NCBI RefSeq assembly: GCF_000376225.1
Contig: NZ_AQXL01000108.1
Coordinates: 1 to 40,744 of the forward strand
DNA length: 40,744 bases
Direction: 5' to 3'
Origin: Effusibacillus pohliae DSM 22757
GTDB lineage: Bacteria > Bacillota > Bacilli > Tumebacillales > Effusibacillaceae
In this document: positions 1-40,744 of the stretch, one piece after another
Layout of the letters: the number at the start of each line of letters is the position of its first letter
How positions within the stretch are numbered: position 1 is the first letter of the stretch
Notes under the pieces: model-generated
Database searches by the model: none
What the model was told of the DNA's origin: nothing
Seen by the model: the letters and a program-made list of their open reading frames with translations, nothing else
Position numbers and translations under genes: made by a program

Positions 1-6
1 ATTCAT

Positions 7-92
7 CCCGATGATTTTGAGGAAATCATGCCGGTGATTTTGGGGAATTGCTATCCGATGCTATTGGGGATTTTACATCCGATGTTGACACC
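7..92 (-). repeat. Subterminal repeats of a possible IS21-like element end
   Basis: Four degenerate copies of a unit of about 24 bp are seen. The core CCGATG (or CCGGTG) starts near 7, 30, 54 and 78, and most copies are followed by a TTTTGGGGA-like tract. Multiple repeats of this kind near an end starting TGT are typical of IS21-family elements, where the transposase IstA binds them. Read on the minus strand the repeats begin after TGTCAAC near 91 and run out of the window, so the transposase genes would lie to the left. Positions 93-271 show no gene I can support. The family assignment rests on remembered sequence style only. Confidence 0.4.
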
Positions 93-271
93 GGCAGCGC
101 GGCGTTACGAGTTGATTTTACGTTGTCCCCACAACTCACATCGATTGGCACATGCCGCTTCTATTCACAACGAGCAGCGTGTGCCTTTCGTTTTGAGCGG
201 CGTTACACTTCTCATTGATTTGGCAGGTTGGCGTTCCCCTTCTCCCGTCATTGTCGGTGAGATTTACGCCG

Positions 272-1159
272 TCATTTTACGTGACTGGCAACAGTATCTA
301 CCAGGACAAGAAGGTTATTATCTCTATACATTTTCTTGTCGTTAACATTGTTTTGACCATTCGCATAGAATGCATATCGGGTGCCGTCGGGTGACCATTC
401 TCCAGGAGCATTATAGAAATACCCTTGCGGCATTCCGGTAACTTTCGATTCAACACCCGTTTTCAAGTTGAGAATCCAAAGATCATTTTGTTTGATATAA
501 TTGTCCTCCATTTTTCGAAAGAAAACATACGTACCATCTGGTGACACGGCCTCTGGCCATCCTTCAATCAGTAAATCTTTTGTCGCTCCGGTAACCACAT
601 TACCAACAATAAGCGAGTGATTTTTCGGGCTGTGGGCCATGACCATTTCATTTGCTGTTCCAACAATGCGAAGTCCACCATATTTTTGAGCATCAAGCAG
701 AATTCTTTCATTGGTTCCATCAGTGTTTACAACATATACGCTGTAATCATCTTTATCTAAAGGGATCAGATTTTTATTCGAAGAATAGGCGATCTGTTTT
801 CCTCCGTTAACGGGGTGAGGATTGTAACCCCATACCAGAAAGAGCTTGTCTTCACCTTTATTGAGATTATCTTGTGCAATTCTCTTCTTTAATGCTTCAT
901 AACCTGCGCTATCTAAAAGCGGTCGTGCTCTCGTTCCATCATCTGACACCAACCATAAATTAGAATAGTCTGATACATCCATTACAATTTCTCCGGTTTC
1001 TGTGCGCTTAGTTTTTTCCAAGTTTTCTGCAAACGCGTGACCGTTGACAATAACAAATTGCATCTTATCCTGGCCAAGGTTAAGTGCATGTTCCGTAACC
1101 GGAACAGCTTTAACCGACATCGATTGGGCATCAAGCGAATACGCTACTTTACTTCCCAT
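272..1159 (-). CDS. TolB-like beta-propeller protein, probably N-terminally truncated
   Basis: The 295-residue product has repeated beta-propeller signatures: 'SPDGTYVFF' and 'SPDGTRYAF' near the C-terminus, plus 'NTDGTNERILL' and 'SDDGTRARPLL', as in TolB/WD40-like PD40 repeats. Such Firmicute proteins are usually secreted and have a signal peptide or lipobox. This one starts abruptly with 'MGSKVAYSLD', which reads like the inside of a blade. Directly upstream lies the left end of an IS256-type element, so the 5' part of the gene was probably lost by insertion. A GGAAGAGAG sequence just before the ATG could act as a ribosome site, so expression of the remnant is possible. No specific partner or substrate can be inferred. 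Confidence 0.55.
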   Translation of the reverse strand: MGSKVAYSLDAQSMSVKAVPVTEHALNLGQDKMQFVIVNGHAFAENLEKTKRTETGEIVMDVSDYSNLWLVSDDGTRARPLLDSAGYEALKKRIAQDNLNKGEDKLFLVWGYNPHPVNGGKQIAYSSNKNLIPLDKDDYSVYVVNTDGTNERILLDAQKYGGLRIVGTANEMVMAHSPKNHSLIVGNVVTGATKDLLIEGWPEAVSPDGTYVFFRKMEDNYIKQNDLWILNLKTGVESKVTGMPQGYFYNAPGEWSPDGTRYAFYANGQNNVNDKKMYRDNNLLVLVDTVASHVK

Positions 1160-1169
1160 CTTAAACTCT

Positions 1170-1387
1170 CTTCCTTTTGAACCCAGTTGTGTCCGGTATT
1201 ATGTGTAAAAAGGATCTGAAATAGGAAGAGTCATTTCAATCCTCTTTTTTGGGAATCATGGAGTTTGTCTACAACCATATCCCAAGGAGGAATCGAAATG
1301 ACTCACTTCCATCTTACCCTTTCCGCAGAAGAATTACACCAGCTGCTTACAACACTGTGCATCGACCAACCCGGGGATGTAAAATAG
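1170..1387 (+). mobile_element. Left-end remnant of an IS256-family insertion sequence
   Basis: An ATG at 1298 with the ribosome site AAGGAGG starts a 29-codon frame beginning 'MTHFHLTLSAEELHQLL', which resembles the N-terminus of IS256-family transposases of thermophilic Bacillales. The similarity stops after about 18 residues and the frame ends at TAG 1385-1387. Upstream, the stretch from about 1170 (TGTCCGGTATTATGTG then AAAAAGG) looks like the non-coding left end. The rest of the element is missing, so this is a deletion relic. It abuts the truncated propeller gene. Confidence 0.5.
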
Positions 1388-1418
1388 AGGAGAAATTCAC
1401 GGAAGGAGCTGACTGAAT

Positions 1419-1679
1419 GTGGGACAAGCGACGTGGAGCGAGGTGGAACTGCCGGAAGGGGCGGAACTGCTGAAAAAGGAATTGTACGACTACAACAGCG
1501 AAAAAGGCCAATTTCTGATCGAACTGTTTGAAACGATCGACGGCAAATTTTACGCGATCGGAACCAATAAGAATCCGGACGCGAAGATGATCATCTATGG
1601 CAGCAATGTGGTCTACGACAAACGGATGGCGTTGCAAACGGTGATCGAAAAAATTGAACGGGAAGGAGCCTGGTGCTAG
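1419..1679 (+). CDS. Small protein of unknown function, 86 aa
   Basis: The GTG start at 1419 is preceded by GGAAGGAG at suitable spacing. The protein is soluble, has no signal peptide or membrane segment, and is rich in charged residues. It contains 'LFETIDGKFYAIG' and 'VVYDKRMALQTVIEKIERE', which suggests a small alpha/beta fold. I do not recognise the family. It stands alone: the IS relic is upstream and a convergent terminator lies about 65 bp downstream. Codon use looks like that of neighbouring genes, and the strong ribosome site argues that it is real. Confidence 0.7.
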   Translation: MGQATWSEVELPEGAELLKKELYDYNSEKGQFLIELFETIDGKFYAIGTNKNPDAKMIIYGSNVVYDKRMALQTVIEKIEREGAWC

Positions 1680-1744
1680 TCCCTGCTTGAGTACGTGTGT
1701 CGGCGAAATATGGTGTGGCTGCACGGAGAGCTTGGTTGAGGAAG

Positions 1745-1770
1745 AAGGAGCCGGTTCTCCGACTCCTTTT
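1745..1770. terminator. Bidirectional intrinsic terminator
   Basis: The hairpin AAGGAGCCGG-TTCT-CCGACTCCTT, with one mismatch, is followed by Ts on the plus strand and bounded by AAG on the other side. It sits between the plus-strand 86-aa gene and the minus-strand small gene ending at 1777. Confidence 0.6.
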
Positions 1771-1776
1771 GCTTAT

Positions 1777-2004
1777 TCATCGATTGTCATCATAATCGTA
1801 ACGGAACCCGTCACGTTGTGCATCTTCCCGGTTGTCATCCGCCATCGCCGACTGTTCGAGATCCATCCGCGTGATCGGGGTTGCCCGATCGATCGGGCCT
1901 TCGACGAAGGCGCGCATCGCCGCCTGGCTCATGCCGATCGTTACATCCTGCGTATCTTCCGCTTTCCGCAACGTTTGTTCCGTAAACTGGGATTCATCCG
2001 GCAT
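1777..2004 (-). CDS. Small acidic protein of unknown function, 75 aa
   Basis: The start is set at the ATG at 2004 because AGGAGGTGGGAACG lies directly before it; a longer frame exists but has no ribosome site. The product begins 'MPDESQFTEQTLRKAEDTQD', has 'MSQAAMRAFVEGPIDRATP' in the middle and a very polar tail ending 'DGFRYDYDDNR'. There is no membrane segment. It resembles the product of the gene upstream (2036-2263): both share a TEQT/EET-x-ED-x-x-D pattern followed by an Ala/Met-rich helix. The two are likely tandem paralogues in one operon. The family is not recognised. Confidence 0.65.
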   Translation of the reverse strand: MPDESQFTEQTLRKAEDTQDVTIGMSQAAMRAFVEGPIDRATPITRMDLEQSAMADDNREDAQRDGFRYDYDDNR

Positions 2005-2035
2005 CGTTCCCACCTCCTGTGCACAATTGAAAAAT

Positions 2036-2263
2036 TCAGCCGCGCTGCGGGTCATCCGGATACCCTTGCGGCTGGCGGCGATCTTTTTCCCGCCGCGCCC
2101 TTTCTTCCGCGACTTCGGTCAAGGACGCCGTTTGCCCGGCCGATTCACCCGCCAGATTGGCGCGAATCGCCGTTTTCACCATCGCCGCCTGGATTGCTTC
2201 ATCCGCCGCATCTTCAACCCGGCTGACAGTCTCCTCGATCAATTCCGGTTGGTTGTCGACCAC
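2036..2263 (-). CDS. Small protein of unknown function, 75 aa, paralogue of its neighbour
   Basis: It starts with GTG at 2263, preceded by GAGGGGTG. It opens with 'MVDNQPELIEETVSRVEDAA', followed by an Ala-rich helix 'EAIQAAMVKTAIRANLAGE' and a polar, Arg-rich tail. The first half aligns loosely with the product of 1777-2004, which is also 75 aa. It lies directly downstream of splB (splB stop at 2294), so it is probably part of the same minus-strand unit. No known family is recognised. The splB context makes a sporulation-linked role conceivable, but this is not shown. Confidence 0.6.
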   Translation of the reverse strand: MVDNQPELIEETVSRVEDAADEAIQAAMVKTAIRANLAGESAGQTASLTEVAEERARREKDRRQPQGYPDDPQRG

Positions 2264-2293
2264 CCTACTACACCCCTCGCGTTGTTGGATGCA

Positions 2294-3361
2294 TCATGTA
2301 AAGTATTCAATTTTCGCTTCCGGAAAATACGTTGCGATCAAGTCCGAAATCGTATCCTTCAAAAGCTGCGCCTGCTCGTCCGGATACACCCATTTCCCGC
2401 GCCCGTACTTCCCCCATTTGTATTTGCGCTTCGTTTCGTCCATGTCCAGTTTCGTCTTCGGATACCGCTCGAGAATCACCTTTTTCGCCGTTGCCGTAAA
2501 CCGGTGCTGGATCAATTCAAATGTCAGGTCTTGCTTTGCCTCGGGCACCAACACGCCAGCCAACCGCTGAAACAGTTCCCGGTACCCTTTCTCCCAGCCC
2601 TCATAGATCATGATCGGTGCCACGATAAAGCCGAGGGGATAGCCGGCCCGCGCCACTTTTCCCGCCGCCTCCACCCGTTCGTGAAAATAGGAGGTGCCCG
2701 GTTCGAAGTTTTTGATCACGTACTCGGAATTGACCGAAAACCGAAACCGGGTATGCTTGCTGTGCTGCGCATCGAGCAGCGAGTCGACATGCGCATATTT
2801 GGTGACGAAGCGCAGCCTTCCCAACTGTTGCCGTCCAAAAAAATTGATCATCTTCTTCAGCGAGCCCGTCAGGTGTTCGACTCCCACCGGGTCGGACGAA
2901 CATGCCGCCTCAAACGTCGTGATCTGCGGCGCCCGCCGTTCCATATACTTTTCAGCGGTGGCCAAGATTTCATCGATGTTGACGTACACGCGAATATACG
3001 GTTTTCGCCCCATCGTGGTCTGAAGGTAGCAATAATGGCAGTGACCCATGCAGCCGGTCGCCGGCGGGAGAGAATAATCGGCCGATGGTTTTGACGTTTC
3101 CAGGTCCATCGATTTTTTGATGCCGACCACCAGCGTGTTTTTCGCGTTTCGGTATGCCTGAGCTGGGGTGTCGCCGGGAATCCCGGTCACCCGGTTGTGG
3201 GACGGGGTGATTTTGATCGGGATCTCCATGTCCCGAAACTTTCGGTACAGGGTGTCCCCCAATTCATAGTCCAACGCTTTCGGTTCAAAAAATACGAAAT
3301 CCGGCATGAACGGCTTGGAACGGGGCAAGACCACGGCTTTTCCGCGCACCGGAACAGTCAT
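2294..3361 (-). CDS. splB: Spore photoproduct lyase
   Basis: This radical SAM enzyme reverses the UV lesion 5-thyminyl-5,6-dihydrothymine in germinating spores. From the ATG at 3361 (GGGAGGG 6 bp upstream) the product has 355 residues, close to the usual length of about 340. The radical SAM cluster motif is C104-MGH-C108-HY-C111. The family's hydrogen-donor cysteine is visible in 'FEAACSSDPVGVEHL' at about C154. A frame 10 codons longer exists but has no ribosome site. The yuiD stop lies 20 bp upstream, so the two are probably co-transcribed. Presence of splB indicates a spore-forming host. Confidence 0.95.
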   Translation of the reverse strand: MTVPVRGKAVVLPRSKPFMPDFVFFEPKALDYELGDTLYRKFRDMEIPIKITPSHNRVTGIPGDTPAQAYRNAKNTLVVGIKKSMDLETSKPSADYSLPPATGCMGHCHYCYLQTTMGRKPYIRVYVNIDEILATAEKYMERRAPQITTFEAACSSDPVGVEHLTGSLKKMINFFGRQQLGRLRFVTKYAHVDSLLDAQHSKHTRFRFSVNSEYVIKNFEPGTSYFHERVEAAGKVARAGYPLGFIVAPIMIYEGWEKGYRELFQRLAGVLVPEAKQDLTFELIQHRFTATAKKVILERYPKTKLDMDETKRKYKWGKYGRGKWVYPDEQAQLLKDTISDLIATYFPEAKIEYFT

Positions 3362-3381
3362 CTGAATCCCTCCCGCTTCAT

Positions 3382-3864
3382 TTAGTACCAAAATCGCTGA
3401 AAAACAAGCGCCACCACAACCCCAAAAACGGCTCCGGCCACCACTTCGGCCGGCTGATGGCCCAGCATTTCTTTCAGGCGTTTATGCCTCCGTGTAAAGT
3501 CGAGCCGGGTTTTCCCCTTGTATTCTTCCTCAATATGCTTATCAAACTCGGCTTCCAAACGGTTCAACGCCATCGCTGTCTCCCCCGCATGCCGACGAAT
3601 CCCCGCCGCGTCATACATCACGATCAACCCCAAAATGGCGGCTATTCCAAATATTGGGGACTCAAATCCATGTGTGATCCCGAGGCTGGCAGCGAGACAG
3701 GAGACAGTCGCTGAATGGGAACTCGGCATGCCGCCGGAGGCCAGCAGTTTCCGCCAATCCCAATCCCCCTTCGCGATATAATGGATCGGCACTTTTACAA
3801 ACTGGGCCAGCACGGTCGCGATCAGCGAAGTTATCAATGAATGATTCAAAAGGATGGTTCGCAT
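3382..3864 (-). CDS. yuiD: Divergent PAP2-family membrane protein (YuiD)
   Basis: The 160-residue protein is an acid phosphatase/VanZ-related (PAP2 superfamily) membrane protein of the YuiD type. The conserved segment 'SGGMPSSHSATVSCLA' and the C-terminal 'GHQPAEVVAGAVFG' are visible, with hydrophobic helices at both ends. The substrate is unknown; a lipid phosphate is a reasonable guess from the superfamily. The start is the ATG at 3864, after GGGAGGGGTGACC. A longer open frame runs through the upstream terminator and repeat and is not credible. The length matches Bacillus YuiD (about 158). Confidence 0.9.
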   Translation of the reverse strand: MRTILLNHSLITSLIATVLAQFVKVPIHYIAKGDWDWRKLLASGGMPSSHSATVSCLAASLGITHGFESPIFGIAAILGLIVMYDAAGIRRHAGETAMALNRLEAEFDKHIEEEYKGKTRLDFTRRHKRLKEMLGHQPAEVVAGAVFGVVVALVFQRFWY

Positions 3865-3904
3865 GGTCACCCCTCCCGTATGCACACCTAGTATGCGCAA
3901 GGAA

Positions 3905-3967
3905 ACTCGGCTAAAAACACCCGCGTCCATGCGGGTAACGCCGAGTTGATCGTCCATGATCAAAAAA
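3905..3967. repeat. Conserved intergenic repeat, copy 1
   Basis: Positions 3937-3967 match 17578-17608 at 29 of 31 bases. The left arm CTCGGC (3906-3911) pairs with GCCGAG (3940-3945). In this copy the loop holds a further hairpin CCCGCGTCCATGCGGG (3920-3935). An imperfect palindrome TTGATCgtccatGATCAA follows. Read on the minus strand, the repeat starts inside the T-run of the terminator of the upstream gene. Confidence 0.6.
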
Positions 3968-3991
3968 CCTCTTCGGAAAAATCCGAAGAGG
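3962..3991 (-). terminator. Intrinsic terminator of the M42 peptidase gene
   Basis: On the minus strand a 10-bp stem CCTCTTCGGA/TCCGAAGAGG with a short loop is followed by six Ts. It lies about 90 bp after the M42 peptidase stop. Confidence 0.85.
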
Positions 3992-4077
3992 TACGGTACG
4001 CGCAATGCCCCACGAAGTGCGCCAGGCTCCGTCGAAAATTCCGACTTCCTCGCAGGGGCAGCGGACAAAGCCTTCTA

Positions 4078-5157
4078 TCAATAGTTCAACAGTGAGGCGA
4101 ACGTTTTCTCGTCCAATTTTTTGATGACGGCCACCAGCAGTTTCGCCGCATTTTCAAAATCATCCCGGTGCATGATCGACGCATGGCTGTGGATGTACCG
4201 GGTCGCGAACCCGATCGACAGCGAGGGGACGCCTTTTCCGTACAAATGCACTTTGCCGGCGTCCGTTCCGCCACCCGGCATCGATTCAAACTGCACCGGA
4301 ATCCCTTCCTCTTCCGCCGTGTCCAGCACCAGATCCAACAGTTTCTTATGCGGCACCATCGAATAATCGTACAGCACGATCAGCGGACCTTTGCCGCACT
4401 TGCTGTTCGGCATCTGATCGTCGGTCATGCCGGGTGTGTCGCCGGCAATTCCCACGTCCAAAGCGAAGAAAATATCCGGTTCGACCACGTGCGGCAAGGT
4501 GGTGGCCCCGCGCAGCCCCACTTCCTCCTGGACCGTGGCGCCGCTGAACACGACGTTCGGATGCTGCACATCCTGCAGCTGCTTCAGCACTTCCACCGCC
4601 AGCGCGCAGCCCGCCCGGTTGTCGAGCGCCTTACCCATGATGAATTTTTCATTTTTCATCACGGTGAACGGGCAGATCGGGATGATCGGATCACCGGGGC
4701 GAACGCCGAACTCTTTCGCCTCGTCCGCACTGGAAGCGCCGATGTCAATGAACATGTCCTTGATCTGCACCACTTTGTTGCGTTCTTCCGGCGCCAACAC
4801 GTGCGGCGGCTTGGAACCGATGACACCGACGATGTCGCCTTTGCGGGTCTTGACCAACACGCGTTGCGCCAACATCACTTGCGACCACCAACCGCCGAGC
4901 GGCTGAAACTTGATATACCCCTTCGACGTGACATGGGTCACCATCAAAGCGATTTCGTCCAGATGGCCCGCCAGCATGATTTTCGGCCCATCGGCAGAGC
5001 CGGTCTTCTTCGCGATGATGCTGCCCAGCCGATCGGTCAGGATTTCGTCCGACAACGGCTCCAGATAACGACGCATGATGCCGCGCACTTCCTCCTCCTG
5101 GCCAGGTGCGCCCGCCGCTTCCGTCAGTTCTTTGAACATCGTCATCAATTGGTCCAC
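4078..5157 (-). CDS. M42-family metallo-aminopeptidase (glutamyl aminopeptidase type)
   Basis: This cytosolic dinuclear-metal aminopeptidase (M42, TET-type) has 359 residues, the normal length. Metal and catalytic residues are visible: '[11 protein letters not shown]' (H65, D67), '[10 protein letters not shown]' (D179), 'VQEEVGLRG' (E211/E212), 'ALDVGIAGD' (D234) and 'RYIHSHAS' (H323). The start is GTG at 5157, with AAAGGAGG 7 bp upstream. It appears to be a single-gene unit with its own terminator at 3962-3991; a TACAAT box near 5205-5215 on the minus strand may be the -10 element. Its likely role is trimming of peptides released by other proteases. Confidence 0.93.
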
Positions 5158-5290
5158 AAGTTTGCCTCCTTTTGCATTGGAATTTTATGTACAAAGCACT
5201 TCTTTCATTGTAATCGAAACGAACGGACTTGTGTAGAAACTGGAAGCTACGTTCTAGAATGAGCCAAAAACCGGCTCACCATGTGCAGAC

Positions 5291-5334
5291 AAAAAGAATC
5301 CCCTTGGCAGCGGCACTGCAAACCATGCCAAGGG
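5291..5334 (-). terminator. Terminator of the radical SAM gene
   Basis: On the minus strand the stem CCCTTGGCA ... TGCCAAGGG has a partly paired loop and is followed by GATTCTTTTT. It lies just after the stop at 5349. Confidence 0.6.
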
Positions 5335-5348
5335 CGAAACCGATCGAT

Positions 5349-7130
5349 TTATTTGCTAGCCACCAGACGATCCGTTTCGGACAGCACAAAGTAATCTGCC
5401 GCTCCCGCCTGTCTGTGCGGGGCGTCGTAGTACACGACAACCGTGCTCCGTTCGTTTCCGGTTTGCGTCTGCTGCGGCTCTAGCACCGCCTTGTCCACAT
5501 CGCAGCGGAGTGTCAGCACAAACGAATTTTTCCGGATCAGATGCGGCGGTACGTCGGCCAGCACTGGCATATTCGCCTGCCGCCAAGCCTCATTCTGCAG
5601 AAGCTGATAGGTCTGTTCCACCCTCGCCGGATCGTCCTCGGGACGAATCCAATCCGGCCACTGGCGGGATCGTTCGTGCAGCGCCATGTCCAGCTTCAGC
5701 AGTTCGCGAATCACCGGCAGGTGCTTCGAGTTTCTCGTTTGCAGGAAGTCGTAGAGGTGCTGGTAGAGCGCCTTCAGCCGGTGGCCGATTTTGAACAGGC
5801 CGTGCGTCTCCCAGTAGTCCGCGAAGTCCTGGAAAAAGTCAAACGGCGTCGCAAATTCCTGCGCGATGATATAGGGCAACGAGACGTCAAATTTGTGGGA
5901 GTTGCTGTAGCGCTCCAGGATGTCTTCGACGCCTTTCAGGCGCAGGATATCGTCGTAGGAAAGCACGTTGTTGTACAAAATCTCATATGGCGGCTCATCG
6001 TTCCATACATATCCGTGTTCGGCCGCCCTGATTTTCACCCCCACGCCTTTTAACATCTTCAAAAATCCCAGCTGCAGTTCGTCCGGCTGCAGTGCGTACA
6101 CATCGTTGAACGTTTTGCGGAACGATGCGTAATCTTCTTCCGGCAGCCCGGCGATCAGGTCAAGGTGCTGGTGGATTTTGCCGCCTTGCTTGATCTTGCG
6201 AACCGTATTCGCCAGCTTCTCGAAGTTTTGCCTGCGCTGTACGAGCTCGTTCGTCAGGTCGTTGGTCGATTGCACGCCGATCTCAAACTGGAACAGGCCT
6301 TTCGGCGCATGCTCATTGAGAAAATCGACTACGTCCGGTTTGAGGATATCGGCCGTAATTTCAAAGTGAAACGTCGTGTCCCGCCGGTTGTCAATCAAAA
6401 ACTGAAAAATCTCCAGCGCATACCGCTTATGAATGTTGAACGTGCGATCGACAAATTTGATCTGCCGCACCCCGGCATCGATCAGCCGTTTCAGGTCCCG
6501 CTTCACCCGCTCGAGGTGAAAATACCGCACGCCGTCTTCGATCGAGGACAGGCAATACTGGCATTTGAACGGGCATCCCCGCGAGCATTCGAAATAGACG
6601 ATCCGGTTTTCCAATTCTTCCAGCCGGTCCTGATAAGGCGACGGAATCACGTTCAGGTTGGACAGCAGCGGGCGCGGCGGATTTTCCCAAATCATGTCGC
6701 CGTCCCGGTAGACCACGCCCGGAATCCCTTCCGCCCCCCGCCCGGCAGCGAGCGCCTGCAGCAGTTCGAGAAACGTCTGTTCTCCTTCGCCAGCGACCAC
6801 ATAATCGATATACGGATGCTGCTCCATGAACAGCCTCGTTTCATAAGAGACTTCCGGACCGCCGAGGATGATTTTCACATCGGGCAGCACTTTTTTCAGC
6901 CGTTTGATCACGGCGATCGTTTCGGTGATATTCCAAATGTAACAGGAGAAACCGACTACGTCCGGCTGCCTTTTGTAGATGTCGGCCGCGATTTTCTCCG
7001 CCAGGTCGTTGATCGTGTATTCCACCAGCCGAATGCCCGGGAAATGGGGTTCCGCATAACTTCGCAAATATCGGAGCGCCAGCGACGAGTGCACATATTT
7101 GGCATTCAGCGTGGTCAACAGGATGTTCAT
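5349..7130 (-). CDS. B12-binding-domain radical SAM protein (DUF4080 type)
   Basis: The 593-residue protein has an N-terminal cobalamin-binding Rossmann domain (about residues 1-145, with 'DVVGFSCYIWN' and 'ILGGPEVS'). This is followed by a radical SAM domain with the cluster motif C186-PFK-C190-QY-C193, and a long C-terminal region of the DUF4080 type. Such class B enzymes resemble methyltransferases or ring-modifying enzymes such as BchE; the substrate of this one is unknown. The start ATG at 7130 follows GGAGGATCGGA. It is divergent from yunC, and the roughly 135-bp gap must hold both promoters; a TATACT box lies near 7165 on the minus strand. Confidence 0.9.
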   Translation of the reverse strand: MNILLTTLNAKYVHSSLALRYLRSYAEPHFPGIRLVEYTINDLAEKIAADIYKRQPDVVGFSCYIWNITETIAVIKRLKKVLPDVKIILGGPEVSYETRLFMEQHPYIDYVVAGEGEQTFLELLQALAAGRGAEGIPGVVYRDGDMIWENPPRPLLSNLNVIPSPYQDRLEELENRIVYFECSRGCPFKCQYCLSSIEDGVRYFHLERVKRDLKRLIDAGVRQIKFVDRTFNIHKRYALEIFQFLIDNRRDTTFHFEITADILKPDVVDFLNEHAPKGLFQFEIGVQSTNDLTNELVQRRQNFEKLANTVRKIKQGGKIHQHLDLIAGLPEEDYASFRKTFNDVYALQPDELQLGFLKMLKGVGVKIRAAEHGYVWNDEPPYEILYNNVLSYDDILRLKGVEDILERYSNSHKFDVSLPYIIAQEFATPFDFFQDFADYWETHGLFKIGHRLKALYQHLYDFLQTRNSKHLPVIRELLKLDMALHERSRQWPDWIRPEDDPARVEQTYQLLQNEAWRQANMPVLADVPPHLIRKNSFVLTLRCDVDKAVLEPQQTQTGNERSTVVVYYDAPHRQAGAADYFVLSETDRLVASK

Positions 7131-7265
7131 TCCGATCCTCCATCCTACAGATTCTTGTACTCAGTATAGTACACATTTCGCTCGGTTTCACGGGCAGCCG
7201 ATTCACATTTTCAGGCTGCATTCCCATATTTGTATAAGAGACCACCTGCGAAAGGAGGAAGCTCG

Positions 7266-7568
7266 TTGGTTACCGTCAAACCGATCGAAATCGACGGACA
7301 CACCGTGATCGGAGTGCATGTCGAACTGCCGAAAACCAACCTGCTCGCGATCAAAACCGACAAAGGATATATCATGTGCGGAGCGCTGGACATCCAGCTT
7401 TTGAACGAAAAATTGGCCGACCGCGGAATCGTCGCTGGCCGCGCAGTAGGCGTCCGCAGCCTGGACGACCTGTTGAATTTTCCGCTCGAATCGGTGACAG
7501 CGAAAGCAGAAGAACTGGGGATCGTACCGGGCATGACCGGCCGCGAGGCGCTGCTACGGATGCTCTAA
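7266..7568 (+). CDS. yunC: DUF1805 protein, YunC homologue
   Basis: The 100-residue protein has the family signature 'GYIMCGALDIQLLNEKLADR' followed by 'GIVAGRAVGV' and 'PLESVT'. The fold is small alpha/beta and the biochemical function is unknown. The start is taken as TTG at 7266 because AAAGGAGG lies 7 bp upstream and the length then matches Bacillus YunC (about 100 aa). The ATG further upstream would place the ribosome site inside the coding region. It is a single gene divergent from the radical SAM gene. Confidence 0.9.
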   Translation: MVTVKPIEIDGHTVIGVHVELPKTNLLAIKTDKGYIMCGALDIQLLNEKLADRGIVAGRAVGVRSLDDLLNFPLESVTAKAEELGIVPGMTGREALLRML

Positions 7569-7571
7569 ACG

Positions 7572-7610
7572 AAAAGGCATGCATTCGTTCTGACGAACGT
7601 CTGCATGCCC
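7572..7610 (-). terminator. Terminator of the glycosyltransferase gene
   Basis: On the minus strand GGGCATGCA ... TGCATGCC, with an inner ACGTTCGTCAGAACG stem, is followed by TTTTCGTTT. It may also serve yunC from the other side. Confidence 0.7.
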
Positions 7611-7616
7611 AACCAA

Positions 7617-8864
7617 TCAACGCGACAGTTCCTCCACCCGGATGCCGCGCGTATGTACCGTATGGCTCCACTTTTTGTTGTTCTTGGTGAAGAACGCCAC
7701 AACGGTGATCGGGAACCAGGTGAACAGGAAAATCGGATACACGATCAGGCCGAGATAAGCGCGCCACTTCGCCCGCTCCAGAATCATGGCGAGCGGCAAT
7801 TGCGCGTACAGCAGAATGTTGACCACCGTCCAGAATTCGGTGGGGAACAGGATATCCTGGATCGCGGTCACCTGCCACCACCACGGCATCACCAACTGCA
7901 AGAGCAATACCATCATCATCAGGAAAATGATTAGAAACCGCATCGGTTGAAACAGATAGAGCGCAGCGTCAAGCATCGCCCAGTTGCGCGTCTTGATGCT
8001 CTTGATTAACAACGGCCAGAAGTAGCGGGACGCGCAATCGAAATGCCCCTGCATCCAACGCAGCCGTTGGTTCCATGACGCTTTCAGCGTATTCGGCTTT
8101 TCGTCATAGACGATCGCGTCGTGCGCCCAGCGCGGATAAATGCCGCGCTCGATACAACGGGCGGTGAATTCCACGTCTTCGGTCAATGAATGGGCACCCC
8201 AGCCCATTTCTTTCAGCAGCGCGGCGTCAATGCAGATGCCCGTGCCGCCCAGGGCGTTGCCAAGACCCAGGTTAAACCGCGGCAATTGCCACATGCGGTT
8301 CGTGTAGTAGTAGGAAATCGCATACGAAATGGAAATCCATGAGTCATACGGATTCTTGGTATCCAGATAGCCCTGGATCACCCGGTCGCCGTTCAGCAAT
8401 TTTTGATTCATGTGAAGCAGGAAGTCTTTCGCCACCAGGTTGTCTGCATCGAACATAACGACCGCGTCGTACTGTTTCTCCTGCTGCCACAGCCGCTCCA
8501 GCATCCACTCGATCGCGTAGCCTTTGCCCCGCTTCGTGTCATCAAACCGTTCGCAGGCGATCGCGCCCGCCTGCCGGACGATATCAGCCGTTCTGTCGGT
8601 GCAGTTGTCACAGATCACGTAAATGTCATAGAGTTCCTTCGGATAATCCAGCTTCTTCAAATTGTCGATGAGCGGTTCGATCACTTCTTCCTCGTTGTGG
8701 GCCGCGACGATCACAGCGAACGTTTTTTGCGGCGCACTGGTGATCGTCTCTTTCTTCCGGCGTAGCCCGAACACCGACAGCACGGCCAGATACGCACTCG
8801 TTATCCCAATCAGAACTTGCAGCGCAATGAATATACCATCCGCAACAGTTCCAAGAAAACTCAT
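7617..8864 (-). CDS. Family 2 glycosyltransferase, membrane-bound, processive type
   Basis: The 415-residue protein has an N-terminal membrane helix (about 8-34), a GT-A catalytic domain and two to three C-terminal helices. The layout and motifs match BcsA/NodC/hyaluronan-synthase-like enzymes: D139-A-D141, the acceptor motif T228-E-D230 and 'QRLRW' at 266-270. It should polymerise or transfer sugars from a nucleotide donor at the cytoplasmic membrane; the product is not predictable. GAGGGA precedes the ATG. It has its own promoter and terminator, so it is probably monocistronic. Confidence 0.9.
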   Translation of the reverse strand: MSFLGTVADGIFIALQVLIGITSAYLAVLSVFGLRRKKETITSAPQKTFAVIVAAHNEEEVIEPLIDNLKKLDYPKELYDIYVICDNCTDRTADIVRQAGAIACERFDDTKRGKGYAIEWMLERLWQQEKQYDAVVMFDADNLVAKDFLLHMNQKLLNGDRVIQGYLDTKNPYDSWISISYAISYYYTNRMWQLPRFNLGLGNALGGTGICIDAALLKEMGWGAHSLTEDVEFTARCIERGIYPRWAHDAIVYDEKPNTLKASWNQRLRWMQGHFDCASRYFWPLLIKSIKTRNWAMLDAALYLFQPMRFLIIFLMMMVLLLQLVMPWWWQVTAIQDILFPTEFWTVVNILLYAQLPLAMILERAKWRAYLGLIVYPIFLFTWFPITVVAFFTKNNKKWSHTVHTRGIRVEELSR

Positions 8865-8930
8865 AAAGAATTTCCCTCGTTTCGTTTTTATCGTTTCAAA
8901 AATTGGACTTCGATCATTGGCGTCATTTTA

Positions 8931-8960
8931 CTATATCATGTACACAAGCGTGCGGACAAG
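8931..8960 (-). promoter_or_regulatory. Sigma-A-type promoter of the glycosyltransferase gene
   Basis: On the minus strand TTGTCC and TATAGT are separated by 18 bp, ending about 65 bp before the start codon. Confidence 0.45.
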
Positions 8961-8996
8961 TAAAATCAAGGTGAAATAACGTGCGAATCAAGTCGT

Positions 8997-10166
8997 TTAC
9001 AGCGAATATCCGCCCCCCGTTCCCCGTTCCATTTTCAGATAGGCAAAAAACATCACGATCGCAGCCGCCGAAATGGCAGCGCCCGCAACATACGGCAGCG
9101 TGATGCCGAGTTTGTAAAGAAAACCGCCGATCACCGGCCCCGCGATCCGTCCGAGCGAATCCATCGAACCGAGCAGCCCCATCGAACTGCCTTGCCCGGC
9201 CTCCGTTTTTTTCGAGATCAGCGCCGACACGGCGGGGCGAATCATGCTGTTGCCCAGCCCGAACACGGTCAGGTAGACGGCGGCGGTGGCAAACGAATGG
9301 ACTTGCGTGATCAGCAAAAATCCGACCGTCGAAAGCAGCAGCCCAATTTGAATCACTTTCTCCTCACCGAGCGACTTCGTCAGTCGGCCGATCAGACCGC
9401 CTTGCACAAGAGCGCCGGCTATTCCCATAATCATAAAGATCATCGCCATATCAAACTCGGCCGCGCCAAACACGCTCAGAGCGTAGTAAGCGAACGTTGC
9501 CTCCAGTCCGGCCAATGAGAGCGTTACGATCAACTGCATCAGATACAGGTACGAGAGCGGCGGTTTGAAGGCGGACCAGGTTGTTTCTTTGCGGGCCGCG
9601 TTCTGGCTGCGCTGTTCGGACGACACCGACTCCTTCAGTACCAACGCTGTAAAAATGAAATTGGTTGCCACCAGCGCCCCTGCCGTCCAAAACGGGACCG
9701 GATTGCCAAACCGTGACAAACTGCCGCCAATCGCCGGTCCGAAAATAAACCCGAGCCCGGCGGCCGCTCCCACCATGCCCATGCCTTTTGCCCGCGTCTC
9801 CGGTGTGGTGACATCCGCCACGTACGCCATCACCGTCGGCAAGGCTGCCGCCGACAGCATCCCCGCCAGAATGCGGGTGGCAAACAGCTGCCAAAGCTCC
9901 GTCGCCATCGCGAACAGAAAATAGGATGCGGCAAAACCGGCCAAGCCAATCAACAGAACCGGCTTGCGGCCGATACGGTCCGACACGGCGCCCCACACCG
10001 GCGCAAACAGGAAATTCATCACCGAATAAGCGGCCATCAGCAGCCCGAGCTGCAGCGAATCGGCGCCAAAGCTTTTGGCGTAATAAGGCAAAATCGGAAT
10101 AATGATGCCAAACCCCAGCATGACCATGAACATTACGGCAAATAAAGCAAGATACACTTTTTTCAT
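8997..10166 (-). CDS. Major facilitator superfamily efflux transporter
   Basis: The 389-residue protein has about 12 hydrophobic segments. The MFS signature 'GAVSDRIGRKPVLL' lies between helices 2 and 3, and motif C-like 'GLGFIFGPAIGGSL' lies in helix 5, the latter typical of drug:H+ antiporters (DHA1). It most resembles TetA/NorA/Bmr-like exporters; the substrate is unknown. The start is the ATG at 10166 behind GGAGG; the frame 10 codons longer lacks a ribosome site. The gap to the divergent gene (10323) contains a 13-bp palindrome that may be an operator. Confidence 0.9.
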   Translation of the reverse strand: MKKVYLALFAVMFMVMLGFGIIIPILPYYAKSFGADSLQLGLLMAAYSVMNFLFAPVWGAVSDRIGRKPVLLIGLAGFAASYFLFAMATELWQLFATRILAGMLSAAALPTVMAYVADVTTPETRAKGMGMVGAAAGLGFIFGPAIGGSLSRFGNPVPFWTAGALVATNFIFTALVLKESVSSEQRSQNAARKETTWSAFKPPLSYLYLMQLIVTLSLAGLEATFAYYALSVFGAAEFDMAMIFMIMGIAGALVQGGLIGRLTKSLGEEKVIQIGLLLSTVGFLLITQVHSFATAAVYLTVFGLGNSMIRPAVSALISKKTEAGQGSSMGLLGSMDSLGRIAGPVIGGFLYKLGITLPYVAGAAISAAAIVMFFAYLKMERGTGGGYSL

Positions 10167-10248
10167 CGAACGGGCCTCCGGACTTGAAAACTGCATTGCG
10201 ATCTCTTTTTAAAGATTACCATATTTTCATGAAAAAACCTATTGCCAG

Positions 10249-10261
10249 GAGAATGGTTCTC
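10249..10261. promoter_or_regulatory. Palindrome, possible operator
   Basis: GAGAA-TGG-TTCTC is a perfect inverted repeat in the divergent gap. It overlaps the -35 box of the plus-strand promoter and lies about 85 bp before the MFS start. No regulator gene is adjacent. Confidence 0.3.
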
Positions 10262-10284
10262 AGTTGCGGGCACTGTGGTATAAT
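10257..10284 (+). promoter_or_regulatory. Promoter of the 144-aa gene
   Basis: TTCTCA and the perfect box TATAAT (10279-10284) are 16 bp apart, and TGG before TATAAT gives an extended -10. The start codon is 39 bp downstream. Confidence 0.6.
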
Positions 10285-10322
10285 GAAGAAGCAGAATATA
10301 TCGGTTCAAAGGAGTTCAGCTT

Positions 10323-10757
10323 ATGAACGACAAGCGTGAACAGCTTCTCTCATTGTTTGAACGGCTGACGCCGGATCAACAAGATGACATCATACAGATT
10401 ATGAAAACGTGGATCGAAATGCCTTCGCCAGCGAAGCACGCACCGGCCGGCGAAAATCCGGTGACCGCTCTCGCCCAGCATCCGGAATTGTCCAATGAGT
10501 GGCATTGTTTAAACGCCTTGAAAAAAGTGGTGGAAGAGCACTACCCGCCGCGCGTGGAACTGGGCTACATCGCGTTCCATCCGGATCTCGACAGCATTTC
10601 CACCGCCAAAACGCGGGACGCCGCGAGGAAAATGTACATACTGGAAGCGGCGTATGAGCTGAAGGCGATTTTTGAACAGGATCCGGATTCGGAGCTGTTG
10701 GACAAGGACATTATGCAGACACTGCAGAGATACCTGCACGGCGATCATGCGGAATAA
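10323..10757 (+). CDS. Conserved-looking cytosolic protein of unknown function, 144 aa
   Basis: A clear AAAGGAG site precedes the ATG. The protein is soluble, mostly helical and charged. It opens with 'LLSLFERLTPDQQDDIIQIM', a pattern seen in regulator-like helical hairpins, and its C-terminus 'DIMQTLQRYLHGDH' is also helical. No cysteine cluster or catalytic motif is visible. It has its own extended -10 promoter and a strong terminator, so it forms a one-gene unit. I do not recognise the family. Confidence 0.75.
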   Translation: MNDKREQLLSLFERLTPDQQDDIIQIMKTWIEMPSPAKHAPAGENPVTALAQHPELSNEWHCLNALKKVVEEHYPPRVELGYIAFHPDLDSISTAKTRDAARKMYILEAAYELKAIFEQDPDSELLDKDIMQTLQRYLHGDHAE

Positions 10758-10761
10758 AGAG

Positions 10762-10796
10762 AAAAAGCCTATGGATGCGATCTCCATAGGCTTTTT
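10762..10796. terminator. Strong bidirectional terminator
   Basis: AAAAAGCCTATGGA / TCCATAGGCTTTTT forms a 14-bp stem with a 7-base loop and oligo-A/T on both sides. It sits between the 144-aa gene and the convergent HesB-like gene. Confidence 0.9.
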
Positions 10797-10805
10797 CCAT
10801 CCGTT

Positions 10806-11156
10806 TTAGCAGCAGGATCCCGGCTTGCCCGCATCGGTCGCCGTGCGGAAGGAACTGCCGCAACCGCAGGTGGACGATGCGTTCGGGTTGCTGATCTTGA
10901 ACCCGGCTCCCATCAGGGAATCCACATAGTCCACTTCCGCGCCTTGCAAATAGCGGGCGCTCGTCGGGTCGATCACCACTTTTACGCCGTTTTCGGTGAA
11001 TACGTTATCGTCGCTTTTGGCACGATCCAGTGCCATTCCATATGAGAAGCCGCTTCAGCCACCGGATTTGATAAAAATCCGGAGAGCCAGGTCTTCCCCT
11101 TTATCAGCGAGCAAGGTTTTCACTTTGGTTGCCGCTGCTTCGGTCAAGGTTACCAC
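10806..11156 (-). CDS. HesB/IscA-family Fe-S protein with in-frame TGA (selenoprotein)
   Basis: Reading from GTG at 11156 (GGGGAGA upstream) through a TGA at 11055-11057 gives one 116-residue A-type Fe-S carrier/insertion protein. The TGA is codon 34 and falls in '[18 protein letters not shown]', exactly where IscA/HesB proteins have the first of their three conserved cysteines (GGCSGFSY). The other two are present in 'STCGCGSS'. Homology continues in the same frame on both sides, so a frameshift or early stop is unlikely. A hairpin at 11019-11034 fits a bacterial SECIS. Automatic callers will truncate this gene to 10806-11036 from an internal ATG. The peroxiredoxin selenoprotein lies about 110 bp upstream on the same strand. 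Confidence 0.88.
11019..11034 (-). promoter_or_regulatory. SECIS-like hairpin of the HesB-type gene
   Basis: On the minus strand GGCAC-TGGATC-GTGCC forms a stem-loop beginning 20 nt after the TGA. The apical loop contains GG and a U. Distance and position fit the bacterial SECIS bound by SelB. Confidence 0.6.
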
Positions 11157-11264
11157 GGATCTCTCCCCTTTCTGGTGGTGTCTGGGATTATTGTAACACA
11201 GCCGGACGGATTGACAAAGCCTTTCGCTTTATCATATGTCAAACCCCGTTGCCGGATACAATCG

Positions 11265-11735
11265 TCAGGACAAGCTTTTCACAAACTCAAGCACTTCTTC
11301 CGCGTGCCCTTTCACTTTGACTTTCCGATAAATCTTGCGGATGATCCCTTGCTTGTCGATCACGAACGTACTGCGTTCGATTCCCATGTACTTTTTGCCG
11401 TACATGTTTTTTTCCACCCACACACCGTACGTTTCCGCCAGTTTATGGTCTGCATCGGACAACAGCAGGAACGGAAGATCGTGTTTAATGGAAAATTTTT
11501 CATGCGATTGGATCGAATCCGGACTGACACCGAGAATCACAGCGTTCGCATCTTCAAAACCTTGAAGATGTGCCTTGAAATCCAAGGCTTCGTTGGTTCA
11601 GCCGGGGGTCGCGTCTTTCGGATAGAAATACAGCACCACAGAGCGTCCGCGAAAATCGGCAACCGACACCCGCTCGCCATTCGTCGCTGGCACGGCAATA
11701 TCGGGAGCGGCTTGTCCCACCTCGACCTGCGCCAT
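11265..11735 (-). CDS. bcp: Bcp/PrxQ-type peroxiredoxin with in-frame TGA (selenoprotein)
   Basis: From the ATG at 11735 (AGGAGGGG upstream) the frame gives 156 residues when the TGA at 11598-11600 is read through as codon 46. The context is 'YFYPKDATPG-TGA-TNEALDF', where Bcp/PrxQ proteins have the peroxidatic cysteine (TPGCT). The rest of the thioredoxin fold follows in frame ('LPFLLLSDADHKLAETYGV', 'GIERSTFVID'). The product has no cysteine at all, and the usual resolving cysteine five residues on is Leu. Without selenocysteine the enzyme would have no reactive residue, which strongly supports recoding. It would reduce hydroperoxides by a 1-Sec mechanism, probably with an external thiol reductant. 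Confidence 0.9.
11549..11570 (-). promoter_or_regulatory. SECIS-like hairpin of the peroxiredoxin gene
   Basis: On the minus strand CATCTTCAA-GGTT-TTGAAGATG is a perfect 9-bp stem with a GGUU loop, beginning 27 nt after the TGA. A GGU-containing apical loop is the usual bacterial SECIS feature. The distance is at the long end of the normal range. Confidence 0.7.
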
Positions 11736-11927
11736 TTTTCATCCCCTCCTCGTCAGATTCTGACATGTGACGTTTGCAAGCAGCCGCAGCCACCGCTCTA
11801 CAAGATTATACCAGATCGCACGCGGCAGGAATTTAAAATCATATATAGAATATTTCAACAATACATGATCTTCCGTTATAACAAGTCTGCTCGACTTGTA
11901 CACTATCCATACAGGGAGGCGCTGGCG

Positions 11928-12119
11928 ATGGATGGGTGGGTAATGGTGTTGCTCGTTCTGCAATTGTTGCTTATTATCGGTTTGCTGGTTTATTTTATCC
12001 GTTCCGGTTCATGGGACGAAGAGGTGAAGTATGCGGTGCTGGAGGAGGAAGAGACAGATCCGGACGTCCTGCCGAACCCATACCGGAAAGCGTGGCAGGA
12101 CTATCTGTCGTCCCGTTAG
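11928..12119 (+). CDS. Small single-pass membrane protein, 63 aa
   Basis: AGGGAGG precedes the ATG. The product has one N-terminal transmembrane helix ('VMVLLVLQLLLIIGLLVYFI') followed by a short acidic cytosolic tail with 'EEEETDPDVLPNPYRKAWQ'. There is no lipobox. The function is unknown. The divergent peroxiredoxin gene starts about 190 bp upstream and an SDR gene follows about 140 bp downstream on the same strand, so co-transcription with the SDR is possible. The stretch 12120-12261 between them holds no gene I can support. Confidence 0.7.
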   Translation: MDGWVMVLLVLQLLLIIGLLVYFIRSGSWDEEVKYAVLEEEETDPDVLPNPYRKAWQDYLSSR

Positions 12120-12261
12120 GTTTTGGTGGGTCCGCAGCACTCCGACCGCCGCAAGGCCTGCCGCGTTGCGGGGTGCAGTCGTTTTGCCGGATGAGGTTGA
12201 CGCTCAACCGGTCCCATATCCTTCGCGGCACGTATTCGTCGTTTGGTGGAGGAGGTCTTCC

Positions 12262-13002
12262 ATGCGTCTGACTGATCGAATTGCAATCGTAACCGGTTCC
12301 GGCCAGGGAATTGGCCGGTCGATCGCCGAAACGTTCGCGCGGGAAGGGGCAACTGTCATCATTGCGGAAAAATCGCCGGAAGCCGGACAGGCAGCTGAAG
12401 CGTCCATCCGCGACACGGGCGGCAGCGCCCATTTTTTCAAGACCGATGTGGCAGACCCGCGGTCGGTTGAACATCTGATGCGCCGGGTGGATGAGCAGTT
12501 CGGCGCGCTGCATGTTTTGGTCAATAACGCCGGTGTCTCCCACTTTTCGCCGATTGACGAATTAACGGTAGAAACGTGGGATGCGATTCTGAACGTCAAC
12601 CTGCGCGGCCCGTTCTTATGCTCACAGGCGGCCGCCCCGCTGATGCGCCGGTCGGGAGGAGGATCGATCATCCAGATTGCGTCGACCCGCGCCCTCATGT
12701 CAGAACCAGGCAATGAAGCATACGCCGCATCGAAAGGAGGCTTGCTGGCGCTGACGCATGCGCTGGCCAACTCGCTTGGCCCCGACATTCGCGTCAATGC
12801 GATCTGTCCCGGCTGGATCCACATCGGCGGCGATCCGCTGCGCCCGATCGATCACGCGCAACACCCGGCGGGCCGGGTCGGCAGGCCGCAAGACATTGCA
12901 AACGCTTGCCTGTTTCTTGCTACCGATGAATCGTCGTTCATGACCGGCCAGCGGCTGGTGATTGACGGCGGCATGACAATCAAAATGATTTACGCCGATT
13001 GA
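12262..13002 (+). CDS. Short-chain dehydrogenase/reductase
   Basis: This classical SDR has 246 residues. It has the NAD(P) motif 'TGSGQGIG' at about 12-19, 'NNAG' at about 87-90 and the catalytic Ser in 'IQIASTRA'. The YxxxK motif reads 'YAASK', and the C-terminal 'MTGQRLVIDGGMTI' is typical. An Asn-containing 'NVNLRGPF' completes the tetrad. It resembles uncharacterised Bacillus SDRs of the 3-oxoacyl-ACP reductase/glucose dehydrogenase type; the substrate is unknown. The start is the ATG at 12262 with GGAGGAGG upstream; longer frames in the upstream DNA lack a ribosome site. Confidence 0.92.
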   Translation: MRLTDRIAIVTGSGQGIGRSIAETFAREGATVIIAEKSPEAGQAAEASIRDTGGSAHFFKTDVADPRSVEHLMRRVDEQFGALHVLVNNAGVSHFSPIDELTVETWDAILNVNLRGPFLCSQAAAPLMRRSGGGSIIQIASTRALMSEPGNEAYAASKGGLLALTHALANSLGPDIRVNAICPGWIHIGGDPLRPIDHAQHPAGRVGRPQDIANACLFLATDESSFMTGQRLVIDGGMTIKMIYAD

Positions 13003-13017
13003 CCTGCTCCCTCCGCT

Positions 13018-13161
13018 TCATTCGCCGTGCGGCCCCGTTTCCACTCCCAACCGCTCGTCAATGAACAGTTCGTCAAACGGAGATTCGTCGGACAGGTCAC
13101 GTACCCATGCCAGAAAATCTTCCTCCTCCACTTCGATGTACCCGTGATCCTGCTCACGCAT
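13018..13161 (-). CDS. Small acidic protein, 47 aa
   Basis: The ATG at 13161 follows AGGAGGG at 7 bp. The product is strongly acidic: 'YIEVEEEDFLAWVRDLSDES' then 'DELFIDERLG'. It contains no cysteine or membrane segment. The family is not recognised. It is convergent with the SDR gene and lies about 35 bp upstream of the stop of the large membrane protein gene on the same strand, so it may be the last gene of that unit's neighbourhood or independent. The strong ribosome site is the main support. Confidence 0.55.
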   Translation of the reverse strand: MREQDHGYIEVEEEDFLAWVRDLSDESPFDELFIDERLGVETGPHGE

Positions 13162-13195
13162 GCCGCATCCCTCCTGTTGTCGGTCCGGTTTTCCG

Positions 13196-15148
13196 TTAGG
13201 ATGTTCGTTCTTCCGCCAACTCATCCTGCATGCGCGCGTCAGCCGCAACCGGCTGCCGGACCATTGTCGCCGTCAACATCGGAACGGCCGCAAACAGCAT
13301 CAGGCCGGCAGCCGCCAGCACGCCGGAATCGTTCAGCAAAAACGCTGCCAAGCCGGCGACAAGAAAGGGGCGGGCCGGTGTGATCGGCGGCCGTGCCTCA
13401 CCAGGCTGGCGAAACAAACGGGGGTTCCATACATCCAGTACAAGCAGGAGCAACACGGCCAAAAACAGCTGGCCCCACACGGATACACCCAGCAGCCACC
13501 AGTTAAGCGCCCATTTTCGCCGGGCCATTTGCCACAAATCGGAAAAATCCCCCTGCATCAAGAGCGTTACTGCACGGCCGATATGCGTCTGTTCAGCGGC
13601 CGGCAGCGCTCCATTCAGCAACAGCATGCCGGCCAGCACCGCCATCGTCCCACCGCAGACCCAGGCCCATTTTTTTCGGAACAGCGGGGGTTGCAACTCC
13701 GACGTGAGGATGTACCCGTATGCAATTGAAGCTGCCAGTGCGCCGCCGGCGTTGGTTCCGAACTGCGGCGCGGCAAGCAGGTACACGATCAGCACAAATG
13801 AGATCGCGCCGATGATGCGAACCCTTTTTTGGCGGTTCGGATACCGCTGCCGCAGAACAAAATAGGCCAGCATGGAAGCGCCGATCAGGACCCCCATATA
13901 CTCGTTGCCGATCCCGTAATAACGGGCTCCGCCAAACAGATCGTAGCCCAAAAACGAAAACTTCATCCACTCCCCTTGCTGCAGCATATCGAGCACGATC
14001 AGTCCGATCGTCACGCCGCAAAGCGCGAGCCAACGGGTGAGAACATTTTTTACCAAAGCCAGGCTTGTCCAAGCCAGCCCCGTCAGGCTCAGCCATTTGA
14101 TCGGCGTGTCGGTTGCCGGCTGGATTCCGATCATCGGAAAAGCCAGGTATATCGCAGGCATCGCCAGCAAGTCGGTCAACAGATGGCCAAGCCAAGCCGG
14201 GTTTCGCTTGCCCCGCAACCGGAACGCGGCAGCCATCACCAGTACACCCAGCGTGACGCCGACATAGCCTTTTACAAAAATCGGCCTGTACCGGTTGAGC
14301 CACGCTGCAGTTTCGATTTGTTGGGACAGATAAGCGGGCGATGGCGAGAGTGACGGAAGCGAACCGACCACCTGTCCGGGGCCATCTTTCAGATAAGTAG
14401 GCAGCCCCAGAAAGGACAACACGGTAGGCGCGATGTCAAAAATGCTGACCACCCCCGCTTGCCGGGTGGTGTTTGATGAGAGTAGGCAGCGCGGTTCCAC
14501 CCCTCCCCCGTGCATCAGCACAACCCCCGCCGATTTCCGGCCGATGCCGATGTCGGCAAATGAGACGGGACTTGCCACGATCAACAGATGCCGGATGTCA
14601 GTCTCATTCAGCAGCTTGCCGATCAGCCGATCCGCTTCCCCCAGACGCTCCTGATACTTTTGCCGGAACTCGGAGGGCTGCATCCGGCTGCGGGCGGCGA
14701 CGATCGACAGCAGGTCGTCCGGCTGTATGATCAGCAAATTGGCAGTTTCCCGCAAATTTTTGTACTGTTGGTACAATTGATCGTAACCGGCCGCTTTCTC
14801 ACCGTCCGCAAGCTGCCCGATGGTGGCCACGCGCCCGCCTGCTCGGACGATCGTTTCCTGTAGCGCTCCCGCGTTGGCCGGATTCAGGCTGCCGGACCCG
14901 ATCGCAAGGTAGCCTGCCTCGTCACCTCCGCGCAACGGCAGTACCACATTGGCGGCCGCACCCGACTCTGCCATTCGGAACAGGTTGGGAGTCGACTTGG
15001 GATTTATCAATTCCCAGGCAAGACCCGGCACCAGCATGATCGTTGCCTGATTTTCCCGTTCCTGCAAAGCAGAAGCCGGGACCGCTTGCAGGCAAACCAG
15101 CAGCGCCAGCCACACACAAACCGTTATCCGCATTCCGCACAGCCTCAT
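13196..15148 (-). CDS. Large membrane protein with N-terminal alkaline-phosphatase-like domain
   Basis: From the ATG at 15148 (GGAGGG upstream) the product has 650 residues. A signal peptide comes first ('VCVWLALLVCLQAVPASA'). An extracytoplasmic domain of about 250 residues follows, with the layout of the alkaline phosphatase/phosphoglyceromutase superfamily ('TIMLVPGLAWEL', 'STPNLFRMAESG', 'IFDIAPTVLSFLGLP'). The catalytic metal set is not obvious, so it may be degenerate. About nine transmembrane helices follow, with a conserved-looking 'GGARYYGIGNEYMG'. It overlaps the GT4 gene by ATGA, so the two are translationally coupled. It could be an envelope phosphotransferase or flippase-like partner of the glycosyltransferase; this is inference. 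Confidence 0.8.
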   Translation of the reverse strand: MRLCGMRITVCVWLALLVCLQAVPASALQERENQATIMLVPGLAWELINPKSTPNLFRMAESGAAANVVLPLRGGDEAGYLAIGSGSLNPANAGALQETIVRAGGRVATIGQLADGEKAAGYDQLYQQYKNLRETANLLIIQPDDLLSIVAARSRMQPSEFRQKYQERLGEADRLIGKLLNETDIRHLLIVASPVSFADIGIGRKSAGVVLMHGGGVEPRCLLSSNTTRQAGVVSIFDIAPTVLSFLGLPTYLKDGPGQVVGSLPSLSPSPAYLSQQIETAAWLNRYRPIFVKGYVGVTLGVLVMAAAFRLRGKRNPAWLGHLLTDLLAMPAIYLAFPMIGIQPATDTPIKWLSLTGLAWTSLALVKNVLTRWLALCGVTIGLIVLDMLQQGEWMKFSFLGYDLFGGARYYGIGNEYMGVLIGASMLAYFVLRQRYPNRQKRVRIIGAISFVLIVYLLAAPQFGTNAGGALAASIAYGYILTSELQPPLFRKKWAWVCGGTMAVLAGMLLLNGALPAAEQTHIGRAVTLLMQGDFSDLWQMARRKWALNWWLLGVSVWGQLFLAVLLLLVLDVWNPRLFRQPGEARPPITPARPFLVAGLAAFLLNDSGVLAAAGLMLFAAVPMLTATMVRQPVAADARMQDELAEERTS

Positions 15149-16416
15149 GCGAATTCCCTCCGCTCCAAAACTTCCCGGTAGACCCGAATCGTATGGCGAA
15201 TCATCCGCTCCAGTGAAAATCGTTCCTCTGCCCGCCGCCTGCCGGCGATTGCCAGCGCGCGTCGCAACTGTTCGTTCGCGAGCACCTGCTGCATGCAGCC
15301 GGCCAGCCGCCGGGGATCGTCGGCTGGCACAAGCATGCCGGCACCTGCAGCTTCTGTACAGACATCGCCGCGGTTTTCCCAACCCGCCATGTCAGTGGCC
15401 GGATTGCCACCGCTTTCCAAACATGCTGTGTCTATACCTTGGTTGACGCGGATCGGCGTACCTGCGGTGTCCGTCACTGGTTGCCCCAGGCTTCCCACCA
15501 GTTCCGGCAGCCCGCCGACAGCGGTCGCGATCACCGGCACGCCTTCCCGCATCGCTTCCAACACCGCCAATCCAAACCCTTCGCGGCGGGAACTCTGCAC
15601 ATACAGATCAAAACCGGGGAGCAGGCGGGACGCCTCGTCCACCGCTCCCAACCAGCGGATCCGGTCCTGCAGATCGGATGAGAGCTTCTGCAAATCCCGT
15701 TTTTGCGGACCGTCGCCGATCACCGCCAGATAGCAGTTATGTCCGCTCTGGACCAGCGTGCGAAAGGCGAGCAGCAGGTCGTCCACCCCTTTTTCCGGGA
15801 TGAGCCGGGCGATTGTGCCAATCACAACCGCATCCTGCGGAACATTCATCACGGTTCGCGCCTGCCTGCGGGAAAATCGGCCGGCTGCTGGAGGCAGGCC
15901 ATTGTACACAACGACCACCTTGTCGGCAGTAGAACCGATTTGCCGCCGCACCTGTTCGGCCAACGCGTTAGAGACTGCGATGTATCGATCCGTGCGGGCA
16001 GCCAGCCGATTTTCCAAGTTCAAAAACAACGTTTGCAGCAACCGGTTGTCCGGCGCAATAAAATTGTGCAATGTGCAGACCAACCTCGGTTGTCGTTTGG
16101 CCAATGCGGCCGCCATCCGCCCGATCAGCGCCGCTTTCGCTCCGTGCATATGCAAAATGTCAACCGGCTGCCGGTCGAGCAGTTGGCGGAGATGCAGCAC
16201 GCTGCGCAAATCGCTCCACGGGTGCATGCCGTCGCAGAGAGCAAGCGGAATTTTTGCAATTGATGACGGCAATTCGCGATACAGCGGGGACGCGGCCGGG
16301 CAGACCACGATTGCCGCAAACTCTCGGGGCGGCAGCCCGCCTGCCAGCCTTTTCACATGCTCCCGTATGCCGCCATCCGCCGGTCGAACCAGATGCATGA
16401 CGCGAATCGTCACCAT
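15145..16416 (-). CDS. Family 4 glycosyltransferase with an unusual insertion
   Basis: The 423-residue GT-B enzyme has an N-terminal acceptor domain ('RPADGGIREHVKRLAGGLP', 'DILHMHGAKAALIGR') and a C-terminal donor domain ('GTIARLIPEKGVDDLLLAF', 'SRREGFGLAVLEAMREGVPV'). It likely transfers a sugar from a nucleotide donor to an envelope acceptor. A segment of about 45-50 residues is inserted between 'GGLPELVGS' and 'GMLVPADDPRRLAG', where GT4 proteins normally have only a few residues; it is rich in Gly, Thr and Ala. The start is the ATG at 16416 behind GAGGTGAT. The stop overlaps the start of the downstream membrane protein gene. Confidence 0.9.
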   Translation of the reverse strand: MVTIRVMHLVRPADGGIREHVKRLAGGLPPREFAAIVVCPAASPLYRELPSSIAKIPLALCDGMHPWSDLRSVLHLRQLLDRQPVDILHMHGAKAALIGRMAAALAKRQPRLVCTLHNFIAPDNRLLQTLFLNLENRLAARTDRYIAVSNALAEQVRRQIGSTADKVVVVYNGLPPAAGRFSRRQARTVMNVPQDAVVIGTIARLIPEKGVDDLLLAFRTLVQSGHNCYLAVIGDGPQKRDLQKLSSDLQDRIRWLGAVDEASRLLPGFDLYVQSSRREGFGLAVLEAMREGVPVIATAVGGLPELVGSLGQPVTDTAGTPIRVNQGIDTACLESGGNPATDMAGWENRGDVCTEAAGAGMLVPADDPRRLAGCMQQVLANEQLRRALAIAGRRRAEERFSLERMIRHTIRVYREVLERREFA

Positions 16417-16476
16417 ATCACCTCACACCGTGTTATGGGATAGGGTGCCCGTTTGCTTGGAAAATGTTTCATATAT

Positions 16477-16506
16477 AAAAAAACAACCCGACAGAAGGTC
16501 GGGTCG
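16477..16506 (-). terminator. Terminator of the 3D-domain gene
   Basis: On the minus strand ACCCGAC-CTTCT-GTCGGGT is followed by TG and seven Ts, about 40 bp after the stop at 16547. Confidence 0.9.
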
Positions 16507-16546
16507 TCGTGTGCCGCATGGGCGCTGATACCTGTTCAGGTTCTGT

Positions 16547-17281
16547 TTATTTGAGGATACGAACCTGCACGGTTTGGATGCCGAAGTCGCGCACGGATTG
16601 CGCATCCGCGTTGATATAGATGTCGATCCGGTTTCCGCGAATCGCCCCGCCGATGTCTTCAGCTACAGCCATGAAGCCATTGGCCGGTAGATTCGGATGA
16701 TGGTATCCTGAGACCCAAACGCGGGTACCCAGCGGAATCACTTTCGGATCGACCGCGATCACCCCTTGTCGGACCGGCGTTCCCAGATACGTCTTTCCGC
16801 CAAATTGCCCGCTGCTTTCGGTCGGACCGTAAGCGGTCGCTCGCATGGTGAGCGTTTGTCCGGCGGTAACGGCCGGTTTCTGTCCGATGGCGGGGGACTG
16901 TTGCGCCTGCACAGCGGCCGGATTGCCGGTATCGCCCTCGCGAACGGTGTTTGCAGCCATCCCGCTGCCACCTTGCGCAGCAGCCGAAGCGCTCCCATTT
17001 CCTCCGGTGGCTGATGCACCGTTTGCATATGCCCGGGCAGCAGGTGCGCCGCTGCGGCTAGCCAGCACCGCTGACTGCGCAGCGGTCTCCGGCTCATTTT
17101 GTTTGCTTTCCTCTGCGGACTGCAAGGTCGCAGGCGGCTGCGGCTGGGATTGCTGTGCCTCGACAGTTGACTTGCCAGAATCCGCTTTGCCGTGCACTGC
17201 CTCCTTGGCCATCCACCCTCCGCCAATCAGAGCCGAAACGATCGCTGCACAGGCGGATGCCTTTTTCAAGGTCAACATCAT
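16547..17281 (-). CDS. Secreted 3D-domain protein (cell-wall lytic/Sps-like)
   Basis: The 244-residue protein has an N-terminal signal or anchor helix (about 10-25). A low-complexity Ala/Gln/Ser-rich linker (about 30-140) follows, then a C-terminal 3D domain (about 147-244) with 'MRATAYGPTESSGQFGGKT', 'GVIAVDPKVIPLGTRVWV' and the signature 'AEDIGGAIRGNRIDIYI'. 3D domains have the double-psi barrel of MltA-type lytic transglycosylases and act on peptidoglycan. The start is the ATG at 17281, which has GGAG 9 bp upstream; a GTG three codons earlier is too close to the ribosome site. A ydaO-type riboswitch covers most of the leader, as often found for such genes. Confidence 0.9.
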   Translation of the reverse strand: MMLTLKKASACAAIVSALIGGGWMAKEAVHGKADSGKSTVEAQQSQPQPPATLQSAEESKQNEPETAAQSAVLASRSGAPAARAYANGASATGGNGSASAAAQGGSGMAANTVREGDTGNPAAVQAQQSPAIGQKPAVTAGQTLTMRATAYGPTESSGQFGGKTYLGTPVRQGVIAVDPKVIPLGTRVWVSGYHHPNLPANGFMAVAEDIGGAIRGNRIDIYINADAQSVRDFGIQTVQVRILK

Positions 17282-17300
17282 CGTATGCACTCTCCTTCCA

Positions 17301-17439
17301 AGCCTCCGAAGTTAGCTGACGGGTTCGGGAGAAGGATCCCGGACGGCAGGCTTGTCGCATGCCGTCATTCACCCCAGAAAATCGGTTCCTCCGTACGCGG
17401 CGGGACAGGTGCTGACGCGTTCATCCGGAAACTGGAAGC
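17301..17439 (-). ncRNA. ydaO/yuaA-type c-di-AMP riboswitch
   Basis: In the leader of the 3D-domain gene the minus strand shows the hallmark segments of this class in order: GGAGGAACCGATTTTC, then GGGGTGAATG, then CCGAACCCGTCAGCTAAC and TTCGGAGGC. The closing stem can form between GCTTCC (17434-17439) and GGAGGC. ydaO RNAs bind c-di-AMP and usually switch genes for cell-wall hydrolases and ion transport off when the ligand is high. Only about 20 nt separate the 3' end from the start codon, with no terminator, so control at translation (masking GGAAGGAG) is likely here. A TATAAT box at 17525-17530 lies upstream on the same strand. Confidence 0.88.
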
Positions 17440-17524
17440 CCCATCCTGGGCGCCCATGTTCCGAACTGAAACGGACATCCACCTCTGTGCCGGCCGCGAT
17501 TCGGCTTATTTGTAAGACCCGTCC

Positions 17525-17530
17525 ATTATA
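17525..17530 (-). promoter_or_regulatory. Possible -10 box upstream of the riboswitch
   Basis: A perfect TATAAT on the minus strand lies about 85 bp before the 5' side of the riboswitch. No good -35 box is visible at 16-18 bp. Confidence 0.35.
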
Positions 17531-17569
17531 CCCGGCTTGTGCGGACCGGTCATTAGTGAGTTGCTGGAA

Positions 17570-17608
17570 ATTCGGCAAACGCCGAGTTGATCATCCTTGA
17601 TCAAAAAA
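17570..17608. repeat. Conserved intergenic repeat, copy 2
   Basis: AACGCCGAGTTGATC (17578-17592) and the following bases to 17608 match copy 1 (3937-3967) at 29 of 31 positions. The left arm TTCGGC pairs with GCCGAG. The palindrome TTGATCATCCTTGATCAA ends in As, which form the T-run of the decarboxylase terminator on the other strand. This copy lacks the inner hairpin of copy 1. Confidence 0.6.
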
Positions 17609-17624
17609 AACACCGTCAGGGTGT
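17603..17624 (-). terminator. Terminator of the Orn/Lys/Arg decarboxylase gene
   Basis: On the minus strand ACACC-CTGAC-GGTGT is followed by a run of about eight Ts. It lies about 25 bp after the stop at 17651. Confidence 0.8.
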
Positions 17625-17650
17625 GCCCCCAACAGTGGTCAGGAACCGGA

Positions 17651-19117
17651 TCAGGTTTGTTTCACGACCTTCACATATTCAATGTCCGGATCGTCCGGTC
17701 CTTGCACCGGCAGCCCCGCTTTCATCAGTTCGCGAATGTAGTTGACGTTTTCCCGAGTGACGATTTCCCCCGGGAGCAAAATCGGAATGCCAGGCGGATA
17801 CGCCATCACCAGTTCTGCAAACGTGCGGCCGACCGCCTCGTCGAGACGCACCACTTCCGTCAGCGAATAGAACGCCTGCCGCGGCGACATGGCCAATTTT
17901 GGCATTTCAGGAAGGTGCACCTGGATCACCTGTTTGCCCGTCCGGTACATGTGTCGTTCCGCGATGCGCCGCAGCGCATGCAGCAGCGCGTCGATATTGT
18001 CCCTGGTGTCGCCGAGCGTTACAACGCAAAGAATATTGTACAAATCGGACAACTCCACTTCGATATTGAACTCTTCCCGCAGCATCTGTTCCACATCGTA
18101 CCCGGTCAGCCCCAGTTTCTTGACGGAAATGGTGAGCTTTAGCGGATCCATATCGTACACGGAAGAGTTATGCAAAATTTCCCGGCCGAAGCAATACAGC
18201 CCCTCGATCCTGTTAATTTCGGCGCGGGCGTATTCGGCCAGTTCGATCGCCTGGTCGATCAGTTCCCGCCCGTGAATCGCCAGATGTTTGCGGGCCACGT
18301 CAAGCGACGCCAGCAGCAAATACGACGTCGAAGTGGTGGTCAGCATCGACATGATCGCATGCACGTGATCGGGATTGACCAAACCTTCTTTCACGTTGAG
18401 CACAGAACTTTGCGTCATCGAGCCACCCAGCTTGTGCACCGAAGTGGCAGCCATGTCCGCGCCCGCTTGCATGGCAGACAAGGGCAATTTTTCGTGAAAA
18501 TGGATGTGTACGCCATGCGCCTCATCCACAATCACCGGTACGCCTCGTTCATGCGCCAGGTCGACGATCGACTTGAGGTCGCAGGCAACCCCAAAGTAGG
18601 TGGGATTGATCAGCAGCACCCCTTTCGCGTCCGGATGCTGGTCGAGCGTGCGGCGAACCGTGTCATACGACACTCCGTGCGCGATTCCGAGATTTTGGTC
18701 CAGTTCCGGATGCATAAACACCGGTTCCGCTCCCGCCAAAATGATCGCAGCCGATACGGACTTGTGGACATTGCGCGGCACCAGCAGCTTGTCCCCCGGT
18801 CCCACCACCGACATCACCATTGTCATGATCGCGCCCGATGTACCCTGCACCGAGAAAAACGTATAGTCAGCGCCAAACGCTTTGGCCGCCAGTTCCTGCG
18901 CTTCCCGGATCATCCCTTTCGGATTGTGCAGGTCATCCAACGGCGCAATATTGATTAAATCGATCGACAGCGCGTTCTCTCCGATAAAATCGCGGAACTC
19001 CTTCGCCATCCCGGCCCCTTTTTTATGGCCCGGAATGTGAAACTGGATCGGATTCTTCTGCGCGTGTTCGACAAGCGTGGTGAACAGAGGCGTGCGCTCT
19101 TGTTCATTTGCGTTCAA
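17651..19117 (-). CDS. Orn/Lys/Arg decarboxylase family protein (SpeA/YaaO-like)
   Basis: This is a PLP-dependent fold-type I decarboxylase of the Bacillus SpeA type, making agmatine, cadaverine or putrescine. From TTG at 19117 the product has 488 residues, the usual length (about 490). 'FHIPGHKKGAGM' lies at 27-37, the aspartate pocket is 'VIVDEAHGVH' at about 196-205, and the PLP lysine is K229 in 'SVHKLGGSMTQ'. The C-terminal domain has 'AYPPGIPILLPGE'. TTG is preceded by GAAAGGTTGGGAAG; an upstream GTG would add 27 residues without a better site. Which amino acid is used cannot be decided from sequence alone. Confidence 0.9.
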   Translation of the reverse strand: MNANEQERTPLFTTLVEHAQKNPIQFHIPGHKKGAGMAKEFRDFIGENALSIDLINIAPLDDLHNPKGMIREAQELAAKAFGADYTFFSVQGTSGAIMTMVMSVVGPGDKLLVPRNVHKSVSAAIILAGAEPVFMHPELDQNLGIAHGVSYDTVRRTLDQHPDAKGVLLINPTYFGVACDLKSIVDLAHERGVPVIVDEAHGVHIHFHEKLPLSAMQAGADMAATSVHKLGGSMTQSSVLNVKEGLVNPDHVHAIMSMLTTTSTSYLLLASLDVARKHLAIHGRELIDQAIELAEYARAEINRIEGLYCFGREILHNSSVYDMDPLKLTISVKKLGLTGYDVEQMLREEFNIEVELSDLYNILCVVTLGDTRDNIDALLHALRRIAERHMYRTGKQVIQVHLPEMPKLAMSPRQAFYSLTEVVRLDEAVGRTFAELVMAYPPGIPILLPGEIVTRENVNYIRELMKAGLPVQGPDDPDIEYVKVVKQT

Positions 19118-19247
19118 TTCAACTTCCCAACCTTTCTCAAAAAACTTGGCATCCGCCAAGCGATTGGCGCAGGGGAATGCCACAGTCGGCAGTTGCACCT
19201 GAAAACATACAGCAGTTAGTATAGCAAAAGCTGGTCCATCGCGAAAG

Positions 19248-19279
19248 TAAAAAAATACAAACCGCCGGCAGCGGTTTGC
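19248..19279 (-). terminator. Terminator of the NlpC/P60 gene
   Basis: On the minus strand AAACCGC-TGCCG-GCGGTTT is followed by GTA and seven Ts, directly after the stop at 19287. Confidence 0.85.
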
Positions 19280-19286
19280 ATCTGCA

Positions 19287-19952
19287 TTAAAAATAACTTC
19301 TGGCGCCTATATAATGCGCTGTCCAATAGGGGTTGGACAGGGAGGAAATCGTCACTCCTTTTGACGAACTGGCATGGATGAACGTTCCGTCTCCCAGGTA
19401 AATCCCGACATGGGACGGACCCGGTTTGTACGTGCTGAAAAACACCAGATCGCCTGCTTCCAGCTGGCTCTTCGGTACCGGCACGCCTGCATTGAACTGC
19501 TCTTCCGACACGCGGGGCAGCGTCAATCCGTTTCGGGCAAATACGTAACCGGTAAATCCGGAGCAATCAAATCCAGTCGGGGACTGTCCACCCCAAACGT
19601 ACGGAACTCCTATGTACCGTTGGGCCGTTCCCGCAATCCGCGCCTGCAGCAGCCGCTTTTCCAGCGCTCGGAACGTTTGCGGCCCGACGATCCCGTCTAC
19701 GTCCAAGCCGCTGGCCTGCTGGAAGCGGATCACCGCATCCTTCGTCAGCGGACCATAGTATCCAGTAGCGGTCGCTGTGAAATACCCGAGTTCTTTCAGT
19801 TCCGTCTGCAGTGTCTGCACGTCGTTGCCGGACATCCCGAATTTCAGGATCGTATCGCCAAATGCGGCCTCCGCCCGGCCCGGCAACTGGACCGCAACGA
19901 AAATGGCAGCAGCCACTGTAATCGTCCTCCACAACTTCGCGTGCTTGTTCAT
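19287..19952 (-). CDS. Secreted NlpC/P60 endopeptidase with peptidoglycan-binding domain
   Basis: The 221-residue protein has a signal peptide (about 1-30, 'TVAAAIFVAVQLPGRAEA'). A PG_binding_1 domain follows (about 38-98, 'LKELGYFTATATGYYGPLT', 'GLDVDGIVGPQTF'), then an NlpC/P60 domain with the catalytic C130 ('TGFDCSGF'), H181 ('PSHVGIYLG') and a third polar residue H193 ('FIHASS'). It should cleave D-Glu/mDAP bonds in stem peptides. The start is the ATG at 19952 with GGGAGGAG upstream. The leader contains a hairpin at about 20077-20106 but no ydaO motif. Confidence 0.93.
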   Translation of the reverse strand: MNKHAKLWRTITVAAAIFVAVQLPGRAEAAFGDTILKFGMSGNDVQTLQTELKELGYFTATATGYYGPLTKDAVIRFQQASGLDVDGIVGPQTFRALEKRLLQARIAGTAQRYIGVPYVWGGQSPTGFDCSGFTGYVFARNGLTLPRVSEEQFNAGVPVPKSQLEAGDLVFFSTYKPGPSHVGIYLGDGTFIHASSSKGVTISSLSNPYWTAHYIGARSYF

Positions 19953-20153
19953 CTTTGGCTTCTCCTCCCTGTTTCCCTTGATGTGGCAACCTGTCTCGGT
20001 TTTTATTGTAATAGGGAGAAGATTCAAAGAATAGCTGAAAATATTGGAAATATTCTAAAACCTAGAACCCCTTTCAGCAACCACTGCGCCGTCAAACAGC
20101 GGTTGCGACAATAAAGGAAGTAAACGAACTCTCTCTTTACGCAGTTGCCTATG

Positions 20154-20180
20154 AAAAAAAACCTCCACCTCGTGGAAGTT
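20154..20180 (-). terminator. Terminator after the OsmC/small ORF unit
   Basis: On the minus strand AACTTCCA-CGAGG-TGGAGGTT (one G-T pair) is followed by about eight Ts. Confidence 0.75.
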
Positions 20181-20212
20181 TTATACACCCGGTAACGTGA
20201 AAACCGTTCCCC

Positions 20213-20344
20213 TTATAACGCACCGACAGGGATGAACACTCCATCCCTCAGATGCATTCCGAGGCGGCATCGTTCCAACTGATTCTGGAACAATGACACC
20301 TCCGCGCGGGATGGATCGTCCCGGTTTTCCTGATCAATATTCAT
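20213..20344 (-). CDS. Small ORF overlapping the OsmC gene end, 43 aa
   Basis: The ATG at 20344 lies within the last codons of the OsmC gene, which stops at 20334, so the two overlap by 11 bp in a different frame. The frame codes for a polar peptide 'MNIDQENRDDPSRAEVSLFQ' followed by 'NQLERCRLGMHLRDGVFIPV' and a short tail. A terminator follows about 30 bp on. The overlap suggests translational coupling. No family is recognised and chance cannot be excluded. Confidence 0.45.
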   Translation of the reverse strand: MNIDQENRDDPSRAEVSLFQNQLERCRLGMHLRDGVFIPVGAL

Positions 20345-20801
20345 GAATCGTCCACGTATAGTGAAACTCCACACTTCCTTTTAGTGTTTGCGCAACAGGA
20401 CAGCCGCGGTCAAAGACTGCAAGCACACGTTCAGCCGTTTCCCGAGTTCCTTGCGGAATCTTCAGTTCAAAATGCACATTGATTCTGGTAATTCGCAATA
20501 CACGTTCGACCGCTTCAATTACTCCTTGCACGTTCGCTGTTATTTTATCGGGGTAAGAGGGGATTTGACGCGCTGCCAGCGCGCCAGACAAAGTCCCTAC
20601 AAGTCAGCCTCCCGCCGCCGCCACAATATGATCCAGCGTGGATGGAAGAGGCGTCTCTGGCGTATATCCGTAAAATCGTTGCACGCCGCCATGGACCCCA
20701 AATTCGAGCGGTTTGTCTTCAAATCCGCTGATGTAAGCCAAACGTTTGGGAGGCTTATCCTGGACGATGCGAATGTTTGTAAGTTCAATCGGTTCACCCA
20801 T
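20334..20801 (-). CDS. OsmC-family protein with in-frame TGA (selenoprotein)
   Basis: From the ATG at 20801 (GGAAGTGGAAGA upstream) the frame runs through TGA at 20604-20606 and stops at 20334, giving 155 residues. Codon 66 is the TGA, in 'STLDHIVAAAGG-TGA-LVGTLSGAL'. OsmC/YhfA-type proteins have their first reactive cysteine there (GGCL or similar). The second is present in 'DRGCPVAQTL', and the C-terminal 'SVEFHYTWTI' completes the fold. The product would be a peroxide-reducing thiol/selenol protein. A hairpin at 20568-20584 fits a SECIS. Standard annotation will break it into two fragments (20604-20858 and 20334-20591). Confidence 0.87.
20568..20584 (-). promoter_or_regulatory. SECIS-like hairpin of the OsmC gene
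   Basis: On the minus strand GCGCGCT-GGC-AGCGCGT forms a 7-bp stem (one G-U pair) starting 19 nt after the TGA, with GG in the apical loop. Confidence 0.6.
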
Positions 20802-20942
20802 TCTTCCACTTCCTTCCTGCATGTATTTTTTCAAACTTGAGCGCCCTGCTGCCTGCACAAAGCCGGACTGCTGCAGTTGCCTACAGCGAATACTTTAAAC
20901 GTACACAATTTTCACCCAAAAATCTGTAGCATGACTTACATT

Positions 20943-21160
20943 TCAGTCCTGATCCGCATCACCATCCGTCCTGTGGGGATATTCACACAATTCCACAAGC
21001 GTCCCGTTGGTTGACACCGGATGCATGATTAAACCTGATCGCAACCGAATCGCAAAGTCCACTTCAGTTCCCCTCTATCTGATCTGCCAAGCATAACCTG
21101 GTACCCCACAAGACGACTCGTTCCCCTTTCCTGCAGGAGCTCTTCAATGGGACTTCTTTC
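20943..21160 (-). pseudogene. Decayed methylmalonyl-CoA epimerase-like (VOC) relic
   Basis: Two minus-strand frames carry pieces of one VOC protein. The first reads 'RSPIEELLQERG' and 'YQV'. The second, after a shift, reads 'GLIMHPVSTNGTLVELCEYP' and ends at 20943. Methylmalonyl-CoA epimerases have PI-x-FL-x-x-RG-x-G-x-HHIAYxV and, near the end, FLHPKSTxGVLVELCE. The 5' half of the gene is absent, and the relic begins right behind the terminator of the aminotransferase gene. The rest of 20802-21270 holds only the OsmC leader and that terminator. Confidence 0.5.
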
Positions 21161-21163
21161 CTG

Positions 21164-21199
21164 AAAAAGCCCCTCCCGAACACCCGCCGGGAGAGGCTG
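21164..21199 (-). terminator. Terminator of the aminotransferase/mmsA operon
   Basis: On the minus strand GCCTCTCCC ... GGGAGGGGC is followed by five Ts, about 70 bp after the stop at 21271. Confidence 0.85.
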
Positions 21200-21270
21200 C
21201 ATCACAACGTGTCAAGCGCATTCAAACAGCACCGCAGGCGATCGGCGAACAAATCGGGCCTGCTGCTTTA

Positions 21271-22677
21271 TCATAACGTATCAAACGCTTCCTTCAATCC
21301 ATGCACGAGAAAATCGAGGTCTTCCTCCGTCGCGACAAACGGCGGAGCGATCGTCAGCACGTTGTGGAACCCGGGGACTGTATCCCCGTTTTTGCCGATG
21401 ATCAGCCGCCGCTTCTTGCATTCGGCGATGACCTGCGTCACTTTGTCGGGTGCGGCCGGTTCCTTCGTGGCCCGGTCTTCCACCAGCTCGATGCCGCTCA
21501 TGAAACCGAAGCTGCGAATGTCCCCGACATGCGGATGGTCTTCCAGCACCGCCAGTTTCTGCCGCAGTAGGGCGCCCAACTGCTCCGCCCGTTCCACCAG
21601 TCCTTCCGCTTCGAGCAGTTCCATATTTTTCATGGCGAGCGCGCAGGCAGTCGGATTTCCGCCAAACGTATTGACGTGCCGAAAATGCTGGTTAACGCCC
21701 GGTTCATTGAAACAATCGGCGATTTCAGCCCGCACGGCGGTCGCCGACAGCGGCAGATAGCCGCTCGTGATGCCTTTCGCCATCGTCACGATATCCGGCT
21801 GCACGCCGAAGTTTTGGTGCCCGAACTTGCGGCCGGACCGGCCGAACCCGCAGATCACTTCGTCGATGATCAACAGCACGCTGTGCTTGTCGCAAATCTC
21901 CCGCACTTTCGGCAGGTATTCCGGCGGCGGCACGATCACGCCTCCCCCGGTAATCGTCGGCTCCATGATGACAGCCGCGACCGTCTCCGCCCCTTCCCAG
22001 TTGATCACCTCATCGAACACCCGGGCGCATTCCAGATTGCAACTGCCGTAGGTCTTGCCAAACGGGCAGCGGTAACAGTACGGCGGTGGCACATGCAGAA
22101 AACCGGGTGCCAGTGGCTCGTATTTCTGCTTGCGCACCGACTGGCCGGTCGCGGCCAATGCGCCCATCGTGTTTCCATGGTACGCCCGGTAACGGGAGAT
22201 GATCTTGTAACGGCCCGGCTGGCCTTTTTGGTGATGGTACTGGCGGGCGATTTTGAACGCCACCTCGTTCGCTTCCGAACCGCTGTTGGAGAAAAAGACC
22301 CGGTATTCGTCGCCCAACCACTCGCTGATTTTTTCCGCCAGCCGAATGCCCGGCACATGGCTTTGCGTCAGCGGGAAATAAGCGAGCGATTGCAATTGCT
22401 CGTAGGCCGCATCCGCCAACTCCCGCCGGCCGTACCCGATATTGACGCACCACAGGCCGGACATCGCGTCCAAATACCGCTCGCCGTCGATGTCGGTGAT
22501 CCAGGCCCCGCTTGCCCTTGTCACAATCATCGGATTCGGGTTAAATGGGGACATGTGGTGCCACATGAACGCCCGGTCTTTTTTCAGGAGTTCCTGTTTG
22601 TCCAGCCCCTCCGCCCGATCCGGGTATGCGGCCCGGTTCTGACCGGCAGCCGTCGTCTCCGTCTGTTTGCTCGTCAT
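21271..22677 (-). CDS. Class III omega-aminotransferase (beta-alanine/3-aminoisobutyrate type)
   Basis: The 468-residue PLP enzyme is of the aspartate aminotransferase-fold class III. 'FFSNSGSEANEVAFKIARQ' holds the phosphate-binding region, 'LLIIDEVICGFGRSG' the PLP aspartate, and 'VTMAKGITSGYLP' the Schiff-base lysine. Next to a malonate/methylmalonate semialdehyde dehydrogenase it most likely converts beta-alanine (and 3-aminoisobutyrate) to the semialdehyde, with pyruvate as acceptor. The segment 'YCYRCPFGKTYGSCNLECA' is a cysteine-rich insertion seen in this subfamily. The start is the ATG at 22677 with GGGAGGG upstream. It lies 13 bp after mmsA, in one operon. Confidence 0.92.
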   Translation of the reverse strand: MTSKQTETTAAGQNRAAYPDRAEGLDKQELLKKDRAFMWHHMSPFNPNPMIVTRASGAWITDIDGERYLDAMSGLWCVNIGYGRRELADAAYEQLQSLAYFPLTQSHVPGIRLAEKISEWLGDEYRVFFSNSGSEANEVAFKIARQYHHQKGQPGRYKIISRYRAYHGNTMGALAATGQSVRKQKYEPLAPGFLHVPPPYCYRCPFGKTYGSCNLECARVFDEVINWEGAETVAAVIMEPTITGGGVIVPPPEYLPKVREICDKHSVLLIIDEVICGFGRSGRKFGHQNFGVQPDIVTMAKGITSGYLPLSATAVRAEIADCFNEPGVNQHFRHVNTFGGNPTACALAMKNMELLEAEGLVERAEQLGALLRQKLAVLEDHPHVGDIRSFGFMSGIELVEDRATKEPAAPDKVTQVIAECKKRRLIIGKNGDTVPGFHNVLTIAPPFVATEEDLDFLVHGLKEAFDTL

Positions 22678-22690
22678 GCAGGCACCCTCC

Positions 22691-24199
22691 CTATTTGACA
22701 AATGTGGTTTGCGAACCGATCTGGTAGTCGCCGTCGTCAAACCAGCGGGACGTTACCGTTTTCTTTTTCGTGTAAAAATCGACCCCGTCCTTGCCGTTCG
22801 CATGCAGGTCGCCATAGAACGACTGCTTCCAGCCGGTGAACGCGAAAAATCCCATCGGCGCCGGCACACCCACATTCACGCCGACCATCCCGGCTTCCAC
22901 CCGCTGCACAAATTCCCGGGCCAACCGGCCGCTCGCCGTATAGATGCAGGCGCCGTTGCCGTACCGCGACCGGCTGATCGTCCTGAGCCCCTCCGCAAAA
23001 TCGGCCACCCGGATAACGCTCAGCACCGGGGCGAAAATCTCGTCGCGGACGATTACCATATCCGGGTTCGCGTGATCGAAAATCGTCGGCCCCAAAAAGT
23101 AACCCCCGCCGCACGCTGCCGTGTCCCGCCGGCCGTCCCGCACCAAGCTGGCCCCCGCCTGAACGCCCCGCTCGATATAACTGTGCACCCGCTCAAGGTG
23201 GGATGGACGGATGACCGGTCCAAGATCGACGCCTGCGTCGAGGCCGTTCCCGATTTTCAGCAAATTCGATTCCTCGACCAACAGCCGGGTCAGTTCGTCC
23301 GCAATCGAGTCGACCGCCACAACGACGCTCGCCGCCATGCAGCGTTCGCCCGCACAGCCGAACGCGGCGCTGACGATCGTTTTGGCTGCCCGCCGCAGAT
23401 CGGCGTCCGGCATCACCAGATGATGGTTTTTGGCTCCCGCCAGCGCCTGCACCCGTTTGCCATGCGCCGCTGCCGTTTTGTAAACGTACTCCGCCACCGG
23501 TTGCGAACCTACGAAGGAAATCGCCTGTACATCCGGATGTTCCAGCAGGCCGTTGACCACCTCATGCGCGCCGTTGACGATGTTGAACACGCCGTCCGGC
23601 AGCCCCGCCTGCTTGAGCAATTCCGCCACTCGGACGGATGTCAGGGGCGTCCGTTCGGAAGGTTTCAGCACGAACGTGTTGCCGGCCGTAATCGCGATCG
23701 GATACATCCACATGGGAACCATCAACGGAAAATTGAACGGTGCGATCCCCGCCACCACCCCCAACGGAAAGCGGCGCACCTCGCAATCGATATCCTTCGC
23801 GATGCCGGGAAGCGATTCGCCCATCAGGAGCGTCGGCATCCCGGCCGCAAACTCGACCATCTCGATGCCGCGCAGGATTTCCGCTTCCGCTTCCGCCAGA
23901 TTTTTGCCGTTTTCGAGCGTGATCAGCCGGGCCAGCTCTGCCCGGTGCTCAAACAACAGGTGCTGGAAGCGAAACATCACCCGCGCCCGCTCCACCACCG
24001 GGGTCTCGCTCCACGCGGGAAACGCCCGCAGCGCCGCCTGCACGGCCGCGTCGACCTCGTCCTTCGTCGACAAAGGAACCTGCCCCAATCGTTCGCCGGT
24101 GGCCGGGTTGGGAACGTCCTCATACCGGTCCGTTTGCGATGCCACCCAGGCGCCGCCGATGTAATTTTTCAGCTTGCCGCCGACCGTTGTCGCGATCAT
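22691..24199 (-). CDS. mmsA: CoA-acylating (methyl)malonate-semialdehyde dehydrogenase
   Basis: The 502-residue aldehyde dehydrogenase is of the MmsA/IolA type, converting malonate semialdehyde to acetyl-CoA, or methylmalonate semialdehyde to propionyl-CoA, with NAD and CoA. 'GIAPFNFPLMVPMWMYPIAI' is characteristic of this subfamily, as is the catalytic Cys context 'FGCAGERCMA'. The C-terminal 'GFFAFTGWKQSFYGDLHANG' is also typical. The start is the ATG at 24199 behind AAAAGGGG; the frame 30 codons longer is not credible. Placed beside the omega-aminotransferase and PucR-like regulator, it completes beta-alanine breakdown. An operator-like site shared with the preT operon lies upstream (24291-24319). 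Confidence 0.93.
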   Translation of the reverse strand: MIATTVGGKLKNYIGGAWVASQTDRYEDVPNPATGERLGQVPLSTKDEVDAAVQAALRAFPAWSETPVVERARVMFRFQHLLFEHRAELARLITLENGKNLAEAEAEILRGIEMVEFAAGMPTLLMGESLPGIAKDIDCEVRRFPLGVVAGIAPFNFPLMVPMWMYPIAITAGNTFVLKPSERTPLTSVRVAELLKQAGLPDGVFNIVNGAHEVVNGLLEHPDVQAISFVGSQPVAEYVYKTAAAHGKRVQALAGAKNHHLVMPDADLRRAAKTIVSAAFGCAGERCMAASVVVAVDSIADELTRLLVEESNLLKIGNGLDAGVDLGPVIRPSHLERVHSYIERGVQAGASLVRDGRRDTAACGGGYFLGPTIFDHANPDMVIVRDEIFAPVLSVIRVADFAEGLRTISRSRYGNGACIYTASGRLAREFVQRVEAGMVGVNVGVPAPMGFFAFTGWKQSFYGDLHANGKDGVDFYTKKKTVTSRWFDDGDYQIGSQTTFVK

Positions 24200-24290
24200 C
24201 GATTCAGCCCCTTTTCGCCAATGTGATTCTATGCTACTTTCAGTGTAACAGAAGGATGAAACGGGTCTCACGAGACGACCTGTCACCATT

Positions 24291-24319
24291 TTTCCGAAAC
24301 GGTTTTACATTCTGTCAAA
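24291..24319. promoter_or_regulatory. Operator-like element shared with the preT operon, copy 1
   Basis: Half-sites TTTCCGAAA (24291-24299) and TCTGTCAAA (24311-24319) lie 20 bp apart. The block AAACGGTTTTACATTCTGTC matches the block at 35429-35448 with only two differences. It sits between mmsA and the divergent regulator gene. Confidence 0.6.
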
Positions 24320-24336
24320 AAAGAGGGGGAGCCGGC

Positions 24337-26049
24337 TTGCACAAAGAGTGGGTGCTGACGGTGGCGGACGTTCTGAAGCGGCCTTTGTTCCAGCATGCGG
24401 AAGTGGTGGCGGGCAGCCGCGGCCTGTCCCGGCCGATCCGCTGGGTGCATATTTTGGAGACCGCCGAGAGCGGCTCCTTTCTCAACGGCGGCGAGCTGGT
24501 GCTGGCGACCGGAGTCGGCGTCGGGGAAAGCAGGGAAAAGCGGCTCGCCTATCTGCACGAACTGATCCGGCGAAAAGCGGTCGGACTCTGCATCGAGCTC
24601 GGCCCGTACATCCCGGAAATCCCGCTTGAGATGCTGGAACTGGCCGACCATCACGAGTTTCCGCTGATCGCCTTCCGCAAGCCCGTCCGCTTTGTCGACA
24701 TCACGCTCGACCTGCACGAAAATATCATCAACCGGCACACGGAAGCGCTGCGCGAACTGGAATCGTTCTCCCGCAGTCTGCAGCGGCTGACACTGCAGGC
24801 GAAAAGTTTGCCGAAAATCCTCAGCCATTTTCAGGCGGCGGTCGATGCGCAGACGTTTTTTCTGCCGGTCGACGGCTCCCCCCTGTTTGCGCCCGCGATG
24901 GGGCAGATGGTACAGAGCGAACTGACCCGCCTGTTGCAACATTCGCTCCTGTCGCGGCCGGAGCTGCCGCAAACCGCGGAACTTCTGCCCGTTTCGGAAC
25001 GAAAGCGGATCCTCTGCCAGCCGATCATGGCAATGGGGCAGGTGCTCGCCTGTCTCGGAGTGGTTTTGTACGAGCGGGAACCCGATGAGTTTCTCTACCT
25101 GACGCTCGACTATACGGCGACTGCGATCGCGCAGATTTTGCTGCGCAAGATGTTTGCCCAGGAACGGGAGTTCGACAATCAGACCCAACTGCTCGACGAC
25201 CTGCTGCACGGCCGCATCCGCGACGAAGAACAGATCCGCACGCTGCTCGGTGTGCAGCCGGGGACAGGAGAGTCACCGGCCTATTTTGCCGCGATTATGG
25301 AGATCGCGTTGGAGCGTCCGCCTTACGAGGACGAAACCGACTCGCCGCTGCACGATCTGCTCGGCGTGTTCCGGTCGATTTTGCAGCGGTCAAAATGGCG
25401 GCCGCTGCTGCGGAGCCAAGGAAACCGGCTGTACCTGCTGTTGACCGGTACAGGTCCGTCCCCCGCCGGAAAAATCGAATGCAAGCAGGCGATGGCCGAT
25501 CTCGAACAGGTCTGCCGCCGGGCGCTCGGCCGACAGATCGCCGTTCGTTTCGGTGTCAGCCGCCTATCGCGGCAGTACGCCCGGGCCGACCGTCATTTTC
25601 GGGAGGCGGAACAGGCGCTTGCCCGTCCTGCGCAGATCGAGAGCCCATTTTTCGATGATCTCGGCGTGTACCGGCTGCTGATGCAGTTCACGGAACGATA
25701 TCCTCTCGACTCGTTCGTCGAGGATTGTCTGGGGCCGATTTTGCGCTACGACGCGGAGCACGGGACGCAGTTGACATGGACACTGCGGGTGTTCCTCGAC
25801 CACAACTGCTCGAAGCAGGAAACGGCCGAGCGGCTGTACATCCGCCGTCAGACGCTCTACCACCGCCTGGAAAAAATCCGCGAACTGCTCGGCGACTCCT
25901 ACCTGTCGGCGGAACACCGCCTGTCCCTCGAACTGGCGCTGCGGGCGCACGACTGGCTGCAAACGCGGACCGGGAGAAAGGGGACATCGTCTGATGCACC
26001 TTTTTTTGATCAGCAAGCGGAATCTTCTTTCTTATATGGGAGGAAATAG
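24337..26049 (+). CDS. PucR-family transcriptional regulator
   Basis: The 570-residue protein has the PucR layout. The N-terminal PucR ligand domain (about 1-120) contains 'VADVLKRPLFQHAEVVAGS' and 'RPIRWVHILE'. A central GGDEF-like CdaR domain follows (about 290-430). The C-terminal HTH_30 contains 'TWTLRVFLDHNCSKQETAER' and then 'LYIRRQTLYHRLEKIRELLG'. PucR-type proteins control purine and related nitrogen-source catabolism. Here the divergent mmsA-aminotransferase operon and the nearby pyrimidine genes are the obvious targets. The start is taken as TTG at 24337 behind GGGGGAG; longer frames would run through the operator region. Confidence 0.9.
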   Translation: MHKEWVLTVADVLKRPLFQHAEVVAGSRGLSRPIRWVHILETAESGSFLNGGELVLATGVGVGESREKRLAYLHELIRRKAVGLCIELGPYIPEIPLEMLELADHHEFPLIAFRKPVRFVDITLDLHENIINRHTEALRELESFSRSLQRLTLQAKSLPKILSHFQAAVDAQTFFLPVDGSPLFAPAMGQMVQSELTRLLQHSLLSRPELPQTAELLPVSERKRILCQPIMAMGQVLACLGVVLYEREPDEFLYLTLDYTATAIAQILLRKMFAQEREFDNQTQLLDDLLHGRIRDEEQIRTLLGVQPGTGESPAYFAAIMEIALERPPYEDETDSPLHDLLGVFRSILQRSKWRPLLRSQGNRLYLLLTGTGPSPAGKIECKQAMADLEQVCRRALGRQIAVRFGVSRLSRQYARADRHFREAEQALARPAQIESPFFDDLGVYRLLMQFTERYPLDSFVEDCLGPILRYDAEHGTQLTWTLRVFLDHNCSKQETAERLYIRRQTLYHRLEKIRELLGDSYLSAEHRLSLELALRAHDWLQTRTGRKGTSSDAPFFDQQAESSFLYGRK

Positions 26050-26051
26050 TG

Positions 26052-26381
26052 ATGAGCAGATTTGCAAAAACACCGAAACCACCGTATTACGCGGTGATCT
26101 TTACCTCGGAGCGGACGGAAGCCGAGCAGGGGTACGGGCAGATGGCCGACAAGATGGTGGAGCTGGCGTTTCAGCAGCCCGGTTTTCTGGGGGTGGAAAG
26201 CGTTCGCGACGGAAGCGGGCTCGGCATCACCGTCTCGTATTGGGAGTCCCTGGAAGCGATCCGGAATTGGAAAGAGAACGCAGCCCACAAAGCAGCCCAG
26301 GAGAAGGGCAAATCGATCTGGTACAAACGGTTTGCCCTGCGAGTGTGCAAGGTGGAACGGGACCATTTTTTTGAAATGTAG
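26052..26381 (+). CDS. Antibiotic biosynthesis monooxygenase (ABM)-domain protein
   Basis: The 109-residue protein is a dimeric alpha/beta-barrel (ABM) protein resembling Bacillus YqjZ: 'PYYAVIFTSERTEAEQGYG', 'QQPGFLGVESVRDGSGLGIT' and 'VSYWESLEAIRNWK' are visible. Family members are small monooxygenases or stress proteins; the substrate here is unknown. The ATG at 26052 follows GGGAGGAAATAGTG and lies 2 bp after the PucR stop, so it is transcribed with the regulator. No terminator is obvious before the decayed gene that follows. Confidence 0.85.
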   Translation: MSRFAKTPKPPYYAVIFTSERTEAEQGYGQMADKMVELAFQQPGFLGVESVRDGSGLGITVSYWESLEAIRNWKENAAHKAAQEKGKSIWYKRFALRVCKVERDHFFEM

Positions 26382-26392
26382 AGAGTGTGAGT

Positions 26393-26582
26393 ATGGCGGA
26401 ACTGGACAAGTTGCTGGCAGATGATTTCTTTGAATTCGGCAGCTCGGGGAACGTTTGGTATAAGCAGGATTGTATGGGTGAGGGTAGACCCTTCCGGCAC
26501 TGATCTCAAAGGTGATTCGGTCAATCCTGACAGTAATATGAGCTCCCACAACGGCGTCCGTTTGAAGGATCGATGGATCATT
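26393..26582 (+). pseudogene. DUF4440 (SnoaL-like) relic
   Basis: An ATG at 26393 opens a 36-codon frame with 'MAELDKLLADDFFEFGSSGN', which is the strongly conserved start of the DUF4440 domain (LLaddFfEfGsSG). It stops at TGA 26501. The following DNA has several stops in all frames and only weak likeness to the rest of the domain. It is therefore a broken gene. The end overlaps the convergent Phd-Uma2 gene. Confidence 0.5.
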
Positions 26583-27315
26583 TGAAAATCCGTTCCAGTT
26601 CCACGGCCAAACCGGCAAACGTGAAAGAGTGTGCCGTTTCGTTCTCTTTGAATGTCCTGCTGCTGTGTATTTCTTTGTCTTCAAACAGATATACGGTAAC
26701 TTCCTTGTTGATCGGATTCACAATCCAATATTCCTTGACACCGCAGGACATATAGAGATCCAGTTTTTTGATCAAATCCTTGCTGCGGGTACTCGCAGAT
26801 ACGATCTCCACCAGAAGGATCGGAACACCTTTATAGTAGTCGTTCTCATCCAAATGTTCATGCAGGTCGCAAATCACCATCAGGTCGGGTTGGACAATAT
26901 TGATTTCTTCCGGCGTTCTTCGCAGTTCAATATCATAAGGCGCTGGTAACGGCATGCAATCTTTCCCCTGAAACCAGATGTAAAATATCCCGAATAGTTC
27001 AGCCAAAACGATTTGGTGAGCCGTTTTCGGTGAAGACAGCAAGTAGATTTCTCCATCAATAAACTCATACCGTTCCTCTGAGCCCTTCGTCAGTTCCAGG
27101 AATTCCTCGTAAGTCGCCTTCCTCACGGAATGGTTGTATTTTTCCGCACTTTCCCTAACAAGTCCCGCTTTTCCTTGAGTCTCAGCGTTTTCCTTGACGG
27201 CTGTAAGTTTGGCCACGGCGTTGCCGTTTCGGGTAATGATGATATCCTCTTGCGCGGCTAACGTCAAATATTTGCCAAAGTTGTTTTGCAACTCCGTGGA
27301 GTTGACCGTTTTCAT
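26578..27315 (-). CDS. Fusion of Phd/YefM-type antitoxin domain and Uma2-family nuclease-like domain
   Basis: The 245-residue protein begins with a Phd/YefM antitoxin-like domain (residues 1-45: 'MKTVNSTELQNNFGKYLTLA', then 'EDIIITRNGNAVAKLTAV'). After a short linker a Uma2 (DUF820) domain follows: 'EERYEFIDGEIYLLSSP', 'NIVQPDLMVICD', 'GVPILLVEIVSASTRSKDL' and 'GVKEYWIVNP'. The PD-(D/E)XK residues (E, PD, E-x-V) are visible. Uma2 proteins are expanded in cyanobacteria and some Firmicutes, with unclear function. Fusion to a DNA-binding Phd domain suggests an autoregulated gene; a perfect palindrome lies just upstream. The start is the ATG at 27315, with a weak GGGGG site. Confidence 0.85.
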   Translation of the reverse strand: MKTVNSTELQNNFGKYLTLAAQEDIIITRNGNAVAKLTAVKENAETQGKAGLVRESAEKYNHSVRKATYEEFLELTKGSEERYEFIDGEIYLLSSPKTAHQIVLAELFGIFYIWFQGKDCMPLPAPYDIELRRTPEEINIVQPDLMVICDLHEHLDENDYYKGVPILLVEIVSASTRSKDLIKKLDLYMSCGVKEYWIVNPINKEVTVYLFEDKEIHSSRTFKENETAHSFTFAGLAVELERIFK

Positions 27316-27337
27316 AAGGAGACCCCCACTTGACGTT

Positions 27338-27354
27338 TTAGCTAAAATAGCTAA
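27338..27354. promoter_or_regulatory. Perfect palindrome, likely operator of the Phd-Uma2 gene
   Basis: TTAGCTA-AAA-TAGCTAA is a perfect 7-bp inverted repeat, 23 bp upstream of the start codon, within the likely promoter. Phd/YefM domains bind short palindromes of this type. Confidence 0.5.
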
Positions 27355-27408
27355 TATCATTGTATTCAACCGGAAGAAAAGATGTCAAGCCGGCGCGGGC
27401 GACTTTTT

Positions 27409-27421
27409 AGTATCCCGACTC
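27409..27421 (+). repeat. 13-bp direct repeat, left copy
   Basis: AGTATCCCGACTC occurs here and at 27787-27799, flanking the VOC relic and its terminator. Confidence 0.4.
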
Positions 27422-27443
27422 GCCTAATAGAGTAGATTTCGTG

Positions 27444-27482
27444 AAAAACGGCTCTGCCGCAAACGACGCGAACAGAGCCGTT
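27444..27482 (-). terminator. Terminator behind the VOC relic
   Basis: On the minus strand AACGGCTCTG ... CAGAGCCGTT is followed by TTTC. It lies directly after the stop at 27491. Confidence 0.7.
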
Positions 27483-27490
27483 CGATTGTG

Positions 27491-27779
27491 TTATTGCTTG
27501 CCCTCCGTGTGAATGTGGAAGGTGACGCCGAACTTGTCCGTTACCTGGCCGTAAGCAGGGCTGAAAAATGTTTCCTGCAGCGGCATGTTCACCTGACCGC
27601 ATTTCCGTCCATAATCAAATAGGGGGTCAAACGCAATGCCACCATCATCAGCTCCCTGACCAAATTGTGTTTCACAACCAGTATCCCCCAGATTGGATTG
27701 GAAAACAAGCTGCAGCGTCAACCCGAGTCCAGTCTCATTTACCGTTACTTGTTTCTGCTCTGTAATGCGGGGGAGGTTC
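27491..27779 (-). pseudogene. PhnB/glyoxalase-like (VOC) gene relic
   Basis: Only the C-terminal part of a VOC protein of the PhnB/3-demethylubiquinone-methyltransferase-like type is present: 'GGIAFDPLFDYGRKCGQVNM', 'PLQETFFSPAYGQVTDKFGV' and a 'TFHIHTEGKQ' end. The frame can be followed upstream to about 27779 without a start codon and ribosome site. The N-terminal half is missing. It is flanked by a 13-bp direct repeat. Confidence 0.6.
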
Positions 27780-27786
27780 GAATTTC

Positions 27787-27799
27787 AGTATCCCGACTC
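27787..27799 (+). repeat. 13-bp direct repeat, right copy
   Basis: This is the second copy of AGTATCCCGACTC, at the broken 5' end of the VOC relic and just before the DUF4871 pseudogene stop. Confidence 0.4.
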
Positions 27800-27804
27800 C
27801 TCAT

Positions 27805-28145
27805 TTAATTCCCTGCTTTAAATTGTTCTATCTTTTGGCCTGTTTCCTTGCTAACCGATACCACTTTGAGTTTTTTATATAACAATTCATCCGGATTCCC
27901 CAAAAAATTCCACATATACTTGTTTCCTTGTCCTGCAATAAATGGAGTATCAATAAACCCTAGATGCCCCTTTTCCCCCGCATTGTGTAGCCGCCCGATT
28001 CAAATGTGGGACTGACCCGCCAGTTTTCTGAGATGGGGGCGGAGAGAGTTTGCTTATCCCCTGGATTCCCATGAGTAGAATCCTCATCATCCGAACACCC
28101 GGCAAGAACGGCTGCCAGGAAAAGAGCGGTGACTACATTTCTCAT
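27805..28145 (-). pseudogene. DUF4871-like lipoprotein, frameshifted
   Basis: The ATG at 28145 opens a lipoprotein ('MRNVVTALFLAAVLAGCSDD', lipobox LAGC) that reaches 'WRVSPTFESGGYTMRG' and then hits TAG. One frame over, homology continues as 'EKGHLGFIDTPFIAGQGNKY' and 'MWNFLGNPDELLY', ending at TAA 27805-27807. Adding one base in the run CGGGGGAAAA near 27973-27982 restores the full reading frame. The gene is either a young pseudogene or carries a homopolymer sequencing error. Confidence 0.7.
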
Positions 28146-28194
28146 GCTATCAAACCCTTCTTACGAGATCATAGAAGTGTCAAGAAGAACGCAT

Positions 28195-28230
28195 CCAATT
28201 GATACCGACATGTCAGTCGGTATCAATTGG
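28195..28230. repeat. 36-bp perfect inverted repeat
   Basis: CCAATTGATACCGAC (28195-28209) and GTCGGTATCAATTGG (28216-28230) are perfect inverted repeats around a 6-base centre. There is no T-run. The core TACCGAC/GTCGGTA resembles operators of TetR-family regulators, and it lies about 50-85 bp upstream of the lipoprotein start. The surrounding stretch 28146-28370 holds no supported gene. Confidence 0.6.
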
Positions 28231-28370
28231 ACTATCTCTCCACCTACACTTGTTCCAGAACATTCGCTACACAATACCCTGATTGGTTCACCGTCCATTT
28301 ACAACCGCAATCAGCAGACAGTCTTGTATTCCAAGGATCAGGGTTTGAATTTGGTGTGCAATCGCAACAG

Positions 28371-28403
28371 ACAAACAAAAGCGGGTCCGTCGCCGGAACC
28401 CGC
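28371..28403 (-). terminator. Terminator of the pyrimidine-degradation operon
   Basis: On the minus strand GCGGGTTCC ... GGACCCGC is followed by TTTTGTTTG, about 30 bp after the permease stop. Confidence 0.75.
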
Positions 28404-28429
28404 CTGCAGATGCGCCCACACCCCTGTTT

Positions 28430-29941
28430 TTACACCGTCACCTTTGCCGCTTCCCATTCGGGAGGATGCTCCGTCACCGTGATCGCCGCGTATTCCGTTT
28501 CCGACAATACACTGGGGTCATCCTTCATCATCCACCAGTAGACGAACATGGCGACAAACAGGCCCACCGTCCACGCGTTGTCCCACAGGAACGACAACCC
28601 CGGAACAATGAGTCCCAGCAAGGAAGCGGCCAATCCGATCACCAGCGCGTACACCCCGCTTTTGTTAAAACCGCCAATATACGAGTAGCGCCCATCTGGT
28701 TTATACAATTCCACCAGATCCATCCGGCGTCTGCGGACCAACCAGTAGTCGGCGATCGCGATGCCGTCGATCGGCCCCAGGAGCGCACCGTACGTACCCA
28801 GCCAGCCAAAGATGTAGTTGCCGAAGTTCTCCAAAATATACCACGGCTGCATGGCAATCGCGATCAGCCCGGTAATGATCGCGCCGATGCCGAAGGTGAT
28901 GCGGCGCGGCCACAGATTCTCGATCGCCCGCGCGGGAGCGACCACGTTCGCTCCGACATTGATCGTCACCGACGACAGGACGATGCCGATGGCGCCGATC
29001 AGTACCACGACGGGCGGAAATTTCGCCAAAAGCTGCACCGGATCCCAGATCGCTTTCCCGAAAATCACCACGGTGGCGGACGTGACGGCGACACCGATGA
29101 ACGAAAACAGCGCCATCGTCGTGGGCATCGACAACAGTTGAGCTCGCGCCTGCGACTTCTGGGAGGTCGCGTACCGGCAGAAATCCGGGATGTTGAGCGC
29201 CAGTGTCGCCCAGAACGCAATTACGCCGGTCAAGGAAGGCCAGAATACGCTCATAAATTCGCCCGTCGTCCGGAATTTCGAGGGAGTGGACAGCATCGGC
29301 CCCCACCCACCGGCCGTCGTGACGGCCCAGATCAGGAGCGAGACGGCAAGCACAGCCAGAATCGGAGCGGAGAAGGCGCCGAGTTTGCGAATCGCCTGCG
29401 GCCCCCGGTAGGCGATGTACATATTAAGTCCCCAGAAAAGAAGGAAAACGATTGCGGTATGCCCGGGCACATTCGCCCACCCCGAGTGGAACGAGGTGAT
29501 CAGCGCGTCCAATGCGCCGCCGCCAAACCACGCGTTGATACCGAACCATCCGGCCGCGACGATCGCGCGGGCCAACGCCGGAATATGCGCTCCTTTCGAA
29601 CCGAACCAGAGCCGTGCGAACACCGGGTACGGAATGCCAAACTTCGTTCCTGCGTGGGCATTCAACAGAATCGGGATCATGATGATCAGATTGCCGAGAA
29701 AAATCGTCCCGATCGCCTGCCACCAGTTCATACCCAGACCGATCATGCCGGATGCCAGCGTGTACGTCGGGATGCAGATACACATCCCGATCCAGAGGGC
29801 GGAGAAGTTGTACCCCGTCCAATTATGTTCCTGCTTGGTCGTCGGCCGCAAATCATCGTTCCATAACGGCGATCCCGCAACCTGCCCGATTCCCCGGTCG
29901 GTCAAAGTGACGATCCCCTGCTCTTCGATTTGGGTTTTCAT
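28430..29941 (-). CDS. NCS1-family nucleobase/hydantoin permease
   Basis: The 503-residue protein has about 12 transmembrane helices and NCS1 signatures: 'LWNDDLRPTTKQEHNWTGYN' at the N-terminus, 'GIPYPVFARLWFG' near helix 3 and 'LGPIDGIAIADYWLVRRR' near helix 10. NCS1 carriers import uracil, thymine, allantoin, hydantoins or cytosine by ion symport. As the last gene after preT-preA-dihydropyrimidinase-ureidopropionase, it most likely brings in uracil/thymine or the dihydropyrimidine. GGTGGGG precedes the ATG at 29941. Confidence 0.92.
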   Translation of the reverse strand: MKTQIEEQGIVTLTDRGIGQVAGSPLWNDDLRPTTKQEHNWTGYNFSALWIGMCICIPTYTLASGMIGLGMNWWQAIGTIFLGNLIIMIPILLNAHAGTKFGIPYPVFARLWFGSKGAHIPALARAIVAAGWFGINAWFGGGALDALITSFHSGWANVPGHTAIVFLLFWGLNMYIAYRGPQAIRKLGAFSAPILAVLAVSLLIWAVTTAGGWGPMLSTPSKFRTTGEFMSVFWPSLTGVIAFWATLALNIPDFCRYATSQKSQARAQLLSMPTTMALFSFIGVAVTSATVVIFGKAIWDPVQLLAKFPPVVVLIGAIGIVLSSVTINVGANVVAPARAIENLWPRRITFGIGAIITGLIAIAMQPWYILENFGNYIFGWLGTYGALLGPIDGIAIADYWLVRRRRMDLVELYKPDGRYSYIGGFNKSGVYALVIGLAASLLGLIVPGLSFLWDNAWTVGLFVAMFVYWWMMKDDPSVLSETEYAAITVTEHPPEWEAAKVTV

Positions 29942-30056
29942 TCGAACCCCACCTTTTTTGATCGAATCGTGACGGGAGAAGAGGGGGCGAAACAGGCTCA
30001 GACACCCCCGGCAGCAGCCCTATCCGGGCCCAGTCCCGCCCGCTCCCCGTCGTTTC

Positions 30057-30947
30057 CTACGGAAGCAGCCGCACCATATCGCCGTACGTTTCCGGCCGGC
30101 GGTCCCGGTAAAATTGCCACAGGTCGCGGACTTCGTGAATCAGATTTTTATCCATTTCGCCGATCACCACCTCATCCTGGTCGCGGCTTCCGATGGCAAC
30201 GATGCGGCCGCGCGGATCGACCAGGTACGATTGGCCATAGAATTCTCCCATGTTCCAAGGGGCTTCTACGCCCACGCGGTTGATGGCCGCCACATAATAG
30301 CCGTTGGCGACCGCGTGCGCCGGCTGCTCCAGTTTCCACAGATACTCGGACAGCCCCGCGACGGTGGCTGACGGATTGAACACGATCTCCGCCCCGTTCA
30401 GTCCCAGGAGCCGCGCTCCCTCCGGAAAATGACGGTCATAACAGATGTACACGCCGATTTTGGCAACCGCCGTATCGAATACCGGATAGCCGAGGTTGCC
30501 CGGCTTAAAGTAAAACTTTTCCCAGAATCCGCATCCCTTGTCGCCTACGCCGACGTGTGGAATGTGCTGTTTGCGGTATTTACCGAGATAGGACCCGTCG
30601 GCGTCAATCACCGCCGCCGTGTTGTAGTAGACGCCGATTCCCGCTTTTTCGTAGACGGGAACGATGATCACGGCGCCCAGCTGCTTTGCCATCTCTTGGA
30701 ACAGCCGGACAGTCGGTCCGTCGGGCACCTCCTCCGCCGATTCATACCACTTGGTGTTCTGCTCGGCGCAGAAATAGGGGCCGTAGAAAATTTCCTGCAG
30801 ACAGATGATCTGCGCCCCCCGGTCGGCTGCCTCGCGCACCAGCCGCAGATGTTTCTCGATCGCTTTCTCCTTGTGCACGGCAACAGGCTCATCGCCATGC
30901 ACATCGTGCGAGGCTTGGATGAGACCGATTTTCACTTTGTTGGGCAT
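30057..30947 (-). CDS. Beta-ureidopropionase / N-carbamoyl amidohydrolase (nitrilase superfamily)
   Basis: The 296-residue enzyme has the nitrilase triad: E52 ('ICLQEIFYGPYF'), K126 ('GKYRKQHIPH') and C169 ('VYICYDRHFPEG'). The 'EIFYGPYFCAEQ' context matches the beta-ureidopropionase branch rather than aliphatic nitrilases. In this operon it hydrolyses N-carbamoyl-beta-alanine (or N-carbamoyl-3-aminoisobutyrate) to the beta-amino acid, CO2 and ammonia. GAGGAGG lies before the ATG at 30947. The 144 bp between it and the dihydropyrimidinase gene are GC-rich with inverted repeats but no gene. Confidence 0.93.
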   Translation of the reverse strand: MPNKVKIGLIQASHDVHGDEPVAVHKEKAIEKHLRLVREAADRGAQIICLQEIFYGPYFCAEQNTKWYESAEEVPDGPTVRLFQEMAKQLGAVIIVPVYEKAGIGVYYNTAAVIDADGSYLGKYRKQHIPHVGVGDKGCGFWEKFYFKPGNLGYPVFDTAVAKIGVYICYDRHFPEGARLLGLNGAEIVFNPSATVAGLSEYLWKLEQPAHAVANGYYVAAINRVGVEAPWNMGEFYGQSYLVDPRGRIVAIGSRDQDEVVIGEMDKNLIHEVRDLWQFYRDRRPETYGDMVRLLP

Positions 30948-31091
30948 CGCTATACCTCCTCGCTCTCACTTGGCCATCCTGTCACTTGCAATGGTGGTCC
31001 CGCCCTCCGCCGGCTGAGGGACCGTCCGCTGTTCGAAGCCGGTCCCGCCAGCCCGCTCGCAGTGGCGCAGGCCGCTCCCGCCCCGCCCGGG

Positions 31092-32477
31092 TCACGGCCG
31101 GCGAAACGGTGTTCGCCTGATGAACTGCCCGAATCCCGGACGCCCGACAAACTGTTTGTCGCGGATCACAAACTCGCCCCGCAACAGAACGGATACCACC
31201 TGTCCATGCACCTTCATTCCTTCAAACGGATTGTAGTCCACGTTCATATGGTGGGTGGCGGCCGACAAGATTCGCGTGGCTCCCGGATCGAAAATCACCA
31301 GATCGGCGTCCGACCCGACGGCGATCGTGCCTTTCCGCGGGAACATGCCGAACAGTTTGGCCGCTTTCGTGGCGATCACATCGACGAACTGGTTGAGGCT
31401 GATCCGCCCTTTGTGCACTCCTTCCGAGTAGACGACGCCGAAACGGTCTTCAATCAGCGGGCCGCCGTTCGGGATCTTGGTGAAATCGCCTCTCCCCAAC
31501 TCCTTCTGGCCCTTGAAATTGAAGGAACACTGATCGGAGCCGACCGTTTGCAGAATGCCGTTGCACAACGCGTTCCACAGCACGTCCTGGTGCCATTTCT
31601 CGCGCAGCGGCGGCGACCACACATATTTCGCTCCGGCAAAATCGGGCTGTTCCAAATAGCTGATGTCAAGCACCAGGTATTGGGGACAGGTCTCGCCGTA
31701 CACCTGCCACCCTTTCTCCCTCGCCTCGGCAATCTGCCGCACCGCCTGCGCGCAGGAGACGTGAACCACGTACAGTTGCGAATCGGCAAGCGCGGTGAGA
31801 GCGGCCGCCCGGCCGGTCGCCTCCCCTTCCGCCTCCGGCGGCCGGGTGAGCGCATGATAGATCGGATCGGTCTTGCCTTCCGCCAACGCCCGTTTCGTCA
31901 GATAATCGATCACATCGCCGTTCTCCGCGTGCACCTGCACGAGGGCGCCCAATTCCCTGGCGCGGACCAATGTTTTGAACAGGGTTTCATCGTCCGCTTG
32001 CAGAACATTTTTATACGCCATGAACACTTTCAGCGACACGATTCCCTCTTCCGCCACAACATGCGCCAGTTCTTCCAGCACCTGGTCGTTCGCTTCGGCG
32101 ATCATCAGATGGAATCCGTAGTCGATCACCGCCTTGCCTCTCGCCTTCTCGTGCCAGATGGCGATCGCCTCCCGCAGCGATTGCCCTTTGTTGGACAGGC
32201 AAAAATCGATGATCGAGGTCGTTCCCCCGAACGCCGCCGCCCGCGTGCCGGAAGCGAAATCGTCCGCCGTGACCGTTCCGCCAAACGGCATATCGAGGTG
32301 TGTGTGCGGATCGATCCCGCCCGGGAACACATAACAGCCGCCCGCATCGATCACCTCCGCTCCGCTCGCCTCCAGTTGCTCGCCGATGGCGACCACTTTG
32401 TCCGCTTCGATCAAAACATCCGCCTGATACGTTTCGCTGGCGGTGACCACCGTTCCGCCGCGAATCAGTTTGCGCAT
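31092..32477 (-). CDS. hydA: Dihydropyrimidinase (D-hydantoinase)
   Basis: The 461-residue cyclic amidohydrolase opens dihydrouracil/dihydrothymine to the N-carbamoyl beta-amino acid. Metal ligands are visible: 'GGIDPHTHLDMPFGG' (HxH), the carbamylated Lys in 'SLKVFMAYKN', 'LVQVHAENGD', 'YVVHVSCAQA' and 'TVGSDQCSF' (Asp). The length matches the family (about 460). The start ATG at 32477 lies inside the end of preA, a 13-bp overlap in another frame, with GGGGGGATC as ribosome site. It is therefore translationally coupled to preA. Confidence 0.95.
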   Translation of the reverse strand: MRKLIRGGTVVTASETYQADVLIEADKVVAIGEQLEASGAEVIDAGGCYVFPGGIDPHTHLDMPFGGTVTADDFASGTRAAAFGGTTSIIDFCLSNKGQSLREAIAIWHEKARGKAVIDYGFHLMIAEANDQVLEELAHVVAEEGIVSLKVFMAYKNVLQADDETLFKTLVRARELGALVQVHAENGDVIDYLTKRALAEGKTDPIYHALTRPPEAEGEATGRAAALTALADSQLYVVHVSCAQAVRQIAEAREKGWQVYGETCPQYLVLDISYLEQPDFAGAKYVWSPPLREKWHQDVLWNALCNGILQTVGSDQCSFNFKGQKELGRGDFTKIPNGGPLIEDRFGVVYSEGVHKGRISLNQFVDVIATKAAKLFGMFPRKGTIAVGSDADLVIFDPGATRILSAATHHMNVDYNPFEGMKVHGQVVSVLLRGEFVIRDKQFVGRPGFGQFIRRTPFRRP

Positions 32478-33784
32478 CTATGATCCCCCCGCTTGTTCAT
32501 CGTTTCGCCGCCGCAGGACGCTTGACCAGCCAACGCCGCCTGCCGTTGATTCCATGTCAGCGGCGGCTTGCCTGTGACAATTTCCACCATTTGGATCGTA
32601 CCTTCCACGGGGCATACGATTTGGCACAGATTGCACCCGACGCACTCGTCTTCACGCACCACCAGGTGCTGTTTGCCGGTCCGCTCGTCATGCACGATGT
32701 CGATACATTGATGGGAAGCGTCCTCACACGCGATATGGCACTTGTTGCAGTTGATGCAGGTCGCTTCGTTGATGCGGGCGACGATTTTGTAGTTGAGATT
32801 GAGATTGCCCCAGTCGGAATAGGTGTGCAGGGATTTGCCGATGATGTCCCTGACGGACGGGATCCCTTTTTGATCCAGATAGTGATTCAACCCATCGATC
32901 ATATCCTCGACGATGCGGAACCCGTGATGCATGGCGGCTGTACAAACCTGCACGCCGGAAGCGCCCATCAGCAAAAATTCAACAGCGTCGCGCCAGGTCG
33001 AAATTCCGCCGATGCCCGAGATGGGGATGCCGACCAACGGATCGCGCGCACACTCCGCCACCATGTTGAGCGCGATCGGCTTCACCGCCGGCCCGCAATA
33101 GCCGCCGTGCGCCCCCTTTCCGTCCACATGCGGAATCGGCAGCCATGTATCAAGGTCGACCCCCATCAAACTGTTGATCGTGTTAATCAGACTGATCGCA
33201 TCCGCGCCGCCTTCCCTCGCCGCTCTTGCGGTGAACCGGATGTCGGTGATGTTCGGCGTCAGCTTGACAATCACGGGCGTTTGCGCGACCTCTTTCACCC
33301 ACTCCGTTTGTTGCCGGACAAGGTCCGGATGCTGGCCGACAGCCGACCCCATCCCCCGTTCCGCCATTCCGTGCGGACAGCCGAAATTCAGTTCCAATCC
33401 GTCGACGCCAACCGCTTCCACCGCCTTCACGATTTCATGCCATTTCTCCCGCTTCGGTTCGACCATCAGCGACGCGATCAGCGCGTGTTGGGGAAACCGT
33501 TTTTTCACCTCCGCCATTTCCCTGAGATTGACCTCTAACGGACGGTCGGTAATCAGTTCAATATTGTTGAATCCCAGTACGCGCTGTCCGCCATAATGCA
33601 GAGCGGCAAACCGGGATGTGACATTGATGATCGGGTCGTCCGTCAGCGTCTTCCAAACCGCTCCTCCCCAACCGGCTTCAAACGCCCGCATCACCTGGTA
33701 GCCCGAATTGGTCGGGGGAGCGGATGCCAGCCAAAACGGATTCGGTGATTTGATTCCGGCCAGTTCGATCTGCAGATCCGCCAT
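32465..33784 (-). CDS. preA: NAD-dependent dihydropyrimidine dehydrogenase, PreA subunit
   Basis: The 439-residue protein has an FMN-binding dihydroorotate dehydrogenase-like barrel (about 1-310). The catalytic cysteine is C136 in 'ELNFGCPHGMAERGMGSAVG'. A C-terminal 2x[4Fe-4S] ferredoxin domain follows, with 'CINCNKCHIACEDASHQC' and 'CVGCNLCQIVCPVEG'. With PreT it reduces uracil and thymine to the 5,6-dihydro forms. It follows preT by about 55 bp and overlaps hydA. A short Cys-containing tail ends the protein, 'SCGGETMNKRGDHRCAN'. Confidence 0.94.
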   Translation of the reverse strand: MADLQIELAGIKSPNPFWLASAPPTNSGYQVMRAFEAGWGGAVWKTLTDDPIINVTSRFAALHYGGQRVLGFNNIELITDRPLEVNLREMAEVKKRFPQHALIASLMVEPKREKWHEIVKAVEAVGVDGLELNFGCPHGMAERGMGSAVGQHPDLVRQQTEWVKEVAQTPVIVKLTPNITDIRFTARAAREGGADAISLINTINSLMGVDLDTWLPIPHVDGKGAHGGYCGPAVKPIALNMVAECARDPLVGIPISGIGGISTWRDAVEFLLMGASGVQVCTAAMHHGFRIVEDMIDGLNHYLDQKGIPSVRDIIGKSLHTYSDWGNLNLNYKIVARINEATCINCNKCHIACEDASHQCIDIVHDERTGKQHLVVREDECVGCNLCQIVCPVEGTIQMVEIVTGKPPLTWNQRQAALAGQASCGGETMNKRGDHRCAN

Positions 33785-33840
33785 GTTTCCCGCCTCCTTG
33801 CATCCGATTTGATAGGATCATTGAAACAGGTGGGCACGCA

Positions 33841-35205
33841 TCAACCGGCTGGCGATTGCTGTTCCAACGCGGCATGAATCGCATAAGCCGCCCGTTTGCC
33901 CTGCTCCGCGGCGTCGACCACCATCGCGTCCGTCTTGCCGCCTCCGAAAATAAAATCGCCCGCGGCAAACACGTTCGTCCGCGATGTTTTGTACGTTCCT
34001 TCTTCCACGATGGGGATTCCGTTCCGGTGATTGATTCCAAACGCCTCGATCAACGGCAACTGCCGTTCCTGCCCGATCGCTTTGATCACATAATCGACCT
34101 CGACCACAAACTCGCTGCCGGGTACCGGAACCGGCCGTCTCCGCCCTTTCTCGTCCGGTTCCCCCAGTTCCATCCGGATCAGCTCAAGCGCGGTGACTCG
34201 GCCATCCACACCGAGGATCCTTGTTGGCGCCACCCGCCAACGGAATTCCACCCCGTCCTGTTTGGCGAACTCGTACTCGAAATCATAGGCGGTCATCTCC
34301 TGCTGCGTGCGGCGATAGAAAATCTGGACCCGTTCCGCCCCCAGCCGCACCGAACAGGTGGCCGCATCGATCGCCGTGTTGCCCGCTCCGATCACAGCCA
34401 CTTTTTTCCCGATCAAATCGCGCGTCAACGGTTTCGTCTTGGTCTCCTCGATAAACGAAATCGCATCCCAGACGCCCGCCAGTTCCTCGCCTTCGATCCC
34501 CAGGCGGGGGACGGCCCCCATACCGACCGCCAGCAACACCGCGTCGTGTGTATCCACGAGCTCTTGTGCATGTACATCCACCCCCACCTTGACGCCATAG
34601 CGGAAACGCACGCCGAGCGATTCGACCTGTTCAGCCTCCCACAGCGGAATCTCCTGCGGCAGCCGGAAGGACACGATCCCGTACGTGTTCAGCCCGCCCG
34701 CTTTTTCTTTCGCTTCATAGACGGTGACATCATACCCGATCCGGGCCAGTTCGCGGGCGGCCGACAAGCCTGCCGGTCCGGCGCCGACGATCGCCACCCT
34801 GCGGCCGTTTGGCGCCCCGGCTTGAAATAACACCGCCCGGTTCCAGATCGCCCAATCGGTCGCATACCGTTGCAACAGGCCGATCATGATCGGGCGCGAC
34901 GCATGGTTTAACACACAAGCGCCTTCGCACAGTTCGGAAGTCGGGCACACCCGCGCGCAACTCGCCCCCACAGGATTGGACTCCATGATCGTTCTGGCCG
35001 AGCCGTACAGGTTGCCGGTGGCGATTTTTTTGATAAAAGACGGAATGTCAATCCTCGTCGGACACGCTTTGACGCAAGGCGCGTCATAACAAAACAGGCA
35101 GCGGTTCGCCTCATCAACCGCTTCTTTCGGTTTCAGCGGCGGCACCACTTCCCGAAAATTGGCGTGGAGATCCTCCACGGGGATGAACGCCTGTTTCACT
35201 GCCAT
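33841..35205 (-). CDS. preT: Dihydropyrimidine dehydrogenase, PreT subunit (GltD-like)
   Basis: The 454-residue flavoprotein is of the GltD/PreT type. An N-terminal Fe-S domain has 'CLFCYDAPCVKACPTRIDIP' and 'CARVCPTSELCEGACV'. An FAD-binding domain ('VAIVGAGPAGLSAARELAR') and an NAD-binding domain ('VAVIGAGNTAIDAA') follow, ending with 'NVFAAGDFIFGGGKTDAMVV'. It passes electrons from NAD(P)H to PreA. The start is the ATG at 35205 after AAGGGGG; the longer frame to 35316 has no ribosome site. It is the first gene of the operon; an operator-like site lies 220 bp upstream. Confidence 0.94.
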   Translation of the reverse strand: MAVKQAFIPVEDLHANFREVVPPLKPKEAVDEANRCLFCYDAPCVKACPTRIDIPSFIKKIATGNLYGSARTIMESNPVGASCARVCPTSELCEGACVLNHASRPIMIGLLQRYATDWAIWNRAVLFQAGAPNGRRVAIVGAGPAGLSAARELARIGYDVTVYEAKEKAGGLNTYGIVSFRLPQEIPLWEAEQVESLGVRFRYGVKVGVDVHAQELVDTHDAVLLAVGMGAVPRLGIEGEELAGVWDAISFIEETKTKPLTRDLIGKKVAVIGAGNTAIDAATCSVRLGAERVQIFYRRTQQEMTAYDFEYEFAKQDGVEFRWRVAPTRILGVDGRVTALELIRMELGEPDEKGRRRPVPVPGSEFVVEVDYVIKAIGQERQLPLIEAFGINHRNGIPIVEEGTYKTSRTNVFAAGDFIFGGGKTDAMVVDAAEQGKRAAYAIHAALEQQSPAG

Positions 35206-35422
35206 TCCGATACCCCCTTGATGAGTGGTAGAATCGATGTTTTGGAAACCGCCTGGCGGTCGCTTGGCAGATGATCCAAATCGGTGATCGGCCGGGATGT
35301 GTGAGCATTCGGACACAACCGTCAGTCCCGCTCTTCCGTGTCCCCCTTTGTCCTCATTTTGCTGTTCGGTTTATTTTATCGATGCATATTTGAAAAGATT
35401 CTTGGACTCGTTGTCAGCTTTT

Positions 35423-35451
35423 TTTGACAAACGTTTTTACATTTTGTCAAA
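35423..35451. promoter_or_regulatory. Operator-like element upstream of preT, copy 2
   Basis: TTTGACAAA (35423-35431) and TTTGTCAAA (35443-35451) are inverted half-sites 20 bp apart, two helical turns. The block 35429-35448 matches the block upstream of mmsA (24297-24316) at 18 of 20 positions. Apart from this site and the ywhD terminator, the gap 35206-35528 holds nothing I can name. Confidence 0.6.
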
Positions 35452-35453
35452 TC

Positions 35454-35494
35454 AAAAAACGGGCGTTTCTTTCGCCGTCGCAAAAGAAACGCCC
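35454..35494 (-). terminator. Terminator of ywhD
   Basis: On the minus strand GGGCGTTTCTTT ... AAAGAAACGCCC forms a 12-bp perfect stem followed by GTTTTTTG. It ends three bases before the operator-like element. Confidence 0.92.
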
Positions 35495-35528
35495 GCCCAC
35501 AGTCACTGCTACACCCCGGAAGGAGGCG

Positions 35529-35996
35529 CTACTCCCCAAACGCTTCACGCACTTCGGGACGAGATTGGTTCCACAGTTCGCCGCCGCGAAACTCTTTCAG
35601 GAAAGCGCCCAGCTTAGCTTTCTCCTCCGGTTCCAGCACCTCCAGTTTGATCAGGCCTTTCATCGCATCGCTCATTTTGTTGACCTGATCAGGCAAACTT
35701 TTGTATCCCAGTTTGGCCTCCACGTCGATCCGGAACGGAATCGCCGCACAAATGCCGTGGTAGCCCATGCCGGTCTCGCCTTTTTTCAGCGTCACCCAGA
35801 CGACACACACGCGCCGTCCGTTCGGAATCTGGTCGGGGCTTTTCGCGCCAAACTGGATGCCCCGTTCCACCCGGCTCTTCCCGTGAATCGCCCCGTTGTC
35901 CACAAACACGGAATCCCCGTCGATAATGACTGCCGACAGCGAAGCAAACTCATCGGGCGTGTCATGCCCCGTCTTTGCCGTCAAACTTAACTCCAT
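35529..35996 (-). CDS. ywhD: YwhD family protein
   Basis: The 155-residue protein resembles Bacillus YwhD (about 170 aa). Conserved-looking blocks are 'VDNGAIHGKSRVERGIQF', 'IPNGRRVCVVWVTL', 'LGYKSLPDQVNKMSDAMKG' and the C-terminal 'GGELWNQSR'. The function is unknown; the protein is cytosolic with no membrane segment. It stands in a minus-strand series with the EamA transporter gene 45 bp upstream. The ATG at 35996 follows a GGAGGCGAC site. Confidence 0.85.
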   Translation of the reverse strand: MELSLTAKTGHDTPDEFASLSAVIIDGDSVFVDNGAIHGKSRVERGIQFGAKSPDQIPNGRRVCVVWVTLKKGETGMGYHGICAAIPFRIDVEAKLGYKSLPDQVNKMSDAMKGLIKLEVLEPEEKAKLGAFLKEFRGGELWNQSRPEVREAFGE

Positions 35997-36041
35997 CCGT
36001 GTCGCCTCCCATACTGTTTGTATCGGCTCCGGCCCTGCCCT

Positions 36042-37001
36042 CTAATGCCCAACCTGCTTGGAAGGCAGGGAAGTCGGCAAGTTTGCAACCGGCCGCCTGG
36101 GGTTCATCGTGCCGAGATACACGCCAATCAACACGGTGACAAACCCGACCGCATGAATCCAGATCATCCGCTCGCCTAAAAGCAGAACGGCAAACACCAG
36201 GCTGGCCGCCGGCATCCCGTTGAGGAACATAGCGGTGCGGCCCGCCCCGATTTTTTGGATACCGTTGTTCCACCAGATGCCGCACAACCCGGTGGCCACC
36301 CAGGCGGAGAACAGCAGCACCGTCCAGACGAACCAGTCGGCGGGCCATGTGACGCCGCCCCTCTCCTGCGTCTCAAACACGGAAGCAACCGCCAGACACA
36401 ACGTGCCGACCGCATGCATATAAGCGGTGATCGCCACCACCGAGACAGTTTCCGCCGCTTTCTTCACGAACAGACCGCCCGCCACATAAAACAGCATCGC
36501 TGCGACCACCAGCCATTCCCCTTTTCCAAACAGAAAGCGGCCGTTTCCTTCCAGCATCGAATCGCCCGCCACCACCAGGAACACACCGGAAAACCCCATG
36601 ACCAACCCGAGCACCCGGTTCCACGTCAACGGTTCGCGAAACAAAAAATAGGCCAAAAGCCCCGTGACCAGCGGGTTCAGGGCCAGAATCAGCGAACCGG
36701 TCGAGGCGTTCGCCGTTTGCAGTCCCATCGCCAGCGTCGTCTGGTGCAAAAAGATGGCGGACACGCCAGCCCCGATAATGTACAGCCAAGACCGCGCCGG
36801 GATCTGCCGGAACGAAGGATGCTGCCCGCCCCGCCACCAAACCAGGATCGCCAGCAGCAACAAAGTGGCAGCCCCGATTCGTACCGCCGCCAGCGTGATG
36901 GGCGGAAAATGTCCCACCAAGAATTTCACCATCACCACATTCAAGCCCCAAATCACGACGACAGCCGCAAGCAGCGCTTTGACCGCCCGGTCTTCCCTCA
37001 T
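36042..37001 (-). CDS. EamA/DMT-superfamily transporter
   Basis: The 319-residue protein has ten predicted transmembrane helices as two EamA repeats (about 5-140 and 155-295). Typical elements are 'VVVIWGLNVVMVKFL' in helix 1, 'PLVTGLLAYFLFREPLTWNR' in repeat 1 and 'PAASLVFAVLLLGERMIWIH' in repeat 2. Such proteins export or import amino acids and other metabolites; the substrate cannot be predicted. A short polar C-terminal tail follows the last helix. AGAAGAGTGG precedes the ATG. It sits between dapF and ywhD. Confidence 0.9.
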   Translation of the reverse strand: MREDRAVKALLAAVVVIWGLNVVMVKFLVGHFPPITLAAVRIGAATLLLLAILVWWRGGQHPSFRQIPARSWLYIIGAGVSAIFLHQTTLAMGLQTANASTGSLILALNPLVTGLLAYFLFREPLTWNRVLGLVMGFSGVFLVVAGDSMLEGNGRFLFGKGEWLVVAAMLFYVAGGLFVKKAAETVSVVAITAYMHAVGTLCLAVASVFETQERGGVTWPADWFVWTVLLFSAWVATGLCGIWWNNGIQKIGAGRTAMFLNGMPAASLVFAVLLLGERMIWIHAVGFVTVLIGVYLGTMNPRRPVANLPTSLPSKQVGH

Positions 37002-37101
37002 CGTTCCACTCTTCTTTCACACTGAAAAATTCGTTGCCCACACCCTTCTCCGGATCAGCCAGGTTCCCCGGCTCGCATCGCCCCCGGCAACAACTGCCGC
37101 C

Positions 37102-37944
37102 TTACCGGTAAAATACACCGTCGCAAATATACGCGGCCGGTCCCGTCATCAACACGGGGCCGTCTTCCTGCCACTCAATCTCCAGGTCGCCGCCGAGCAA
37201 ATGGACAAGCACCTTGCGGTCCAACCGGTCCGTCAGAATGCCCGCCACCACCGCCGCACAAGCGCCTGTGCCGCACGCCTGCGTGATGCCCGATCCGCGT
37301 TCCCACACGCGGAAGATGATTTCCCCGCGGTTCAGCACCTGGATAAACTCGACGTTCACCCGCTCGGGAAACAACGGATGGCGCTCAATCAGCGGACCGA
37401 CTGCCGCCACATTCACCTGATCTAGATCGTCAACAAAAATCACCGCGTGCGGGTTCCCCATGGAAACGGCGGTAATTGTATACGGGGTTCCCTGAACGTC
37501 GATCGTCTCCAGGATCGTCGTCGTTTCCGGGTCGCCCAGCATCGGCAAGTCTTTTTTTAACAAACGGGGCGCCCCCATGTCGACCGTCACCAATTCCACC
37601 TTGTTGTCCTGCCCCACTTGAACGCGCGCCTGCACAACACCGCCCAGCGTTTCAATTTGAAACTCCCGCTTCCGGGTCATTCCCCGGTCATACACATATT
37701 TGGCGACGCTGCGCAGTCCGTTGCCGCAATTTTTTGCTTCCGATCCGTCATTGTTGAATACGCGCATGCGAAAATCGGCCTTGTCGGAAGGCCCGATCAG
37801 GATCATCCCGTCGGCGCCGATCCCGGTGTTGACATCGCTGACGCGAACAGCCAGTTCCGGCAGTTCCTCCTCGCAGAGCGTTTCCTCAAACAGATTCACA
37901 TAGATATAATTGTTGCCTAACCCATGCATTTTCGTGAATTTCAA
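37102..37944 (-). CDS. dapF: Diaminopimelate epimerase
   Basis: This enzyme interconverts LL- and meso-diaminopimelate for lysine and peptidoglycan synthesis. Both catalytic cysteines are visible, in '[17 protein letters not shown]' and '[16 protein letters not shown]'. From TTG at 37944 the protein begins '[15 protein letters not shown]' after the initiator, matching family N-termini, and GGGGTGAACGGA lies just before. The ATG at 37968 would add eight residues but has a weak site and lies only a few bases from the expected transcript start, since a TATAAT box is at 37986-37991. The length is 280 aa, normal for the family. Confidence 0.93.
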
Positions 37945-38023
37945 TCCGTTCACCCCATACCGTCCCATCCGTGATTCTTCTTTCTATTATAACGGATCGA
38001 ACGGAAAACGCGCGTTTGATTTT

Positions 38024-39256
38024 TCAATCCAGCGGCACTCTGCCGACCGTGACGAGCGTCGACTTGTCCAGATCCAGCACCGTTTGCGCCAGTTCGGTCA
38101 CGTCATCCCGCGACACATTGGCAATCGCCCGCAGGTCTTCCTCGACCGGACGAATGCGGCCGAACACCGCTTCATCAACCAACAGCCGTTCCGCGCGCCA
38201 GCTCAACTGGTCGACGCCAAACAGCAGATTCGCCCGCAACGTCGCTTTTGCCAGCTCGATTTCGTCGGCTGTCACATCATGCCGAATCGCCGCCACTTCC
38301 CGCCGGATCTCGTCCAGCAACCGCCCGGCGTTGTCAGGATGCGTTGCCGATTGAATGCCGTACAATCCGATCTCCTGCCAGCCAGAATAAAATCCTCCGA
38401 TCGAATAAGCGAGTCCCAGTTCGTTGCGGATTTTGCGGAACAGCCGCGACCACGAATCCCCGCCAAGAATCGAGGTCAGCACATCGAACGCCGGAAGTTT
38501 TCCGTCGCTTAGCGGCGGTGCCTGAAACCCGATGAAAATTTGCTCCTGCTCATGCTCCTCGTCGATATGCAAACGGGGTGACCGGGCGATCCGCACGGGA
38601 GGCTTCGGCTTGCTCAACCGCTTGTCCGCTCCGAACCAGCGCGCGAGCACCTCCACCACTCGCTCGTGTTCCAGGTTTCCCGCGACAGCCACGATCAGAT
38701 TTTCGGGAGTATAGTAGGATTCGGCAAATTCCCGCAGGTCACCCCTGCCGATCGCCGCGATCGTCTCCTCCGTACCGAGGATCGGATGGCCAAAATCGCC
38801 CAGCACCTGATGGTACAAACAATCTTCCCCCCAGGCTGCCGGGTCGTCCCGCGTCATCCGCCACTCTTCCAGGATAATGTCCCGCTCCCGCTCGACCGCC
38901 TGCTCATCCAGCGCAAAGCGGCTCAACATCTCCGCCATGATCTCGAGCGCCTGCAGCATCGTCGAAGCCGGAGCCGTCAGGTCATAGACGGTCGATTCGA
39001 AGCCGGTCGACGCGTTCGCGACCGCACCCAGCCGGGCCAATTCCATCATCAGCGTATCGTGATTTTTGTCGGGCGTTCCCTGAAACACCATATGTTCGAG
39101 AAAATGGGCCGTTCCCCACCCGGCAGGCGCTTCATAAGCGGAACCGGCGGCGAAGCGAAAAAGCGCCACCGCTCCCTTGTGATGCGGCGTGCGCTCGGTG
39201 AGAATGCGAATGCCGTTTGGCAATCGCGTCCGTTGCACTGCAGAACGACCTGTCAT
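38024..39256 (-). CDS. M16-family (insulinase-like) zinc peptidase
   Basis: The 410-residue protein has the inverted zinc motif H51-FLE-H55 ('TAHFLEHMVFQGT') and the third ligand glutamate in 'RERDIILEEWRMTRDD'. Two homologous M16 half-domains are present ('SILGGDSWSRLFRKIRNE' in the second). It is similar to YmxG/MlpA-type processing peptidases of Firmicutes. The length matches (about 410). The ATG at 39256 overlaps the stop of the upstream ArsC-like gene as ATGA, so the two are coupled. It ends about 35 bp before the dapF promoter. Confidence 0.92.
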   Translation of the reverse strand: MTGRSAVQRTRLPNGIRILTERTPHHKGAVALFRFAAGSAYEAPAGWGTAHFLEHMVFQGTPDKNHDTLMMELARLGAVANASTGFESTVYDLTAPASTMLQALEIMAEMLSRFALDEQAVERERDIILEEWRMTRDDPAAWGEDCLYHQVLGDFGHPILGTEETIAAIGRGDLREFAESYYTPENLIVAVAGNLEHERVVEVLARWFGADKRLSKPKPPVRIARSPRLHIDEEHEQEQIFIGFQAPPLSDGKLPAFDVLTSILGGDSWSRLFRKIRNELGLAYSIGGFYSGWQEIGLYGIQSATHPDNAGRLLDEIRREVAAIRHDVTADEIELAKATLRANLLFGVDQLSWRAERLLVDEAVFGRIRPVEEDLRAIANVSRDDVTELAQTVLDLDKSTLVTVGRVPLD

Positions 39257-39615
39257 TCAGCCAACACCTTGTCCACTTCTTCCGGTTTGAATCCGACGGT
39301 CACCCTCTCCCCGCTGACGATGATCGGCCGTTTGACCAGCATGCCGTCAGATGCCAGCAGTTCAAGGATTGCCTCCTCGTCCATCTCTTTCAGTTTGTCT
39401 TTCAGGCCGAGCCCGCGGTATTTTTGTCCGCTCGTGTTGAACCATTTGCGGACGTCCAATCCGCTCTTTTCGATCCAAGCGCGCAGTTCTTCTTTTGTCG
39501 GCGGATTGTCGACGATGTGCCGCTCCTTGAGCGACACCCCTTTGCTTTCCAGGTATTTTTTCGCATTGCGGCACGTGGTGCATTTCGGATACTGAATGAA
39601 TAATACGTCAGTCAT
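39253..39615 (-). CDS. ArsC/Spx-superfamily protein (YusI-like)
   Basis: The 120-residue thioredoxin-fold protein has 'YPKCTTCRNAKKYLES', i.e. a CxxC at C12/C15, and the family's C-terminal 'LVKRPIIVSGERVTVGFKPE' with the anion-binding Arg. It belongs to the ArsC/Spx/YffB group; YusI-type members have unknown roles and are not proven arsenate reductases. AGGAGG precedes the ATG. It heads a two-gene unit with the M16 peptidase. No arsenic-resistance genes are nearby. Confidence 0.9.
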   Translation of the reverse strand: MTDVLFIQYPKCTTCRNAKKYLESKGVSLKERHIVDNPPTKEELRAWIEKSGLDVRKWFNTSGQKYRGLGLKDKLKEMDEEAILELLASDGMLVKRPIIVSGERVTVGFKPEEVDKVLAE

Positions 39616-39748
39616 GTTGGGATCCTCCTATCGTATCATTATCCGCAAATTCGACCGGAAAAACTGTAATACCTCTTACGGTTGTCCAGTCCAATAAATG
39701 GTATACTAGTACGTATCTACAACGTTTTTCACCGAAGGAGTGTTTCGC

Positions 39749-40004
39749 TTGAATCAAATCTCGAATGTACTGAACAAACAAGTCGCCAACTGGACCGTGT
39801 TGTATGTAAAATTGCACAATTGACGAATCGCCGGAGCAGATGGTGCAAGCGATCATCGACGACTACTCCACCATTATAGCCGAATTGAAAGCGGGAATGG
39901 AAATTGCCCAACAAGCGAATGATGAACCCACACATGATTTGCTGCTCGCCATCCACACCGGCCTGGAACAGCATGTATGGATGTTGCGTGCTTTCCTGAA
40001 ATAA
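39749..40004 (+). pseudogene. dps: dps (ferritin-like DNA-protection) gene with internal deletion
   Basis: TTG at 39749 with AAGGAG upstream opens the Dps N-terminus '[18 protein letters not shown]' and then meets TGA. Directly after, one base out of frame, comes the Dps C-terminus: '[20 protein letters not shown]', '[20 protein letters not shown]' and '[10 protein letters not shown]', ending at TAA 40002-40004. The whole middle of the protein (roughly 65-70 residues, including the ferroxidase histidine/acidic residues after 'LHN') is missing, and the frame is broken at the junction near 39822. The promoter, ribosome site and both ends are well preserved, so the deletion looks recent. Confidence 0.85.
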
Positions 40005-40015
40005 GCACGCTGCCG

Positions 40016-40041
40016 ACAGTCCTTCACCGGAAGGGCTGTCA
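40016..40041. other. Hairpin between dps relic and ABM gene
   Basis: GACAGTCCTTC-ACCG-GAAGGGCTGTC forms an 11-bp stem with one G-T pair. No T-run follows in either direction, so it is not a standard terminator; it may be a transcript-end or leader structure. Confidence 0.4.
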
Positions 40042-40066
40042 AAATTGTACAGGGAGGCTTCCAAAC

Positions 40067-40363
40067 ATGTACGTCGTGTTCAACGTACTCCAGGTCCCCG
40101 CCGAAGGCAAGACGAAAATGGCGGAACTGTTCGCCAAAAGCGCGGAAAACATGAAACAGGTGCCCGGCTGCCTGGAGTTTCTGTTCCTCGATTCGAACGA
40201 GGAGGACAAGCAGATCGTGTTTACCAAATGGGAGAGCAAGGAAGCGTTCGTCGCCTGGACGCAGAGCGAATCGTTCCGCAGGGCGCACGATGAGCGCCGC
40301 ACCGGCCAATCGACCGCCACCGGCTCCAAACTTGAAACCTACCAGGTGATCCATAGCACGTAA
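40067..40363 (+). CDS. Heme-degrading monooxygenase-like ABM protein (HmoA/IsdG type)
   Basis: The 98-residue ABM-fold protein carries the residues expected of IsdG/HmoA-type heme oxygenases: Asn in 'YVVFNVLQVP', Trp in 'FTKWESKEAFVAW' and His in 'SFRRAHDERR'. It would open heme to release iron, or act as a related small monooxygenase. AGGGAGG precedes the ATG. It follows the dps relic on the same strand, which fits an iron-linked setting. Non-coding DNA and an IS3 relic follow. Confidence 0.85.
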   Translation: MYVVFNVLQVPAEGKTKMAELFAKSAENMKQVPGCLEFLFLDSNEEDKQIVFTKWESKEAFVAWTQSESFRRAHDERRTGQSTATGSKLETYQVIHST

Positions 40364-40466
40364 GAACAATTCCAAACAACAACTCACCGGTGACGACTTT
40401 GGTCGGATTAACACCCTTAGATTGGACATATGCTCCTGATATTGTGATCTTTCGCATTCTTTCTAC

Positions 40467-40591
40467 GGCCTTTGCCCTGGTCCATAAATTGCCATCGGTC
40501 GTCGGTCTGTCAAGGGTCGCTGACACTGAACCTTCGGTTCCCCTTGACAGCTCCGCCTCCCTCTGGCTTGAGGCAGTTAAGGGCAAAGGCC
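40467..40591. repeat. Nested inverted repeats, structured non-coding stretch
   Basis: An outer perfect 12-bp pair GGCCTTTGCCCT (40467-40478) and AGGGCAAAGGCC (40580-40591) encloses a second pair CTGTCAAGGG/CCCTTGACAG, which encloses GAACC-TTC-GGTTC. A third hairpin GCCTC ... GAGGC follows. It lies between the ABM gene and the IS3 transposase end. It could be the end of a mobile element or a structured RNA. Confidence 0.6.
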
Positions 40592-40612
40592 CACAATACG
40601 CACCCACGTGCG

Positions 40613-40744
40613 TCACACCCTCACAGGGCGCTTTGGTTGTAGTCCTGTCTCAAGATGGCGGCGATGGAATTCGGCTGGCGGTAGGTAATGCAGGCTCGAA
40701 TGTAGCCGGCGGTTGTTGTACCTGCGCACGAATTCCTCGACCGC
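40613..40744 (-). CDS. IS3-family transposase (OrfB), C-terminal end, cut by window edge
   Basis: Only the last 43 codons are inside the window. They read 'AVEEFVRRYNNRRLHSSLHY' followed by 'LPPAEFHRRHLETGLQPK', the typical end of the rve integrase core of IS3/IS150-type OrfB. The start lies beyond the right edge. Whether the element is intact cannot be seen. The structured stretch at 40467-40591 lies just behind its stop. Confidence 0.85.
   Translation of the reverse strand, partial: AVEEFVRRYNNRRLHSSLHYLPPAEFHRRHLETGLQPKRPVRV

Follow-up and report, generated by a model that had tools for sequence, protein, structure and literature searches.

The whole stretch of DNA analysed here, called the window, is 40,744 nt of contig NZ_AQXL01000108.1 of Effusibacillus pohliae DSM 22757 and carries a peroxiredoxin gene of the PrxQ (Bcp) type. 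Judged by its sequence, this gene very probably makes a '1-Sec' PrxQ, in which selenocysteine (Sec) would be inserted SelB-dependently at the in-frame UGA of 11600-11598 and reduced by an outside thiol. The putative Sec codon passes the genomic tests of sister conservation, complete Sec machinery and conserved hairpins. The gene and its codon read as follows.

11265..11735, reverse strand: Sec-PrxQ (Bcp) gene, ATG at 11735, stop TGA at 11267-11265, 156 aa, Sec46, no Cys.
11598..11600, reverse strand: in-frame UGA, residue 46 (P39-xxx-T43-xx-U46), taken as the Sec codon, in TPGUTNEALDF.
11743..11751, reverse strand: ribosome-binding-site-like GAGGAGGGG, 5' of the PrxQ ATG, by sequence reading.

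The window protein scores 156.1 bits with NF006960 (NCBIfam, thioredoxin-dependent thiol peroxidase), above the curated cut-off of 140, and 138.3 bits with Pfam AhpC-TSA (PF00578), and its closest solved sequence is 5enu (E 2.2e-45). The PrxQ/Bcp active site consists of P-x3-T/S-x2-C plus a conserved Arg. It is kept here as P39xxxT43xxU46 and Arg121 (in IERST), Sec replacing Cys. The preliminary description had put a TGA at the peroxidatic position of a Bcp/PrxQ without any Cys or internal resolving residue, and all of this is borne out. The 156-residue frame has 0 Cys codons, and the resolving Cys that marks the 2-Cys subtype, at CP+5 or elsewhere, is absent, the +5 position being Leu51.

Two ways in which the Sec assignment might fall had been named, a sequencing error at 11598-11600 and missing Sec machinery, and the genomes answer both. 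The sister species G002 has a PrxQ (L115) of 86% identity with the identical UGA, an intact 155-residue frame and no Cys. The own genome has selA (629 bits; cut-off 268) on the same contig as selD (417 bits; cut-off 125), selB (402 bits; cut-off 242) and tRNA-Sec with the anticodon TCA (68.5 bits; gathering score 47). SelB is above the cut-off in 4/4 genomes of the genus.

Two further observations concern the machinery genes themselves. The selD match (L030, C135:60849-61778) has one internal TGA, and SelD may be a selenoprotein too. The tRNA-Sec gene (L022:1501-1597) lies about 230 nt before a tyrosine-recombinase-like ORF (1830-2849; family by eye).

It is highly improbable that an ordinary Cys PrxQ has become a pseudogene by a recent nonsense mutation, or only looks like one through a sequencing error at the TGA. 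One error would be enough, TGA being one base from the Cys codons TGT and TGC, but the same TGA and intact frame in the sister would need two identical independent errors. Moreover, TGA stands at the same residue in 18 further Sec-PrxQs, and the resolving Cys is missing as well. Equally little credence is due to near-cognate read-through or a general code change (Trp/Cys) in place of Sec, even with a frame open past the UGA. The PrxQ gene itself ends in UGA, so the codon still stops and is not simply reassigned, and the Sec machinery is complete. In the PrxQ, Prx and ErpA genes with a TGA that were read, the codon also stands where the conserved Cys is expected. Decoding as Sec thus stays the preferred reading, and two hairpins follow the codon.

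11572..11588, reverse strand: first hairpin, 6-bp stem GCCUUG/CAAGGC (arms 11588-11583 and 11577-11572), loop GAUUU, 9 nt after the UGA, paired bases all conserved in L115.
11549..11570, reverse strand: second hairpin and candidate bacterial SECIS, 9-bp stem CAUCUUCAA/UUGAAGAUG (5' arm 11570-11562, 3' arm 11557-11549), loop GGUU (11561-11558), stem 27 nt and loop 36 nt after the UGA.

The perfect 9-bp stem with a GGUU loop, described earlier at 27 nt downstream of the UGA, is exact, and the 6-bp hairpin in between is an addition to that account. Bacterial SECIS has an exact UGA-hairpin spacing rule. In the parts of the Sargasso Sea survey available to us, it is a hairpin downstream of the UGA with a small G-containing apical loop (PMC1088965). 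The predicted GGUU hairpin lies 3' of the UGA with such a loop, its stem conserved in the sister.

In the one sister sequence on which the hairpin conservation rests, the two tandem hairpins match those of the window at 30/30 paired bases. From the UGA to the end of the second hairpin, only positions 11571 (linker) and 11559 (apical loop, GGUU to GGGU) differ. Third codon positions that are paired are identical in 10/10 cases, versus 70/118 for the other third positions in conserved codons (one-sided Fisher P = 0.007). Codon identity is 17/20 versus 62/108 (P 0.024) for a stretch picked after the alignment was viewed.

The hairpin region of the window has an MFE z of -3.39, with 1/200 dinucleotide shuffles as good. 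Amino-acid-preserving codon shuffles (3000 trials) gave P = 0.12 for energy and 0.11 for stem length, its folding being not exceptional among them, and 7/49 Cys homologues have an equally stable hairpin by the same rules. The median hairpin energy is -7.5 kcal/mol in the Sec forms (n=20) versus -3.4 in the Cys forms (n=49), with P 0.02 uncorrected for kinship, and 3/20 Sec forms have no hairpin that meets the rules. We rejected folding energy as SECIS proof, since the codon shuffles and the matching Cys homologues make it too weak alone. The predicted hairpins are backed by conservation, not by stability.

From the observed gene, its sequence family, the position and conservation of the UGA, the Sec machinery, the conserved hairpins and the absence of Cys, we infer Sec insertion, the peroxidase chemistry, its reductant and the binding of SelB to one or other hairpin. 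SelB and Sec-tRNA(UCA) would decode the UGA as Sec, directed by the hairpin(s) just downstream, and the second UGA of the gene would terminate. Sec46 would then attack the peroxide to give a selenenic acid. This would be reduced by an external thiol, either thioredoxin or the cell's low-molecular-weight thiol, in a cycle resembling that of GPx or 1-Cys Prx.

The reduction would come from outside because the chain has no Cys, and the peroxidatic step should proceed as in other Prxs because the P39xxxT43xxU46 motif and Arg121 are intact. Thioredoxin is a reasonable guess for the reductant, and bacillithiol is the other candidate. An ORF reading by eye as thioredoxin reductase directly precedes selB.

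The inserted Sec might serve mainly in a role other than H2O2 removal, with organic hydroperoxides or peroxynitrite as substrate or as a redox sensor. We consider this unlikely, although PrxQ substrates vary and the neighbouring gene encodes an Fe-S carrier, ErpA. G004 and G006, from two further families of the order, also have PrxQ next to ErpA, both with Cys there, which hints at a link to Fe-S repair. However, PrxQ and ErpA are neighbours in only 3/14 genomes of the order and lie 30 kb apart in the sister G002, and the peroxidatic motif with its Arg is kept. A peroxidase of the '1-Sec' kind is still the reading that we prefer. The pairs in G004 and G006 suggest that the window gene is at an old place; in the tree, the window and sister PrxQs do not cluster with those of the two genomes (L141, L148).

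The ErpA gene has an in-frame UGA of its own.

10806..11156, reverse strand: ErpA-type Fe-S carrier of 116 aa, starting at GTG and ending at TAA, UGA in frame, 108 nt downstream of PrxQ.
11055..11057, reverse strand: the ErpA UGA, replacing the first conserved Cys (SGG-U-SGFSY).
11018..11035, reverse strand: hairpin 3' of the ErpA UGA, UGGCAC/GUGCCA, loop UGGAUC, identical sequence in the sister species G001 and G002.

The first conserved Cys of ErpA is presumably a cluster ligand. The window ErpA scores 130 bits with NF010147 (cut-off 117), is below the cut-offs of the HesB-type NF038090 and TIGR01911, and keeps the CGC motif. The TGA occurs also in G001 and G002 (84 and 87% identity) and is absent from G003, from G001's second copy and from the other 9 matching genomes of the order. 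HesB-like selenoproteins are already known from the literature as far as it was accessible, and a search by titles and abstract starts found no selenocysteine ErpA.

The Cys ErpA of G003 (L220, TGC) keeps GGCACTGGATCGCGCC where the Sec relatives have the hairpin GGCACTGGATCGTGCC, which is possibly a fossil or precursor SECIS. G001's second, Cys-type ErpA (L130/L230) adjoins an AhpC-like Prx that is 32% identical to the window PrxQ.

Further TGA-bearing redox genes were seen in the genus. Five TGA-flagged Fe-S_biosyn matches were rejected as five selenoproteins, for three of them (the window match, L018 and L021) have their TGA at the conserved Cys site and L019 has Cys there. L018 and L021, on contig C129 of the own genome, are HesB-like with TGA at that site (MEGGUGA, APGUGGFRY). 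A TPVU Prx with TGA is found in G000, G001 and G002 (L119, L120, L122), TGA redoxins in G001 (L118, L134, L139; TPGUITE, TWUPNC, SWUPYC) and an AhpC-like FVUPTE protein with TGA in G003 (L129). The genus seems rich in selenoproteins.

In the order, PrxQ is found at E <= 1e-30 in 12/14 genomes and has TGA only in the window genome and G002. At this threshold, PrxQ occurs in 52 of 299 phylum genomes (55 matches), and 16 of the 52 have TGA. By the named rows around them in the tree, the phylum would be Bacillota and the class Bacilli. All 16 TGA-bearing PrxQs, read one by one, carry it at exactly the peroxidatic residue. A TPGUT DNA pattern has matches in 12 of 398 phylum genomes (7/267 genera), and its reversed control pattern has none among the matches listed for the same genomes. 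Among 580 relatives in the named genome collection, the best 80 all have Cys; the motif missed 7 of these 80 loci and alignment recovered all 80.

The Cys-free Sec peroxiredoxin of the preliminary description is real and not singular, since 8 of the 20 Sec forms of the phylum, with their N-termini checked, are Cys-free. Over the aligned part, 4/58 Cys forms have the peroxidatic Cys alone. Two of the Sec forms, L160 and L161, are distant (34-38% identity) and may be another subfamily. At G008:C41:27024-27913, two close PrxQ matches lie on opposite strands, one starting at query residue 40, and the pair looks like a partial inverted duplication.

COG1225 corresponds to Bcp/PrxQ. In the Sargasso Sea survey, 43 Sec peroxiredoxin sequences bearing the motif TXXU are assigned to COG1225 (PMC1088965). 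Peroxiredoxins with Sec in a TxxU motif also appear in a 2026 review (PMC13188914). A 2006 table counts 3 selenoproteins in Firmicutes/Bacillales (PMC1794560). Sec-PrxQ is already known as a kind and common in the phylum, and the window gene adds a member.

The Sec and Cys forms differ at the +5 position. The +5 Cys is present in 0/20 Sec forms versus 49/58 Cys forms of the phylum. Treating the rows as independent, although they are related, gives a Fisher P of 5e-12. Over all 149 rows, including other phyla, the counts are 0/20 versus 85/129. The 78-row phylum set takes from the 80 relatives only the 9 recorded as Bacillota and leaves out L043 (Candidatus Carbobacillus altaicus), a Cys form that lacks the +5 Cys and whose inclusion gives 49/59. 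Before the trees, L178 and L180 were removed as duplicates of the genes L152 and L153, and L149 because its extracted protein equals that of L140.

For the careful 78-sequence tree, both columns were masked. On this tree the Sec label must change 9 times, no fewer than 5 of these on supported branches, and a single Sec clade is rejected (AU p 1e-77). By this tree, the Sec forms do not form one clade. The supported branches give 5 independent pairs, in 1 to 3 of which the resolving Cys goes opposite to Sec and in none the same way; the sign test over them has a median P of 0.25, the pairs being too few for significance. A larger quick tree has 2 forced Sec/Cys changes and 2 such pairs.

Cys forms without the resolving Cys adjoin Sec forms, L198 with L151 and L212 with L154, the latter join under a tool warning of possible long-branch attraction. 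Therefore, the resolving Cys may have been lost before Sec was gained, or Sec may have reverted. The sister G001 has a Cys PrxQ (L116, TPGCTTEACDF) with the resolving Cys, whose gene lies elsewhere. We rejected it as the direct Cys counterpart of the window PrxQ, for in the tree it falls within a different supported group (99/91), and it is probably not a direct orthologue.

We tentatively propose, at somewhat less than even confidence, that Sec and the +5 Cys are mutually exclusive in PrxQ over several Cys/Sec exchanges. Sec would always go with a resolving Cys lost or previously absent, since an outside thiol would reduce the selenenic acid directly and the enzyme would be kinetically trapped by an internal selenylsulfide. 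If this is true, the window PrxQ offers a clean natural test of what makes selenium in a peroxidase worth its cost to the cell. We found no statement of the pattern in the literature searched, including the accessible parts of PMC13188914, PMC1794560 and PMC1088965, which does not imply its absence from print.

The window PrxQ adds a well-supported selenoprotein gene for Bacilli, where the early counts were low. Genes of this type would easily be lost if the UGA were called as a stop. The protein has a single redox-active residue of its kind and no other cysteines, which allows a direct comparison of Sec with Cys, and relatives that use Cys with a resolving Cys make it a useful comparison case. 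The 0/20 versus 49/58 pattern suggests a testable rule of when a peroxiredoxin can dispense with the resolving Cys.

Among the known systems, the COG1225 TXXU family of the Sargasso Sea has Sec at the TXXU position like the window PrxQ, and its survey predicts bacterial SECIS in all prokaryotic families there (PMC1088965, as far as accessible). The window PrxQ differs in being Cys-free and in belonging to a genome whose Sec machinery is named, whereas the available passages of that survey are silent on a resolving Cys. PrxU of Eubacterium acidaminophilum (NF040737; PMC13188914) is a Sec peroxiredoxin too but of another Prx family by score, the window protein reaching 58.3 bits against the curated cut-off of 270.

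The Cys-type PrxQ/Bcp proteins (NF006960; 5enu; Bcp chains 5iph and 3gkn) share the sequence family and the active-site motif, with Cys for Sec. In alignments, 5enu and 5iph have Leu at +5 as the window PrxQ does. Other Cys PrxQ forms have a resolving Cys at +5, and some have a distal one, whereas the window PrxQ has none. The 1-Cys peroxiredoxins and Sec-GPx have one reactive chalcogen that is reduced by an outside thiol. They would thus resemble the proposed 1-Sec cycle in mechanism but differ from the window PrxQ in sequence family.
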